The notes under the pieces were generated by a model, which was not told where the DNA came from, searched no databases, and saw only the letters and a program-made list of their open reading frames with translations. A DNA stretch of 64,000 nucleotides from Prochlorococcus sp. AG-402-L18 (GTDB taxonomy: Bacteria > Cyanobacteriota > Cyanobacteriia > PCC-6307 > Cyanobiaceae), in NCBI GenBank assembly GCA_003216725.1, contig QCIL01000002.1, positions 62,001-126,000 on the forward strand, written 5' to 3'. The translations under genes were made by a program, and so were the position numbers. Each line of letters starts with the position of its first letter. Positions within the stretch are counted from its first letter, which is position 1. Shown here piece after piece: positions 1 through 64,000 of the stretch.

Positions 1-1
1 A

Positions 2-274
2 GAGAGATTATTTTGCGACTTTAACTATTGGAGTAATTTCTTTTCTCAAGACATGCAATTAATCTGGGATAAAGGCCACGGTGTTCCTTTAAACAAACTT
101 CCTGCAGGTGTGTCTGATATGATATTCCCTTATTTATTATTAGCACTGGCAGATTATAAAACTTCAAATAAAAAAATGCTTTCAGGAATTGGATTAGATA
201 ATTTGATAAATCTTTGGTTTGATAAATTTTCCCTAAACAAGAATGGTTATTTCGAACTTTTAGTCAAAATTTAA
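2..274 (+). CDS. Partial C-terminal end of an unrecognised protein
   Basis: An open frame enters from the left edge with no stop and ends in TAA at 272-274, giving about 90 C-terminal residues. An internal ATG at 53 is probably not the true start, because the frame stays open to base 2. The visible part has no signal peptide. A hydrophobic stretch (IFPYLLLALADY) is probably buried core and not membrane. I do not recognise the family. Composition matches the rest of the window. Confidence 0.55.
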   Translation, partial: ERLFCDFNYWSNFFSQDMQLIWDKGHGVPLNKLPAGVSDMIFPYLLLALADYKTSNKKMLSGIGLDNLINLWFDKFSLNKNGYFELLVKI

Positions 275-935
275 AACCATTTTACTGTAGATATAATAAT
301 ATTTAATTTAATTTAAAAAAAAAATTGGCTTAATTAATTCTGGAAAGTGTCAGAATATATTTAAGAATTTCAAAGTTTTTTTAACTCGTTGAACTTTGTA
401 GTTTTTCTCAACTTACTAAATAGCATTTTTGTTATTAATAGCTAAAGTTATAAATTAAAGCTCGAACTAATTCCATTAAGAATTGCTTTAATATAGCTCC
501 TAAAATCTTTAATATCGATATAAGTTGGAAATTAGTAAACTAATAAATAAATATAAAAATAGATTATTAAAATTTTAAGAGCGGACTAAATCCTCGTGGA
601 GTATTGGACTTTAGCCCGCTTTATATTTTTAGCAATGGATTTTTTGAGTGGCAAGTATTCTTAAACTAGTTAACCACAATTTCTAGTGTATAAATACTGA
701 TTATTTTCATGATTTCTTAATTTGTATCTTTAATAATAAATTAATCTTCAATATTTCTTTGATTTATAAAAACTTTACTTTAGTTTTGAATAAAATTTCT
801 TAAGAAAATCTCTAGTTGAATATCAAAAAAATTTTTTATGTTATATCTTTTTTTAAAGAAAATTATTCTTTATTTTTTGTCTATCATAGAACTAAATTAT
901 AGTAAAATTATGGCTATCTAACAAAGGTTAATTTT
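275..935. other. Long non-coding stretch before tRNA-Met
   Basis: About 660 bp of AT-rich DNA with no ORF above roughly 20 codons on either strand. It holds a weak inverted repeat (CAAAGTT at 371-377 with AACTTTG at 392-398, followed by T-rich sequence), which may end the upstream gene. It also holds the strong hairpin listed at 580-620. Such a gap is unusually large for this compact genome and could host a small RNA. Confidence 0.5.
580..630. terminator. Strong GC-rich hairpin with T-rich flank; terminator or end of a small RNA
   Basis: AGCGGACTAAATCC (580-593) pairs with GGACTTTAGCCCGCT (606-620). The stem is about 14 bp with one wobble pair and one bulge, and the loop is 12 nt. It is followed on the + strand by TTATATTTTT. 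On the - strand the flank is also T-rich, so it could work in both directions. It is the most GC-rich element in the 660 bp gap and no gene ends next to it, so it may terminate an unannotated small RNA. Confidence 0.5.
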
Positions 936-1012
<77 letters not shown>

Positions 1013-1056
1013 TCATATACCTAGCATACATCTTAAGGAGTCCATTTTCTCTTTTT

Positions 1057-2022
1057 TTAGGATTCTTGGAATTTTAGTTGACCTTTTACTTTTATTTGAA
1101 CACTTTCAGGAAAGTTTAAAACCTTATCTTGAAGGTCTTGTAATCTTAATTCAGATATCCAATCTAGTTGTTTTAAGAGATGCAAACCAACAGCATGTTT
1201 TGCTCTTTTTGATCCGTCTTCTACTTTCAATGCTAAGCCAATACCTTCGTTTACATTACTAAAACATTGTATCCCTTCAGCTCCGCTTTTACTTATAACA
1301 AGACCATGTGACGCCTGAATAATTTCTGTGTCAAATCTATTTTCACCACTAATCATTATTGGAAATGTAGTCATTGCTCTACTTATTTGTTCTAATTCAG
1401 CTCTTTCAGAACTGCTAAGTATTGAATATAATTTTGCCATCTCTAATAACTTCATATAAAGTGTTGGAGCTCCGCAGTCATCCCTTTCAGCAACAATATT
1501 TGAATCTGGAATTTCAAGTAATTCTGATACAATACGGAATATTTCAGATTGGAGGGGATGATTACCTTTTAAGTAACTTACAAAAGGCCAATTTAACTTT
1601 TTGCAGGTTGCAAGAAAAGCTGCGTGCTTACCTGAGCAATTATGTTCCAGTGGACTAGTATTTTTTATTGGACACTTTAAATTATTAATATCGATGTCAT
1701 ATTCCCATAAAATTTTGAAAGCTTCTCTCGTATGCAATATTGATCCACAATGTGATCCACATGCTATGGCAATAGATTTTGAAGGTTCATTAATTTTTGA
1801 AGCGGCACCACTACTAATGAAAGGTATTACTTGAAAAGGTTTTAATGCAGACCTGATAAAGCTTTTATATTCTGGGTTACCAGCGCACATTAATACCCTT
1901 CCTTTTTTATCGCTCACTACTGCATGTACTTTATGAATGGATTCAATATTTGAACCTCTCATTAAAATTACCTCTACAGGAGGATTATTAGATGTATAAA
2001 GATTTTTAAAGTTTGAACTCAT
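1057..2022 (-). CDS. L-asparaginase II family protein
   Basis: The 321-residue protein resembles the asparaginase II family (PF06089), which is related to the Rhizobium thermolabile asparaginase and would hydrolyse asparagine to aspartate and ammonia. Family-like segments are the N-terminal EVILMRGSNIESIHKVHAVV, the CGSHCG motif near residue 88, the HNCSGKHAAFL motif near 127, and AERDDCGAPT near 179. No signal peptide is visible, so it is probably cytoplasmic. It lies 1 bp after the CGLD27-like gene on the same strand and probably shares its transcript. Actual asparaginase activity is inferred, since family members are diverse. Confidence 0.85.
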   Translation of the reverse strand: MSSNFKNLYTSNNPPVEVILMRGSNIESIHKVHAVVSDKKGRVLMCAGNPEYKSFIRSALKPFQVIPFISSGAASKINEPSKSIAIACGSHCGSILHTREAFKILWEYDIDINNLKCPIKNTSPLEHNCSGKHAAFLATCKKLNWPFVSYLKGNHPLQSEIFRIVSELLEIPDSNIVAERDDCGAPTLYMKLLEMAKLYSILSSSERAELEQISRAMTTFPIMISGENRFDTEIIQASHGLVISKSGAEGIQCFSNVNEGIGLALKVEDGSKRAKHAVGLHLLKQLDWISELRLQDLQDKVLNFPESVQIKVKGQLKFQES

Positions 2023-2023
2023 A

Positions 2024-2521
2024 TTAGATATTGTTGTATTGGAAGAACAAGATACCGGATAATGCCATAATGAAAATAATTGAAGAAATTTGAATAATAT
2101 TTTTTAAAATAGGTTTGACCTCTTGTAGAGCTATTAGTGATTCTTTTTCCTTCAAGTTAATTGGTTTAATCCAAACTTGACCGTCATACCATCCTGATTC
2201 TTCATATTCTACTTTTTCTGAGGTTAATCTTTTAAAAATATGATTCCATCCAAGGTATAACCTTATTGATAAAAGAAATGGAAGAGATAAACTACTAAAA
2301 AAGCTTAATAAAACGTATTTAATAATAGAGGTTTTGAAATATGCACTTCCAGAGGAAATAATAAGAAAAACAATAAATGTTGCTATCCAAAATTTTAACA
2401 ATACCAATAAAAATAATTTTTTAGATTTTGGCCAAGAAAAGATTTTTGATTTTGATAATTCAATAAATTCATTTGTAGGCTGCTGCTCTTTTGGAACAGG
2501 ACAAGTTGACTCTTTCATCAA
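2024..2521 (-). CDS. CGLD27-like (DUF1230) membrane protein
   Basis: The 165-residue protein has two strongly hydrophobic spans (about residues 36-60 and 65-90) and a C-terminal hydrophobic segment (about 140-160). The segment WYDGQVWIKP followed by LKEKESLIALQEVKPIL matches the DUF1230/CGLD27 family, conserved in cyanobacteria, green algae, plants and diatoms. Plant members are chloroplast proteins of poorly defined function, with proposed links to iron or stress. It lies between rsfS and the asparaginase-like gene with spacings of 1-6 bp, which suggests one operon. Confidence 0.75.
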   Translation of the reverse strand: MMKESTCPVPKEQQPTNEFIELSKSKIFSWPKSKKLFLLVLLKFWIATFIVFLIISSGSAYFKTSIIKYVLLSFFSSLSLPFLLSIRLYLGWNHIFKRLTSEKVEYEESGWYDGQVWIKPINLKEKESLIALQEVKPILKNIIQISSIIFIMALSGILFFQYNNI

Positions 2522-2527
2522 TAATAT

Positions 2528-2878
2528 TTATGGAAAATTTAAATTCTCGCCGTTACCCCAGAATGATTCAAGATCATAAAATTTTCTTATTTCAGGTTGA
2601 AAGATATTTACTATTAAATCTCCATAATCAAGCAAAGCCCATTTTGCCTCATTTATGCCCTCTTTTCTTATAGGTTGTATATTTGCTTTTTGTCTTAATT
2701 CTCCTTCGACTGAATTACTAATTGATCTTACTTGTACATCTGACAAACCTTCAGCAATAAGTATCCATTCACTAATATATGAAACTTTATCAATATTAAT
2801 TAACTTTATATCTCGAGCTTTCTTCTCATCACATGCTTTAGCTGCTATTAAAACTAACTTCTTATTGTCCATAGACAT
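2528..2878 (-). CDS. rsfS: Ribosomal silencing factor RsfS (Iojap)
   Basis: RsfS binds ribosomal protein L14 on the 50S subunit and blocks subunit joining when nutrients are scarce. The family core is visible: ARDIKLINIDKVSYISEWILIAEG, then the conserved AKWALLDYGDLIVNIFQPEIRKFYDLESFWG near the C-terminus. The frame is open further upstream to 2944, but ATG at 2878 (MSMDNKK) fits the usual family length of about 115 residues. That start overlaps the end of the DUF3318 gene by 17 bp, so translation is probably coupled. Confidence 0.88.
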   Translation of the reverse strand: MSMDNKKLVLIAAKACDEKKARDIKLINIDKVSYISEWILIAEGLSDVQVRSISNSVEGELRQKANIQPIRKEGINEAKWALLDYGDLIVNIFQPEIRKFYDLESFWGNGENLNFP

Positions 2879-3500
2879 TTTCACTAGATACTGATTTCTC
2901 TGAACCTTCTTGTTGAGATAGTTCAGATCTCGCTTTCTCTGCACTTTTCCTTAAAGCCTCTAATCTATCTTCGTAATAACTTCTTTTTTTCTTTTTCCTT
3001 GTTTTATCTATAAGTTCTTTTAAAGCTCCACCAAGACTTTTATAGGCATTAGGAATACTGTATCCAAATCTACATGCAAGATCAATTGCTCTTTCATCTG
3101 CATAAATTGCGTCTTGTAGTTTCTTTTCAGAATTATTCTTAATGTAAAGTCTATATCCTGCAAAACTTGATAAACCAAGTGCCAGAAGTAAAAGTAATCC
3201 ATCTTGAACCCATAATTCACCTATTGCTCCTCCAAGACCTATAGCTAAAGCAGCCATTTCCCAACCATCTCTTGGAATCGCGTCGTTTTGAATCTTTCCA
3301 ACTTCGTGCCAGAACATTAAATTCCTGTGATCAATTGCAAAATTATCCCATTCTTCCAAATCTATCTGTATCTCAACCTCGTCGCGTCCTATTTCTTCAA
3401 GTGTAATCAATGGAGGATCTATAGCGGCAGCGGCTTCAATAAAAACCCAACTTTCATTCTCTGGTGGCAACAAACTTTTTAGTCGTTGAAGTTCGCTCAT
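2862..3500 (-). CDS. DUF3318 cyanobacterial membrane-associated protein
   Basis: Starting at ATG 3500 (MSELQRLKSLLPPE) the protein has 212 residues. The N-terminal region is acidic and carries WVFIEAAAAIDPPLI. A central hydrophobic hairpin (about residues 85-120) is rich in Gly, Ala and Leu and is probably one or two membrane spans. The C-terminus is a charged helical segment. It matches the cyanobacteria-only DUF3318 family as I remember it, and its function is unknown. An upstream in-frame start at 3548 would add 16 residues but lacks family support. It is the first gene of a leftward operon divergent from carB. Confidence 0.7.
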   Translation of the reverse strand: MSELQRLKSLLPPENESWVFIEAAAAIDPPLITLEEIGRDEVEIQIDLEEWDNFAIDHRNLMFWHEVGKIQNDAIPRDGWEMAALAIGLGGAIGELWVQDGLLLLLALGLSSFAGYRLYIKNNSEKKLQDAIYADERAIDLACRFGYSIPNAYKSLGGALKELIDKTRKKKKRSYYEDRLEALRKSAEKARSELSQQEGSEKSVSSENVYGQ

Positions 3501-3608
3501 AAATAATATTTTTCTACCAATACTATAGAAACAAATGTTGCTTTTCAAGTAACTTGATTAACATCTGATGATTTATAAGTAGCATTAAATAAATGATGAT
3601 TTTTAATT

Positions 3609-6600
3609 ATGCCTCAAAGAGGTGACCTTAAAAGAATACTTATCCTTGGTTCAGGTCCCATTGTTATAGGACAAGCATGTGAATTTGATTATTCTGGTAC
3701 ACAAGCTTGTAAAGCATTAAGAAAAGCTGGATATGAAGTTATTTTAATTAATTCAAATCCAGCATCTATAATGACTGATCCAGAAATAGCAAATAAAACA
3801 TATATTGAGCCTCTTACTCCAGAAATAGTCTCTCAAATAATTATTAAAGAAAAACCGGATGCTATGCTCCCAACGATGGGAGGCCAGACAGCTTTAAATT
3901 TAGCGGTAAAATTATCTGAATCTGATTTTTTAAAAATTAATAATGTTGAATTAATTGGGGCCGACTTACAAGCTATTAATAAGGCTGAAGATAGGAAGCT
4001 ATTTAAAGAATCAATGGAAAGGATAAATGTAAATGTTTGTCCGTCAGGTATCGCTTCAACTTTGTTTGAAGCTAGAGAGGTATCTAAACAAATAAATTCA
4101 TATCCGCTAATAATTAGACCCGCTTTTACTTTAGGAGGAGTAGGAGGAGGAATTGCGTATAATCTTGAGGAGTTTACTGATCTCTGTAAATCTGGTTTAG
4201 AGGAAAGTCCTTGTAATCAAATATTGATTGAAAAATCTTTAATTGGCTGGAAGGAATTTGAATTAGAAGTTATGAGAGATAAGGCTGATAATGTTGTCAT
4301 TATTTGTAGTATTGAAAATCTAGACCCTATGGGTGTTCATACTGGTGATTCAATTACTGTTGCCCCCGCACAAACGTTAACGGACAAAGAGTATCAAAGA
4401 CTTAGAGATCTATCTTTAAAAATTATTAGAGAAGTTGGTGTAGAGACAGGAGGTAGTAATATTCAATTTGCTGTAAATCCAAATAGTGGAGAAGTTATTG
4501 TTATTGAGATGAATCCTCGAGTAAGTAGATCTTCCGCTTTAGCTAGTAAAGCCACTGGATTTCCTATTGCAAAAATTGCAGCTTTATTATCGGTGGGATA
4601 TACGCTTGATGAAATTATTAACGATATTACGAAGAAAACACCTGCTTGCTTTGAACCATCAATAGATTACGTTGTAACAAAGATACCTAGATTTGCCTTT
4701 GAAAAGTTTAAAGGATCATCAAACATCTTAAATACAGCTATGAAGTCTGTTGGAGAAGCAATGGCTATTGGTCGTTCGTTTGAAGAATCCTTTCAAAAAG
4801 CTCTTAGATCTTTAGAAATTGGCATTTCTGGATGGGAATGTGATGCTATTGAAGATTTTAATAACGAAAACGAATTACAAAATAGTTTAAGAAATCCCAC
4901 TCCAGAAAGGATTCTTATCTTAAAAAAAGCAATGGAATCTGGAAAATCTGATAAATTTATAAATGAAATAACAAACATTGACTTGTGGTTTATAGAGAAA
5001 TTACGAAATATTTTTAATTTCCAAGATAATTTTTTAAAAGGAAAAGAACTTAAAAATTTAGATAGGGATTTAATGCTAAAGGCAAAACAAATTGGCTTTT
5101 CTGACCAACAGATTGCCAATTTAACCGATTCTGATTTTTATGAAGTTAGAAATCATCGAAAGAATTTAAATATTTACCCAATTTTTAAAACCGTTGATAC
5201 TTGTTCAGCTGAATTTTCTTCTCAAACTCCCTACCATTACTCTACATATGAAGAGTCTTTTTCAAATAAAAAAGTCCAAAAGTTTGACAATGAAGTTTTT
5301 ACTGAAAAAGAAACTTTATTTAATAAAATTATGATTTTGGGAGGTGGACCCAACAGGATTGGTCAAGGCATTGAATTTGATTATTGCTGCTGCCATGCTT
5401 CGTATCAAGCCTCGGATAATGGTTATAAAACAATAATGGTAAATAGTAATCCTGAAACTGTTTCTACTGACTACGACACAAGTGACATTTTATATTTTGA
5501 ACCGGTCACATTAGAAGATGTTCTCAACATAATTGAAGCTGAGAATCCTCAAGGATTAATAGTACAATTTGGGGGACAGACTCCTCTGAAATTATCATTA
5601 CCTCTGCTTAAGTGGTTAGAATCTGAGGATGGAGTTAAATCAGGTTCTAAAATATTAGGAACATCACCTGTTTCTATTGATATAGCAGAAGATAGAGAGG
5701 AATTTACAAAAATACTTGATGAATTAAAAATCAGACAACCTCTCAATGGAATTGCACGTAATAAAGAACAAGCATTACAAGTCGCAAATAATATTGGTTT
5801 TCCATTAGTTGTTAGACCTTCTTACGTTTTAGGTGGAAGAGCTATGGAAATAGTTAAAGATAAAAATGAATTAACGAAATATATTTCAGAAGCAGTTAAG
5901 GTTTCTCCAGATCATCCTATTCTTCTTGATCAGTATTTAAGTAATGCAATTGAGATAGATGTTGATGCTCTATGTGACGCTTGTGGTTCTGTTGTTATCG
6001 CGGGTCTTATGGAACATGTAGAACCCGCTGGCATTCATTCTGGGGATTCAGCATGTTGCCTCCCCTCAATTTCTTTAACAAAATCCACATTAGTTACTGT
6101 CAAAAGATGGACACAATTAATAGCAAAAAGACTAGATGTCGTTGGTTTAATTAATTTGCAATTTGCAGTAAGAAAATTAAATAATGAAGAAAGTGAATTA
6201 TTTATTCTTGAGGCAAATCCAAGAGCCTCAAGAACAATACCTTTTGTCTCTAAAGCGATTGGTAAACCTGTAGCCAAATTGGCTACTCAATTAATGCAAG
6301 GTAAAACACTAAGTGATATAGATTTTACAGAGGAATTAATCCCTAAATATCAGGCTGTAAAGGAAGCAGTACTACCTTTTAAAAGATTTCCTGGATCTGA
6401 TACTTTATTAGGACCTGAGATGAGGTCTACAGGCGAAGTTATGGGTTTGGCAGAGGATTTTGGCCTTGCCTATGCTAAGTCTGAATTGGCAGCAGGTAAC
6501 GGTGTTCCAGATGCAGGTATAGCTTTTTTATCAACAAATGATTTAGATAAGGATAATTTAGAATACATAGCGAAAGAACTTATCAATCTTGGTTTCAAGT

Positions 6601-6908
6601 TAATTGCTACTAGAGGTACTGCAAATTATCTTTCAAATCTCGGAATCCAAGTTGATGAAGTTTTAAAAGTTCATGAGGGTAGACCTAATATTGAGGATTC
6701 TATTCGATCTGGCCTGGTTCAATTAGTTATTAATACTCCTGTGGGTTCGCAAGCTTTACATGATGATGCTTATCTAAGAAGAGCAGCTTTAGAATACAAT
6801 ATACCTACTTTTACAACTATACCTGCTGCAAAAGCTGCCATACAGGCAATAAAATCTCTACGTTTAAATAAGTTTGATACTTTATCTCTTCAAGAAATTC
6901 ATAAGTAA
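3609..6908 (+). CDS. carB: Carbamoyl-phosphate synthase large subunit
   Basis: CarB makes carbamoyl phosphate from glutamine-derived ammonia, bicarbonate and two ATP, for arginine and pyrimidine synthesis. The 1099-residue length is typical. It has two homologous halves: the first begins [20 protein letters not shown] near residue 14, the second [15 protein letters not shown] near residue 577. Each carries an ATP-grasp region ending in [18 protein letters not shown] or [18 protein letters not shown]. The C-terminal allosteric MGS-like domain (from about residue 970) holds [15 protein letters not shown]. carA is not in the window. The gene is transcribed away from the DUF3318 operon. Confidence 0.98.
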
Positions 6909-6916
6909 TATGTGAT

Positions 6917-7135
6917 TTATTCAAAAATTTTCAGCTTTTCTCTTAATTGATTTGCTAGTGAGTTTCTTCCTATTGAAAGCAATTTTAAAGTGTCTTCGTG
7001 CATTTTTAATTGCGTTTCTGCTATTTGCAATCCTTTTATAATTTCTTTAATATCATTAGATAGATCATTAATTTTATATTTTTTCCCCTCAAATGTTAGA
7101 ACTGGGTTAACAGAATCATTTGTGTTTTCACTCAT
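6917..7135 (-). CDS. Small DUF6447-like protein
   Basis: A 72-residue soluble protein with a short beta-like N-terminal half (VLTFEGKKYKINDLSNDIK) and a helical, probably coiled-coil C-terminal half (IAETQLKMHEDTLKLLSIG). It resembles the DUF6447 family of marine picocyanobacteria, which has no known function. It lies tail to tail with carB (8 bp gap) and 30 bp downstream of the ABC exporter, with which it may be cotranscribed. Confidence 0.65.
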   Translation of the reverse strand: MSENTNDSVNPVLTFEGKKYKINDLSNDIKEIIKGLQIAETQLKMHEDTLKLLSIGRNSLANQLREKLKIFE

Positions 7136-7165
7136 AGATTTAAGTTTTTAATATTTAAGATAGAG

Positions 7166-8872
7166 TTATAGTTCTTTAATCAATTGTTTTTCACATAATT
7201 CTTTATAAATTCCATTTTTATTTAATAGATTTATATGCTTACCAACCTCAATAATTTCGCCCTTATCGAAGACAACTATTTTATCTGCTTCTTGGGTAGT
7301 AGATAATCTATGTGCAATTACAATAACAGTTCTATTTCTCATGGCTCTATTTAGCCCTTCTTGAACTTCTGACTCTGATTCTGCATCTAATGCACTTGTA
7401 GCTTCATCCAAAAGAAGGATGGATGGATTCCCTAGTATTGCTCTTGCAATTGCTATTCTCTGAATCTGGCCCCCTGATAAATTTAATCCCCTTTCAGTTA
7501 TCTTGGTTTCATATTTATTGGGCAGCTTTTGAATGAAGCTATGAGCATTTGCCTTTTTTGCTGATTCTATAACTTCTTCTTTAGTAAAACTCCTTCCCAT
7601 TTTTATTACATCAATAACTTTTCCTGAAAATAAAAAAGGCTGTTGTTGTACTAATGCAATATTTTTTCTTATATCTTTTGTATTTAATAATTTTAGATTT
7701 TTATTATCAATATAAATGTCTCCATTATTTGGGGTTATGAATTTTAATATCAAGGCCATCATTGTACTTTTACCTGCCCCAGAAGATCCAACGAAAGCTG
7801 TTACTTGCCCTTTATTAATTTCCAAATTTATATTTTTAAGGACTTGATTATCTTTTTTGTATTCAAAATCAACTTTCTTAAAACTTATATTGCCTTCAAT
7901 ATTGGATATCCTTATTAAATTTTCTTTGTCATCTTCAATAGGTTCAAGATTTATGTTTCTCAATCTTTTTATTGATGCTTCTGCTTGTTTATAGTCATTG
8001 AAATTTGTACTGACATGACTTATTGGATCAATAAGCATCAATATTGCAGCAAAGAAACTGCTAAATTCTTCACTTGTTAGAAGGTCTAGGTTAATTCTTG
8101 CGGCTCCTAAACCTAATATTGCTAATATTCCAAATGCTTCTACAAAGCCAACTACTGGATGCTGAAATGCAAGTAATTTTAATGTTTTATATTTTGCTTT
8201 TTTATTTGCACTTAATCTTTTATAAAATCGATTCTCAATCCAATTTTCTGCAGCAAAAGCTCTTATGGTTTTCATTCCGTTTATAGATTCACCTATTAAA
8301 CTTGCTAAGTTACTTGTTGATTCTTGACTTTTTTCTGATGCTAATAAAACTCTTCTACCAAAACTATTGACTGAAAGAATAATCAATGGAGCTAGTACAA
8401 AGGTGGATAATGTTAGTGACCAATCTAAATAAAACATATATATTACCACCGCAAATAATTGTAAGGTGCATGGAATAGTATCTTGAGCTGTTTTATAAAT
8501 AACTTCGCTTACTCTATCCGCATCTTCAGTAAGCCTATATGTGATATCTCCGGCTGATATCTTTTCAACAGAATTCATATCTATTTTTTGAATTTTGCTA
8601 AATAAATTTCCCCTCATTACTTCACTAATTTCTAAAGAAGGTTTTGCTATGAATACATCCTGTCCAAATTGAGCAGTTTTTTGAATTAAAAATACTAATA
8701 ATGATTTAAATATTATGCTCGAAACTTTTGAAAGATCACCAGATCCAATAGCTGGGATTAAGTTTCCAGCTAAATAAGCTAACAAAGGCCAACAAGCTAC
8801 GTAGATAAGCATGCATAAAAAGCCTTTTATAAACCTATTTAGATATGGTCTGACTGGAGGTATTAATTTCAA
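7166..8872 (-). CDS. ABC exporter, fused permease/ATPase (MsbA/MDR type)
   Basis: A 568-residue half-transporter. About residues 1-300 form a six-span membrane domain. The nucleotide-binding domain carries Walker A GSSGAGKST (near 362), the ABC signature LSGGQ (near 466), Walker B ILLLDEATSALD and the H-loop IAHRLST. Such proteins act as homo- or heterodimers that export lipids, glycolipids or drugs. The substrate cannot be read from sequence. Glycolipid or LPS-lipid export is plausible by analogy with MsbA. The gene is divergent from the S4-domain gene. Confidence 0.92.
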   Translation of the reverse strand: MKLIPPVRPYLNRFIKGFLCMLIYVACWPLLAYLAGNLIPAIGSGDLSKVSSIIFKSLLVFLIQKTAQFGQDVFIAKPSLEISEVMRGNLFSKIQKIDMNSVEKISAGDITYRLTEDADRVSEVIYKTAQDTIPCTLQLFAVVIYMFYLDWSLTLSTFVLAPLIILSVNSFGRRVLLASEKSQESTSNLASLIGESINGMKTIRAFAAENWIENRFYKRLSANKKAKYKTLKLLAFQHPVVGFVEAFGILAILGLGAARINLDLLTSEEFSSFFAAILMLIDPISHVSTNFNDYKQAEASIKRLRNINLEPIEDDKENLIRISNIEGNISFKKVDFEYKKDNQVLKNINLEINKGQVTAFVGSSGAGKSTMMALILKFITPNNGDIYIDNKNLKLLNTKDIRKNIALVQQQPFLFSGKVIDVIKMGRSFTKEEVIESAKKANAHSFIQKLPNKYETKITERGLNLSGGQIQRIAIARAILGNPSILLLDEATSALDAESESEVQEGLNRAMRNRTVIVIAHRLSTTQEADKIVVFDKGEIIEVGKHINLLNKNGIYKELCEKQLIKEL

Positions 8873-8931
8873 GATATTATATATTTTATTACTTATCCTA
8901 CTTTAATTAATATCCTTGGGTGTACAAAACA

Positions 8932-9105
8932 ATGAAATTAGATCAATTCTTAAAATGGAAAAATTTGGTCGCATCAGGTGGAGAGGCAAAAATCCTTATA
9001 AAATCCGGATCTGTAAAAGTTAATGGTGAAACTGAAACTAGGAGAGGAAGGAAATTAAACAAGGGAGATAAAGTTATGTTTCTAAAAAATGAATTAATTT
9101 TTTAA
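8932..9105 (+). CDS. S4-domain RNA-binding protein (YbcJ/YaaA type)
   Basis: The 57-residue protein is almost entirely an S4 fold: MKLDQFLKWKNLVASGG, then KILIKSGSVKVNGE and RRGRKLNKGDKV. The last two are the typical RNA-contacting turn and basic strand. Family members bind structured RNA, often rRNA or tRNA. I chose ATG 8932 over GTG 8920 because the fold starts directly there. It is followed 55 bp later by tpiA on the same strand. Confidence 0.85.
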   Translation: MKLDQFLKWKNLVASGGEAKILIKSGSVKVNGETETRRGRKLNKGDKVMFLKNELIF

Positions 9106-9160
9106 TAGTTGGCCTATTCCACTCAGTTTATATTAATATGATTTTCTTGGAGCTTGTATT

Positions 9161-9886
9161 TTGAGAAAATCTGTTATCGCTGGTAATTGGAAAATGCACA
9201 TGACTTGCGCTGAAACTAAGTCTTACCTTGAACAGTTTATACCTTTAATAAAAAACATTAGTGATGATCGTAGAATAGTTATTGCACCACCTTTTACAGC
9301 TATTTCAACTTTCTCTAATAATTCTGATTTTAATCTTTTAGAAATTTCTAGTCAAAATATTCATTGGGAAGATGAAGGAGCATTTACAGCGGAAATATCT
9401 CCAAAAATGCTTCTTGAACATAGAGTCTCATATGCAATAGTTGGTCATAGTGAACCAAGGAAATACTTTAGTGAAAGTGATGAACAAATTAATAAAAGAG
9501 CGGTTTTCGCTCAGTCATGTGGGCTTACTCCAATTGTTTGTGTTGGAGAATCATTAGAACAAAGAGAGAGAGGTGAAGCAGATAGAGTTATTACTAGACA
9601 AGTTGAACAAGGACTGGAAAATACAGATCCATCAAATCTCATAGTTGCCTATGAACCAATTTGGGCTATAGGTACAGGTAAAACATGTGAGGCTATCGAC
9701 GCTAATAAGATTTGTTCTTTGATTCGAAAATTAATTGGTTTTGAAGATGTGATAATTCAATATGGAGGATCTGTTAAACCTAATAATATTGACGAAATTA
9801 TGTCGATGAGTGATATAGATGGGGTTTTAGTTGGAGGGGCATCATTAGACCCTAACAGTTTCGCAAGAATTGCAAATTACCAATAA
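9161..9886 (+). CDS. tpiA: Triosephosphate isomerase
   Basis: TpiA interconverts dihydroxyacetone phosphate and glyceraldehyde 3-phosphate in the Calvin cycle and glycolysis. The 241-residue barrel shows the N-terminal GNWKMH (substrate Lys), the catalytic-His region [12 protein letters not shown], the catalytic Glu165 in [11 protein letters not shown], and the phosphate-binding GGSVKP and GVLVGGASL loops. The start is TTG at 9161, preceded by a GGAG ribosome site. The 3' end overlaps folP by 17 bp, which implies coupled translation. Confidence 0.97.
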
Positions 9887-10715
9887 GACAAACCCATGGC
9901 CTAAAGGCTGGAGACAAAAAACTTCGATTATGGGGGTTATTAATTTAACTCCAGATTCTTTTAGTGATGGAGGAGATTTAAATTCTACAAAAAAAGTATT
10001 GGATCAAGTTATTCATTTTTTGCGTAATGGTGTTGATGTTATTGATCTTGGTGCTCAGAGCACAAGGCCTGGGGCTGAAGAAGTTGGATCTAATATAGAA
10101 ATAAAAAGATTGATACCTTATCTGAAATTAATAAAATCTGAATTTCCAGAGATCTTAATTTCTATTGATACATTTAATTCTGAAGTAGCTCATGAAGCTC
10201 TTTTAAATGGGGCTAACTGGATAAATGATGTTACAGGAGGAAGAAGGGATAAGAAAATATTGGATGTTGTTTCAAAATTTAAATGCCCATTCGTCATAAC
10301 TCATAGTCGTGGAAATAGTCAAAATATGAATGAACTTTCAAAATACAAAAATGTACTGAGTGAGGTAAAGTGCTCTCTTGAGACTTTAATAAATAATTCT
10401 TTAGAGAAAAACATTTCTAAAAAAAATATAATTTTGGATCCTGGAATAGGGTTTTCAAAAGATTTAGATCAAAATTTGGAAATTTTAAGAAATCTGGATG
10501 GATTTAAAAAATTAAATTTCCCAATCTTAATTGGTGCATCAAGGAAAAGATTTATAGGGGAAATTCTAAATGAAATAAATCCTAAAGAAAGAGATATTGG
10601 AACGCTTGCAATTAGTTGTCTCTGTTCACATTTTAATGTCGATATTGTGAGAGTTCATAATGTAAAAATGAACTCTCAAATATTAAAAGTTGCTGATAAG
10701 ATTTACAGAAAATAG
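9870..10715 (+). CDS. folP: Dihydropteroate synthase
   Basis: FolP joins 6-hydroxymethyl-dihydropterin pyrophosphate to p-aminobenzoate in folate synthesis. The 281-residue protein has the family signature [15 protein letters not shown] near residue 21, the [12 protein letters not shown] motif, the SIDTF and NDVTGG motifs, the ILDPGIGF segment and GASRKRFIG near the end. Translation must begin upstream of the signature, and the only suitable codon is TTG 9870 inside tpiA. Folate made here feeds MetH and Fmt, both encoded in this window. Confidence 0.96.
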
Positions 10716-10723
10716 AAGGATTA

Positions 10724-13700
10724 TTATTCTTTTACACCTTCAATTTTATCCTCTACCTCTTGGTAAAGTTCTTTTAACTGTTCTATATTTTCCTCTGAAG
10801 TTTCCCAATATCCTCGTCCATTAACTTCTAATAAAGTACCTACTATCCTTCTAAAACTATTAGGATTTAATTCCATTAGTCTTTTCCTCATCTCTTCGTC
10901 ATTTATAAATGTTTCATTAGTTTCTTCGTATACAAAATTATCTACTTGACCACTTGTCGCACTCCAACCAAGAGTGTAATTAAGTCTGTTAGAAAGCTCC
11001 CTCACTCCCTCATAACCAGATTTAAGCATACCTTCATACCATTTAGGATTTAAAAGTTTAGTTCTTGAGTCTAATCTAATAGTCTCTCCAAGTGTTCTTA
11101 CTTGAGCATTAGAAGTAGTTGTATCTGCTATGTAGCTACTTGGTTCTTTGCCGTCATCTCTAAGAGTTTTAATTAATTTGGTTGGATCTGAATCAAAATA
11201 ATGACTTACATCTGTAAGTGAAATTTCTGAGGAATCAAGGTTTTGGAAGGTAACATCAGCTGTTTTCATGACAGATTCAAATACATCTCTTTTTTGATTC
11301 ATTTCACCAGGATTATCAGCATTGAAAGCATATGTCTTCCTAGATAAATACATTTCTTGTAGTTCATTTTCTTCCTCCCATGTTGAATTTTCAACGGCTA
11401 AATTTACATTCGAACTATAGCTGCCACTAGCATTAGAGAATACTCTAGAGGAAGCTTCTCTAATTGAACTGCCTTCTTTTTCTGCTTGTTCTAATGAATG
11501 CTTTCTTACAAAATTTGAATCCAAAGGCTCATCAGCCTCTGCAGCTAATTTGACGGCCTGATCTATTAATGCCATTTGATTTATAAATAAATCTCTAAAT
11601 ACTCCAGAACAGTTGACTACTACATCTATTCTTGGTCTCCCTAATTCTTCTAGTGAGATTAATTCTAATTTGTTAATTCTTCCAACAGAGTCTGGTTTTG
11701 GCTTTACTCCCACAAACCATAAAATTTGCGCTAGTGATTCTCCATAAGTTTTGATATTGTCAGTACCCCATAAAACGCATGCAATTGTTTCAGGCCAAGT
11801 ACCTTGTTCTTCCTTTTGCCTTTGAATTAATTTATCAACAACAGATTTTGCTGCAGCGACTGCTGCTGTAGTTGGTATTGATTGAGGATCAAGTGCATGG
11901 ATGTTTTTGCCGCTAGGTAAAACACCTGGGTTTCTTATTGGATCTCCACCGGGGCCTGGTAAAACATAATTACCATCTAATGCTTTAATAAGACTATCCA
12001 TTTCTTTATCTGCACAGACCTGTTCCAAGCAGAAAAGTAAATAATCAAATAATTTGTTTAATTCTTTCTGATTAACTTCATTAAATCCATTTAATCTACA
12101 AACCCTAAGCCATGGAGTAGGTAAATTTAGACCAAATATTTTAAGAAACTCAAAAAGTTTTGAAAGAAGTGATTTTTCTAAATAAACCCTGCCATCTACA
12201 ATTTTTAAGGAATTAACCATTGCAAATATTGATTCTCTTGCTGTCTTTATAATTTTTTCGTTTAATTCTACAAATTTAAGTTCACCTTTATTATTGCCAT
12301 TATAAATTTGGTCAATAGTCAGACCTATCGATTCTGAAAGTAGTCCAGGAAGAGATCTTAGCCCCTCTTGTTCTCTCTCTAAAGATGCGATGTTAACAAG
12401 AGTTGCTACAGCTTCTTCTGCAGTTGGAGCTTCTCCAATCGTATGAAGACCGCAAGGTAATAATCTACTCTCTATCTCCATTAATTGTTTGTAGATATTA
12501 CCAACAAATAAATCTCTTTCATCTAAAGAAAGTTCTCCTATTTCTTTTGAAGGGAGCTCAACATCTTTATCAAGATTACATTGCTTAGAAGTCTCAACTA
12601 TTGCATTAACAATTTGAATACCTCTACTATTTTCTCTTAATTGTTGATATGAACCAACAAGTTCACTTAGTTCTTTAAGTCCTTTGTAAAGTCCTGCATT
12701 TTCTGCGGGGGGAGTCAGATAGCTAATGGTTGAAGCGTAACCTCTCCTCTTTGCAATTGTTGCTTCAGAAGGATTATTCGCTGCATAGTAATACAAATTA
12801 GGCAATGATCCAATTAGAGAATCTGGATAACATGTGTCACTCATGCCCATCTGTTTACCCGGCATAAATTCTAGTGATCCGTGAGTTCCAAAATGAAGAA
12901 CAGCGTCAGCACCCCAGATTTTTTCTACATAAGTGTAATAAGCAGCAAAACCATGATGAGGACTTGCACTTCTTGAATAAAGTAGTCTCATTGGATCACC
13001 TTCATAACCAAATGTGGGTTGAACACCTATAAAAACATTTCCAAAATGTTTTCCATAGATGAGAAGGTTCTGTCCATCACTATTTAGATTTCCAGGGGGT
13101 TTACCCCAATTTTCTTCAAGTCTTTGTGAATATGGTGTGAACTCTTCGTATTCTTTTACTGACATCTTATGAGCAATATTTAATTCTGGAGAACCATCCA
13201 TTGCTTCAGGATTATTGATTACCTTTTCCATTAATTCTTTTGAATTACTTGGAAGTCCTTCTATTTCATATCCTTTTGATTTCATTTCAAGTAGTACCCT
13301 GTATATCGAACCAAAAACATTTAAATATGCTGCAGTACCTACATTTCCCTTATCTGGAGGAAAACTAAATACTGTAATAGCTAATTTTTTGTCTTTTCTT
13401 TGCTTAACTCTTAAATTTGACCATTTTATTGCTCTTTCAGCGATCACATCTACTCGATCTTGGAGTGTATGTGCCTTCCCTGTAGCATCATCTCGCCCTG
13501 AAAGAATTATAGGTTCAATAGCTCCATCCAACTCTGGAATTGCAATTTGAAGTGCTACCTGAACTGGGTGAAGTCCTAAGTCGCTATCTTCCCATTCTTG
13601 AGTGGTCTGAAAAACTAATGGGAGTGCAACCATATAAGGTCTGTTTAACCTTTTGAGAGCATCAATTGCTTTAGGATGATCTTGCCTTGCCGGACCTCCA

Positions 13701-14734
13701 ACTAAAGCAAATCCTGTTAAAGATACAACTCCATCAACAATAGGTACATCTTTATTAATTGAATCATAATAAAATTCATTGACTGGCTTAGAAAAATCTA
13801 AACCTCCACAGAAGATAGGAAGTACTCTTGCTCCTCTATATTCAAGTTCTTGAATAACAGCAACATAATGAGCATCATCTCCTGTAACTATATGACTCCT
13901 TTGAAGTACTAATCCTATTGTGGGTGTTTTTTCATTTTTAGTGTTTATATCTTTCCTGTTATTTTCCCAATTTTGATATTCTTTAAGACTTTCAAACATA
14001 CAGGGAGCTAGAGGATGCCAAATTCCTAAATCTGGGAAAGTTTCAGGGTCTTGAATTTTGAATTCTTCTAATTGATCTTTTATGTTTTCTGATACTGCAT
14101 ACTTTTCAGAAATCATTAATAAGAAGTTTTTTAAGTTCTCAGTTGTACCACCTAACCAGTACTGAAAACTAAGAATAAATGTTCTAGCATCTTGAGCTTT
14201 CTCTACAGGTAGATATTTAAGTATTGAAGGTAATGTATTTAATAATTTCAACATTGAATCTTGGAAGCTTGCTCCATCAGATTCTTTTTTCTTTTTTATT
14301 AAATCACCAATAATACTTTTTGATTGTCCAAGTTGGGACATACTAAATGAACCTAACTTATTTAATCTCATTACCTCTGGCATAGAGGGGAAGATAATTG
14401 AAGCTTTAAGTTTATCTTTGTATGGAGAAACTGCATCAACTACTTTTTGAGCAAGATCTTCTATAAAAATTAGGGAAGCAATAAATATATCTGCATTAGC
14501 TATGTCTTCTTTAAAATCCTCAAAATTACTTTCATTTCTTAATTCTTCGATAAGATAGCCGCTGAGGTCTATACCTATTGGCCCATTCATCTCATTTATT
14601 GACTTTGCAGCTTCCGTTAAGGAATTTTGGTATTGTGGCTCAAGGACAACATAAACTGCTTTTATTACAGCTTTATGTTTGTTATCCTCAACAGGAGATA
14701 CTCTGCGGTTTGCTGAGCGGACCTGCGTAAACAT
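10724..14734 (-). CDS. chlH: Magnesium chelatase subunit H
   Basis: ChlH binds protoporphyrin IX and, with ChlI and ChlD, inserts Mg2+ as the first committed step to chlorophyll. The 1336-residue length fits. Visible family segments include the N-terminal [13 protein letters not shown], the conserved [14 protein letters not shown] near residue 615, and the C-terminal [20 protein letters not shown]. It is a paralogue of CobN (57600-61337). It is divergent from dapB, with about 100 bp between the starts. acsF, a later enzyme of the same pathway, lies at 27647-28819. Confidence 0.98.
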
Positions 14735-14835
14735 TGATTTTTTTAAGTATTTCTACCAGACTACGAACGAAATGGCATTATTGTGTGCATTATAAATAGC
14801 GTGTAACAACCTTTAAAAAAAAATTTATTAAAAAA

Positions 14836-15684
14836 ATGATCAAAAATCCGATAAAAACCATACCAGTACTAGTTTCTGGAGCTTTAGGTAGAATGGGGAG
14901 CGAAGTTATTAATTCTGTATTAAATTCGCAAGATTGTGAACTTGTTGCAGCAATTGACAAAAATGAAAAGAATAATGGTGTAAATATTTCAGATATATTG
15001 AAGGTAAAAAGTTGTGATGTTACTGTTTCAAATGATTTAGAAGGAACTTTATGTTCAATTAGTCAAAAATATAGAAATATTGATATAAAACCTGTTTTAG
15101 TAGACTTTACTCATCCTGATTCTGTGTATGAAAATACTAGATCAGCAATTGCTTATGGGATCGCACCAGTTGTTGGAACAACAGGCCTCACAACTGCTCA
15201 AATTAATGACTTGTCAGTTTTTGCTGAGAAGGCTTCTATAGGCTGTGCGATAATTCCTAATTTTTCTGTTGGCATGGTTCTTCTTCAACAGGCTGCTTCT
15301 GTTGCAGCAAGGTTTTATGACAATATTGAGTTGGTAGAAATGCACCATAATCAAAAAGCTGACTCTCCCAGTGGAACTTGCATTAAAACTGCTGAAATGA
15401 TTGAAGAGTCTCATAAGAATTTTAATAAAAGTTTGTTAAAAGAAACTGAATCATTAAAAGGTGTTAGAGGGGGTCTCAGGGATTCTGGTTTAAATATTCA
15501 TTCTGTAAGATTACCTGGACTTTTAGCTCATCAAGTTGTGATTATGGGTTCTCCTGGAGAAACTTATACTATTAAACACGATACCATTGATAGAAAAGCC
15601 TACATGCCTGGCGTTTTAAAAGCAATAAAAAAAATAGGGAATTACGAATCATTAGTTTATGGACTAGAAAAATTGGTTTTTTAG
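14836..15684 (+). CDS. dapB: 4-Hydroxy-tetrahydrodipicolinate reductase
   Basis: DapB makes tetrahydrodipicolinate with NAD(P)H on the route to diaminopimelate and lysine. The 282-residue protein has the dinucleotide loop [12 protein letters not shown], the GTTGLT motif, PNFSVGM, and the catalytic segment [14 protein letters not shown] with the two His and the Lys. The ATG at 14836 follows an A-rich leader. The next gene starts at the base immediately after the stop codon, so the two are probably cotranscribed. Confidence 0.97.
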
Positions 15685-16329
15685 ATGCTCATACCTTTAA
15701 AATTAAATCAGATCTCAAGATTGATTCCAGCTGTTGGCACTGGAGGTCAATTTAAATACACCTTGGGTAATGGAAGAAAAATCCTCCAAAGATTAATCAT
15801 TTCTTCTATTGGAGGTATTATTAATTTCTTGATAAGTATTAGTCAAACTGGAAATCAAACTTATAATTTGTGGCTTATACTTTGCGTTATTTTCTTTTTA
15901 TATATCATTTGGGGCCCAATTCTTGAATCAAGTAGAAAAAATTTGCAATTTAGAAAAAATAAATTTTACTCTATCTTTGATGGTTTCGTATCTGATATTT
16001 ATAAAACAGAGAAAGTAGAGAGTTCTAGAGAACAATCGAACAGAGAAGGTAGATTAGAAATTGTAGAGAGTAAGAGGACTTGGTTAGTTCTCGAATTAGA
16101 GGATGAAGATGGCTATTTAGAGAAAATAAGTTTTCCAATGGAAAATAAACATAGTCAAATTAGAATTGGTTCAAATATTAGATGTTTAGTCACATCTAAT
16201 AGTAGGAATTTTGATAGAAATATCTTTTTAACAGATGCTTGGTTACCTGATTTGAATTTATGGGTTGGTGAATACCCTTATCTATTAAGACCTGCTTTTG
16301 AGGAGATTTGCTATATTTATTTAAAATAA
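15685..16329 (+). CDS. Conserved cyanobacterial membrane protein, unknown function
   Basis: 214 residues. After a polar start come two hydrophobic spans (about residues 37-55 and 64-80), followed by a soluble C-terminal domain of mainly beta character (TWLVLELEDEDGYLEKISFPM, then IRIGSNIRCLVTS). In cyanobacterial genomes I recall this type being mislabelled as a phosphate ABC transporter permease; no transporter motif is visible. It starts 0 bp after dapB, and the monooxygenase gene follows after 24 bp. Confidence 0.6.
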   Translation: MLIPLKLNQISRLIPAVGTGGQFKYTLGNGRKILQRLIISSIGGIINFLISISQTGNQTYNLWLILCVIFFLYIIWGPILESSRKNLQFRKNKFYSIFDGFVSDIYKTEKVESSREQSNREGRLEIVESKRTWLVLELEDEDGYLEKISFPMENKHSQIRIGSNIRCLVTSNSRNFDRNIFLTDAWLPDLNLWVGEYPYLLRPAFEEICYIYLK

Positions 16330-16353
16330 TTTGAAGAAAATTAATATTTTTAA

Positions 16354-17508
16354 ATGAAAAAGATTTCTAATTTTAAAATAGTTGGCTCTGGACCTACTGG
16401 TATACTTTTATCTTTAGCATTATCAAAACTAAATTGTAATATCTTCCTAACGGATTTACTGACAAAGGAAAGTCTTATAAATAAAGATAAAACTTACGCA
16501 ATAACTCATTCAACTAGAAAAATTCTTATAAAATTTCATCTTTGGAATAAGTTAAAACCATTTTTATATGGTTTTAATACACTTTCAATTTCAGATAGTG
16601 TATCTTCTTCATTTACAAATTTAACTATCTCAGACTTAGATGAAGACATAAGAGTTGTAAATAACATTGGTTGGGTTATTAAACATTGTGATCTAATGAA
16701 GGTTTGTTTTGAGGAGATTGACAAATGTAAAAATATATTTTTTAAATCATCTAAAGAATTATCACAAGAGAGAATTTTATATGATTATAGATTTATTTCA
16801 ACTGGAGCTAATTCTGTAGATAAAAGATTCTTTAAGTTTCTTTCTTTAAAGAAATCATATAAGCAGTCTTGTCTGACTTTTAAGATAACAATAAGAGGCA
16901 ATACAGAGAGACGTGCTTATGAAATATTCAGAAAAGAGGGACCATTGGCATTATTACCATTAGATAAAAATTTATATCAAATTATATGGACATCAAGTAC
17001 TAAAAAATCTCTTGATAGATTGAAATATGATAAGAACTTACTAATAGATAACTTGTCAACAGTTTTGCCGGCTCAATTTAAACTAGATCAAATTATTGGT
17101 GAAGTTAGTATATTTCCTGTTTCATTGTCTTTGAATCTTCCAATTTTTAAATTAAATAGATCTATATTAGTTGGTGATTCGTTTCATACTTTTCATCCCG
17201 TTGGTGGGCAAGGTTTAAATACTTGTTGGCGTGATGTTAATAAAATTTTTGATATGTTTAATAACGATTTATCCTTCAGTGATTTAAATTTTAAGCTAAT
17301 TAAATTTAAATATTATTTCACAAGATTTTTAGATATTTTTACTATTATTTTTATCACTGATTTTTTAATTAGATTTTTTGCTAATAGAAATTTAATATTG
17401 GTTCCATTCAAAAAATTATCTTTTTTACTTCTGAATAATTTTCTTATTATTAGAAAAATTGTATTAAATCAAATGACTAAATCTATTATTTTTTTAACTA
17501 TAAAGTAA
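16354..17508 (+). CDS. FAD-dependent monooxygenase, UbiH/Coq6 family
   Basis: 384 residues. An N-terminal Rossmann loop (GSGPTGILLSLALSKL) binds the FAD ADP moiety. A second FAD motif reads LVGDSFHTFHPVGGQGLN, where family members usually have GDAAH. The C-terminus is hydrophobic and suggests membrane attachment. Relatives hydroxylate quinone precursors; in cyanobacteria the substrate is not settled, so a role in quinone metabolism is inferred. It follows the dapB pair and precedes a DUF2949 gene by 5 bp, which suggests one operon. Confidence 0.8.
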   Translation: MKKISNFKIVGSGPTGILLSLALSKLNCNIFLTDLLTKESLINKDKTYAITHSTRKILIKFHLWNKLKPFLYGFNTLSISDSVSSSFTNLTISDLDEDIRVVNNIGWVIKHCDLMKVCFEEIDKCKNIFFKSSKELSQERILYDYRFISTGANSVDKRFFKFLSLKKSYKQSCLTFKITIRGNTERRAYEIFRKEGPLALLPLDKNLYQIIWTSSTKKSLDRLKYDKNLLIDNLSTVLPAQFKLDQIIGEVSIFPVSLSLNLPIFKLNRSILVGDSFHTFHPVGGQGLNTCWRDVNKIFDMFNNDLSFSDLNFKLIKFKYYFTRFLDIFTIIFITDFLIRFFANRNLILVPFKKLSFLLLNNFLIIRKIVLNQMTKSIIFLTIK

Positions 17509-17513
17509 TTCTT

Positions 17514-17711
17514 ATGTATAAAAACTTTTCTGAAAATATTATTTTTTATCTTAAGAACGAGATGGGTTTAGATCAATCATCAATAGATCTTGGAATCAAG
17601 TTATCAAAAAGAGATAACGCACCCCTACCAATTTTATTATGGAGTTATGGAATCTTGACTATTGAGGAGTTAGACAAGTTATATTCATTTTTATTTCAAA
17701 ACATGAAATGA
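17514..17711 (+). CDS. DUF2949 protein
   Basis: 65 residues, soluble and mostly helical. The pattern LKNEMGLDQSSIDLGIKLS followed by PLPILLWSYGILTIEELDKL matches the cyanobacterial DUF2949 family, whose function is unknown. It sits between the monooxygenase and the DUF3038 gene, a neighbourhood of cyanobacteria-specific genes. Confidence 0.7.
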   Translation: MYKNFSENIIFYLKNEMGLDQSSIDLGIKLSKRDNAPLPILLWSYGILTIEELDKLYSFLFQNMK

Positions 17712-17814
17712 AAATTCTGTTATACTTCTTTCATTTAGAAAATTAAAAGCTATTACTTTTTTATTTAAAAAAAATCGTATTCCTAGAGAATCAATACAAA
17801 GACTTGATCTACTT

Positions 17815-18276
17815 TTGTTAACCTTGGAAACTATTGATTTAAATGGTATTCAATCACTATATTCTCTATCTAATAGACTAAAATTAAATAATATTTTACC
17901 AACAGAAATTGCTATTTGGAAATTGAGAAATAATAATCCAATGAGAAAATCACATATCAATAACAACATCAAATTAAAAGAATTTGATGCTTTGATTAAA
18001 TTAGCTTTTGAAATGTCCAAATATTTATACCCTTATATAAGAAATATTCTTCAATCAAGGGATGATTTCGAAAAAAACCCTTCAATATGGAATGATTTTA
18101 AAAAAAGATTCACAGAGTTGATAAATGAAAGGTTTAATGTTGATAGTATGAAAGTAAAAAAGTTGCTTGATCCAAAAGAAAATGACAAAATTTTAATTCA
18201 TTCTTTGCTCACTTTAGCTCTATGTAATTCAGATGAAGGTTATCAAAAGTTAAGAAATTACTTGATCGATTTTTAA
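17815..18276 (+). CDS. DUF3038 protein (start uncertain)
   Basis: At least 153 residues, helical and soluble. It resembles the cyanobacterial DUF3038 family. The first usual start codon in frame is TTG 17815, but the frame is open back to 17707. The upstream codons read as a plausible family N-terminus (FKKNRIPRESIQRLDLLLL), with no ATG, GTG or TTG. The true start may be a rare codon such as ATT, or there may be a frameshift near 17744. The DUF4335 gene follows after 1 bp. Confidence 0.65.
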   Translation: MLTLETIDLNGIQSLYSLSNRLKLNNILPTEIAIWKLRNNNPMRKSHINNNIKLKEFDALIKLAFEMSKYLYPYIRNILQSRDDFEKNPSIWNDFKKRFTELINERFNVDSMKVKKLLDPKENDKILIHSLLTLALCNSDEGYQKLRNYLIDF

Positions 18277-18277
18277 T

Positions 18278-18907
18278 ATGCTGCAAAACAAATTACTTTT
18301 TAATCAATCTTCTGTAAGCTTTGAAATAATTGGTTTACCAGATTACTCTAATGATGAAAATAAAGAACAAATATCAATAATTTCACAATGGAAATTAATG
18401 ATAATTGATAAGCCATTAATTGAAGGTAATTTTGAACATTTAAGTTCAATTATGGAAGCATTTTATAATTATTCAAATTTTCTAATAAATAACGAGATTG
18501 CCTTTTATCAATCTAATTTGATTGATATTAGACTTGATAATTTTTTAACACATAATATTCTTCTTAAAAGTGCAAAGAAGGATGTTAAACCCTTAAATAT
18601 AATAATTGGTAACTCAGTCCTCTCGGATATTATCAATTGTTTTGATCAATTTAATTCTTCCAATAAAGTAAGAAATGTAAATTTAAAACTTTTAAAAAAT
18701 AACCAGAAAAAGAGCCTTTTAAAATTATTTAATAAATCAAAAATATCTAGTATTCTTTTCCCTCCACTTATATCAATATTTTCTTTATTTATCTTTTCTT
18801 CGATCTATTTTTACTTATATGATGCCGATGGATATAAAGAAAAGAATGTATTTTTAAACTCTTTAAAAATTTCTCATAGCATCAACTCGATAAACACGAT
18901 ACTATAG
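18278..18907 (+). CDS. DUF4335-like protein
   Basis: 209 residues. The first 160 are soluble, and a C-terminal hydrophobic segment (about 164-184, ISSILFPPLISIFSLFIFSS) probably anchors it in a membrane. It follows the DUF3038 gene by 1 bp. I recall the two families being adjacent in many cyanobacteria, which supports the assignment and suggests a joint but unknown role. The N-terminal NQSSVSFEIIGLPDYS fits DUF4335. Confidence 0.65.
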   Translation: MLQNKLLFNQSSVSFEIIGLPDYSNDENKEQISIISQWKLMIIDKPLIEGNFEHLSSIMEAFYNYSNFLINNEIAFYQSNLIDIRLDNFLTHNILLKSAKKDVKPLNIIIGNSVLSDIINCFDQFNSSNKVRNVNLKLLKNNQKKSLLKLFNKSKISSILFPPLISIFSLFIFSSIYFYLYDADGYKEKNVFLNSLKISHSINSINTIL

Positions 18908-18957
18908 GTTAATTTCTACTCAGAATAATTGTAAATTCATTACTTAAATTTTGATGT

Positions 18958-19326
18958 ATGGCAGATTTACAGATACCAAATTTAAATAAAAAAAATGGTA
19001 AATATTTATTTAAAAGAAAGTTAACACTGAGAAGAAAATCAAAAAGAAAATTATTAAGTGAATCTTTTTTAATGTTTTTGTCCGGTTCCTTTTTAGTATA
19101 TTTAAATTATCTAATACCTAATAAGATAGTACTTTTTAACAACTTAATAGGAAATATAGAAAAATCATTTGAATTAATACTTGAAACTATAATTTATATT
19201 TGGGAAATATTTTTAGTAATTTTTATTATAAGTTCATTAATTATCATGTTAATTTTAACAATAGGTTGTTTTTATAGACTTTTTAAGGTTCTTAGACGTA
19301 AAACTAAGCAGATATCTTTCAAGTGA
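18958..19326 (+). CDS. Small two-span membrane protein, unknown
   Basis: 122 residues. A very basic N-terminus (RKLTLRRKSKRK) is followed by two hydrophobic spans (about residues 36-55 and 78-106) and a basic tail. By the positive-inside rule both ends face the cytoplasm. No family is recognised. It ends 3 bp before the stop of the opposite-strand 53-residue gene. Confidence 0.55.
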   Translation: MADLQIPNLNKKNGKYLFKRKLTLRRKSKRKLLSESFLMFLSGSFLVYLNYLIPNKIVLFNNLIGNIEKSFELILETIIYIWEIFLVIFIISSLIIMLILTIGCFYRLFKVLRRKTKQISFK

Positions 19327-19329
19327 ATT

Positions 19330-19491
19330 TCAAATAGGTTGCATTAATCCACCGCTTCCTGAATCTGAATCATCGTCATCATTTTCTGTTTCTACTCCAA
19401 ATAAAGCATAAATCCCTATAACTATTGAAGAAATTACAAGAGTAAAAGGTAATAGAGAGGATTGTATTCCTATGTCTACATAATCACCCAT
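19330..19491 (-). CDS. Small single-span protein with acidic tail
   Basis: A 53-residue ORF starting at ATG 19491 (MGDYVDIGIQSSLLPF). Residues 11-31 form one hydrophobic span. It is followed by VETENDDDDSDSGSGG, a strikingly acidic and Gly/Ser-rich tail. Its size and layout recall small thylakoid subunits such as those of NDH-1 or the photosystems, but I cannot match it to a named one. It lies about 70 bp downstream of mfd, the last gene before a convergent junction. Confidence 0.6.
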   Translation of the reverse strand: MGDYVDIGIQSSLLPFTLVISSIVIGIYALFGVETENDDDDSDSGSGGLMQPI

Positions 19492-19563
19492 ATCAAAGTT
19501 AAATTTTTATAAACCTAACCGAAATAAAAGTCTTTTGGGGATATTAAACATTTATTTAATAAT

Positions 19564-22500
19564 TTACTTTTTTATAATTTGTTGTTCTTTGTCAAAGTTT
19601 TTAATTTCTTTAACAAATAATTTAAACCAAAATGTTAATTGCTCTATTTGTGTTTGGATATCTGTAATTCCTAGACCTCTTATAGTTATTTTTGAATATG
19701 GATCTCCTTCTTCATAATTAAATTTACTTTGGACATTCGTAGAAAGTGTATTCCTTAATAATTTATATGTAGACTTTTTTAATCTAGTTTCTATTAGAAC
19801 ATTTGGTTTTTTGAGTTTAATCCGATCAAATCCGCATTTTTTAGCAAGTAATTTTAATCTCATTAATACGATTAATGACTCAACTGGTTTAGGTAAAATC
19901 CCATATCTATTTGTCCAGTCAGTGGCTAATTCAGTAATTTCTTTATCATTTGAGCATTCTGTAGCTGATTTATAAGCATCAAGTTTTTCCTCTCTGTTTA
20001 ATATCCATGTTGCCGGTATAAATGCATTTATTGGTAAATCGATCTGTGTATCGTTAACCTCAGGTATTTCTTGGCCGCTTATTTCGGAGATGGCTTCATG
20101 GAGCATATCAATATATAAGTCGTATCCAATAGCGTTAATTTTTCCACTTTGCTCTTCTCCTAACAAACTTCCAACACCTCTTATTTCCATATCTTTCATT
20201 GCAAGTTGGTATCCACTACCTAGTTCTGAAAAGTCTTTTATAGCTTTCAATCTATGTTTTGCTGTATCGTTAATTTTATTAATATTTGGATAAAATAACC
20301 AGGCATATGCTTGTATACCACTTCTGCCAACTCTGCCTCTTAATTGATAAAGTTGTGAAAGTCCAAATTTATGAGAATCTTCAATAATAATTGTATTTAC
20401 TTTCGGGATGTCTAATCCACTTTCAATTATTGTTGTACATATCAATAGGTCTACTTCCCCGTTATTAAAAGCAATCATTGCATTTTCAAGCTCTGTTTCA
20501 TTCATTTGTCCGTGAGCAACAATAAATTTTAAGTTAGAAAACATATTTTTTAATTTGTTTATAGCTTGATCAATATCAGAAATCCTTGGAAGAACATAAA
20601 ATATTTGACCTCCTCTATCTAGTTCCTGACTAATAGCTGTTCTTATTACATCCATATCTATTTCAGATAAATATGTTTTTATTGACCTTCTAGAAGGAGG
20701 TGGTGTATTTAATAAACTCATTTGTCTTAGTCCAGATAGACTCATATAAAGAGTCCTCGGGATAGGAGTTGCAGAGAGAGTCAAAACGTCGATGTTATTT
20801 TTTATTTTTTTAATTTTCTCCTTTTGCCTTACTCCAAATCTTTGTTCTTCATCAATAACGAGTAGTCCTATATTTTGTATTTCTATTTCTTTTCCTAATA
20901 TTTGATGTGTTGCAACTACTAAATCAATGTTGTTATTTTTCAAACCTTTATAAATTTCATTTCTTTCCTTAATAGTTTTGAATCTATTGAGTAGTGAAAT
21001 TTTTATTGGGTAAGGTGAAAATCTATTACTTATTGTTCTCCAATGTTGCTGAGCTAGGATTGTTGTTGGAGCTAATAAAATTACTTGCTTTCCAGATGTA
21101 ATCGCCTTAAATATAGCCCTAATAGCAACCTCTGTTTTGCCAAAACCTACATCTCCACAAACAAGTCTATCCATTGGCTTCTCGCTTTCCATATCAGATT
21201 TTATTTCTTTTACAGCAGTAATTTGGTCAGGCGTTGGTTGATAAGGGAATGATTCCTCTAATTCGTTTTGCCATGGTCCATCTTCTGGATATATATGTCC
21301 CTTAAGTTTTTCTCTCTTTGCATAAAGTTTCAAAATATCAACAGCAACTTTTTTAATTAGTTTCTTATTTTTATTCTTTATACGTTCCCATTCTGTGCCT
21401 CCTAATTTATTTATTTTGGGCTTTATATTTCCGCTAGATCTATATCTATTAACGCTACTAAGTTGATCCGCTGCAACACTTATCTTCCCATCTTGATACT
21501 TAATAACTAAATAATCTCTTGAATCTCCTGTTATATTTATTTTTTCTATTTTTATAAATTGTCCTATTCCATGATTTTTATGAACTATATAGTCTCCTGG
21601 ATTAATTTTATTAACATTTATATTTGAATTGACACTTCTTTTTTTTCTTCTTATAAATACATTATTAAATAGAGTTTGTTGTGAAAATAGTTCTTTATCT
21701 GTTATCAGAACAACTTTAAAGATTGGAAGATAAAAACCCTCGATTTCATAATCATTTTTATTTTTTAGAATTAATGGAGTTGATCTGTTAATTGAATTAA
21801 ATGCTTCATCTATATCATTAGGATTGTTTAAAAAGTTTGTATTACATTCGTGCTCAAAAAGTAAGGTTCTAGTTCTTAATGGCTGTGCAGATAATATCCA
21901 TATTTTGTCTTTATTTTTGATTTTTTCATTAATATCATTAGATAATTTTCCTATATTTTTAGAATATGAATTAATTCTTTTATCTTTTAATAAAAACCTA
22001 TTATTCATATTATCTCTTGATTCAAATTCATATAATTTAATTAAATTTAAATTTCGTAATGAATTTAATATATAGTCAAACTTTAAATGCAAATTACCTT
22101 TAGTCTTGTAATTAATATCATTATTTTTTAAATTTTGGTTTATTTCATTTTTACAATTATCAAAATTACTTTCTGTATCTAGATACCAATTATTGGAAAA
22201 TTTTTTACAATTTTCTAATTCATCAATAACAACTACGGTTTCCTTACTTATGTAATCTATTATGTTTGACGGATTTTTTTCTATTACCCCTAAATAACGA
22301 TTAAGATTCTTTTTATTTAAATCTTCAGAATCGAAGATATTATTTTTAGATAAGTTATTTAACTTATCTTTAATTATTAAATCAAATCCAACCATTATTA
22401 TCTCAATCTTATTAATACTTTCTAGTGTTTTTTGTGTTTGTGGATCATACTCCCTAATTTTTTCAATTACATTATCAAAAAATTCTAATCTCACAGGAAA

Positions 22501-23076
22501 CTCATTATTAATAGGATAAATATCTATTATTTCTCCCCTCCTACTCCAAAACCCTTCTGAAGAAGTTATATTTTCCTTTTTATAACCAAGAAAGGTAAGT
22601 TTATATGTTAATTCTTCTATCTCAATTTTAACTCCTTTTCTCAACTCTAAATTGTTATCAATTAATATATTTTTGTTTGGTAAATGAGGTTGTAGAGATC
22701 TCTCTGTTGTTATAACAATATTAGGTTTCTTTCGTTCTTTTTTTGTTAATTTGGATAAAACAGTAAGTTGAGTAAATTCAATTTCTTTAGATTTATTAAT
22801 TGATGAGTATGGTAGATGATCTATTGGGGGATAATATAAGACTTCTTTATTATTTATACTTTCGAAATAACCAATCCATTTATATGCAATTTCTATATTA
22901 GGACATATTAGTAAAATATTTTTATTTTCTTTTTTTGCAATACTATCTATGATTATAGACTTTGCATATCTACTTGAACCAACAATATTTAGTCCGTTAT
23001 TCTTTGAAATTTTTTTTATTAATTCAGAAGTGATTTGTGAGTTTGAAATATAATTAACTAAGGTAGTTAAACTCAT
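19564..23076 (-). CDS. mfd: Transcription-repair coupling factor
   Basis: Mfd removes RNA polymerase stalled at DNA damage and recruits the UvrABC excision machinery. The 1170-residue protein has the UvrB-homology N-terminus, the CarD-like polymerase-interaction domain (GDYIVHKNHGIGQF near residue 495), and RecG-type helicase motifs: Walker A GDVGFGKTEVA near 642, DEEQRFGV near 742, and the LSATPIPRTLYMS motif. A C-terminal TRCF domain follows. The N-terminal third is very Asn/Lys/Ile-rich, as expected for low GC. uvrC is also in this window. Confidence 0.97.
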   Translation of the reverse strand: MSLTTLVNYISNSQITSELIKKISKNNGLNIVGSSRYAKSIIIDSIAKKENKNILLICPNIEIAYKWIGYFESINNKEVLYYPPIDHLPYSSINKSKEIEFTQLTVLSKLTKKERKKPNIVITTERSLQPHLPNKNILIDNNLELRKGVKIEIEELTYKLTFLGYKKENITSSEGFWSRRGEIIDIYPINNEFPVRLEFFDNVIEKIREYDPQTQKTLESINKIEIIMVGFDLIIKDKLNNLSKNNIFDSEDLNKKNLNRYLGVIEKNPSNIIDYISKETVVVIDELENCKKFSNNWYLDTESNFDNCKNEINQNLKNNDINYKTKGNLHLKFDYILNSLRNLNLIKLYEFESRDNMNNRFLLKDKRINSYSKNIGKLSNDINEKIKNKDKIWILSAQPLRTRTLLFEHECNTNFLNNPNDIDEAFNSINRSTPLILKNKNDYEIEGFYLPIFKVVLITDKELFSQQTLFNNVFIRRKKRSVNSNINVNKINPGDYIVHKNHGIGQFIKIEKINITGDSRDYLVIKYQDGKISVAADQLSSVNRYRSSGNIKPKINKLGGTEWERIKNKNKKLIKKVAVDILKLYAKREKLKGHIYPEDGPWQNELEESFPYQPTPDQITAVKEIKSDMESEKPMDRLVCGDVGFGKTEVAIRAIFKAITSGKQVILLAPTTILAQQHWRTISNRFSPYPIKISLLNRFKTIKERNEIYKGLKNNNIDLVVATHQILGKEIEIQNIGLLVIDEEQRFGVRQKEKIKKIKNNIDVLTLSATPIPRTLYMSLSGLRQMSLLNTPPPSRRSIKTYLSEIDMDVIRTAISQELDRGGQIFYVLPRISDIDQAINKLKNMFSNLKFIVAHGQMNETELENAMIAFNNGEVDLLICTTIIESGLDIPKVNTIIIEDSHKFGLSQLYQLRGRVGRSGIQAYAWLFYPNINKINDTAKHRLKAIKDFSELGSGYQLAMKDMEIRGVGSLLGEEQSGKINAIGYDLYIDMLHEAISEISGQEIPEVNDTQIDLPINAFIPATWILNREEKLDAYKSATECSNDKEITELATDWTNRYGILPKPVESLIVLMRLKLLAKKCGFDRIKLKKPNVLIETRLKKSTYKLLRNTLSTNVQSKFNYEEGDPYSKITIRGLGITDIQTQIEQLTFWFKLFVKEIKNFDKEQQIIKK

Positions 23077-23150
23077 TTATTAGTTATCAATCTTGATTAC
23101 TCATATTCAAAGTATTATATTAGATTTTATACAAAAGTGAAAAATATTTA

Positions 23151-23858
23151 ATGGATTCAGCCGCAATAAATTCTTTTATACCCACTTTAGATCAGGTAGA
23201 CAGTTGGTATGAAGTCTTTACACTTTTACCAATATTAATTGCACTAGAATTATTATTATCAGCAGATAATGCTGTTGCACTAGCTTCTCTTACTAAATCT
23301 CTAAATAGTTCGGAATTAAGATCAAGAGCTTTAAATATTGGCATAACGATATCTCTAATATTCAGAATAATTCTAATCATATTGTCAAATGTTCTTCTTA
23401 AGTTTATTTTCATAAGAGTTTTTGCTGGTTTGTATTTAGTATATTTATTCATTTCTAATGTTTTTTATAATTCCGAAATCGAAAATGATAATGAAGGAAA
23501 AGACAATAGTAAAAATTTTAGGTTCTTTAGGGTAGTTGCTCTTCTCTCAATAACTGATTTTGCATTTTCCATAGATAGTATTACTACCGCTGTAGCAATA
23601 AGTGATCAATACATATTAATAATATTTGGAGCAGTAATTGGTGTATTAGCCTTAAGATTTACATCTGGGATTTTTCTAAAACTACTGTATATATTTTCTA
23701 GATTAGAAACGGCTGGTTACATAGCAATTTTAATTATAGGGATTAAACTTTTATTAAATACCTTAATTAAAGAATCTATTCTGCCAGACTATTATTTTTA
23801 TATTTTGATTCTTTTTGCTTTCATTTGGGGATTCTCTAAAAAAGATTGTGAAACTTAA
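23151..23858 (+). CDS. TerC-family membrane protein
   Basis: 235 residues with about seven membrane spans. Two acidic intramembrane motifs typical of TerC proteins are present: ELLLSADNAVALA near residue 32 and ITDFAFSIDSITTA near 137. Plant TerC is needed for thylakoid membrane insertion, and bacterial relatives export manganese. Either role fits a photosynthetic cell. It is divergent from mfd and overlaps the end of fmt by 4 bp tail to tail. Confidence 0.88.
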   Translation: MDSAAINSFIPTLDQVDSWYEVFTLLPILIALELLLSADNAVALASLTKSLNSSELRSRALNIGITISLIFRIILIILSNVLLKFIFIRVFAGLYLVYLFISNVFYNSEIENDNEGKDNSKNFRFFRVVALLSITDFAFSIDSITTAVAISDQYILIIFGAVIGVLALRFTSGIFLKLLYIFSRLETAGYIAILIIGIKLLLNTLIKESILPDYYFYILILFAFIWGFSKKDCET

Positions 23859-24841
23859 CCTGAGAAATATTCACCTACTGACGGATTTAATTGTTGTATT
23901 AATTGCTTTTTGCTAGATATGTTTTTGCCTTCAAGTTTTGCTTCTAACAAAATTATCGGATCAGTTTTAGTTGAAATTATTATTCCTTCATTGTCTACAA
24001 GAGCCAGAATAATACCTGGTTCTGAATAATTATTCTTGAAACAGTATTTCTCATTATTTTTTTCATCATTTCTCAAAACTTTTATTTTAATTATTTTTAG
24101 GTTCTTGCCTCTAAAAGTTGTATATGATCTAGGGTATAGTGCTTTTATTTTTCGAAAAATTTTAATTGCCTCATTGCTCCAATCCAATTTATAGTCTGCT
24201 TTTTCAATCATTCTTGCGTATGTAATTTCTCTTCCAAAGGTATTTTGATTTGTTAATTGATAATTAGTATTTTTATTAATATTTTCCTCGAGTAAATATA
24301 TGGCATTTAAAAATAATTTTGCAGATAATATACTGAGTTTTTCCGTCAACGTATTTAAATTATCGTTATTATCAATTTTTATTTTTTCTTCCAACAATAA
24401 GTCGCCAGTATCTAATCCTTCATTCATTTTCATAATTCCTACACCAGTAAATTCATCACCTTTCATTAAAGCCCATTGTATTGGAGCTGCACCACGCCAT
24501 CTTGGAAGTAATGAAGCATGTGCGTTCCAACAACCAAATCTTGGGATTTCTAATATCTCTTTGGGTAATATTTTTCCATATGCTATGACAATAAATAAAT
24601 CGCAAGATAGGGATTTAAGTTCATTCATAAAAGTTATATTTCCCTTGATAGTTTCTGGAGTAAAAATTTTTATAGATTCTTTCTTGGCAAAATTCTTAAC
24701 AGGTGAAGATATTAATTTATTTCCCCTAGATCTTTTCTTATCTGGTTGGCTAACTACTGCAATTACTTCGTGTTTAGATTTAATAAAAATATCAAGGCTC
24801 GCAAGTGAATATTCAGGTGTACCCCAGAATATTATTCTCAC
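23855..24841 (-). CDS. fmt: Methionyl-tRNA formyltransferase
   Basis: Fmt formylates Met on initiator tRNA using 10-formyl-tetrahydrofolate. The 328-residue protein has the N-terminal FWGTPEYSLASLD, the formyl-transferase catalytic segment CWNAHASLLPRWRGAAPIQ (Asn and His near residue 107), and GLDTGDLLL. The C-terminal OB domain binds tRNA. It overlaps the upstream pmbA-like gene by 4 bp, so translation is coupled. Its substrate tRNA is encoded at 936-1012. Confidence 0.96.
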   Translation of the reverse strand: MRIIFWGTPEYSLASLDIFIKSKHEVIAVVSQPDKKRSRGNKLISSPVKNFAKKESIKIFTPETIKGNITFMNELKSLSCDLFIVIAYGKILPKEILEIPRFGCWNAHASLLPRWRGAAPIQWALMKGDEFTGVGIMKMNEGLDTGDLLLEEKIKIDNNDNLNTLTEKLSILSAKLFLNAIYLLEENINKNTNYQLTNQNTFGREITYARMIEKADYKLDWSNEAIKIFRKIKALYPRSYTTFRGKNLKIIKIKVLRNDEKNNEKYCFKNNYSEPGIILALVDNEGIIISTKTDPIILLEAKLEGKNISSKKQLIQQLNPSVGEYFSG

Positions 24842-26190
24842 GCGTCACCAGTTATTGATAATTCATCTACCCATATATGTGGAGATATACCACTTGTTGT
24901 TACTTCTTGGTTTGACTCAATGTTTACAATATTTTTCAAAAGATATTTAATATCACCTGCGACAGTTGCAGATTCTATTGAGATTTTTGTACCGTTTTTA
25001 TAAAGCCATCCATCAAATGGAAGAGAAAACGAACCTTGACTTGCTCTTACTCCTGCATGAATTGCGTTTAGTTCTTCAATATAAACAAATTCTCCATCAT
25101 AATTAGTGTGTTTTAATGATGTTTTTAGATCGTAGTCTTCCTTTGATTTTTCAACTACTATCCAATCAGGAGATACTGAGACTTTTGATCCAAGTCCTGC
25201 ATGGCCAGTTGGACTTGTTTTAAATATTCTTGCAGTTGATTCAGAATGTATAAAATTTTTAATTTTCCCTTTGTTAATTAAACATAGTCTTTTAGTGGGG
25301 GTTCCTTCTCCATCGAATGGAGATGATGAAATATTTTTTTCGTGAAGTCCATCATCATAAATATTAAGTGCTTCTGTAGATAATTTCTCTCCAATAGATT
25401 GTTTATTAGATAAGCTCACTCCATCCAAAATGCTTCTAGCATTAAACATTGAGCTAAATGCATTTATCAAAGTTAAAAAAGATTCTGGGGAAAAACATAT
25501 TAAATATTTATCCGTTTTAATGGATGAATAATTTAGATGGGATATTGTTTTATTTGAGGCCTCTTTAACACATGATTCTATATCTATATCATCAACACCA
25601 TATCCAAGTTTTACAGAACCTGAGCTTCTAGGTTTTCTATCTTTCTCTTCTGCTCTTGCATATAAATATAGAGCAGCTTGACTTTTAGTATAACTTCGAA
25701 AAGCGCCCTCACTATTGGCATAAACTCTCTCAAAGAAACTTTCGGATAAACCATTATATGGAACAGATTTTATGGATTCGTGGCTATTTATTAGTTTTAC
25801 TTCAGCTTCTCTTAAAAGTGCGAGTAATTTTTTTATTCCAACAGGATTTCTCTTTTTTGCTTCCTTTATTTCAATAGGATCTTTCGCTAGTGGTGAAAAT
25901 TCAGTACTTTCATTCTTATTACCAAAGTCAGAGGCAATATTTGCTTGATTTAGTGCCTTTTTAATACCAGATTCACTAACATCACTTGTTGTAGTAATAC
26001 CAACTAGATTAGATTCGTTCCAAACTCTTATAGTTATTACTTGCTTTTGTGATGCCTTGAGTTGTTTAGCATCCCCTTTATCTACTTGAACAGAATAATC
26101 ATTAGAAAAGCTTGCACCATAATCCCATTTTTTAAGATTTAGAAAATCTGCAGCTTTGGAAATTTGAGTTGCAATTTCTCTTGAATTCAT
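24838..26190 (-). CDS. TldD/PmbA family protein, PmbA (TldE)-like subunit
   Basis: 450 residues, in the TldD/PmbA fold but without the zinc-protease HExxxH motif, as expected for the non-catalytic PmbA/TldE partner. The segments LCLINKGKIKNFIHSESTARI and SPDWIVVEKS match the family. With TldD it forms a heterodimeric peptidase that in E. coli processes microcin B17 and degrades CcdA. The physiological target in cyanobacteria is unknown. It is encoded 3 bp after tldD. Confidence 0.88.
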   Translation of the reverse strand: MNSREIATQISKAADFLNLKKWDYGASFSNDYSVQVDKGDAKQLKASQKQVITIRVWNESNLVGITTTSDVSESGIKKALNQANIASDFGNKNESTEFSPLAKDPIEIKEAKKRNPVGIKKLLALLREAEVKLINSHESIKSVPYNGLSESFFERVYANSEGAFRSYTKSQAALYLYARAEEKDRKPRSSGSVKLGYGVDDIDIESCVKEASNKTISHLNYSSIKTDKYLICFSPESFLTLINAFSSMFNARSILDGVSLSNKQSIGEKLSTEALNIYDDGLHEKNISSSPFDGEGTPTKRLCLINKGKIKNFIHSESTARIFKTSPTGHAGLGSKVSVSPDWIVVEKSKEDYDLKTSLKHTNYDGEFVYIEELNAIHAGVRASQGSFSLPFDGWLYKNGTKISIESATVAGDIKYLLKNIVNIESNQEVTTSGISPHIWVDELSITGDA

Positions 26191-26193
26191 ATC

Positions 26194-27618
26194 CTATCTC
26201 CCACCAACAGTTATTGAATCAACCTTAATATGAGGTTGGCCAACCGTTACGTTGACACTTCCGCTAATGGATCCACAGAATCCAGGTGCTAGTTCTAAAT
26301 CATTTCCGCACATTGATATTTTTGGCATGACTTCTTTAGCCTCGCCAATCAAAGTTGCTCCTTTAACTGGTTTCGTTAATTTTCCATTTTTAATTATGTA
26401 ACCTTCTTCAACAGCAAAATTAAATTGGCCTGTAGCACCTACACTTCCTCCACCCATTGATTTGCAGTAAAGACCATCGCTAATACTATTTATTAAGTCT
26501 TCTCTAGAGTATTGACCTTTAGCTATATAAGTATTTCTCATTCTTGAAGCTGCCGCAAACGAATAATTTTGTCTTCTTCCACTCCCTGTTCTCTTATGGC
26601 CAGTTCTTAATTCACCTGCTCTGTCTGAGATGAATTTTTTTAGAATCCCATCCTTTATTAGAACTGATTTCTCTGGTTCCATTCCTTCATCATCTATTGA
26701 TAATGAGCCAAAAGATCCTTCTGATATCCCTTCATCTATAGCTGTTACAGATTCATGTGCAATTTTTTCATCTAATTTATTCTCAAAAGGTGTTGTACCT
26801 CTCTCTATTTGCGTAGTTTCAAGTAAATGTCCACAGGCTTCATGAAATATAACTCCACCAAATTTATTAGCTAATACAACAGGCATTTGTCCAGCATCAA
26901 CATAATCCGCATACAACATATTCATTGAACTTTCAAACACATCATTTGCAGCTTTTTCATGATCCCATAATCTGAAGTCATTAGGCATACCTGAAGATCC
27001 AAATCTTCTACTTCCATTAGATCTATGTTGGGCATCACTAGCAATTACGTTAAGACCAACTGTTTGATGCAACCTGATATCAGAAGCATATGTTCCATCG
27101 CTTGATGCAATAATAACTTCTTGCAGATTTCTTGAGTAACTTCCTTTTCGGGTTATTATTTTGTTATTTTTTTTAAGAGACTTTGTGCTCACTAAAAGTT
27201 TTTCACTTATCTCATGAATCGATGGAACTTCATCAATCCATGTTTTTTTAGATAAAGTATAATCTCTATGTTCATTTAAACCGTTAAAAACTTCAAAATT
27301 TTTTTTGTCATTTATATCTAACATCTCAATAGCTTGAGATACTGATCTCATCAACCCATGTTTTGATAAATCATTTGTACTTACAAATCCGTCCCTTTTG
27401 TCTTTGAAGATTCTAATACCTGCACCCCTGCCGAATGATGGACTTACATTTGTAATGAAATCCTCTTCAGCCAGTACGCTTGCTGTATCTGTGTTTTCTA
27501 TAAATATTTCTATAAAATCAGCACCAAGTCCGATTCCGTAGAAAATAATTTCTTCTAATAAATCTTTATTGCAACTACCAAATTCGATTTCATTTGATTT
27601 GATTTGTGACGAAAGCAT
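26194..27618 (-). CDS. tldD: Metalloprotease TldD
   Basis: 474 residues. The zinc motif HEACGH (in GGVIFHEACGHLLE, near residue 258) is intact, so this is the catalytic subunit. Other family segments are FGRGAGIRIFKDKRDGFVST, SYSFAAASRMRNTYI-type sequence near residue 370, and the C-terminal MCGNDLELAPGFCGSISGSV. It cleaves unfolded peptides inside the heterodimer with the product of the next gene. It lies just downstream of acsF on the same strand, with 28 bp between. Confidence 0.93.
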   Translation of the reverse strand: MLSSQIKSNEIEFGSCNKDLLEEIIFYGIGLGADFIEIFIENTDTASVLAEEDFITNVSPSFGRGAGIRIFKDKRDGFVSTNDLSKHGLMRSVSQAIEMLDINDKKNFEVFNGLNEHRDYTLSKKTWIDEVPSIHEISEKLLVSTKSLKKNNKIITRKGSYSRNLQEVIIASSDGTYASDIRLHQTVGLNVIASDAQHRSNGSRRFGSSGMPNDFRLWDHEKAANDVFESSMNMLYADYVDAGQMPVVLANKFGGVIFHEACGHLLETTQIERGTTPFENKLDEKIAHESVTAIDEGISEGSFGSLSIDDEGMEPEKSVLIKDGILKKFISDRAGELRTGHKRTGSGRRQNYSFAAASRMRNTYIAKGQYSREDLINSISDGLYCKSMGGGSVGATGQFNFAVEEGYIIKNGKLTKPVKGATLIGEAKEVMPKISMCGNDLELAPGFCGSISGSVNVTVGQPHIKVDSITVGGR

Positions 27619-27646
27619 ATGAATTTTAATGTTACTCTATAAAAGA

Positions 27647-28819
27647 TTATTTAATCGATGGTTGAAAATCTTTGCTATTTAGAGGTTTTAATAAGTATAG
27701 TCTTAAAAGTTGGTAACCGTTTAATAGATAGGTAGGTAATTTTTTTAAAGTTTTGGATACTTTGTTTGCATCGCTGTCAGCAATATCAGAAAGGACCTTA
27801 TTATTTTCAACAATTTTATCTAATCTTCCATAAAATGATTTATCATAAACGTCTAGTACAACAGGAAAAACTCTAGCAGCAGTTTCATTTGTTTTATTGA
27901 TAACGTACTGGTCGTAATCTCTAGCATCTAACCCTAATGAACTGTAGAAATCTTTTTTGATTCCAAGATCCCTAGCGTACATAGTAGCGAATACAGCTAG
28001 TAGAAAAAACCTTGACCATAACTTAGATGTCAATGGAAGATTGTTCAAAAAGTATCTAAATCTATGGAAATAATCAAATAGGGGATGTGTAAAGGTAGAG
28101 CCCCCAATGGTAATTTTTTGACTTAATGATTTGACAGTTCTTGGTTGTGCTTTCATTAGTGCATCGAAGAAATCGCCATGTCTATTTTCATCTTGACACC
28201 AATTTTCAAAGTAATTAAATAGTGGAAAAATCTTGTTATCTGGATTCTTTTCGAGATGCCTATAAATTGCGATGTATCTCCAATAGCCAATTTTTTCAGA
28301 TAAATAGGTAGCGTAAAAAATACTTCTAGGTGGAAAATAGGTGTAGTCTTTATTGGCAGTTAAAAAACCTAAATCTAACTGTAATCCAAAGTCACTCATT
28401 GATTTATTCAAAAAACCTGCATGTCTAGCTTCGTCTCTAGCCATATGAGCAAAACATTCAGCGAGAAGAGGGTTTTTGGCTTTAATCCTTTTGCTAAGCT
28501 CCTTATAAAGTAAAAAACCTGAAAATTCTGAAGTACAACTCCCTTCAAGAAAATCAATAAAGAGCTCTCTTGTTTCAGGATCTAATTTTTCTGCAGCTCC
28601 TTCAAATTCAATATTTCTTACAAAATGATGCCTATTATAGTCTTTTCTAAATTCCTCACATATAGCCTCCAATTCCTCCTCATTTATGGATAAATCCATA
28701 TTTTCCATTGCCTCGAAGTCTGTTGTATAAAACCTTGGAGACAATATTGTTTCCTTAGCGGGTACCTTTCCATTATTAACTTCTTTTTTATTTTTTGATT
28801 CAACAGTAGATTGAGTCAT
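27647..28819 (-). CDS. acsF: Mg-protoporphyrin IX monomethyl ester oxidative cyclase (aerobic)
   Basis: AcsF (CHL27) is the diiron enzyme that forms the isocyclic ring of chlorophyll using O2. The 390-residue protein has two iron-ligand motifs of the ExxRH type, [10 protein letters not shown] near residue 148 and [10 protein letters not shown] near 210, and the N-terminal [13 protein letters not shown]. It is probably thylakoid-associated. A Pro/Thr/Lys-rich leader of about 25 residues precedes the conserved part. The gene may cotranscribe with tldD and the pmbA-like gene downstream. Confidence 0.97.
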
Positions 28820-28899
28820 TTTTTATTTGATTTATTAATACTATTATTTACCATTATTTGTATTTTCGAGGGAAAAGTTAACTTGGTGTTATTGTTTAT

Positions 28900-29499
28900 T
28901 TAATTAACTCCTATTAATTTTTGTCCATTTAATCTTTGCAGTACTCTTGAAATAATTAATTTAAGGGTTATTCTTTTTTCGTCAATAAGAAATGATTCAA
29001 TAATACTTGGTTTTTGTTTTGGCTTGGATAAAGAAATACTTTTCGTAGAGCTAATATCTTCTTTCTCAAATGATAGCCAAAAGTTGCAAATATCTTTTAT
29101 TTCGCAATAAATAACCCAACATTCGTCTCCTGCGATCGGTCTTGTAGTGTTTTTGAGATTTATATCCTCTACTTTAAACCCTTTTGTTTTAAATTCCTGT
29201 ACAAGAGATGGAATTAGATGATCATTTATAAATTCTTTAAAAGGTTTTTTTTCAATAGGAATTTCTTTTTTTGGTTTTATTGTTGGATTGTTTGATTGTG
29301 TATTAATTTCTTTATCTTTATCTATACTCGACCTCAAATTATTGTTATTTTGATTCTCATTATTCGAATTATCAGCATTTAAATTATTTTTAGTAAAGTT
29401 TGGTTGAATATCATTTTTTTTGGCGGTACCAGAGTCTATTTTTAAAGGCTCTGTAGCATCATTATTATCTGTATTTTGTAGATTTTTATTATCTTGCAT
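28900..29499 (-). CDS. DUF2996 protein with long Asn-rich leader
   Basis: With ATG 29499 the protein has 199 residues. The first 85 are low-complexity, rich in Asn, Asp and Lys, and probably disordered. The C-terminal domain (KPFKEFINDHLIPSLVQEF, then GDECWVIYCEIKD, and SIIESFLIDEKRITLKLII ending RLNGQKL) matches the cyanobacterial DUF2996 family, whose function is unknown. An in-frame start at 29523 would add eight residues. It lies 80 bp upstream of acsF on the same strand, so joint expression is possible. Confidence 0.75.
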   Translation of the reverse strand: MQDNKNLQNTDNNDATEPLKIDSGTAKKNDIQPNFTKNNLNADNSNNENQNNNNLRSSIDKDKEINTQSNNPTIKPKKEIPIEKKPFKEFINDHLIPSLVQEFKTKGFKVEDINLKNTTRPIAGDECWVIYCEIKDICNFWLSFEKEDISSTKSISLSKPKQKPSIIESFLIDEKRITLKLIISRVLQRLNGQKLIGVN

Positions 29500-29576
29500 A
29501 AAAGTAAATCGAATTAGAAACACATTATAGATAAATTTTCGAACAATTTTATCAGTTTTTATTTATAACCTCATTT

Positions 29577-30032
29577 TTACCAATCGGTGTTATTTTTTTC
29601 CCAATCATCTTGATATCGTTCATTGTAAAAATCCTCATTTGATTGTTCTATATCTTTCCCCTCATTATTCCTGATAACTCTATAGTTTACTGAAATTGTA
29701 GGTTGAGGATCTCTTACATCTCTTTGAGGAGGAATATCAAAGGATTCATTATTTTCATCTTTAAAAGTTGAATTATAATCAGCATCTGTATTTTTATCTT
29801 CATCTTTATATTTATTATTTTTTAGATTTCTTATTAAAAATTTATTTAATAATGCACTTATTATGAATCCTGAAAAAAAAGAAATACTAATTAACTTACC
29901 AACACTTATATCTTGAGTATTCCAGATAAAATATCTAAATGTACTTTTTTGCTTGTTATTTAAAAACAATATAGATTGTATAGTAAGGATTAATGCAAAT
30001 ATTATTATTAATATCTTTTTCTTATAATTCAT
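29577..30032 (-). CDS. Two-span membrane protein with LapA-like layout
   Basis: 151 residues. Two hydrophobic spans (about residues 6-23 and 43-62) are followed by a polar, Asn/Asp-rich cytoplasmic tail with DIPPQRDVRDPQPTISVNYRVI. The hairpin-plus-tail layout resembles LapA/DUF1049 proteins, but the motif match is weak. No function is assigned. It lies downstream of the RNase R-like gene (52 bp) on the same strand. Confidence 0.5.
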   Translation of the reverse strand: MNYKKKILIIIFALILTIQSILFLNNKQKSTFRYFIWNTQDISVGKLISISFFSGFIISALLNKFLIRNLKNNKYKDEDKNTDADYNSTFKDENNESFDIPPQRDVRDPQPTISVNYRVIRNNEGKDIEQSNEDFYNERYQDDWEKNNTDW

Positions 30033-30084
30033 ATTTTAGTTTTAATCATATTTAAATATATTAAATTGAGTTTTTTTAAACTAC

Positions 30085-32313
30085 TCATTTATTTACTAAT
30101 TCAAGATCGATCTGATATTTAAGTATATCAACTTTCATTATTTTTATTTCAATTACATCGCCTATTTTATAAGATTTTTTGGACTTTCTACCAATAAGTA
30201 AATTCTGCCTTGATCTGTATTCATACCAATCATTATTTAGTGTACTTACATGAACTAGACCTTCAACTTGAAGCTCAGTAATTTCTACAAAAAAACCATA
30301 ACTTTGTACAGTGGTTATTAATCCACTATAGGAATTATTGATAAGTTTCTCAGCTTGTCTAACTTGTTTTATATTTATAATATTAGATTTATACTGCCTT
30401 ACTTTGTTTTTGTAATCATTAATCTTACTTATAAGTAATTCATTAAATAATAACGCCATATTCTTTGTTATTGATGAATTATAGATATTCCATTTAACTT
30501 TTTCCCAACTGTCTTTTTCCATTATATTAATTACTTCTGAGTTACTTTTATTATTTCTTTTGCCATTTATAATCATATTATAAATATTGTGTTGGTTCAT
30601 TAAATTAATAAAATCAAATGAAGGTAAAGTCCATGGTGAAATATAGATTTTTTCAGATTTAGTTATTTGCGATTCTTTTGTGATTAATTTTGCTTGATTA
30701 TGTCGTAATAAATTAATAAGTAGCTTGTTAAGTATTCTTTTTTTATCTTGGTCGTTACAAGACTCAATTAATTCTTTAAATGTTAATGAACCACTTTCAT
30801 TAAGTTGTATATTGCTATCTATTAGTTCTGAATGCTTGATAAGATCACTTGTATTTATATAGTCTAAATCCTGCGAAATGAATGATGCATTATTGAGGCC
30901 ATATTCTCTTGAATGTTTGAACCATAATCTATTTGCTTCATAAAGTAAAGGTGAAATAAAAGTTTGTATATCGTAAGGATTTAGTGGTTCGAAATATTCA
31001 TTTGAAAAATCAACAGGATTATGAATAAATAGTTCATTCAATGAATCAATATTATTATTGGGCGTTTTTATTTCAATTCTTCCATTAGATGTTTGGATTT
31101 TTCTAAATTCTTTTGAAATTTCTAATATTGTTTCTAAATCTTCAATGTGCTCTTTAATAGGTTTTAATATTCTAGAAGTAATTCTGGCATTGCTCTTTTT
31201 GGATAATAATGCTTCTATTTGTTTATTTCCAACGATAAGAACACATTTTACTTTTGTTAAGTGAAAGGACCAATTCACTATTTTGAAATTACTATTTATT
31301 TCTATACATAAACTTAAGGCTTCATTTACTTCATTCAATTTAAATTCCGAAGTATTAACTATATTTTCATTGAGGTAGTTTTGCCAACCATTTAATAGTG
31401 GAAAAGATTCAAATCTGTCAATGAATATATCTATATTTTTCTTAGATCCAATATCTAGTCTTTCTGCAATAGAATTTGTATGTATCCAAAGTTTAAATCC
31501 TTTATTTCTACTTTTTTCTATTTGAAAGATAGGGAGTAATGGCGCATTTTGGCTATTCCAACTTTTAAGCATATATGAGTTGCTACCAGTTAAATCAATC
31601 CTTTGATCTTGATTAATATTTTCTAATTTTATTTCTTCATTCTTATTAGATATATTTAAATTTGTTTTAGACAACACAAATTCTATATCAAAATTTTCAT
31701 TATTGTTTAATTTTAATTCTTTTATTACATGCCCGACCCCCTCATTTTGTCCAATAGGAAATCTATCTATTTTTACCTTAACGATATTTTTATCATCTGC
31801 TATGAATTTATATTTTTCATCTTCTTTTGGCAATTTTATTTTAGCTAATATTCTGTCATCAATCGGTATCCCATAAACCTCTCCATTAAGGATATCAACT
31901 TTAGCTAAAAGGATTTGATTTGTTCTTTCAAGAATACAATCTATGATTCCTTCAGGCGATCTTCTTCGGACTCCTTCTTTTAATATCCTTACTAAAACCT
32001 TATCTCCATTCCAAGCATGGTTAAGTAAATTTTCTTTTATGTAAATATCTTCTGTATTATTATCTCTAACTGCAAAACAATAACCTTTACTACTACATCT
32101 TATTTTAGCAACTATATGTTTTTTATCTTTTACGTTTGAATACTCGTTATTTGAATTCTTATTAATTATTTCTAATTTTTCCAGAGCACTCAATGCTATA
32201 AGTAATTTATCCTTATCAGATTTTTTTGTTAATTTTAGTAATCTGCATAATTTCTTGTATTCTAAACTGTCTTCTTGTTTTAATTTATCAATTATCGAAG
32301 AGGTTGAAAACAT
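30085..32313 (-). CDS. RNase R/II-like protein with degenerate catalytic site
   Basis: 742 residues with the RNase R layout: a helical N-terminus, cold-shock-type OB domains (about 60-200), an RNB-like domain (about 235-600) and a C-terminal S1 domain (SGLITTVQSYGFFVEI, 663-740). The RNB fold is recognisable from KGFKLWIHTNSIAERLDIGS. The usual Asp cluster (D-x5-D-x-D-D) is replaced by WNSQNAPLLPIFQIE (252-266), and the catalytic Arg motif SPIRRY by SPWTLP (559-564). Exonuclease activity is therefore unlikely. It probably binds RNA or a partner. The frame is intact throughout, so it is not an obvious pseudogene. The usual name (rnr/vacB) would mislead. Confidence 0.8.
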   Translation of the reverse strand: MFSTSSIIDKLKQEDSLEYKKLCRLLKLTKKSDKDKLLIALSALEKLEIINKNSNNEYSNVKDKKHIVAKIRCSSKGYCFAVRDNNTEDIYIKENLLNHAWNGDKVLVRILKEGVRRRSPEGIIDCILERTNQILLAKVDILNGEVYGIPIDDRILAKIKLPKEDEKYKFIADDKNIVKVKIDRFPIGQNEGVGHVIKELKLNNNENFDIEFVLSKTNLNISNKNEEIKLENINQDQRIDLTGSNSYMLKSWNSQNAPLLPIFQIEKSRNKGFKLWIHTNSIAERLDIGSKKNIDIFIDRFESFPLLNGWQNYLNENIVNTSEFKLNEVNEALSLCIEINSNFKIVNWSFHLTKVKCVLIVGNKQIEALLSKKSNARITSRILKPIKEHIEDLETILEISKEFRKIQTSNGRIEIKTPNNNIDSLNELFIHNPVDFSNEYFEPLNPYDIQTFISPLLYEANRLWFKHSREYGLNNASFISQDLDYINTSDLIKHSELIDSNIQLNESGSLTFKELIESCNDQDKKRILNKLLINLLRHNQAKLITKESQITKSEKIYISPWTLPSFDFINLMNQHNIYNMIINGKRNNKSNSEVINIMEKDSWEKVKWNIYNSSITKNMALLFNELLISKINDYKNKVRQYKSNIINIKQVRQAEKLINNSYSGLITTVQSYGFFVEITELQVEGLVHVSTLNNDWYEYRSRQNLLIGRKSKKSYKIGDVIEIKIMKVDILKYQIDLELVNK

Positions 32314-32410
32314 AGCAGATAATATCTTAAAACAATATCTATATTTTATATTATTACTTAAAACTTATATTTTTACATCTTTATAATATGGCATAAAACT
32401 ATTTAACCCC

Positions 32411-32710
32411 TTAGTTTTGATTATCATTACTTTCCGCTGAAAATGTATTTATTAAAAGCTTTATGCCAATAATTAGAAAGGTTACTGATGCTATAGATTT
32501 TAAAATTACTTCAGGTATGAAATTTGATATAGATCCTCCTGCTAAGGCACCTAATAAGCTAGCCAATACAAGAGCAAATGCTGATCCTAAAAAAACAGCT
32601 AATGGTCTATTTGATGTCCCACTTATTGTTAAAGTTGCCAATTGAGTTTTATCTCCTAATTCGGCAATAAAAACTGTTATAAATGTCGATATTAATAAAC
32701 TTATAATCAT
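32411..32710 (-). CDS. Half-size Gdt1/UPF0016 Mn2+/Ca2+ transporter, subunit 1
   Basis: 99 residues with about three membrane spans and one copy of the family motif, read as AELGDKTQLATL near residue 15. Full-length members (cyanobacterial Mnx, plant PAM71, yeast Gdt1) carry two such motifs and transport Mn2+ or Ca2+. Here each motif is on its own small protein. The next gene upstream encodes the other half with no intergenic base, so a heteromer is likely. In cyanobacteria the role is Mn delivery to, or protection of, photosystem II. Confidence 0.85.
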   Translation of the reverse strand: MIISLLISTFITVFIAELGDKTQLATLTISGTSNRPLAVFLGSAFALVLASLLGALAGGSISNFIPEVILKSIASVTFLIIGIKLLINTFSAESNDNQN

Positions 32711-33034
32711 TTATATATAATTTTTAAAAATGTCATAATCTATAAATACACTAATTATTATCATCAATAAACCAGTAAAAAATGCAAATTTATTAGGAGA
32801 TATTTTTCTTGATAACCATTTCCCAATTAAGACTCCGACAACACTAGAACTTATTAATGCTAATGAACTGCCTATAAAAACAATTATCGGCTTTCCTGAT
32901 TCGGCTGATAACATTAAAGTTGCTATTTGAGTTTTATCTCCTAATTCAGCTATGAATATTGTAGTAAAAGAAGTTATAAGAATATTTGAAAAACTTTTTT
33001 CTTCTTCACTCTTTTTATTTATTTGATTGTTCAT
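32711..33034 (-). CDS. Half-size Gdt1/UPF0016 Mn2+/Ca2+ transporter, subunit 2
   Basis: 107 residues. A charged N-terminus (NNQINKKSEEEK) is followed by three spans with the motif AELGDKTQIATLML near residue 31. It differs from its neighbour by the longer leader and a different C-terminal span, so the two are homologous and not identical. The stop abuts the start of subunit 1, and its own start overlaps the YkgJ-like gene by 4 bp, giving a tight three-gene unit. Confidence 0.85.
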   Translation of the reverse strand: MNNQINKKSEEEKSFSNILITSFTTIFIAELGDKTQIATLMLSAESGKPIIVFIGSSLALISSSVVGVLIGKWLSRKISPNKFAFFTGLLMIIISVFIDYDIFKNYI

Positions 33035-33378
33035 TTTCTTGATATAGCGATATTAAAGTTACGCATTTGTTGACTTCTTACTCCATGGATCGATGATATA
33101 TGTTGTTTGCAGCAATCTATTAGAAATTTATCACCCTTTTTTTTATATTCTTTAAAGGAGCTAGAAAATTTTTCAACTTGACAGAAATGCGGTCTATTTT
33201 CATAAATCGTACACTTTTTATTTTCTCTATCTAAAAATTTACACCAACCATCCTTAGAGGTCATTGAATTAATTAATGCAATATCATCTTTATTCAATTT
33301 GTCACTTAAATCAGCTCTATCAGTTAAGTCAAACTTACAACAAGCTCCACAATTTTCTATACAACTCCATGTTTTCAT
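33031..33378 (-). CDS. YkgJ-family cysteine-cluster protein
   Basis: 115 residues. The Cys pattern is CIENCGACC near the N-terminus, then WCKF, KKCTIYENRPHFCQVE and a later DCCKQH. This suits a zinc or iron-sulfur cluster, and the IYENRPxxC segment is the hallmark of the YkgJ/CxxCxxCC family. The role is unknown. It is the first gene of a unit with the two Gdt1 halves, so a link to metal handling is possible. Confidence 0.8.
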   Translation of the reverse strand: MKTWSCIENCGACCKFDLTDRADLSDKLNKDDIALINSMTSKDGWCKFLDRENKKCTIYENRPHFCQVEKFSSSFKEYKKKGDKFLIDCCKQHISSIHGVRSQQMRNFNIAISRK

Positions 33379-33411
33379 GATTTAATTCAATCTTGTAACG
33401 TATCAGTACAG

Positions 33412-33439
33412 TTGATTACTTTATTTGTAAAAATAGTAT
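33412..33439 (+). promoter_or_regulatory. Putative psb30 promoter
   Basis: A TTGATT (33412-33417) and a TAGTAT (33434-33439), separated by 16 bp, resemble -35 and -10 boxes. Transcription would start about 13 bp before the psb30 ATG at 33459. This is a visual match only. Confidence 0.35.
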
Positions 33440-33458
33440 CACATTACTTATTTAAATT

Positions 33459-33536
33459 ATGGCAACACTAATACCCCTAGCAGTAGTAGCTCTAGCTGGT
33501 CCAGCAATAATTGCTCTTGTATTTTATCGTAAATAA
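33459..33536 (+). CDS. psb30: Photosystem II protein Psb30 (Ycf12)
   Basis: A 25-residue single-span protein, MATLIPLAVVALAGPAII then ALVFYRK. The LAGPA-I-I core followed by a short FYR basic end matches the C-terminal half of Psb30/Ycf12, a small subunit at the edge of photosystem II. It is shorter at the N-terminus than Synechococcus forms, which agrees with reduced Prochlorococcus versions. It has its own upstream space and is followed 15 bp later by a HAD hydrolase. Confidence 0.75.
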   Translation: MATLIPLAVVALAGPAIIALVFYRK

Positions 33537-33551
33537 ATATTAATATTAAAT

Positions 33552-34316
33552 TTGGTGTCTTTACTCAAAGGTGTTTATTGGGATTTAGATGGAACTATAG
33601 CAAATACTGAATTAGAAGCTCACTTACCTGCCTTTAATAATGCTTTTAATGATTTTGATTTGGGATGGCACTGGAACAAATCAACTTATATTAAATTATT
33701 AAAAATAAACGGTGGGAAAAATAGAATTGAGTATTATTCAAAAACAAGAAATGATTCAATAACCCTTGATTTAATAAAAAGAATTCATCAAAGAAAACAA
33801 TATCATTATTTAAAAAAAATTAAAGATAAATCGATTAAACTCAAAACGGGCGTCTATAGATTAGTTAACGAACTTTATGAAAATAAAGTAAGACAATTTA
33901 TAGTTACTTCAAGCTCGAAAATTCAGGCCAATTTAATTATTAAATATCTATTTCAGAAATATAGTCCATTTGAGTTTATAATTTCGAGTGATGACGTTCT
34001 ATCACATAAACCGAATCCATTACCCTATTTACAAGCGATGAAAATAAGTGGCATTGAAAAAAAAAAATCAATAGTTTTTGAAGATTCATCTCCAGGCTTA
34101 AGATCCTCTTTAGCAGCAGAAATACCAACAATCTATATTCCATCTAATATACCTTTATCTATTGATAGAGATATAGTTTTTGATGGACATTTAGATACCC
34201 TAGGTAATGAAAGTTTAAAAACTAATGTTATTAAAGGACCTCATTTGGAAAACCAATTTGTTGACCATTCATATTTAGAAAAATTCTTACATTCACTTTT
34301 TTATGCAAAAAACTAA
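33552..34316 (+). CDS. HAD-superfamily hydrolase (CbbY-like)
   Basis: 254 residues. Motif I is DLDGTIANTE near residue 11, motif II is TSSSK near 117, and motif III/IV is KPNPLPYLQAM with VFEDSSPGL near 175. A helical cap lies between motifs I and II, as in subclass I phosphatases such as CbbY (xylulose-1,5-bisphosphate phosphatase), Gph and beta-phosphoglucomutase. The substrate is not readable. The start is TTG 33552 or GTG 33555. It overlaps the DUF565 gene by 14 bp. Confidence 0.85.
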   Translation: MVSLLKGVYWDLDGTIANTELEAHLPAFNNAFNDFDLGWHWNKSTYIKLLKINGGKNRIEYYSKTRNDSITLDLIKRIHQRKQYHYLKKIKDKSIKLKTGVYRLVNELYENKVRQFIVTSSSKIQANLIIKYLFQKYSPFEFIISSDDVLSHKPNPLPYLQAMKISGIEKKKSIVFEDSSPGLRSSLAAEIPTIYIPSNIPLSIDRDIVFDGHLDTLGNESLKTNVIKGPHLENQFVDHSYLEKFLHSLFYAKN

Positions 34317-34629
34317 TTTCTCAAAGGTTAATGATCAATTCAATAATTTATTATTTGGCTTTTTGAGTTCATCTTGGAAAACAAAATCCATTAATATGAT
34401 TTCAATATTGATAGGTTATTTTTTATTTGCTAATTTTGTAACCAAATTTATATCTGAGGGTAGGAACGAGTTGGTAATGGTTCCAATAATTATCTTAATT
34501 ATAGAAATAATAGTTCGTATTAGACCTTCATCAAAATCAAATTTTTTTAGTCTTTGGTCAATAATTGATAAGGTTAGAATTGGTTCGACATATGCAATAA
34601 TACTCGAGGCATTTAAGTTGGGTTCATAA
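34303..34629 (+). CDS. DUF565 (Ycf20-like) membrane protein
   Basis: 108 residues. A polar N-terminus is followed by two hydrophobic spans (about 33-52 and 57-73), then a short region with RIRPSSKSNFFSLWSIIDKVRIGSTYAIILEAFKLG. This matches the DUF565/Ycf20 family of cyanobacteria and plastids, which has been linked to thermal dissipation of light energy in algae and plants. It overlaps the HAD gene and converges on rpmF. Confidence 0.75.
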   Translation: MQKTNFSKVNDQFNNLLFGFLSSSWKTKSINMISILIGYFLFANFVTKFISEGRNELVMVPIIILIIEIIVRIRPSSKSNFFSLWSIIDKVRIGSTYAIILEAFKLGS

Positions 34630-34636
34630 TTTAAAC

Positions 34637-34810
34637 TTATTCTTCGCTTTCCTCTTCGTCAATAGGGTAAACGAAGCCTTGAGCTTTCCCGGTTAAAACT
34701 GATTTTCCTAACGATATGGCTTTTTCAGCTGCTAATGCTGCTTTCCCTTTCCAAACAGCATGTCTGTGATTCCTTTTACTTTTTGATTTTTTCTTTTTTG
34801 GTACTGCCAT
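34637..34810 (-). CDS. rpmF: 50S ribosomal protein L32
   Basis: 57 residues beginning [20 protein letters not shown], the standard L32 N-terminus, followed by [21 protein letters not shown]. The acidic C-terminal extension (DEEESEE) and absence of the zinc Cys motif are typical of cyanobacteria. It is divergent from the FtsH-like gene with a 134 bp shared upstream region. Confidence 0.95.
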
Positions 34811-34904
34811 TCTTTTTTTTGATAACCATTTAATAATATAACCTTTTAATGGTTATCTCCCAAATTTTGAGTATATTTTATATAACTACGACGTTTTTTC
34901 AATT

Positions 34905-34918
34905 AAGCTTATAAGCTT
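34905..34918. repeat. Perfect 14 bp palindrome AAGCTTATAAGCTT
   Basis: A self-complementary 14-mer in the divergent spacer between rpmF and the FtsH-like gene, 27 bp before the latter's GTG start. It could be an operator, but a palindrome of this length in very AT-rich DNA may be chance. Confidence 0.3.
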
Positions 34919-34944
34919 TATAAATAATATCTTATCTAAGATTA

Positions 34945-36702
34945 GTGATCTTTAAATCAAAATTTACATATTCTAATTCTAATTCAAGTTATTCTGATTT
35001 ACTCTTTCAAATAGACTCTGGAAATATTCAATCAATTTATTTTTATCCCAGGAAGAGAGAAATTGATGTTTTGTATAAAAATGGTAAGAAAGAAAAGATA
35101 CCAATTCTTTATAATGACCAATTAGTTATTGAAAAGGCAACTGAAAATAATGTAGATCTAACAATAAATAATAGCCAAAAACAATCTTCTACAGCAAATT
35201 TATTCGTTTCAGGCAGTCTTTTTCTTATATTCATTTTAGCTTTAGTTTTAATTTTAAGAAGCACTTCCAAATTTGCTTCTAGAGCTTTAGGTTTTGGTAA
35301 AAGTAAAGCTAAATTTATTACTATTGATGAAGTCGAAACAAGATTTAATGATGTAGCAGGGGTTCCTGAGGCCGCTCAGGAATTAAAAGAAGTAATTACA
35401 TTTTTAAAGTCACCAAATAAACTTACTAACCTTGGAGCCAAGGTACCCAAAGGAGTTTTGTTGATTGGCCCCCCTGGTACTGGAAAAACATTATTGGCCA
35501 AAGCTATTGCAGGAGAGTCAGGTGTCCCTTTCATTTCTATTGCTGCATCAGAATTTGTTGAACTTTTCGTTGGGGTTGGTGCTAGTAGGGTCAGAGATTT
35601 GTTTGAAAAAGCAAAGGAAAAGTCTCCTTGTATAATTTTTATAGATGAAATTGACTCTATTGGAAGACAAAGAGGATATGGGATAGGAGGAGGAAATGAT
35701 GAAAGAGAGCAAACTCTTAATCAGTTACTTACTGAATTAGATGGTTTTGCAGATAACTCAGGAATAATTGTTCTTGCAGCTACTAATAGAGCAGATATTT
35801 TAGATTCTGCCCTCCTAAGACCCGGACGTTTTGATAGAAAAATAGAAATTATGTTACCTGATTTAAATGGAAGAAAGAAAATACTTTCTGTACATTCACT
35901 TTCAAAGCCTCTCGAAAATAATGTTGATTTATCATATTGGGCTAAAAGAACTGTTGGATTTTCTGGAGCAGAGCTGGCAAATTTAATGAATGAGAGTGCT
36001 ATTCATTGTGCCAGAGATAAATCTAAATTTATAAATGATATTCATATAGAAAGTGCTTTAGATAAACTCACACTTGGGTTAAGAACTTCTATAGTATCTT
36101 CACCAAATATGAAAAAAATTGTTGCATATAATGAGGTAGGCAGAGCTATTGTATCTGCAGTTAAAAATGGTATAGATTCTGTAGATAAAATTACAATTTT
36201 GCCTAGATCTGGTTATGTTGGTGGCTATACAAAAATTAATCCTGATGAAGATATTGTTAGTAGTGGTTTAATTTCAAAGAAATTATTATTATCAAAAATT
36301 GAAATTGCTTTAGCAGGTAGGGCTGCCGAGACTATAGTTTTTGGCAAAAATGAAATTACTCAATGTTCTATAAATGATATAAATTATGCAACAAATATTG
36401 TTAGGGAAATGGTAACAAAATATGGCTTTTCAATTATAGGTCCAGTAACAATTGATGCTCATAATAATGATAGTTTAATTGGAGATGGATTAATTAGAAA
36501 TAAGGCACTTATAGCCGAAAATACTTATTCAAAAATAGATAATGAAATTATCAATATTTCAAAACTTTCTTTAAATAATTCTATTAATATTATTCGTAAA
36601 AATAGATTGCTTCTTGAAAAGTTAGTTGAGATTTTAATTGAGTCAGAAACTATCGAAAACGATATTTTTAAAAAAATATCTTTTGATTTGTTAAAAGTAT
36701 GA
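34945..36702 (+). CDS. FtsH-like AAA+ protein with destroyed zinc site (pseudoprotease)
   Basis: 585 residues. The AAA+ part is complete: Walker A GPPGTGKT (175-182), Walker B IIFIDEID (230-237), pore loop FVG (208-210), and second region of homology ATNRADILDSALLRPGRFDR (279-298). The protease motif HExxH is changed to NEVGR (396-400), so both zinc His are lost while the Glu remains. The third ligand position keeps Asp478. Only one membrane span (about 89-105) is visible; the first span of normal FtsH is missing, and an in-frame TAA lies about 20 bp before the GTG start. It resembles the FtsHi proteins of plant plastids in lacking proteolysis. A role as unfoldase or as partner of active FtsH is inferred. 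Confidence 0.85.
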   Translation: MIFKSKFTYSNSNSSYSDLLFQIDSGNIQSIYFYPRKREIDVLYKNGKKEKIPILYNDQLVIEKATENNVDLTINNSQKQSSTANLFVSGSLFLIFILALVLILRSTSKFASRALGFGKSKAKFITIDEVETRFNDVAGVPEAAQELKEVITFLKSPNKLTNLGAKVPKGVLLIGPPGTGKTLLAKAIAGESGVPFISIAASEFVELFVGVGASRVRDLFEKAKEKSPCIIFIDEIDSIGRQRGYGIGGGNDEREQTLNQLLTELDGFADNSGIIVLAATNRADILDSALLRPGRFDRKIEIMLPDLNGRKKILSVHSLSKPLENNVDLSYWAKRTVGFSGAELANLMNESAIHCARDKSKFINDIHIESALDKLTLGLRTSIVSSPNMKKIVAYNEVGRAIVSAVKNGIDSVDKITILPRSGYVGGYTKINPDEDIVSSGLISKKLLLSKIEIALAGRAAETIVFGKNEITQCSINDINYATNIVREMVTKYGFSIIGPVTIDAHNNDSLIGDGLIRNKALIAENTYSKIDNEIINISKLSLNNSINIIRKNRLLLEKLVEILIESETIENDIFKKISFDLLKV

Positions 36703-36731
36703 TTTAATAAACTTGAATTGTAATCGATACC

Positions 36732-37484
36732 TTGTTATTTGATTTCGGCTTGTTCAAGCTAAGTGGTGTTTTTTTGTTAGTAATAATTTTTCCTTTGGTA
36801 CAAAACCAATGGCTTAATTTATATTTATTTGATTCTAATAATTTATCTTTTTATAGGTTTTTATATAATTTTAGCGGAATATTATTCTCGCTTATAGTTA
36901 GTACATATTCTTATAAAAACTTTTCTAATTACAATTTTTTAAACCCTAATTTGAGATGTAGAAAGTTAATTAGTGGCAAAATCTTATTTGTTACTGTAAC
37001 GATTCTATTAATTACGCTATCTTTATTAATCTCTAACTATCTATTTTTAAATATAGAACTTGTAACTGGTTTATTTTTTAATATTAATCATAACTTTAAT
37101 TTAGCTTTAGATAATCAATTATTTATGATATTAGTCTTTTCAGTTTTATTTATATTTAAAAAAACAAGACAATATATGAAGGGATTTATAATATTAAACT
37201 TCTTTATAAGTTCATCAATCTTTTGGTACACCAAAGTAAACAATTTACAAATTATAGATAAGACCTTATTCAAGAATTTCATTGAACTTGAAAATATTAA
37301 TTATTCTAATATTCTTTTATTCGGTTCTCTTGAAATAATATTCTATTTATGGTCTTACGTATCATACAAAACAAATTTAAGTGACTGGATTGTCTATAAA
37401 CCAATCAAAAAAGATATATTATTTATTATGAAAATTTTGTTTTTTTATTTGTTAATTGCTGTTTATTATACTTTGCTTGAATAA
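36732..37484 (+). CDS. Polytopic membrane protein, unknown
   Basis: 250 residues with about seven hydrophobic spans separated by short Asn/Lys-rich loops. The start is TTG 36732, since no ATG fits before the first span. No known motif is seen. It follows the FtsH-like gene by 29 bp on the same strand, so the two are probably cotranscribed and may work together in the membrane. Confidence 0.55.
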   Translation: MLFDFGLFKLSGVFLLVIIFPLVQNQWLNLYLFDSNNLSFYRFLYNFSGILFSLIVSTYSYKNFSNYNFLNPNLRCRKLISGKILFVTVTILLITLSLLISNYLFLNIELVTGLFFNINHNFNLALDNQLFMILVFSVLFIFKKTRQYMKGFIILNFFISSSIFWYTKVNNLQIIDKTLFKNFIELENINYSNILLFGSLEIIFYLWSYVSYKTNLSDWIVYKPIKKDILFIMKILFFYLLIAVYYTLLE

Positions 37485-37515
37485 TAGATAATTATTCAAA
37501 GAAACTTACTTTTTA

Positions 37516-38100
37516 TTATAGTGCAGAAAAGTATTCCTTACTTCCTTTTGGATCTTCTAACATTGTTTTATCTCCTGGAGTCCAGTTTGCTGGGCAAACT
37601 TCATCAGGATTAGCGGCAACATACTGGTAACCCTGAAGAATTCTTAATGTTTCATCTACGTTTCTTCCTACAGGAGCCTTGTTAACAGTGGTATGCATAA
37701 CAATACCTTCTGGGTTAATAAGAAATAAACCTCTATCAGCTTCACCATCATCATTTAGTACATTGTAAGCCTGACAAATCTCTCTTTTAAGGTCAGATAC
37801 TAAGGGATAATTGATATCTCCAATCCCGCCTTCATTTCTTGGAGTTTGTATCCAAGCCAAATGACAATTTTTACTATCAACAGATACTCCAAGTATTTCA
37901 GTATTTAAATTAGAGAATTTATCATAATTATCGCTGAAAGCTGTAATTTCTGTGGGACAAACGAAAGTAAAATCTAGTGGGTAGAAAAATAAAACCACCC
38001 ACTTACCTCTATAGCTTGAAAGTGATACATCTTTAAATTCTTGATCAAATACTGCTGTAGCAGTGAAATCTGGTGCTTCTTGACCGACTCTTAAACTCAT
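37516..38100 (-). CDS. 2-Cys peroxiredoxin
   Basis: 194 residues of the AhpC/Prx1 type, which reduces H2O2 and organic peroxides with thioredoxin. Peroxidatic Cys48 is in [11 protein letters not shown] and resolving Cys169 in DEVCPANW, as in typical 2-Cys forms. The GG(I/L)G-like segment (GGIGDI) near residue 91 suggests sensitivity to over-oxidation. A perfect 8 bp inverted repeat lies 27 bp upstream of the start. Confidence 0.96.
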
Positions 38101-38126
38101 GGAACTTGTAATACTTAATTTAAATT

Positions 38127-38146
38127 TTAAACCTGAATAGGTTTAA
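38127..38146. promoter_or_regulatory. Inverted repeat upstream of the peroxiredoxin gene
   Basis: TTAAACCT-GAAT-AGGTTTAA is a perfect 8 bp inverted repeat with a 4 nt spacer, 27 bp before the peroxiredoxin start at 38100. It could be an operator for a redox or metal regulator. No matching known site is claimed. Confidence 0.4.
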
Positions 38147-38198
38147 TAATTATAATTTTAACCTTTATAATATAGCAAGTATTTCGAGAAATTGATTT

Positions 38199-38324
38199 AT
38201 GAAATGGCATCATACTTTCACAAGAAAATTTACGATTATGAATTATTCTAAATTATTGAAAAATCTTAAATCGGAATTAATAAAGTATCCAATTGATAGA
38301 AATACTGGAAATAAATTAAATTAA
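38199..38324 (+). CDS. Possible 41-residue basic ORF
   Basis: ATG 38199 opens MKWHHTFTRKFTIMNYSKLL and ends at TAA 38322. The product is basic, with no membrane span or known motif. It is the first of several tiny ORFs between the peroxiredoxin and the CAT-anticodon tRNA. Coding status is uncertain. Confidence 0.35.
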   Translation: MKWHHTFTRKFTIMNYSKLLKNLKSELIKYPIDRNTGNKLN

Positions 38325-38416
38325 AGAATTTTTTGTTTTATAGCAGATATTTTTTTACGTTTATACTAATATCAAATCAAATGAGCAAATTTTTTAATAA
38401 TTAAATTTCTATAGAA

Positions 38417-38575
38417 ATGACTAATTACATTGAAAGACTGAAAAATAAACTTAAAATTAAAAAATTTGATTCAAATCAACCTATTAAAGCTTGGCTCTTT
38501 GTTTTGATTTTAAATTTAGTTGGATTTGCAGGATACTTTTATTTAAAAGTCAATGATATAAGTTTAGGGGATTAA
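38417..38575 (+). CDS. Small single-span protein, 52 residues
   Basis: ATG 38417. A basic N-terminus (RLKNKLKIKKFD) precedes one hydrophobic span (about residues 27-45, AWLFVLILNLVGFAGYFYL) and a short acidic end. The charge pattern suggests the N-terminus is in the cytoplasm. No family is recognised. It ends 5 bp before the convergent 70-residue ORF. Confidence 0.5.
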   Translation: MTNYIERLKNKLKIKKFDSNQPIKAWLFVLILNLVGFAGYFYLKVNDISLGD

Positions 38576-38580
38576 TTATT

Positions 38581-38793
38581 TTAATTAATTTCTTTTTTTA
38601 TTGATCTACAAAAGTTGTCTAATCTCTCAGATCGTGTCAGATCAGGCAATGTCCATATTTTTTCTATCTTAGTTTGATCCCATTCTTTAAATTCTTGAGT
38701 TATTGAAATTTTATTCAATTTGGAAACTTTTTTCTTTCTTAATTTCAGATGATTTTTGATTATTTTTATATTTTTATCAATATATTCACTCAT
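38581..38793 (-). CDS. 70-residue soluble protein, unknown
   Basis: A highly charged, helical product (KNIKIIKNHLKLRKKKVSKL, then WTLPDLTRSERLDNFCRSIKKEI). It has no membrane span or signal peptide, and no known motif was recognised. It is one of the mini-gene cluster at 38.2-40.3 kb. Confidence 0.45.
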   Translation of the reverse strand: MSEYIDKNIKIIKNHLKLRKKKVSKLNKISITQEFKEWDQTKIEKIWTLPDLTRSERLDNFCRSIKKEIN

Positions 38794-38854
38794 AGATTTT
38801 TTTTAACTTAATTCAATCTAACATTTGAAGTGTAGATATTCCTATGATATTTAT

Positions 38855-39025
38855 TTATACGTTTTGTACAGCTTGAAATAATCCAAAAGAGTAACCACCA
38901 ATTAAGATCCAACCTAAAATGCTCGAAATAATTGTAGACCTTCTATTGTGCCTTCGAAGAGCATCTTCTATCATGTCTTTGGCTTCATCTCTAGTTATAA
39001 ATTCAGTTTTTAATTTCTTGTCCAT
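38855..39025 (-). CDS. Small single-span protein, 56 residues
   Basis: ATG 39025 opens MDKKLKTEFITRDEAKDMIE, then EDALRRHNRRS and one hydrophobic span (about 31-50, ending GGYSFGLFQ). It is not a high-light-inducible protein, because the chlorophyll-binding ExxNGRxAMIG motif is absent. The charged helix plus tail-anchor layout suggests a small membrane subunit of unknown partner. Confidence 0.5.
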   Translation of the reverse strand: MDKKLKTEFITRDEAKDMIEDALRRHNRRSTIISSILGWILIGGYSFGLFQAVQNV

Positions 39026-39255
39026 AATTTTTTATTAACACAATAAACGAATAATTCTTAAAGTGAGTAAATAATATGCTTATTTTTTTACCAACAATAT
39101 CTTAATATTAAAATTTAGAATTTTTGGTGTAAATTATTTTTAAATAAAATATATCTTTAATTTTATATAATCGTTATTTAATTAAATATAAATTTTCTGC
39201 TAAAAAATAATTATAATTAAAATAATTTACATAATATATTAAGTAAAATTTAGTG

Positions 39256-39423
39256 ATGAACATTAATGATGATTCTGTACTAGAAATGATCAACACATAT
39301 ATTGCTTACAATAGATTAAGTAAAATACAAATTCTTCAACTTATTAAACTAGCCCCAATATCAAATGACATTAAAGAATTAAAAGATAATATAAATTGGG
39401 AATATATTAAATCAAAACATTAA
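39256..39423 (+). CDS. Possible 55-residue soluble ORF
   Basis: ATG 39256 (MNINDDSVLEMINTYIAYN) to TAA 39421. It is helical, with no membrane span. The pattern of hydrophobic residues is protein-like. The family is unknown. Confidence 0.45.
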   Translation: MNINDDSVLEMINTYIAYNRLSKIQILQLIKLAPISNDIKELKDNINWEYIKSKH

Positions 39424-39581
39424 CTTAAAATAAATAATTCTTAAATTTTAAATTAGTAAAAAAGTCATTTCTCCAAATCAATTCTTTAAAAAAAAACTAC
39501 TGCAAAGTGATATAGATTAAAAAGAATAAGATGATTATACTTTTTATTAATAAAGTAAATAGAATATCCTTACTGAGAAAT

Positions 39582-39740
39582 TTAAGTTATTTTAATTATC
39601 TCTTCAATAAAAGGTAATTTGTTAAATTGTTGTTGATCTTCATTACCTTTGAATTTATTAATTATAAAGATGGTTATTAAAATAAGTATTATAGCAATTA
39701 ATAAATCTCCAACAGTTACTCCTCTATCTTTAAAATTCAT
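39582..39740 (-). CDS. Small single-span protein, 52 residues
   Basis: ATG 39740. A short polar start (MNFKDRGVTVGD) is followed by a very hydrophobic span (LLIAIILILITIFIINKF) and a Gln/Asn-rich tail. It has some resemblance to the N-terminal helix of pilin-like proteins but no prepilin cleavage site. Function unknown. Confidence 0.45.
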   Translation of the reverse strand: MNFKDRGVTVGDLLIAIILILITIFIINKFKGNEDQQQFNKLPFIEEIIKIT

Positions 39741-39914
39741 AACAACTTTTTTTCCAATTATAGCTAAACTATCTATTTATTAATTATAAAGTTTAAAACA
39801 AATAAAAAAATATTTAATATTTTTTTTTATTAAGCAATTATTAATTAAATATGAAAAATATCATTATTTTAACTAAAGATATTTTAGGAAAGAGTGGTAC
39901 TTGTATAATTCAAG

Positions 39915-40085
39915 ATGATTTTCATAAAAAATAAAAAATCTAATAATCTAAATTTTTATTCAGATGAAATGTACATTACCAAGGAATCTTTAACAGAACA
40001 TCACCTTAAGCTAATTTATCAAAAGCAACTAATTGCAAATTTAGATACAAAACACAGAGAGTGGTCAAAAATAATTGAAAAATAA
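39915..40085 (+). CDS. Possible 56-residue soluble ORF
   Basis: ATG 39915 (MIFIKNKKSNNLNFYSDEMY) to TAA 40083. It is charged and helical towards the C-terminus (KQLIANLDTKHREWSKIIEK). No signal peptide or family is recognised. A shorter ORF in another frame (39850-39933) overlaps its start and is less likely to be real. Confidence 0.4.
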   Translation: MIFIKNKKSNNLNFYSDEMYITKESLTEHHLKLIYQKQLIANLDTKHREWSKIIEK

Positions 40086-40098
40086 TCATATTTAATTT

Positions 40099-40248
40099 TT
40101 AAAAAGTCTCTTTTAGGATATCCATAAGCTTTATCCTTTTTGCAAAGTTTTTTTCCTCCCATATTGTTGTAGCCTCATCATTTATAGGTTTCGCTTCGTA
40201 TGCTAGATACCAGAGGATTAAGCCTATAGGGATTACAATAAAATGCAT
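40099..40248 (-). CDS. Small single-span protein, 49 residues
   Basis: ATG 40248 opens MHFIVIPIGLILWYLAYEAK, one N-terminal hydrophobic span, followed by a charged tail (NDEATTIWEEKNFAKRIKL). Unknown family. It is divergent from the RHH gene, with about 70 bp between the two starts; the palindromes described at 40274 lie in that gap. Confidence 0.5.
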   Translation of the reverse strand: MHFIVIPIGLILWYLAYEAKPINDEATTIWEEKNFAKRIKLMDILKETF

Positions 40249-40273
40249 GAAATTATGTTGACTTAATTTAAAT

Positions 40274-40308
40274 ATAGTGCAACACTATTTATGTGCAAGT
40301 GTCACATT
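40274..40308. promoter_or_regulatory. Putative RHH operator: two related short palindromic motifs
   Basis: ATAGTG-CAA-CACTAT (40274-40288) is a perfect inverted repeat. A related AAGTGTCACATT follows at 40297-40308. Both lie before the preferred RHH start at 40321 and within the divergent spacer. A third copy, TAGTGTCACACT (40663-40674), sits at the RHH stop codon. RHH repressors commonly bind such short repeats in their own promoters, so autoregulation is inferred. Confidence 0.45.
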
Positions 40309-40320
40309 AATATTATTTTT

Positions 40321-40665
40321 ATGCCCTCTTCAAGGAAAAGAATCGGGTTTTTACCTAGTGCAGAAGTCCAGGTATTAATAGATAAACTATGTAAGCTTCA
40401 TAAATTAAGCCAATCAAAAGTTACTGGAATACTAGTTGAAGAAGCTCTCATATCCAGGGGTTATCTTTTAATTAACAAATCTATTACTAAAAATTTTGAT
40501 AAAACAAATGTTTTAGAAAGCGATCAAGAATACAACTACGAGAATAATAATGATTACTTAAAAAAGCTTTCTATTAAGAAAGATGTAAGTATGATCAATG
40601 AGTTTATTGAATATAAATTATTTAAACAAATTATGTCTCAAAACAATGATAATGAGAGTTTATAG
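40321..40665 (+). CDS. Ribbon-helix-helix DNA-binding protein
   Basis: With ATG 40321 the protein has 114 residues: MPSSRKRIGFLPSAEVQVL, then DKLCKLHKLSQSKVTGILVEEAL, the pattern of an Arc/CopG-type RHH domain (basic strand, two helices). The rest is acidic, Asn-rich and probably flexible. An in-frame ATG at 40291 would add 10 residues but would place a palindromic motif inside the coding region. No toxin-like gene is adjacent, so it is not an obvious antitoxin. It could regulate itself and the divergent small membrane protein. Confidence 0.7.
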   Translation: MPSSRKRIGFLPSAEVQVLIDKLCKLHKLSQSKVTGILVEEALISRGYLLINKSITKNFDKTNVLESDQEYNYENNNDYLKKLSIKKDVSMINEFIEYKLFKQIMSQNNDNESL

Positions 40666-40674
40666 TGTCACACT
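40663..40674. repeat. Third AGTGTCACACT motif at the RHH stop
   Basis: TAGTGTCACACT, whose AGTGT-C-ACACT core is a perfect palindrome. It matches the upstream motif at 40297-40308 in 10 of 12 positions. It overlaps the last bases of the RHH gene. Confidence 0.45.
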
Positions 40675-40704
40675 TTTATTTCTTTTTTAATATTTTTATA
40701 TTTA

Positions 40705-40778
<74 letters not shown>

Positions 40779-40806
40779 ATTATTTTATTTTAAAACATTA
40801 CTTGTC

Positions 40807-41289
40807 TTAATTGCCATTTTGAAAATATATTTGTTTATTAGCCTCATATATTGCTATTCCGCATGCCACTGATAAATTAAGGCTTCTTACTCCTTTATCA
40901 GCTTTGGTTGATACTTCTAAATTTGGCATAAAAATAGAAATTAATTCATCACTTTTTTCTATCACCTCTTCTGGTAAACCAGTATCTTCTCTACCAAACA
41001 ATAAGATGTCGTTTGGATCAAATTTAAAATCTTTTAAATAGATTCCGTTTTTTTTACTAAAAGATATTATTTTATGATGTCCCTTTGATTCTTTGAATTT
41101 ATTGAAATTAGGATAATTTTTAATTTTAACTAAAGGCCAATAATCTAAACCTGCTCTTTTTAAATATTTATCTTCTAATTTAAAACCTAAGGGTTCAATA
41201 AGGTTTAGCTCTATATTATAAGCAGCACAAGTTCTTGCTATATTTCCTGTATTTTGAGGAATTCTTGGTTCGAATAAAGCAACTTCCAA
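40807..41289 (-). CDS. trmL: tRNA (cytidine(34)-2'-O)-methyltransferase TrmL
   Basis: 160 residues of the SpoU (SPOUT) class: ALFEPRIPQNTGNIARTCAA at the N-terminus, LFGREDTGLP in the middle, and the C-terminal knot motif RSLNLSVACGIAIYE. TrmL methylates the wobble base of tRNA-Leu. The start is TTG 41289, 3 bp after the cobU stop, so the two are cotranscribed. Confidence 0.92.
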   Translation of the reverse strand: MEVALFEPRIPQNTGNIARTCAAYNIELNLIEPLGFKLEDKYLKRAGLDYWPLVKIKNYPNFNKFKESKGHHKIISFSKKNGIYLKDFKFDPNDILLFGREDTGLPEEVIEKSDELISIFMPNLEVSTKADKGVRSLNLSVACGIAIYEANKQIYFQNGN

Positions 41290-41292
41290 TTC

Positions 41293-41838
41293 TTAAATAG
41301 GGATTTCGAAACTTATATTATCTAATTTTATTGCTCTACCATTTATTGTTAACCAATTTTCTTGCGATATTTTAGTTATTTCTTTTTGAAGGACACCTAT
41401 CCTTTCTATATATTTATTACCAATTTCATATTCTGAAACCAAGCTCCATCCGACTTGCTCTCCAACAATAAGTGTAATATTTATTCGCTTTTTTAATAGA
41501 TCTAAAAGCAATGAAATCTTATCATTCCACTCTTCATCATCATTATTTATGTTTTCCATAATAAATCCCCCAATAGAATCAATTAATATTGAGTCTTCCT
41601 CCCTTTCTAATGTCCTTATAAGATTATTAGTCTCAACTAATTTCCACTCTTTTGGCCTTCTCAAACGATGTTTTATAATTTTTTTTTGCCAAGCTATATC
41701 TTCAAGTCTTTCATCTGATAGTGCAATGTATGTGAGCTTTTTAATCTTTGTGCCTAGATATTCTGCAAACTCACTTTTACCGCTCTTCATACCTCCTGTA
41801 ATAAATATTATTTTATCTAAATTACATCCTATTTTCAT
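41293..41838 (-). CDS. cobU: Adenosylcobinamide kinase/guanylyltransferase
   Basis: CobU (CobP) phosphorylates adenosylcobinamide and then guanylates it during attachment of the lower loop of (pseudo)cobalamin. The 181-residue protein has the P-loop GGMKSGKS (15-22), the TYIALSD segment, the RRPKEWKLVETN motif containing the guanylylation region (usually His, seen here as KHRLRRP), and VGEQVGWSLV. It is part of a corrinoid theme with cobN and metH in the same window. Confidence 0.93.
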   Translation of the reverse strand: MKIGCNLDKIIFITGGMKSGKSEFAEYLGTKIKKLTYIALSDERLEDIAWQKKIIKHRLRRPKEWKLVETNNLIRTLEREEDSILIDSIGGFIMENINNDDEEWNDKISLLLDLLKKRINITLIVGEQVGWSLVSEYEIGNKYIERIGVLQKEITKISQENWLTINGRAIKLDNISFEIPI

Positions 41839-41845
41839 TAAAAAA

Positions 41846-42157
41846 CTATTTTGAGAAGTACCACCAAGTTGCTAGAGGGATAATTGTAGCAGCAATTAAT
41901 AATCCAACAACAATATATGTGGCTACTGAACTTTCTGTATCTTGAGCTCTCATCTTATTAAAGTTTGGATCAACAACAGGATTATCAATTGAAGAAGGTT
42001 GACTTTTTTCGTAGTTTATTATTGTTTTTTGTTGACTAACTATAAATATTTCTTGGAATTTATTTAAACTCTCTGCATATGCTCTTACAGGAACTGCAAT
42101 GAAAAGATAAACTATCATTACAAGTGATAAAAAGGATTTATAGAAAAGATTAAACAT
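41846..42157 (-). CDS. Secreted or membrane-anchored small protein, unknown
   Basis: 103 residues. The N-terminal hydrophobic segment ending in VPVRAYAES looks like a cleavable signal peptide (AYA-ES). A polar middle follows, with a C-terminal span (about 80-98, TYIVVGLLIAATIIPLATWWYF). It is therefore probably anchored in the thylakoid or plasma membrane with its middle region outside. It lies 7 bp upstream of cobU on the same strand. No family is recognised. Confidence 0.55.
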   Translation of the reverse strand: MFNLFYKSFLSLVMIVYLFIAVPVRAYAESLNKFQEIFIVSQQKTIINYEKSQPSSIDNPVVDPNFNKMRAQDTESSVATYIVVGLLIAATIIPLATWWYFSK

Positions 42158-42264
42158 TTTAGTTTTAGATCAATTATATATTAAATTCTATATTTATGAG
42201 TTCTTTGATATTTAGGTCTAATATAATAATTAATTGTTATTAAGTTTTAATCCGAAATATTTAT

Positions 42265-42891
42265 ATGAATTTCAATGGAAAAACATTAGTCATAATTGGA
42301 TCTATACTTTTTATGTTTCAATTAGCCAATTTCTTTTCAATTGATTATATATCGCCCTCTTTAGAAAGAGCACAGGTTTTGTCAGCAATATCATCGGTTA
42401 TAATTATTTTAATCGGTTTTTTATTTACTCAATTCAATCAAAAAGTTGGAGAAAAAGTTGAATTGATTGGAGAAAATAAATTTACATTTGATCCTGATAT
42501 TTCTGAAGATGTTATGAGTGAGCTTGCATGGGGTTCAGAAGCAATCTTAACTTCTACTGCTGCAGCGACAATACTAATCCATAATAATGGCAAAAATATC
42601 CTTAAAAGGGGAATTACCTCTAATGATATTTTTACGCCTGGAGAAACATGCCTAAGTTCTATGAAAGGTATGAAATTAATTTCTCTCGCTAATACAAAAT
42701 TTTATCCTGGACGAAATGAATTCTCTGGTCTATGTCAAAATTTACCATCGATATTAATTGTTCCAATTAATGAGAAATCATTTATTATAGTTGGAGGTTG
42801 GAGTAGTAGATGTTTTACTAAATCAGATGAGAAATGGATTAAAAATTGGTCAATGAAATTGAGAAATATATTTTTGCAAAATAAAATTTAA
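42265..42891 (+). CDS. Cofactor assembly of complex C subunit B (CCB family)
   Basis: 208 residues. Two N-terminal spans (about 7-25 and 38-57) precede a soluble domain with ELAWGSEAILTSTAAATILI, TPGETCLSSMKGMKLISLA and IIVGGWSSRCFTKSDEKWI. This matches the CCB2/CCB4 family, which attaches heme c(i) to cytochrome b6 in the b6f complex. It overlaps the lptC end by 4 bp tail to tail. Confidence 0.82.
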   Translation: MNFNGKTLVIIGSILFMFQLANFFSIDYISPSLERAQVLSAISSVIIILIGFLFTQFNQKVGEKVELIGENKFTFDPDISEDVMSELAWGSEAILTSTAAATILIHNNGKNILKRGITSNDIFTPGETCLSSMKGMKLISLANTKFYPGRNEFSGLCQNLPSILIVPINEKSFIIVGGWSSRCFTKSDEKWIKNWSMKLRNIFLQNKI

Positions 42892-43508
42892 AAGTAAATT
42901 TTAGTACGAACTTTCTTTTTAAATGACTTAAAACTTACTGATTTAGTCTCAATATTGTAGAAAGCATTTTCGGAATTAATTTCATAACTATTATCATTAT
43001 TTTTTATTGAATATTTTACCGGGTTAAAAAATTCAATTATATTTTTACTATTATTAAATATTGCCTTATTTGAACTTAATGATATTGAATCATTTTCAAA
43101 TTTAACATTGCCGTTTAAAAAACATTTTGAATTATTAATATCCCATTTGAAATTATCAGCATATAATTTATCATCTCGATTAAGTATTGCTTTTACTAAA
43201 ATTTTTCCTTTTAGTTCTAATAATTTATTATTATTGGATAAATATGACTCTTCTGAATTAATTATATATTCAGGCATATTATTTTTAAATAGTTGAATAG
43301 TTGTTCTTGTAAGTTTAAAATTATTAGTTTCTTTATTATATTTTGAAGATGGACTTTTTATAGAGTATATTTTCTCTCCTTGGTTTGTATATACACTCAT
43401 ATCAAAACTATCAATATTTTGACTAAGACTTTTATGGTTTGACTGATTTGTCTTACACCCAGATATTAATATAGGAATCAATATTATTAATTTATAGACC
43501 TTATTCAT
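42888..43508 (-). CDS. lptC: LPS export periplasmic lipoprotein LptC
   Basis: 206 residues from ATG 43508. A lipoprotein signal ends in the lipobox ILISGC. The remainder is a repetitive beta-strand pattern (LSNNNKLLELKGKILVKAI, then ADNFKWDINNSKCFLNGNV) typical of the LptC/OstA beta-jellyroll. LptC passes LPS from the LptBFG pump towards LptA. The gene overlaps metG by 8 bp, so the pair is translationally coupled. Confidence 0.82.
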   Translation of the reverse strand: MNKVYKLIILIPILISGCKTNQSNHKSLSQNIDSFDMSVYTNQGEKIYSIKSPSSKYNKETNNFKLTRTTIQLFKNNMPEYIINSEESYLSNNNKLLELKGKILVKAILNRDDKLYADNFKWDINNSKCFLNGNVKFENDSISLSSNKAIFNNSKNIIEFFNPVKYSIKNNDNSYEINSENAFYNIETKSVSFKSFKKKVRTKIYF

Positions 43509-45036
43509 AATCAAGTTTATTTATTATAGGAGATGGAGTTGGCAATTCAGAATTATTAGGTAATTTTCCCCATTTTAATTCTTCTTTCCAAGTTAATTTA
43601 TCGTTATATAAAGATCCAAGTTGTATATTTATTTTTGATGATAAATCTGGTAAAAGAGGTAATAATAGTAATCCGATTATCCTTGTACTTTCTAAAACAT
43701 TATAGATAACATTACATACAAGAGGTATATTTTTCTCTTCTTTAATTAAAACCCAAGGTTGTTTTTCATTAAGATATAAATTTGTATTTATTGCGAAGTT
43801 GAGAATTTCATTAGCTGCCAAATCAATTTTATAGTAATTAAAGTAATTAATATAATTTTCAACTACTTTCTTTGAAATAGATTCTAACTTAAAATCATTT
43901 ACTAGTTCATGATTTTGTGGAACTTTATTGTTAAACCATTTTCTTGACATTGATGAAGTTCTATTTAATAAGTTTCCTATTGTGTTTGCTAAATCATTAT
44001 TAATAATTTCGACAAATCGTTTATTTTGAAAATCACCATCATTTCCGAGTGATATATCTTTAAGAAGAAACCATCTTACAGCTTCTTTTCCATACTTAGT
44101 AAGCAAAATATTAGGATCTAAAACATTTCCGAGACTTTTCCCCATTTTTTGACCTTCTCTTGTTAGAAAGCCGTGACCAAGAACTTTTTTTGGAACATTC
44201 ATTCCTGCAGAAAGGAGCATAGCGGGCCAATAGACTGCGTGAAATCTAAGAATATCCTTGCCAATAATGTGTATATCAGCAGGCCAACCTTTATCCATTA
44301 ATTGATCTAATGATGCATCATCCAGATCTAGTCCCAAAGCACTTACATATCCAAGCAAAGCATCAAACCATACATAAAATGTATGTTTACTAATATCAGG
44401 AACAGAAATACCCCATGTTACATTTGTTCTTGAAATGGAGAAATCTTTTAAGCCTTTAGAAACAAATTTGATAATCTCATTTCTCCTTTCTTTGGGTTCA
44501 ATAAATAATGGATTATTTATTAGATTTTCAATTTGGGCTTGATATTTTGATAATCTAAAAAAGAGGTTTTCTTCATTCTTCCACTCTAAATTTTTTTGAT
44601 GTATTGGGCATTTAAAATTAGGGGAATTTTCTGGATTATCTTTAAATTCTTCACAACCTACGCAATACCAACCCTTTTGAATTCCCATGTAGATATCGCC
44701 AGATTTTTTTACCCTTTTATAAAAATCATTAACAATAGATTCATGTTTATTAGAACTTGTTCTTATGAATTTATCGTGACTTATGTCCCAATTTTTCCAG
44801 TTTTCAATAAAAACATTTGATATTTCATCACAATGTCGTCTTGGATCTACCCCTTTATCAATTGCTGTTCTTTGAATTTTTAAACCATGTTCATCAACTC
44901 CAGTTATAAATATTACTTTTTCACCACACAATCTTTTAAATCTTGCTATCGAGTCACAAATTAAAGTAGTGTAAATACTTCCTAAATGAGGTTTGTCATT
45001 AACGTAATATAAAGGTGTAGTAATAACAAAACTCAT
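43501..45036 (-). CDS. metG: Methionyl-tRNA synthetase
   Basis: MetG charges both Met tRNAs. The 511-residue protein has the class I HIGH-type motif PHLGS near residue 18, a zinc-type Cys pair in WYCVGCEEF, the WFDALLGYVSALG segment, and a KMSKS-type motif written KMGKS near residue 298. The C-terminal dimerisation domain of longer forms is absent, as is usual for this size class. Confidence 0.96.
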   Translation of the reverse strand: MSFVITTPLYYVNDKPHLGSIYTTLICDSIARFKRLCGEKVIFITGVDEHGLKIQRTAIDKGVDPRRHCDEISNVFIENWKNWDISHDKFIRTSSNKHESIVNDFYKRVKKSGDIYMGIQKGWYCVGCEEFKDNPENSPNFKCPIHQKNLEWKNEENLFFRLSKYQAQIENLINNPLFIEPKERRNEIIKFVSKGLKDFSISRTNVTWGISVPDISKHTFYVWFDALLGYVSALGLDLDDASLDQLMDKGWPADIHIIGKDILRFHAVYWPAMLLSAGMNVPKKVLGHGFLTREGQKMGKSLGNVLDPNILLTKYGKEAVRWFLLKDISLGNDGDFQNKRFVEIINNDLANTIGNLLNRTSSMSRKWFNNKVPQNHELVNDFKLESISKKVVENYINYFNYYKIDLAANEILNFAINTNLYLNEKQPWVLIKEEKNIPLVCNVIYNVLESTRIIGLLLLPLLPDLSSKINIQLGSLYNDKLTWKEELKWGKLPNNSELPTPSPIINKLDYE

Positions 45037-45111
45037 TGTAAAAATATTTTAATTTTTATACTAACAAAGAATATTTCTACAAATGAATTTTGATATTGAT
45101 ATTAGTTTTCT

Positions 45112-46296
45112 TTAATGAATAAACTCTAAAAGATTATTATCATTTTTATTGTATTTCACTTTATATATTTTATTTGTGTATGTTTCTATTGAAATATATA
45201 AATTAATAAGTATTTCTAGAGAAAATTCTGGAAAATAAACTAATGCAATATTTTTCTTATTATTAATCCACCTGATGAAAATTATTCTATAAGTTTCTTT
45301 ATTGTTATTAGAAAAAAATAAATTTAAATATTTTGTTTTGTCATTTTTATAAATATTGTTATTTTCTAGTTGTCTTTTTTTTGTATAATCTATTAATTGA
45401 TTAATCTTGTCATCATCTAATAATTTATAGTTATTAAGATTATTAAATACTTGTCTTTGAACAATCAAATCTAAATATCTTCTTAATGGAGAGGTTGATT
45501 GAGTATATCTTGATAATCCTAATGATTCATGAGCACTTGGTTTTGTTGTAATGAAACTTTTACCCATATATTGTTTTAATATTGAAAATTTTATTTCGCT
45601 ATCATTATATTTGGAAAGTATTTCCAGATAATCACAATTTATTTTTTGAGTCCTGTAAGGCGAGGATATTTTATTCTCAAATAAATATAAACTTGTTACA
45701 TATCCCATAAGAATCATAGATTCAGCCACAATTTGTTGGGAAATAGTTTTTTCTTCCTTAATTATTTCAACACTTTGATTTCTTATTACTATTTTATTAG
45801 TAGGCATGTCAAAAATAATCGCTCCATTTCTTTTTCGAAAATTTATGCTTTTACATAACAATTTCTTTATTTCATTTAATTCAATTTCCTCTTTCGGTTC
45901 TAATTCAATTATTTCTTCTGTATCCTCATAAGTTAATTGATATTTAGGTTTAATAATTGCTTCTTCAATTTCATACTTTTTTATTGAACCATCATCATTA
46001 AAAATCAATGATGCACTTATTGTTTCGGAAATTTTATTTTGTTTTAAATTTGCAATATCAAGTATTTCTTGTGGCAACATTGGAATATAATTTTCTACTA
46101 AATATAAACTTTGATTATTTCTTCTTGCATCTAGATCAATTTGAGAATCTTGTTGAAATAATCTACATGGATTACTGATATGAATCCATAACTTTTTAAT
46201 ATTTCCCTGTATTGATTCTAGGGAAAAAGCGTCATCAACTTCTTTGGGATCATTTGAATCAACTATATAAGTTTTTAAGTAAGTTAAATCCCTCAA
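45112..46296 (-). CDS. Short RNB-domain exoribonuclease (RNase II/R family)
   Basis: 394 residues, essentially only the RNB catalytic domain. The metal-binding cluster is present as VDSNDPKEVDDAF (D13, E19, D21, D22), followed by LWIHISNPCRL. The catalytic Arg motif STSPLRRYLDL (268-277) is intact. The N-terminal cold-shock domains and a clear C-terminal S1 domain are missing. It should therefore be able to hydrolyse RNA 3' to 5' but lacks the family's usual RNA-gripping parts. Compare the RNase R-like protein at 30085-32313, which has the opposite defect. It is encoded downstream of rpsR (34 bp). Confidence 0.85.
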   Translation of the reverse strand: MRDLTYLKTYIVDSNDPKEVDDAFSLESIQGNIKKLWIHISNPCRLFQQDSQIDLDARRNNQSLYLVENYIPMLPQEILDIANLKQNKISETISASLIFNDDGSIKKYEIEEAIIKPKYQLTYEDTEEIIELEPKEEIELNEIKKLLCKSINFRKRNGAIIFDMPTNKIVIRNQSVEIIKEEKTISQQIVAESMILMGYVTSLYLFENKISSPYRTQKINCDYLEILSKYNDSEIKFSILKQYMGKSFITTKPSAHESLGLSRYTQSTSPLRRYLDLIVQRQVFNNLNNYKLLDDDKINQLIDYTKKRQLENNNIYKNDKTKYLNLFFSNNNKETYRIIFIRWINNKKNIALVYFPEFSLEILINLYISIETYTNKIYKVKYNKNDNNLLEFIH

Positions 46297-46330
46297 ATAT
46301 CAAAAATATTAATTGAATTTTATTCTCAAT

Positions 46331-46552
46331 TTATCCTTCTGGATTAACAAAAGGTAATAACGCAACTATCCTTGCTCTTTTTACAGCCAATGTGAGATCT
46401 CTTTGTTGTTTTGATGTTAATCCGGTCATTCTTCTAGGTAATATTTTTCCTCTTTCTGTAATAAATTTCTTTAAAAGCTCCACATCTTTGTAATCAATAG
46501 GATCTCCAGGTTTTATTGGAGATAGTTGTTTTTTGAAAATTGAATTAGGCAT
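46331..46552 (-). CDS. rpsR: 30S ribosomal protein S18
   Basis: 73 residues. The core reads [23 protein letters not shown] then [19 protein letters not shown], the family signature. It is encoded directly downstream of rpmG (8 bp gap), the usual cyanobacterial rpmG-rpsR pair. Confidence 0.97.
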
Positions 46553-46560
46553 AATTTAAT

Positions 46561-46755
46561 TTACTTTATTTCTTTGTGAATAGTCATTTTATTTAAATGA
46601 GGGTTAAACTTTTTAAGTTCTAACCTCTCAGTAGTATTTCTACGGTTTTTTTCAGTGGTATATCTTGAAATACCATTAGATCTTTTAGGATCTGTGCTAG
46701 TTCTAGCTTCAGTACATTCTAAGGTTACTACGACTCTTGTACCTTTTTTTGCCAT
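46561..46755 (-). CDS. rpmG: 50S ribosomal protein L33
   Basis: 64 residues from ATG 46755 ([18 protein letters not shown]), followed by [21 protein letters not shown] and a C-terminal [12 protein letters not shown]. The frame extends 16 codons further upstream, but the start at MAKKG is the family norm. It is divergent from pheT. Confidence 0.96.
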
Positions 46756-46857
46756 TTTAATTAATACGTTGATGTATAATTTTCTATTGTACAACTTCAA
46801 CAAACCATTTTGAAGATATTTACTTTTGTTTTACTATCAATAAAGATAAAATAAAAT

Positions 46858-49320
46858 ATGAAGGTTTCTCATAATTGGTTAACAAAATTAGTAGATATTA
46901 ATTCTACTCCAGAAGATCTTTCCGAAAAGCTATCTATTGGTGGCTTTGAGGTCGATTCTCTTCATGATTGCTCAAAAAATGTTAATGGCGTAGTTCTTGG
47001 AAAAGTCTTAACAGTTGTAAAACATAATGATTCTGAAAAATTATCTATTTGTCATGTTGATATTGGCAAAAATAAAAATTTACAAATAATTTGTGGAGCA
47101 AAGAACGTTAAGGCTAATGTTTATGTTTATGTAGCTACTGTAGGTGCGTATCTAAATGCAATTAATTTAACTATCAAAAAGAGTGAGATAAGAGGAGTCC
47201 TTAGTGAGGGAATGATATGTTCTTTACATGAATTGGGTTTGGAAGACTCAAGTGAGGGGATAGCAATAGTTGATGATAATATTGCAAATAAGCATGAATT
47301 AGGAACTCCTGGAGCTAATTTGTTAGATCTCAACGATTTTATTTATGATTTAGCAATAACAGCTAATAGACCTGATGGGATGTCTGTTGTAGGTATTTCA
47401 AGAGAGATATCTGCACTTTTGGAAACAAATCTACATTTTCCGAAAATCTACCACAATTACAAAATAAAAAAAATAGAAAATATTGAACTTTGTTCTGATG
47501 CTATTAACTCAAATTGCTTATACACAATAACTCCAATTGATGGAGTAAATGGAATTGAACCATCTCCTTCATGGATCAAAGATCGAATAGAAAAGTCAGG
47601 TATTAACTCTATTAATTTACTTGTGGATTTAACAAACTATATACTTTTAGAGCAGGGCCAACCCTTACATGCTTTTGATAAAGATAAATTATCAGATTTA
47701 ATAGGTAAAGAAGCCTTACCAGAACACTTTTCTGTAAGAAAGGCAAGGGATAATGAAAGCTTAGTTTGCTTAGATGGTAAAAAATATATATTGAATTCAA
47801 ATATAACTATTATTGCTTGCTGTGATATACCGGTGGCGATTGCAGGTGTTATAGGAGGTTTAGAAACTTCTGTAAATGATAAAACATCTTCTATTTATCT
47901 AGAAGGAGCAGTTTTTAATCCTGTTTCTATAAGAAAATCATCAAAAGAAATGGGAATCAGGACTGAATCTAGTAGTAGATTTGAAAAAGGTATTTCTCAT
48001 AAAAATACAATAGATTCTGTTACCCGAGCTATTAATCTCATAGAAGAATTCTTTGGTAAAAAGAATGTAATTATCAACACTTCTAATGAATTAGAAAAGC
48101 AAGAAACATTAATAAAATTAAGGAGAGACCGTATTCATAAAATACTTGGTCCAATATTAGTAGATAAAGATAAATCTATTTATAATAATTGTCTTGAGAA
48201 GAGGAACTTATCTGATAGAGAAATAGAAGATAAGTTGGAGTTAATTGGTTGTAATTTAATAATTAAAGATTATGGATGGGATGTAAATGTGATTCCAAAT
48301 AGATCACAAGATTTAATAAGAGAAATAGATTTAATTGAAGAAATCTCAAGATTAATAGGATACGATAGGTTTGATTTGAATCTCCCTAATCCAATTAAGC
48401 CAGGAAAGCTATCTCCCTCTCAATTAGCTCTAAGGAAATTAAAAAATGGTTTTACTGAGAATGGATTTAACGAAGTATTATCTTATTCACTTGTTCCAGA
48501 GGAAAATAATGATTTAATTAAGATTGCAAATCCATTATTGTTAGAAACAAGTTGTCTTAGAGATAATATCTGGCAAGAACATATAAGAATAATTAACCAG
48601 AATATAAAATTTGGTCAAAAAAGCTGTTGGATTTTCGAGGTTGGCAATATTTTTTATAATAATTCTGATTACGTAGAGGAAGAAATTCTTAATGGAGGTA
48701 TTTATGGTAAGAGTAAATTTGAGCAATGGGTTGGATCAGAAAAAGAAAATGATCTAAATTATTATGAAGCTAGAGGAAAGTTGAAGGAAGCCTTATCAAA
48801 TTTAAATATAAAGATCGAAGACAAACCAAATGATTCATATGATTTCCTTCATCCAGGGAAAACCTCAAAATTATTTATAGAAGGAAAAGAAGCAGGTTTT
48901 TTTGGGGAAATTCATCCAAAATTACTTGTTGAAAAAAAAGCTTTAAGAAAACTATATTTATTTAGTTTAAAAGTTTCTAATATTTTGGATGCAAGTACAA
49001 GAAAAAATAAATGGATTCCTATATATAAAAAATATCCACTTGTTCCAAAAATAGAAAGAGATATTAATTTTATTTTTAGTAAAAAATATTTAATTAATGA
49101 AATTATTAATCAGATCAAGAAAGCAGGTAAAAATTTATTAGAGGATGTAAATTTAATTGATGTTTTTGAAGATGAATCTTTAGGGAATGAATTTATAAGT
49201 TATACGTTTCGATTATCCTACAGAGATTCTCAAAAAACTTTACTTGATGCAGATATAACTTTGCTTCATAATAATATAATTTCAATAATTGAAAAAAAAT
49301 ATAAAACAAAATTGAGATAG
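46858..49320 (+). CDS. pheT: Phenylalanyl-tRNA synthetase beta subunit
   Basis: 820 residues: an N-terminal tRNA-binding OB domain (VVLGKVLTVVKHNDSEKLSICHVDIG), the B3/B4 editing region (LEGAVFNPVSIRKSSKEMGIRTESSSRFEKG near residue 350), B5, a catalytic-like core (REIDLIEEISRLIGYDRF near 490), and a C-terminal anticodon-binding FDX-ACB domain (KYPLVPKIERDINFIF). It pairs with PheS, which is not in this window. Confidence 0.97.
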   Translation: MKVSHNWLTKLVDINSTPEDLSEKLSIGGFEVDSLHDCSKNVNGVVLGKVLTVVKHNDSEKLSICHVDIGKNKNLQIICGAKNVKANVYVYVATVGAYLNAINLTIKKSEIRGVLSEGMICSLHELGLEDSSEGIAIVDDNIANKHELGTPGANLLDLNDFIYDLAITANRPDGMSVVGISREISALLETNLHFPKIYHNYKIKKIENIELCSDAINSNCLYTITPIDGVNGIEPSPSWIKDRIEKSGINSINLLVDLTNYILLEQGQPLHAFDKDKLSDLIGKEALPEHFSVRKARDNESLVCLDGKKYILNSNITIIACCDIPVAIAGVIGGLETSVNDKTSSIYLEGAVFNPVSIRKSSKEMGIRTESSSRFEKGISHKNTIDSVTRAINLIEEFFGKKNVIINTSNELEKQETLIKLRRDRIHKILGPILVDKDKSIYNNCLEKRNLSDREIEDKLELIGCNLIIKDYGWDVNVIPNRSQDLIREIDLIEEISRLIGYDRFDLNLPNPIKPGKLSPSQLALRKLKNGFTENGFNEVLSYSLVPEENNDLIKIANPLLLETSCLRDNIWQEHIRIINQNIKFGQKSCWIFEVGNIFYNNSDYVEEEILNGGIYGKSKFEQWVGSEKENDLNYYEARGKLKEALSNLNIKIEDKPNDSYDFLHPGKTSKLFIEGKEAGFFGEIHPKLLVEKKALRKLYLFSLKVSNILDASTRKNKWIPIYKKYPLVPKIERDINFIFSKKYLINEIINQIKKAGKNLLEDVNLIDVFEDESLGNEFISYTFRLSYRDSQKTLLDADITLLHNNIISIIEKKYKTKLR

Positions 49321-49342
49321 ATATTATCATTAGTCTAGTATG

Positions 49343-49390
49343 AGACTATATATGAGTCTAGTATTAATTCTTATATAAGACTTTTAATAA
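49343..49390 (+). repeat. 48 bp palindrome-bearing repeat, copy A (diverged)
   Basis: This copy contains AGACTATATATGAGTCT (49343-49359), an AGACT-N7-AGTCT inverted repeat, then TCTTATATAAGA (perfect 12 nt palindrome, 49369-49380). It aligns in the same orientation with copies B and C, with small gaps. It lies 40-80 bp before the start of the Trp-rich secreted protein gene. Confidence 0.55.
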
Positions 49391-49413
49391 TCATATAAAT
49401 ACATTGGATAGTT

Positions 49414-49419
49414 TATAAT
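49414..49419 (+). promoter_or_regulatory. Consensus -10 box of the Trp-rich protein gene
   Basis: A perfect TATAAT ends 7 bp before the ATG at 49427. Transcription would start at or within a base of the start codon, which suggests a leaderless mRNA. No Shine-Dalgarno sequence is visible. A good -35 box is not seen; repeat copy A lies where an upstream activator might bind. Confidence 0.45.
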
Positions 49420-49426
49420 AGTATTT

Positions 49427-49675
49427 ATGTATAGTTTATTTTCGTTTATCCTTTCATCATTGTTTTGGGTTCAAGTTCCTCAATGGTCAGATGATTGGTC
49501 TAAATGTTCCGTTGATGTTCCAGATGCTTCATGTCATTGGTATGTGACTGCGCCTGATAATACTTTTGGAGAAGGCTTTGACTGGACTAGCGCACCCTGG
49601 TTTGACGCAAATGGACTAAATGACGTACCTAGTATAGACAGAAAAACAGCTATTCAGAAATTGCAAGATAAGTAG
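49427..49675 (+). CDS. Small Trp-rich secreted protein, unknown
   Basis: 82 residues. An N-terminal hydrophobic segment (MYSLFSFILSSLFWVQVP) is probably a signal peptide or anchor. The rest is acidic, with six Trp in all (14, 20, 24, 38, 53, 58) and two Cys (27 and 36) that could form a disulfide outside the cytoplasm. No family is recognised. It is flanked by copies of a 48 bp direct repeat, one upstream and two downstream, and followed by a hairpin. Confidence 0.65.
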   Translation: MYSLFSFILSSLFWVQVPQWSDDWSKCSVDVPDASCHWYVTAPDNTFGEGFDWTSAPWFDANGLNDVPSIDRKTAIQKLQDK

Positions 49676-49695
49676 TACTGTCTTAAAGGCAGTAC
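49675..49695 (+). terminator. Hairpin directly after the Trp-rich protein gene
   Basis: GTACTGTC-TTAAA-GGCAGTAC is an 8 bp stem with one G-T pair and a 5 nt loop. It begins on the last base of the stop codon. No T-run follows, so it may be a processing or stability hairpin and not a classical terminator. Confidence 0.55.
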
Positions 49696-49871
49696 AGGCA
49701 GATATAAAATGGAGTTATATCAATACTTTTTAAGCATTATTATTTTTATGGACATTGAAAGGACATAATTTATAGATTTATTAATCAATTTGTAATTTTT
49801 TTAATAATCATTAAGTAATTTGAGGATGGTTTATTAAAATTAAAATTACTATATCTTATTTATCTCGAATA

Positions 49872-49919
49872 AGACTTTATAATAGACTTATTATAAGTCT
49901 TATATGAGATTTAATATAC
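49872..49919 (+). repeat. 48 bp palindrome-bearing repeat, copy B
   Basis: Pattern: AGACT, then 7 bp, then AGACTTATTATAAGTCT (49884-49900; 7 bp arms around TTA), then TATATGAGATT. It agrees with copy C (50054-50101) at 42 of 48 positions in direct orientation, offset by 182 bp. It lies in a 425 bp gene-free region between two convergent genes. Confidence 0.7.
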
Positions 49920-50053
49920 AAAGAAATTTCTTTCATTATTCAAAGTAATTTATTTTTTATTTTTTTATTCATTCAAAATAATTTTATCCATAAATATTGC
50001 TAACAAATAATTAATAAAAAAAGGAAATTCATAACTCTCAGTTATCTTATCAT

Positions 50054-50101
50054 AGACTATATATTAGACTAATTATAAGTCTTATATGAGATTATGTATA
50101 C
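50054..50101 (+). repeat. 48 bp palindrome-bearing repeat, copy C
   Basis: Core AGACTAATTATAAGTCT (50066-50082), preceded by AGACT at 50054 and followed by TATATGAGATT. Its right end reaches the stop codon of the RHH/J-domain gene. Together with copies A and B it forms a family of three in 760 bp. Confidence 0.7.
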
Positions 50102-51114
50102 TAATTTCTATATAGATTTTTTAGCAGTTGATATGCTTCATTTAATTTTCTCATTTGATCTGTTGATCCTCCAGCATCTGGATGCGTCTCTAAAGCTATT
50201 GATTTATAGGCCTCCCTAATTTTTCGTAATGAATGAGCTGATCCTGCGGATGTTGATAAATTCAATAATTTAAGTGCTCCATGTACAGTCATCGTTGAGT
50301 CCAATGTTTCAAATGAATTGGATCTGTTATTTCGTTTAAATCTACTTACAAATCTCCTCATTAGTGTTGGTATCCTATTAATTAAATCTGATGTAGCAAA
50401 AGGGTCTTCTAAAACGCCAATCATTAATAAAACAATTTCAAGGGATGGATTTTTCTTTATCCAAAATGGGCATAATTCAGACATAAATTTATTGGCTGCA
50501 CTCCACGTAAAGGGTAGATTTTCTGTTCCATCAAGGTTTGGCCATATATCCCTTCCAAACCAATCCATCGAGGCTTCTACTACATGATCGTTAGGAACTG
50601 TTCCATATAAGGTTTTCCAATGACTAATTATCGCTATTCGACATTTCATTAATTCACTTTCTTTAATTGTATTAATTTGAATATCATTAATATTCTCCTT
50701 TAATTTTTCACTATTAATACTTCTTCTTAGATTCTTTACTTTTTTTTCAACAAAATTGGGAAGGCTTATATTTGAGTTGGCTTTTTCTTTATATTGATCG
50801 TTATTAGAAAATCTTTTATTTAAAGATATTTCATTAACTTCTTTTTTAATTTCTGATTTAATTAATACCAATGAAGTATTTTCATCAATATTTAAATTTT
50901 CATTATTATTATTTTTCTCGCTAAAGTCTATTTCTTGCTGTTGGTTCTTAGGTAGTAAATCATCTTCTTGAAGAAGTTCTTTAAGTATTTTTTCAATTAC
51001 AGGGCCTCTTGCTCTAAATCCCCATTCTTTTCGTAATTGATCAAACCTGGAAATTAGTTCCTCAGGTAAATCAATTGAAATTCTTTTTGTATTTGAATTT
51101 TCAGGAATATTCAA
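50101..51114 (-). CDS. RHH and J-domain fusion protein
   Basis: 337 residues. Residues 9-49 (KRISIDLPEELISRFDQL, then RARGPVIEKILKELL) have the ribbon-helix-helix DNA-binding pattern. Residues 50-150 are low-complexity and Asn/Lys-rich. A conserved-looking middle part follows (WKTLYGTVPNDHVVEASMDWFGRD type, 165-260). The C-terminal 60 residues form a J-domain with the HPD triad at 311-313 and the helix KLNEAYQLLKNLY. J-domains activate DnaK, so the protein may bring Hsp70 to DNA or to a DNA-bound complex. This pairing is unusual and the function is not known to me. Confidence 0.75.
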   Translation of the reverse strand: MNIPENSNTKRISIDLPEELISRFDQLRKEWGFRARGPVIEKILKELLQEDDLLPKNQQQEIDFSEKNNNNENLNIDENTSLVLIKSEIKKEVNEISLNKRFSNNDQYKEKANSNISLPNFVEKKVKNLRRSINSEKLKENINDIQINTIKESELMKCRIAIISHWKTLYGTVPNDHVVEASMDWFGRDIWPNLDGTENLPFTWSAANKFMSELCPFWIKKNPSLEIVLLMIGVLEDPFATSDLINRIPTLMRRFVSRFKRNNRSNSFETLDSTMTVHGALKLLNLSTSAGSAHSLRKIREAYKSIALETHPDAGGSTDQMRKLNEAYQLLKNLYRN

Positions 51115-51258
51115 TAATATTTTTCTTTAATATGTAGGAATTTATTTAATTTTATTCAAAAAAAATTGAAAGTCCATATAGAATAATGTTTTTAAATTAA
51201 AACCAACTTATTTTTATGTCACAAGTTAATTAAGTATTTTTTTATAATAATAATAAAA

Positions 51259-51438
51259 ATGTTTAATTGTTATTTCAAGTCATCCAAAGAAAAAAAGAGT
51301 TTTTATCAACATAAGAAGTTAGAAATGCTCAATTATATTAAGGACTCACTTGAACGTAAAATTGCCTCTGTAACAGCTTCTATAGAGGTTTTAGAAAGCC
51401 AAATAAGCAGAGATAAAGAAGTTGAATTAACTAACTAG
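51259..51438 (+). CDS. Small coiled-coil protein, 59 residues
   Basis: ATG 51259. A Cys/Lys-rich start (MFNCYFKSSKEKKSF) is followed by a long amphipathic helix (LNYIKDSLERKIASVTASIE, then VLESQISRDKEVEL) that looks like a coiled coil. No membrane span. It is divergent from the RHH/J-domain gene and ends 3 bp before the convergent Ap4A phosphorylase-like gene. Unknown function. Confidence 0.55.
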   Translation: MFNCYFKSSKEKKSFYQHKKLEMLNYIKDSLERKIASVTASIEVLESQISRDKEVELTN

Positions 51439-51441
51439 TAT

Positions 51442-52272
51442 TTAAACAAAACTTTCTAGAAGTTTTTCAGGGCCAAGTTTCTTTAAATAATTAATATTCG
51501 ATTTTTCAGTTACTAATAAATATCCTGCAAACCCTAAACCATTAATACTGAAACCATGAATTTTATCATTTTTTCTTTTTATAATAGCTATCCACTTATT
51601 AGTTATTAAAATATTGTAAGGATATATCGGTTTCTTATCACTAATAGGGTCCCCAAGTCCTAATTTCTTGCATAATTCTAAATAAAATTCAAAAATAGAA
51701 GATGAATTTTCTAAAAAATTAAATTTAGATACAATTATATTTTTTCTAAGCTTACTATTTATATCTTGATATGAGTTCATTTCTAAAAACCACTTTTCTC
51801 TTGGGCATGATATCTCACCTTTAGATCTACGCAGAAGTTGAAAATGTCTGTGAGGTTGACTTGCACCCGCAATTGGAGAACTATTGAAAAACCATAATCC
51901 ACTAGTATCTTTATTAACTTGTTGGATTGCTCTCCAATCTTTAATATCTAACCATCCATTTTGAGGTTTCCATTCATTCGTAATCAGTAAAATATGTCCT
52001 TTTTGTACAGGGTACTTATTTAATATTAGTTGATGATTATCACCAATTTTATCAATTTCTAGAATCTTTTCCCATGGACAAAATGGATTCTGCTTAGGAC
52101 CATAAATTTTTTTTTTAATAAATTTTGAAGTATCTAGTTTCCTAATTATGAAGTCGTCTTTTTCATATAAATCTCTTGTAATTATATGAGTTTTGAGAGG
52201 ATATAATGATTCATCATCAATTGATAATCGAGTTTGCTCTAGTGCTTTTTTCCAATATATTTCTAAACTCAT
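51442..52272 (-). CDS. Ap4A phosphorylase/ATP adenylyltransferase-like protein
   Basis: 276 residues of the GalT/HIT superfamily. The active-site pair is H141-R-H143 in SQPHRHFQLL, with LNKYPVQKGHILLITNEW upstream, as in yeast Apa1/Apa2, which phosphorolyse diadenosine tetraphosphate to ADP and ATP. The C-terminal PYNILITNKWIAIIKR also fits. It probably clears alarmone-like dinucleotides made under stress. Confidence 0.85.
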   Translation of the reverse strand: MSLEIYWKKALEQTRLSIDDESLYPLKTHIITRDLYEKDDFIIRKLDTSKFIKKKIYGPKQNPFCPWEKILEIDKIGDNHQLILNKYPVQKGHILLITNEWKPQNGWLDIKDWRAIQQVNKDTSGLWFFNSSPIAGASQPHRHFQLLRRSKGEISCPREKWFLEMNSYQDINSKLRKNIIVSKFNFLENSSSIFEFYLELCKKLGLGDPISDKKPIYPYNILITNKWIAIIKRKNDKIHGFSINGLGFAGYLLVTEKSNINYLKKLGPEKLLESFV

Positions 52273-52320
52273 TTAAAAAAAATTATCATAATCATTCTAA
52301 AAAAAATAATAAATTTGTAA

Positions 52321-52704
52321 TTACTTTTTATTAAATTGATATTCTTTCAATTTTTCTAGAGGTACTGATTCTAAGACTACAATATTCGTTGATTCTAATA
52401 TTACTTTTGGTGCAAGACCGTCTAATAATGCTTGCTTCCACCTTTCAAGACAAATACACCAATGATCACCATCCTTTAATCCTGGGAAGGAATAAATAGG
52501 CATGGGAGTTATTAAATCATTACCTTGTGATTTACTATATTTCAGGAAATTATCATCCATTACACAACATATAGAATGATTACCTCCATCATTTTTGTCA
52601 TAGTTGCAAAATCCATCTCTGAACCACCCTGTCATAGGTGCGCAACTACAAACCTCAATTTTTTTTCCTAGGACATTCAATTGATCTTGATTATTTATGG
52701 TCAT
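52321..52704 (-). CDS. DUF2237 protein
   Basis: 127 residues. The conserved pieces are VLGKKIEVCSCAPMTGWFRDG, then GNHSICCVMDDNFLKYSKSQGNDL and GLKDGDHWCICLERWKQAL, which match the DUF2237 family with its invariant Cys residues. Function unknown. It is widespread in cyanobacteria and proteobacteria. It lies 48 bp upstream of the Ap4A phosphorylase-like gene on the same strand. Confidence 0.85.
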   Translation of the reverse strand: MTINNQDQLNVLGKKIEVCSCAPMTGWFRDGFCNYDKNDGGNHSICCVMDDNFLKYSKSQGNDLITPMPIYSFPGLKDGDHWCICLERWKQALLDGLAPKVILESTNIVVLESVPLEKLKEYQFNKK

Positions 52705-52759
52705 AGATTTTTTTAATAATAATAAAATACCAACATTTCTTTAAAAAAGGTTGACGAGT

Positions 52760-52831
52760 ATGGGGGGTAAGGAGGTAATAATTCTAATAAGGTTTTTTTC
52801 ATTATGGATTGGGACTTTACTGAAAACATAG
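52760..52831 (+). CDS. Possible 23-residue hydrophobic leader ORF
   Basis: ATG 52760 opens MGGKEVIILIRFFSLWIGTL and stops at TAG 52829, overlapping the start of the downstream 72-residue gene in another frame. Its first codons lie in an unusual G-rich stretch (TGGGGGGTAAGGAGGT). It could be a leader peptide coupling or attenuating the next gene, or a chance ORF. Confidence 0.3.
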   Translation: MGGKEVIILIRFFSLWIGTLLKT

Positions 52832-53022
52832 CATTTAAAGCTCTTTATGATGCCTTTAAAGATAGTGATGAAACTTCCGCATTAGAATTTTTATCTAGTG
52901 ATGGTGCTTCATATTATCTTGAGTTAACACAGGACGCAGCGGGTGAGGGACTTGATCTGGGTGATAATGAAACGATGGAGGAACTTCAGGAAGAAATTAT
53001 TGAATATTTAGAAAACAACTAA
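52804..53022 (+). CDS. Small acidic protein, 72 residues
   Basis: MDWDFTENIAFKALYDAF, then many Asp and Glu, ending MEELQEEIIEYLENN. It has no Cys, no span and no signal peptide, with a strongly acidic pI. The best Shine-Dalgarno sequence (GGAGG at 52771) is 29 bp away, too far for direct use, and no closer one is visible. It is divergent from the DUF2237 gene and convergent with metH. Unknown function. Confidence 0.65.
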   Translation: MDWDFTENIAFKALYDAFKDSDETSALEFLSSDGASYYLELTQDAAGEGLDLGDNETMEELQEEIIEYLENN

Positions 53023-53031
53023 AGATTCAGC

Positions 53032-56000
53032 TTAAGCACTGAAATATTTAGCTTTTGAGTGTAATGAAATTATAGCTGTAGTACTTTGTTCAGGATGTAA
53101 TTGTTCAGATTCATCCATTGTCAAGTTAATTCTTTTGGCATCCAACAATGATAATTGTATGTTTGAATCAGATACTTTTGGACATGCAGGATATCCAAAT
53201 GAATATCTAGCACCTCTATATTTTTGAGCTAGTATTTCTCTATTTTTGTCTGGTTCTTCAGTCCTAAAACCACATTCAATACGAATTAATGCATGTACAT
53301 ACTCAGCTAGAGCTTCTGCTAATTGCACTGTAAGTCCATGGAATAATAAATAATCGCTATATTTATCTTCTTTAAATAGTTTTTGAGAATATTCACTTGA
53401 GATGTCACCCATAGTTACTGCCTGCATAGGAAATATATCTATTGGTTTATCATTTTTTAAATCACAATAGAAATCAGCTATGCAAAGATTATTCCCAGAT
53501 TTTTGTCTTGGAAAATTGAATTGGGAAATTTTATTTAAAGATTTATCATCAAATAAAAATACACTATTATCTTTTCTACCACATCTGAAATATCCATAAA
53601 CTGCTTTGGGTGAAATCAGTTTTTTTTCTAGAATTATCTCTAACCATTTATCTAACAACGGTTTAGCATATGAATCCAAATAGTAATTGTATTCATCTAC
53701 GCTTTGGTTTTTTCCTTTTTTTATTTGCCATTGTCCGCTGAATAGAGCTTTCTTATCTAAATAAAAAATTAACTTGTTTAAATCTATATCAACGTCGTAT
53801 AAGACCTTTGTTCCCAAAAAAGGAGCTTGAATTGGTTCTTCTTCATTTATAAATTTAGATCTTGTAAGATTTTCTTTTAGATTTAATTTGGAGGTCTCAG
53901 GATCTATGGATATTGATTTATTAACCAATTCAGAGTTGGTTTTTGATGAGGCTAAATTAATATTAATACCTTCCTTATTAATAAATCCCTGTGTATTAGA
54001 CCAATTTCCCTTTTTTTTATTATCCATATATTCATTCATGAATTTAAGATCAGTGAACGCATCTTTTCCGTACAATATTTTCCCTTTATATATTTTGCTG
54101 CAGTCCTCATTTACAAATTTTGGTGTTAAGGCTGCGCCTCCTAATATTACTGGTACACTGATATTCTCTTTGTTAAAAGCCTCTAAATTATCTTTCATAA
54201 AAGCAGTTGATTTAACAAGTAATCCGCTCATAGCGATGCAATCTGCTTTGTGCTTCTTTTGTGCATCAATAATTGCTGAAACATCTTGCTTTATTCCAAG
54301 ATTTATTACGTCATAACCATTATTTGTAAGTATTATGTCAACCAAATTTTTTCCAATATCATGAACATCACCTTTTACAGTTGCAATTAAGAGTTTTCCA
54401 TTTGATATGTTTTCATCTACAGTTTCCATATATGGTTCTAAAATTGAAACAGCAAATTTCATTGTTTCAGCGGATTGAAGTACAAATGGCAATTGCATTT
54501 GACCTGAGCCAAATAAATCTCCTACAACTTTCATCCCATCTAGTAGAAAGGTATTAATTATTTCAAGAGGTTTATATTTTTCTAACGCTTTATTTAATTG
54601 ATCCTCTAAACCTATTTTTTCTCCATCAATAATATGATTTTTAAGACTTTCTTCCAGAGTTAGGTTTTTATTTTCTAAAGATGCTTTTTTGAAATCTTGA
54701 ATAGATAAATCTTGAAAAGCCTTTGTTAATTCTACTAATGGATCATAAATACATATATCATCTTCAAATTCTCTTTTGTCATATATCAAATCTAAGCAAA
54801 GCTTTTTAGTTTCTTCAGAAATTTTAGATAATGGCAAAATTTTATTTGGTGCGATGATAGCAGAATCCAATCCTGCTTTAATACATTCATCTAAAAATAT
54901 TGAATTTAGATTAATTCTAGATAATGGTGAAAGACCAAAACTAATATTTGATATTCCAAGTATGATATGAATATCTGGGAAATTTTCACGAATTTTTGAT
55001 ATAGCAGTAATTGTTTCTTTAGCGTTTAATCTATCTTCTTCTATCCCAGTAGATATTGGCAAGGCTAATGGATCAAAAAAGAGCTCATAATCTGACAAAC
55101 CACATTCTCTGGTTCTATTAATCGCTCGTTTAACAATCTTATATTTTTTATTTGCATTCCTTGCCATTCCATCTTCATCAATAGTTCCGACAACAAGACC
55201 TGAACCATACCCCAAGGCTAAATTTAGAACTTGATCAAATCTTTGATCACCATCTTCATAATTGGTTGAATTTATAATACATTTACCGCCAGCTGACTTT
55301 AATCCACTTTCCATTTTGTCAGCATCTGTAGAATCAATCATTAAAGGTAAATTTATGTTGGTAACTAGTCTTGAAGTTATTTCTTTCATATCTTTCACAC
55401 CGTCCCTTCCTACATAGTCAACATTTACATCAAGAACGTGTGCATTTTCTTTTTGTTGTTGCTTGGCAATTGAAACTAGACCATCCCAATCGTCTTTATT
55501 TAGCAACTCCCTTACCTTTTTAGATCCACTTGCATTTAATCTTTCTCCTACTATCAAAATTGAATTGTCTTGTTTGTATGGCACAGAATTATATATTGAT
55601 GATGCAGAAGGAATATATCCACTTGAATTATTCTTACCTTTTTCGTTAGATCTTTCGTTATCAATAATTTCATCAATTATTGAAGAAAGATATTTAATAT
55701 GATCAGGTGTCGTCCCACAACATCCGCCTATTAATTGAACATTAAAATCATATATAAAATTCATTAACTGCATTTTTAATTCTATTGGCTTTAATCTGTA
55801 GTGAGCCACACCACCAATATTTTCAGGTAGTCCTGCATTGGGAATACAACTTATAGCGAAGGGTGAATTTTCAGATAAATATTTAATATGCTCCTTCATT
55901 TGTTCTGGACCAGTTGCACAATTAAGTCCCAGGATATCTATATTAAATGGCTCTAATATTGTTAGTGCAGATGCGATATCAGATCCAACAAGCATAGTAC

Positions 56001-56598
56001 CTGTTGTTTCCATTGTTATAGATACCATTATAGGGATATCTAAATTTTTACTATTAAGTACTTCTTTTGATGCTAATAAGGCAGATTTAATTTGCAATAC
56101 ATCTTGGCAAGTTTCAATTAAAAGAAGATCAACTCCTCCATCTATAAGACCATATATTTGTTCTTTATATGATTGCTTTAATTCATCAAAATCTATATGT
56201 CCTAATGTGGGTAATTTAGTGGTTGGTCCAATTGAACCAGCAACAAACCTTGGTTTGTTAACTGATGCATATTTGGAAGCAGCATTTTTTGCTATTAATG
56301 CAGCATTTTTATTTATTTCATATGCTTTATCTGCAATATCATATTCTTCAAGAACTATGGATGAGGCTCCAAAAGTATTAGTTTCTATAACATGACAACC
56401 TGCTTCTAAAAATGAATTATGAACCTTTTCAACTACTTTTGGTGATGACAAAACAAGGTTTTCATTACAACCTTCTAATTCTTTTCCTCCAAAGTCATCT
56501 GAAGAAAGATTTAAGTTCTGAAAAGATGTTCCAGTACCTCCGTCAAAAATAATTAATGGCTTTTCTTCTCTATTTAAAAAGGTTCTGAAAGATTCCAT
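53032..56598 (-). CDS. metH: Cobalamin-dependent methionine synthase
   Basis: MetH moves methyl from 5-methyl-THF through cobalamin to homocysteine. The 1188-residue protein shows all modules: homocysteine domain (1-320) with zinc Cys227, Cys293 and Cys294; pterin-binding domain (about 340-620; VGERLNASGS); cap (about 640-730); B12-binding domain with the lower-ligand motif GDVHDIG (His746); and C-terminal AdoMet-reactivation domain (about 930-1188; YRGARYSFGYPACP). The B12 or pseudo-B12 would come from a pathway that includes CobN and CobU of this window. Confidence 0.98.
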   Translation of the reverse strand: MESFRTFLNREEKPLIIFDGGTGTSFQNLNLSSDDFGGKELEGCNENLVLSSPKVVEKVHNSFLEAGCHVIETNTFGASSIVLEEYDIADKAYEINKNAALIAKNAASKYASVNKPRFVAGSIGPTTKLPTLGHIDFDELKQSYKEQIYGLIDGGVDLLLIETCQDVLQIKSALLASKEVLNSKNLDIPIMVSITMETTGTMLVGSDIASALTILEPFNIDILGLNCATGPEQMKEHIKYLSENSPFAISCIPNAGLPENIGGVAHYRLKPIELKMQLMNFIYDFNVQLIGGCCGTTPDHIKYLSSIIDEIIDNERSNEKGKNNSSGYIPSASSIYNSVPYKQDNSILIVGERLNASGSKKVRELLNKDDWDGLVSIAKQQQKENAHVLDVNVDYVGRDGVKDMKEITSRLVTNINLPLMIDSTDADKMESGLKSAGGKCIINSTNYEDGDQRFDQVLNLALGYGSGLVVGTIDEDGMARNANKKYKIVKRAINRTRECGLSDYELFFDPLALPISTGIEEDRLNAKETITAISKIRENFPDIHIILGISNISFGLSPLSRINLNSIFLDECIKAGLDSAIIAPNKILPLSKISEETKKLCLDLIYDKREFEDDICIYDPLVELTKAFQDLSIQDFKKASLENKNLTLEESLKNHIIDGEKIGLEDQLNKALEKYKPLEIINTFLLDGMKVVGDLFGSGQMQLPFVLQSAETMKFAVSILEPYMETVDENISNGKLLIATVKGDVHDIGKNLVDIILTNNGYDVINLGIKQDVSAIIDAQKKHKADCIAMSGLLVKSTAFMKDNLEAFNKENISVPVILGGAALTPKFVNEDCSKIYKGKILYGKDAFTDLKFMNEYMDNKKKGNWSNTQGFINKEGININLASSKTNSELVNKSISIDPETSKLNLKENLTRSKFINEEEPIQAPFLGTKVLYDVDIDLNKLIFYLDKKALFSGQWQIKKGKNQSVDEYNYYLDSYAKPLLDKWLEIILEKKLISPKAVYGYFRCGRKDNSVFLFDDKSLNKISQFNFPRQKSGNNLCIADFYCDLKNDKPIDIFPMQAVTMGDISSEYSQKLFKEDKYSDYLLFHGLTVQLAEALAEYVHALIRIECGFRTEEPDKNREILAQKYRGARYSFGYPACPKVSDSNIQLSLLDAKRINLTMDESEQLHPEQSTTAIISLHSKAKYFSA

Positions 56599-56615
56599 TT
56601 ATTGCAAATCGATTT

Positions 56616-57533
56616 TTATATTGAGATTCTGGTTACCCAATTATCATAGTCTTGAGAACGTCCTTCTGTTATTTCTATAAGCTTATTTTTTAATTTATTC
56701 ATTATCGGTCTTTCAACATTTAATTCTGTTGATTCAATTTTTTTAACTGGTGTAATTTTTGCTGCTGTACCAGTTAGAAATACTTCATCTGCGATTAATA
56801 ATTCTGTTTTATCAACAGGCCTTTCAATTACATTTATTCCAAATGATTTTGCTAATTCAATTACACTAGCTCTAGTAATACCCTCAAGGATATCTTGATC
56901 AACACCTGGAGTGATTAAGTCTCCATTTCTTACAATAAATAAATTCATACCACTAGCTTCGCTGACTTTACCACTTGAATTTAAGAGTAACGCTTCATCA
57001 AACCCCGATAAACTAGCCTCTGTTTTAGCTAATGAACTAGTAATATAAGCTCCACTTATTTTTCCTCGCAATGGGAGGGATCTATCTTCTTGCCTAGTCC
57101 AACTACTCATTCTACAAGAAACACCATCTGGGGATAGATAATCACCAAGTTCAATACAGTAAACAAAGAAATCTGTTTCAATATTGTGTAACCTTGGAGC
57201 TATACCTAAATCGCTTGTATATACAAATGGTCTTATATAAATAGGTTTTTTTGGCTTGTTTCTTTTTATAATTGCTTCTAAAGCTTTAAAAATATATTCT
57301 TCAGAAATATCGGTTAAGAGTAATTTTGCACTTTGAGATAATCTTTTTATGTGTTTATCAGTTCTAAACAATAGGAATTCTTCTTTATTCGAAGGGTTAG
57401 GTATCGCTCTCATTCCTCCAAATGCAGCAGTACCATAATGTAAAGCATGAGTAGCTATTGATATTTTTGCATCTTTAAATGGAATACATTTACCTTCGAA
57501 CCAGGCGTATGGAAGAAATTCATGCATATTCAA
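56616..57533 (-). CDS. ilvE: Branched-chain amino acid aminotransferase
   Basis: 305 residues, PLP fold type IV. Visible are the N-terminal AWFEGKCIPFKDAKISIATHALHYGTA pattern, the PLP-Lys region GKISGAYITSSLAKTEA, the DEALLLNSSGKVSEASGMNLF motif and VFLTGTAAKITPV. It performs the last step of Ile, Val and Leu synthesis. ATG 57533 or the ATG two codons later may be used. It lies 17 bp upstream of metH on the same strand. Confidence 0.95.
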   Translation of the reverse strand: MNMHEFLPYAWFEGKCIPFKDAKISIATHALHYGTAAFGGMRAIPNPSNKEEFLLFRTDKHIKRLSQSAKLLLTDISEEYIFKALEAIIKRNKPKKPIYIRPFVYTSDLGIAPRLHNIETDFFVYCIELGDYLSPDGVSCRMSSWTRQEDRSLPLRGKISGAYITSSLAKTEASLSGFDEALLLNSSGKVSEASGMNLFIVRNGDLITPGVDQDILEGITRASVIELAKSFGINVIERPVDKTELLIADEVFLTGTAAKITPVKKIESTELNVERPIMNKLKNKLIEITEGRSQDYDNWVTRISI

Positions 57534-57599
57534 TTTATTTAATTAAGGTAAACTTGTTTTATCTTACTTAAGTATTCTAAACCTTATTTATATATAAAA

Positions 57600-60500
57600 A
57601 TGCACAGGATATTAAATATAGCAGGAAATGAAAAGAATAAGGATGATTTAATTGAGCAACCAGCGGCAGATTTTATTTTTATAACAAGTGTCAAAGCTGA
57701 TTTAAATCTTATATCAAACTTATTGTTAGAAAAGGAATTTTCTTCATTAAAAAATAATATAAGAGCTTTAGAAATTTCTAATTTAAATTCCTCAGCTCAA
57801 ATAGATAATTATTTATTAAAAACAATTAATTATGCAAAAGTTGTCGTACTAAGAATTTTTGGAGATAAAGGTACATGGAACTATGGAATTGAACAACTTT
57901 TAAATTGGCAAGCAGTCAATAAAAAAAGGAAGTTAGTAATCCTATCAGGCACTGTTGATCAGGAAGTTTCTTTATGTGAAATAAGTAGTATAGATAAAAA
58001 TATTGCATTAAATATTTCTAGATTACTAAGATCAGGAGGACAGGATAATTATAGAAAATTTCTTAATTGTTTAAATTATCTACAGGTAAATGAAAAATTA
58101 ATTCCTGATAAGTTTTTGAATATTACTTTTTATGCAGATCCTTATTTATATGATTGGAAAATTGAAAAAGGCGAAAAGATTGGAATAATATCCTATAAAT
58201 CACTTTTTTTGGCTAATGAAATTGAAGTAAACGAAAAACTTAACTTACAGTTAAGAAAATGCGGACTTTCGCCTAAAACATTTTTTATTTCAACACTAAA
58301 AGATCATATTATTCAAAAGAAATTAATAGACATTTTTAAAAAAGAAGATATTAAACTAATAATTACCACAACTTCATTTTCTTCATCTCAAATCAAAAAT
58401 AACGAATTAATTGAAAATTCTACCAATATTTTTACTACTCTTAAAATTCCAATTTTACAGCTTCTTTCTTCCAATATTTCAAGAAGAAATTGGTTAAATT
58501 CATCCATTGGAATGAATTCATCTGATTTATTGATGCAAATAATTATTCCTGAATTTGATGGAAGAATTACTACCTGTCCTTCAGCATTTAAAGAAATAAT
58601 TTCTGAAAAAAATACACTCTACAGTGAAATAAGCAGTTACAAAGCTTATCAAGAAGGTATTAAATGGATTTCAAAATTCGCAACAAATTATGTGAAACTT
58701 CAAAAACTTAATAATTTTGATAAAAAAATTTGTTTAGTAATAAGTAATTATCCAGTAAAGAATGGAAGAATTGGTAATGGTGTTGGTCTTAATACACCAT
58801 CTTCGATAATAAATATTCTTAACTGGTTAAAAGAAGAAGGTTATGATCTTGGATCTTGTAATTATCCTCAAGATTCATCGGAATTAATGTCAATACTTAT
58901 AAAAACAAGAACTAATGATCTTGAATCTCAAAATAATAAACCATTAGATTACTTACCACTTAGTGAATATTTACAATATTGGAATTATTTAGAACTTGAA
59001 CCAAAAAATACTATTGTTAATCGTTGGGGCAAACCATCAGAAGCGATCGATCTTGATAATGAAGGCTTCTCAATAAATGGTCTTAGATTTGGAAAAATAA
59101 CATTATTGATTCAACCTCAACGAGGATACGATGCTTACACTGATAAAGATATTCATTCTCCTGATCTTCCACCTCCTCATAGATATTTAGCTCAATATTA
59201 TTGGATAGAAAAAGTTTTTAGTGCAAATGCTATATGCCATATTGGTAAACATGGGACTGTTGAATGGTTACCTGGCAAATCTATAGGTCTCAGCAATAAA
59301 TGTTTCCCAAATATTATTTGCCCCGCTATACCTAATATATATCCCTTTATCGTAAATGATCCTGGTGAAGGCTCCCAGGCTAAAAGAAGAACTGCTGCCA
59401 CAATTATTGATCATTTAACCCCTCCTTTGGATAGGTCAGAATTATATGGAAAATATTCAATTTTGGAGAAATATTTAGATGAATATTTTGAGGCAAAATT
59501 ATTAAATTCTAATCGTATTGAAATTATAGAAAAGGCCATTTTTGATTTAATTAATAATGATTTTAGCGAAATTACTTTAAATTTTAAAAATAATCAAATT
59601 GAAGAGATTGATTCCTTTCTTTGCAAAATTAAAGAATCTCAAATTAGGACAGGTTTGCATGTTTTTGGCAATAGGCAGAATGACATTAATGAAATAAATT
59701 TATTCTTGTGTATTGCTAGAGTGCCAAATGCCAATCGAATTGGTGTTGTTCAATATATAGCAAAACATTTAAAACTAGATTTGGATCCCTGGACAAATAA
59801 ATATGATCAAAAGTTATCAGAAAAGGATAAAAAAATATTATTTACTTTTTCTAACAAAAATATTTTAAACTTTAGAATGGCTATTGAGTTTTTGGAACAA
59901 CAAGCAAAATACATAATATATTTGTTTTTTTATAAAAATATTGCCAATATAAAAAATCTAGAAAAATATAAAAATCAAAAAATTATAGACTATTTCTTTA
60001 ATGAAAAAAAGCACAATAAGTATTTTTTATTATTAAAAAATGAAATCCTATATCCAATTATTAATTCTTCAATTAATGAGAAATTATCATTTATTAATTC
60101 ATTAAATGGACAATATGTAAAAAGTGGCCCATCTGGAGCCCCTACGAGAGGTAAAACTGAAGCATTACCTACTGGTAAAAATTTCTTTTCAGTTGATTCT
60201 AGAGGATTGCCAACTGAATCGGCATGGAGTGTTGGTTGTCAATCCGCGTCTCAAATACTTGATTTATACAAGCAAGAAAATGGAGAAGATTTAAAAAATA
60301 TAGCAATATCTGTATGGGCAACATCTACAATGAGAAATGGTGGTGAAGACATTTGTCAAATACTATATCTATTAGGAGTACAACCTATTTGGGATGGACC
60401 TTCAAGAAGAGTAATAGATTTAGAAATCATACCTTTATCTATACTCGAAAGACCAAGGGTTGATGTTACTTTAAGGATTTCGGGAATGTTTAGAGATGCA

Positions 60501-61337
60501 TTTCCCCAGTTAGTTAAATTAACTTTTAAAGCAATAAATCTTATTTCCAATCTTAATGAGAATGTTGAATTTAACCCTCTTGCTAGAGCATTAAAGGATG
60601 GTGAACCAATTAATCGTATATTTGGGTCCGCGCCAGGTTCATATGGAGCTGGTCTACAAGAACTAATTTCAAATTCAAATTGGGAAAATATTGATGATTT
60701 TGGAGAATCTTTTCTTAATTGGAGTAAGTGGATTTACAGTGATAATCTTGAACCTATAGAGGACAAAAAATCATTAGAAAACGCTCTAAAAAATGTTCAG
60801 CTAGTTGTTCATAACCAAGATAATAAGGAACATGATATTTTAGATTCTGATGACTATTATCAGTTTCAGGGTGGTTTATCTTCAGCAGTAAAAAAGTTGA
60901 GAGGTAAATTACCTGAAATGTATCATGGTGATTTATCTAAATTTGGATTATCTAAAATTTCAAAATTACAAGATGAAATTAATAAGGTTGTTATATCAAG
61001 AATTCTTAACCCTAAATGGATAAACGGAATGAAGGAAAATGGTTATAAAGGAGCGTTTGAATTTTCAGCGACACTTGATTACTTATATGCTTTTGATGCT
61101 TCTACTGAAGTAGTGTCAGATTGGTGTTATGAGGATGTTTATAAATCATGGTTGTGTGATCGGGATCTTAGGAATTTCTTTCTTGAGAATAATCCATGGG
61201 CTTTAAGAGATATTGCACAAAGATTTCTTGAAATTGTCAATAGAAAAATGTGGAATAATTGTTCTTCTGATGTTATTGAAAATTTAAAGAACATAATTAT
61301 TAATACTGATTCAATAATTGAAAAGAATGAATTCTGA
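57600..61337 (+). CDS. cobN: Cobaltochelatase subunit CobN
   Basis: CobN is the large subunit that inserts cobalt into hydrogenobyrinate diamide on the aerobic-type B12 route. The 1245-residue protein shares with ChlH the motif CHIGKHGTVEWLPGK near residue 548, and has PPPHRYLAQYYW, SGPSGAPTRGKTEALPTGKNF near 845, and the C-terminal ILNPKWINGMKENGYKGAFEF. In cyanobacteria it is thought to use ChlI/ChlD-type ATPases because CobS and CobT are missing; neither is in this window. It is divergent from ilvE with 66 bp between. Confidence 0.96.
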   Translation: MHRILNIAGNEKNKDDLIEQPAADFIFITSVKADLNLISNLLLEKEFSSLKNNIRALEISNLNSSAQIDNYLLKTINYAKVVVLRIFGDKGTWNYGIEQLLNWQAVNKKRKLVILSGTVDQEVSLCEISSIDKNIALNISRLLRSGGQDNYRKFLNCLNYLQVNEKLIPDKFLNITFYADPYLYDWKIEKGEKIGIISYKSLFLANEIEVNEKLNLQLRKCGLSPKTFFISTLKDHIIQKKLIDIFKKEDIKLIITTTSFSSSQIKNNELIENSTNIFTTLKIPILQLLSSNISRRNWLNSSIGMNSSDLLMQIIIPEFDGRITTCPSAFKEIISEKNTLYSEISSYKAYQEGIKWISKFATNYVKLQKLNNFDKKICLVISNYPVKNGRIGNGVGLNTPSSIINILNWLKEEGYDLGSCNYPQDSSELMSILIKTRTNDLESQNNKPLDYLPLSEYLQYWNYLELEPKNTIVNRWGKPSEAIDLDNEGFSINGLRFGKITLLIQPQRGYDAYTDKDIHSPDLPPPHRYLAQYYWIEKVFSANAICHIGKHGTVEWLPGKSIGLSNKCFPNIICPAIPNIYPFIVNDPGEGSQAKRRTAATIIDHLTPPLDRSELYGKYSILEKYLDEYFEAKLLNSNRIEIIEKAIFDLINNDFSEITLNFKNNQIEEIDSFLCKIKESQIRTGLHVFGNRQNDINEINLFLCIARVPNANRIGVVQYIAKHLKLDLDPWTNKYDQKLSEKDKKILFTFSNKNILNFRMAIEFLEQQAKYIIYLFFYKNIANIKNLEKYKNQKIIDYFFNEKKHNKYFLLLKNEILYPIINSSINEKLSFINSLNGQYVKSGPSGAPTRGKTEALPTGKNFFSVDSRGLPTESAWSVGCQSASQILDLYKQENGEDLKNIAISVWATSTMRNGGEDICQILYLLGVQPIWDGPSRRVIDLEIIPLSILERPRVDVTLRISGMFRDAFPQLVKLTFKAINLISNLNENVEFNPLARALKDGEPINRIFGSAPGSYGAGLQELISNSNWENIDDFGESFLNWSKWIYSDNLEPIEDKKSLENALKNVQLVVHNQDNKEHDILDSDDYYQFQGGLSSAVKKLRGKLPEMYHGDLSKFGLSKISKLQDEINKVVISRILNPKWINGMKENGYKGAFEFSATLDYLYAFDASTEVVSDWCYEDVYKSWLCDRDLRNFFLENNPWALRDIAQRFLEIVNRKMWNNCSSDVIENLKNIIINTDSIIEKNEF

Positions 61338-61338
61338 A

Positions 61339-61986
61339 TTATCTGCCTAATAGTGAAAGTCCATGACTATCTGTTCCGCATGTTTTTAGCATTGAATATT
61401 TATCTGCTAATTTATCTATTTCTGAACAGACAAATAAACTAGGATTCCATACTTCATTAAGTTCATAATCGTACCAAACCTCTATTCCATCAATACCTTG
61501 TATTTTGGCCTCTGGAATTAATTTATAAAAGGGAATCCTGTACCTCGCTGGATGAGCAAGAAATGATAATCCACCAGCTAAATTTATTGCTTTAACAACA
61601 GATTTAATATTTAAATCATTACCTATTGGAGATTCTCCATGGATGTAGGGATTAAGGTATCTACTTTTTATATCTATTCCCAATCCAATTACATGCACTA
61701 AACATCCTAGAATTAAACAATTAATTTCTATTCCTGAAATTAATGTAAAAGAATCTTTAGGATACTTTTTGAGTATATTATTTTTTTTTATATATTCATG
61801 AGCTTTAATTGTATGATGATCGGTTATTGATAAAAATTTCAAGTTATTTTTATAAGCTTGTTCTAAAAGATCATAAGGTTCTAGACTTCCATCACTAAAT
61901 TTTGTATGACAGTGAAAATTAATATTTTTGGGACAACTATATTTATTAATATTGGAAGTTAATTTTATTAAATCTGCCCTATTCAT
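61339..61986 (-). CDS. PHP-domain metal-dependent phosphoesterase
   Basis: 215 residues. Metal-ligand motifs of the PHP family are visible: FHCHTKFSDGS near residue 24, ITDHHT near 56, AHPARY near 146, and GTDSHG near the end. Relatives include 3',5'-nucleoside bisphosphate phosphatase (YciV/RnaAM) and PolC exonuclease domains; the substrate here is open. It overlaps hemJ by 8 bp and converges on cobN (1 bp gap). Confidence 0.85.
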   Translation of the reverse strand: MNRADLIKLTSNINKYSCPKNINFHCHTKFSDGSLEPYDLLEQAYKNNLKFLSITDHHTIKAHEYIKKNNILKKYPKDSFTLISGIEINCLILGCLVHVIGLGIDIKSRYLNPYIHGESPIGNDLNIKSVVKAINLAGGLSFLAHPARYRIPFYKLIPEAKIQGIDGIEVWYDYELNEVWNPSLFVCSEIDKLADKYSMLKTCGTDSHGLSLLGR

Positions 61987-62545
61987 TACTTAATGAATTC
62001 TCATTTTTCTTTCTAATCTTTGCATATAATTGTATTGAAGCCAACATGAAAATAACAAGTCCAACTAGACTCCATGTCGCAACACTGGTTGGAAAATTAT
62101 TTTTAAAAATAACTAAAAGAACAATTATAAATAATAATAAAGTAGGCAATTCATTTAATAATCTTAGGTTTTTTGCTGAAATGGTTGAGGTACCATTTTG
62201 TAATGAATACATTATTTTGTAACAATAAGAATGATAAATTACTAAACCCAAAACAAAAGAGATTTTAATTTGCAACCACTTCTCATTTAACCAACTTGGT
62301 TGCATAATAACCATACATATAGCCATACTTAAAGCTAATATCATCCCAGGAGTGGTGATTATATTCGCCAACCTTTTTTCCATCAAGGTGTATTGTTTAT
62401 TAAAGGCAATCTTTAATTCATTATCCATATTTTTAGATTCTTCATGATATATAAAAAGTCTTACTAAATAAAAAAGTCCCGAAAACCAAACAATTACACC
62501 AATAATGTGAAGTGATTTAAACCAGAGATATGCTTCAGCTGCCAA
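61979..62545 (-). CDS. hemJ: Protoporphyrinogen oxidase HemJ
   Basis: 188 residues with about four to five spans. The N-terminal WFKSLHIIGVIVWFSGLFYL includes the conserved His, and the middle carries LANIITTPGMILAL. HemJ converts protoporphyrinogen IX to protoporphyrin IX, the branch-point substrate for heme and for ChlH-driven chlorophyll synthesis. It resembles CopD-like membrane proteins, but length and motifs favour HemJ. It is translationally coupled to the PHP gene. Confidence 0.88.
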   Translation of the reverse strand: MAAEAYLWFKSLHIIGVIVWFSGLFYLVRLFIYHEESKNMDNELKIAFNKQYTLMEKRLANIITTPGMILALSMAICMVIMQPSWLNEKWLQIKISFVLGLVIYHSYCYKIMYSLQNGTSTISAKNLRLLNELPTLLLFIIVLLVIFKNNFPTSVATWSLVGLVIFMLASIQLYAKIRKKNENSLSNE

Positions 62546-62633
62546 ATTACTAGATTAATTTTTAAATATATATTTTTAATATAGTTATATTTAACAATAT
62601 CAAGAAATCTATTTTTCAAAAATTAATTAATAT

Positions 62634-64000
62634 TTATAACTCGTGAAAATATTCATATATATCATTTACTGAATTTTTTCCAAGTCCTTTAACTTTTGAT
62701 AAATCCTCTTTACTGGCTATTCTTATCGCGTCTATTGATTTGAAATGCTCAAGCAATTCTCTTATTCTTGATGGCCCTAATCCACTGATTTGGGACAGTT
62801 GTGACCTATTCATTCTTTTGGATCTTTTGTCTCTATGAAAAGATAATGCAAATCTATGTGCTTCATCTCTTATCCTTCTTAATAGAAGGACTCCTTTTTG
62901 ATTTTCATCAGTATCAAGAGACTTTGTAAAGCCTGGAATAAATATTTCTTCATTTTTTTTTGCCAATGAACATATAGTAACTTCTTCCTCAAGATTTAAT
63001 TCTTTTAATGCTTTAATAGCTGCATTTAACTGCCCTTTACCTCCGTCAATCATTATTAAATCAGGCCAATCTGATAGAAGTTCATTGTCTAATTTGCTAT
63101 TAGTTTTATCATTTAATATTGAAAAATCTCCTCCGCTTTTTTTAAATTTTGACCATTTTTTAAACCTTCTATGTATTACCTCATATATCGAAGCAAAATC
63201 ATCACTATGACCTATAAAAATGTTTGGATCTTTAATTTTATATTTCCTATAGTGCTGTTTAGAAGGAATACCATCAATAAAAACGACTTGTGATGCTACA
63301 GGATCTGTACCTTGAATATGGCTTATATCATAACCTTCAATTCTTTTTGGTTGTTCGCTTAATTCAAGTATTTGGGCAAGATCCTCAATTGATGATTCAT
63401 TGTCTTGTATCCCATTTAATATTCTATCTAATTCCAATTTCGCATTTTTTAAAACCATCTCTACAGTTTCATGTTTTTTATTTCTTTTTGGGATTATAAT
63501 TTTTACTTTCTTTTTTCTTAGCTCCGTTAACCAATCTTCTATGGTTGTTTGTTTTGGAATTTTATCTTGGATAAGAATTTCTGATGGTATTTCTACGCCT
63601 TCAACATTCATATAATGCTCTTCTAATACTCGTTGTAGAATAAGATTCTCATTTTCATTATTTAATTTTTGACTATATCCAATTCTCCCAATGAGCTTAC
63701 CAGACCTCATTTGGAAAATTTGTATACTAGCTACATTTTTTTCTGAAACTATTCCAAAGATATCTCTATTAATCGATGAATCTGGTATTGATATTTTTTG
63801 TGATTCAGTTAATAATTTTAAACCTGAAATTTGGTCCCTTATTTTCGCTGCATTCTCATAATCTAAATCATTTGAAAATTGCAGCATTTTTTTTTGTAAA
63901 AATATTTCTAAGTCATCATTTCTTCCCTGAAATATCATAGATACCTGTTTCATTATTTTTTTATAATCATCAGATGATATTACTTCTTGGCAAACACCTG
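62634..64000 (-). CDS. uvrC: Excinuclease ABC subunit C (N-terminus beyond window)
   Basis: UvrC makes the two incisions in nucleotide excision repair. At least 455 C-terminal residues are present, and the frame stays open to the right edge, so the GIY-YIG domain is outside the window. Seen are the UVR motif (LQFSNDLDYENAAKIRDQI), the RNase H-like second nuclease domain (IEGYDISHIQGTDPVASQVV and LIMIDGGKGQLNAA), RDEAHRFALSFHR, and a C-terminal helix-hairpin-helix pair (SGLGPSRIRELLEHF, KVKGLGKNSVNDIYEY). It cooperates with mfd. Confidence 0.96.
   Translation of the reverse strand, partial: GVCQEVISSDDYKKIMKQVSMIFQGRNDDLEIFLQKKMLQFSNDLDYENAAKIRDQISGLKLLTESQKISIPDSSINRDIFGIVSEKNVASIQIFQMRSGKLIGRIGYSQKLNNENENLILQRVLEEHYMNVEGVEIPSEILIQDKIPKQTTIEDWLTELRKKKVKIIIPKRNKKHETVEMVLKNAKLELDRILNGIQDNESSIEDLAQILELSEQPKRIEGYDISHIQGTDPVASQVVFIDGIPSKQHYRKYKIKDPNIFIGHSDDFASIYEVIHRRFKKWSKFKKSGGDFSILNDKTNSKLDNELLSDWPDLIMIDGGKGQLNAAIKALKELNLEEEVTICSLAKKNEEIFIPGFTKSLDTDENQKGVLLLRRIRDEAHRFALSFHRDKRSKRMNRSQLSQISGLGPSRIRELLEHFKSIDAIRIASKEDLSKVKGLGKNSVNDIYEYFHEL

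Follow-up and report, generated by a model that had tools for sequence, protein, structure and literature searches.

The 742-aa protein encoded at positions 30085–32313 of the window (the 64,000-nucleotide stretch of Prochlorococcus sp. AG-402-L18 DNA analysed here) is the Prochlorococcus orthologue of Zam. We hold it rather probable that this RNase R-like protein has lost RNA hydrolysis and serves as a redox-gated RNA-binding adaptor that works with RNase E. Thomas et al. (2022) have already reported that Zam proteins throughout the cyanobacteria are RNB-family members with a degenerate catalytic site (PMC9145284), so the pseudo-nuclease reading is no new discovery; added here to the published family are a total loss of the active site and a new motif in Cyanobiaceae, a graded series of losses elsewhere, and a truncated form of Rnb, the second RNB protein of the genome. 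The features of interest are as follows.

30085–32313 (−): zam, 742-aa RNase R-like protein without catalytic residues (Pfam, alignment, model, tree)
32128–32313 (−): N-terminal helical region, residues 1–62 (helices 4–13, 19–25 and 31–46 in the AlphaFold2 model)
31918–32127 (−): CSD1 / OB_RNB domain, residues 63–132, the best conserved part (Pfam PF08206; median dN/dS 0.058)
32077–32097 (−): C73-SSKGY-C79, conserved redox cysteine pair marking Zam (Cys positions; PMC9145284)
31639–31917 (−): CSD2 region, residues 133–225 (Pfam CSD2 in two stretches; beta-barrel in the model)
30424–31638 (−): RNB-fold region, residues 226–630, catalytically degenerate (Pfam PF00773, model, alignment)
31531–31566 (−): former Asp cluster, residues 250–261, KSWNSQNAPLLP (alignment to RNase II and RNase R)
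30610–30633 (−): former catalytic Arg motif, residues 561–568, WTLPSFDF (alignment; R500 replaced by F566)
30088–30348 (−): C-terminal S1 domain, residues 656–742 (Pfam PF00575; median dN/dS 0.066)
45112–46296 (−): Rnb, the genome's only other RNB protein, 394 aa, catalytic residues present (Pfam, alignment, model)

Domain layout and identity of Zam

The zam frame begins with ATG and has no internal stops, and is thus intact over its 742 codons, as the first-pass annotation of this DNA had claimed. Pfam domains above the cut-offs were OB_RNB (residues 70–124), CSD2, RNB (238–540, 64 bits) and S1 (659–737); the N-terminal OB-type regions and the C-terminal S1 domain noted earlier are therefore still there. 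Pfam and the AlphaFold2 model (pLDDT 83.6, pTM 0.83) together give the CSD1-CSD2-RNB-S1 architecture of Zam. On superposition, the predicted structure matched RNase R along its whole length (5xgu: Z 29.9, rmsd 3.2, 595 residues aligned; 7dic: Z 31.9, rmsd 3.9, 606 residues), and this fold, along with the Pfam match, bears out the statement that the RNB fold is recognisable. Full-length fold and domain order are those of RNase R from E. coli (5xgu), Mycoplasma (7dic) and B. subtilis (8cdu), but the Asp cluster and Arg of these enzymes are missing in the window Zam, and its score with the curated NCBIfam RNase_R profile (154.8 bits) did not reach the cut-off of 597.85. The model also matched the yeast pseudonuclease Ssd1 (7am1: Z 28.5, rmsd 4.0, 603 residues). 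Like Zam, Ssd1 belongs to the RNase II family and combines conserved cold-shock domains with a relaxed RNB region, but it is a fungal protein that arose by an independent loss from Dis3L2 and has channel-blocking insertions, so the comparison concerns only the way the two may work (PMC8934651, PMC8097288).

Zam is defined by the redox cysteines C73 and C79 (PMC9145284). Both are present in the window protein, in a CSSKGYCF motif of CSD1 and with numbers identical to those in PCC 7002 Zam; every full-length sequence in the alignment has C73, and C79 occurs in 99% of the Cyanobiaceae sequences and 97% of the rest. A tree of 83 proteins, made by a quick maximum-likelihood method with no bootstrap and containing several long branches, placed all 60 Zams in one group (SH-aLRT 100) apart from 19 cyanobacterial Rnbs. 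The genome has two RNB-domain genes, zam and the gene for the catalytic Rnb, which is the published cyanobacterial pattern with one copy named Zam (PMC9145284). Among the best 80 matches of a contig scan, which came mostly from Prochlorococcus and Synechococcus, the closest named relatives were Prochlorococcus single-cell genomes, at 70–72% identity. The window protein is like Zam of Synechocystis (Sll1910) and Synechococcus PCC 7002 (A1543) (PMC9145284) in domain order, the C73/C79 pair, the lost catalytic site, the catalytic Rnb alongside it and its clade, but differs in belonging to a Cyanobiaceae branch with complete loss and Wx5PxLP at the Asp site. The name Prochlorococcus does not occur in the main text of PMC9145284.

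Several other cysteines are conserved. C126 (31936–31938) is invariant in 113 Cyanobiaceae-like Zams, with Leu at this position in 94% of the others, and C23, C336, C357 and C519 are 99–100% conserved in Prochlorococcus but are not the consensus in other cyanobacteria. All five are candidates for extra redox or structural cysteines.

Loss and replacement of the active site

In an alignment with E. coli RNase II and RNase R, the aspartates D201, D207, D209 and D210 of RNase II, which share their columns with D272, D278, D280 and D281 of RNase R, align with K250, P258, L260 and P261 of Zam, so the metal-binding Asp cluster has indeed been replaced, as claimed from the first inspection of the DNA. 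Likewise, Y253 of RNase II is replaced by P305, R500 by F566 and, in a poorly aligned column, E390 by S454. Of the residues of active RNase R and RNase II tested, the window protein thus keeps none of the four Asp and has Phe in place of Arg. The first-pass annotation was right about the loss of the Arg motif but not about its position: the equivalent of SPIRRY is LPSFDF (563–568), four residues downstream of the proposed SPWTLP (559–564). The other two peptides that it cited, WNSQNAPLLPIFQ and KGFKLWIHTNSIAERLDIGS, are residues 252–264 and 271–290.

All 75 sequences more than 50% identical to the window protein have lost the Asp residues and Arg, so the replacements are not an effect of chance or sequencing, and a sequencing or assembly error was rejected. 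The Arg is also missing from all 38 further Cyanobiaceae-like sequences, among which a single Asp is retained in one case. For the Cyanobiaceae-like Zams as a whole, the Arg is retained in 0 of 113 and 112 have no Asp at all; the alignment of orthologues that had been suggested as a check therefore points to a loss fixed throughout the clade. Among 34 Zams of other cyanobacteria, 29 have the Arg and some have one to three of the four Asp (two or three in 12), although these counts are biased upwards because the 34 sequences were mainly selected for a strong RNB-domain score. The published statement that the canonical site is absent from every Zam (PMC9145284) holds here, while the degree of loss varies greatly. 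Cyanobacteria thus present a graded series, in which loss of the active site is partial in many lineages and total in Cyanobiaceae, and which has its counterpart in the recurrent loss described in fungi for Dis3L2/Ssd1. The variable degree of loss may bear on the conflicting reports of an active Alr1240 and an inactive PCC 7002 Zam, and the series offers natural test cases that could reconcile them. Zam is also one of few bacterial pseudonucleases of the RNase II/R family with a knockout phenotype. In genomes from other classes of the phylum than that of the window genome, there are RNB proteins in which the Arg and most or all of the catalytic Asp are present; these could serve as outgroups to date when Zam lost its site.

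The former Asp site of Cyanobiaceae Zams carries near-invariant W252, P258, L260 and P261 (Wx5PxLP), which argues that it was rebuilt and not just eroded. In the RNB region, 33 sites are at least 95% conserved in the 113 Cyanobiaceae-like Zams, and at 20 of them less than 50% of the other Zams share the residue. These 20 include P258, L260 and P261, exactly at the positions of D207, D209 and D210; next to the two lost motifs stand W252 and W561. Judging from this pattern of residues, we infer that Wx5PxLP reflects a new constraint, not simple erosion.

Zam might, alternatively, still be a nuclease by way of replacement residues or an unusual metal site. The review PMC10989914 reports that Anabaena Alr1240 degrades unstructured RNA, so Zams are perhaps not all inert. 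Against this, Arg, Tyr and the fourth Asp have been lost as well, and a search for catalytic Asp supplied from another position turned up, for the RNB region, only a handful of acidic residues that are near-invariant among Cyanobiaceae Zams (D240, E284, E302, D448 and D484), which are scattered in the sequence with no DxxxxxDxDD-like cluster. Retained activity of this kind is very improbable, and the window Zam is predicted to be unable to hydrolyse RNA.

Maintenance of zam in Cyanobiaceae

A zam match was found in all 151 Cyanobiaceae genomes and in 36 of 40 relatives, and three of the four relatives without a match are incomplete genomes of the same genus (65–83% complete). Since dS exceeds 1 when the window gene is compared with its closest relatives, dN/dS was taken from pairs among other Prochlorococcus (Nei-Gojobori method, 1856 non-independent pairs), with medians of 0.167 for the whole gene, 0.058 for CSD1, 0.066 for S1 and 0.215 for the RNB region. 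This check, also proposed beforehand, points to purifying selection (median 0.17), strongest in CSD1 and S1, which argues that zam is no pseudogene. That the RNB region evolves fastest is what a decaying gene might show, but the intact frame, the match in 151 of 151 genomes, dN/dS well below 1 in every domain and the new near-invariant residues in the RNB region make decay exceedingly unlikely, and we rejected it on the genome matches and the dN/dS values. The earlier view of a pseudo-nuclease with RNA-binding domains, which mentioned neither Zam, nor its redox cysteines, nor a link to RNase E, is in good agreement with the clade-fixed loss, the RNase R fold, the purifying selection and the presence of a separate catalytic RNB gene.

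Possible role in RNA turnover

The window Zam most likely helps to regulate RNA turnover without itself degrading RNA, and from the evidence as a whole its role would most likely be that of a redox-gated RNA-binding adaptor acting with RNase E. CSD1 and S1 would bind RNA, the C73/C79 pair would gate the protein, and Zam would act as an adaptor with RNase E in RNA turnover. The genome encodes RNase E and a two-domain RNase PH protein (PNPase-like). It speaks against this reading that the PCC 7002 Zam phenotypes involve phycobilisomes, which Prochlorococcus largely lacks. The redox link comes from PCC 7002 (PMC9145284) and the RNase E link from Anabaena (reviewed in PMC10989914); redox activity, a photosynthesis phenotype and RNase E binding have been published for these two organisms only. 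The first-pass annotation had put forward an RNA chaperone, an RNA-protecting factor or a scaffold as candidate roles; the published data favour a regulatory role for Zam in RNA turnover and photosynthesis. Alr1240 is named Zam by Thomas et al., and its CSD and S1 domains are reported in the review PMC10989914 to mediate RNase E binding; its reported degradation of RNA sets Alr1240 apart from the window Zam. In marine picocyanobacteria the C1 subregion is missing from RNase E (PMC10989914), so complexes of the enzyme may differ there.

Alternatively, Zam could serve RNase E or ribosomes purely as a protein scaffold or as an allosteric partner and make no contact with RNA of its own. Purified PCC 7002 Zam showed no activity and bound no RNA, though it was prone to aggregate (PMC9145284), a result that also counts against the adaptor, and Alr1240 binds RNase E 1:1 and stimulates it, according to the review PMC10989914. 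However, constraint is strongest in CSD1 and S1, with which proteins of this family contact RNA, and the RNA-contact residues of loop L12 are conserved (PMC9145284), which makes the scaffold unlikely compared with an RNA-binding adaptor.

The Rnb of the window starts with TTG in the listed ORF and begins at the RNB domain; in the alignment its Asp motif is retained, though the second residue is Glu, and so are the Tyr and the Arg. The domains PF23163, PF25255 and PF23161 (CSD, winged-helix and HTH of other cyanobacterial Rnbs) were not found in it. Its model consists of RNB and a C-terminal OB/S1-like barrel, with Deinococcus 2r7d as the best match (Z 38.5, rmsd 2.9, 364 residues). Leaving out hits split at contig ends, Rnb frames are 395–466 aa in Cyanobiaceae genomes of up to 2.0 Mb and in genus g126, and about 675–736 aa in larger-genome Cyanobiaceae; the short forms make one group in the 83-protein tree (SH-aLRT 95). 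A non-exhaustive literature search found no paper on the truncated Rnb, which raises the question of how 3'–5' RNA decay proceeds in a minimal genome.

The retained catalytic motif of this N-terminally reduced Rnb, and the confinement of the short form to one tree group of small genomes and g126, would suit a role for Zam in streamlined picocyanobacteria as an RNA-binding or gating module acting in trans. RNase II/R function would then be split between catalysis by Rnb and RNA binding by Zam, which might present RNA to, or gate, Rnb or RNase E under redox control. However, Cyanobiaceae whose Rnb is full-length also have an inactive Zam, so there is no close coupling between the two losses, and the Deinococcus RNase II-family protein 2r7d is also short (461-aa chain), so Rnb may work alone. 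Both the supply of such a module in trans and the wider division of labour are doubtful, and the adaptor acting with RNase E remains our preferred reading.

The gene neighbourhood is consistent with a photosynthetic link, though no proof of it. The order conserved in Cyanobiaceae, seen in the window at 27647–33378, is YkgJ-like, GDT1, GDT1, zam, LapA-like, DUF2996, acsF. All 57 flanked Cyanobiaceae loci checked have a pair of half-size GDT1 genes ahead of zam and DUF2996 beyond it, and most of these loci then continue with acsF, the gene for the magnesium-protoporphyrin cyclase of chlorophyll synthesis. By Pfam, GDT1, a divalent cation/proton antiporter, is split in the window, at 32411–33034 (−), between neighbouring half-size genes that encode 99 and 107 aa.
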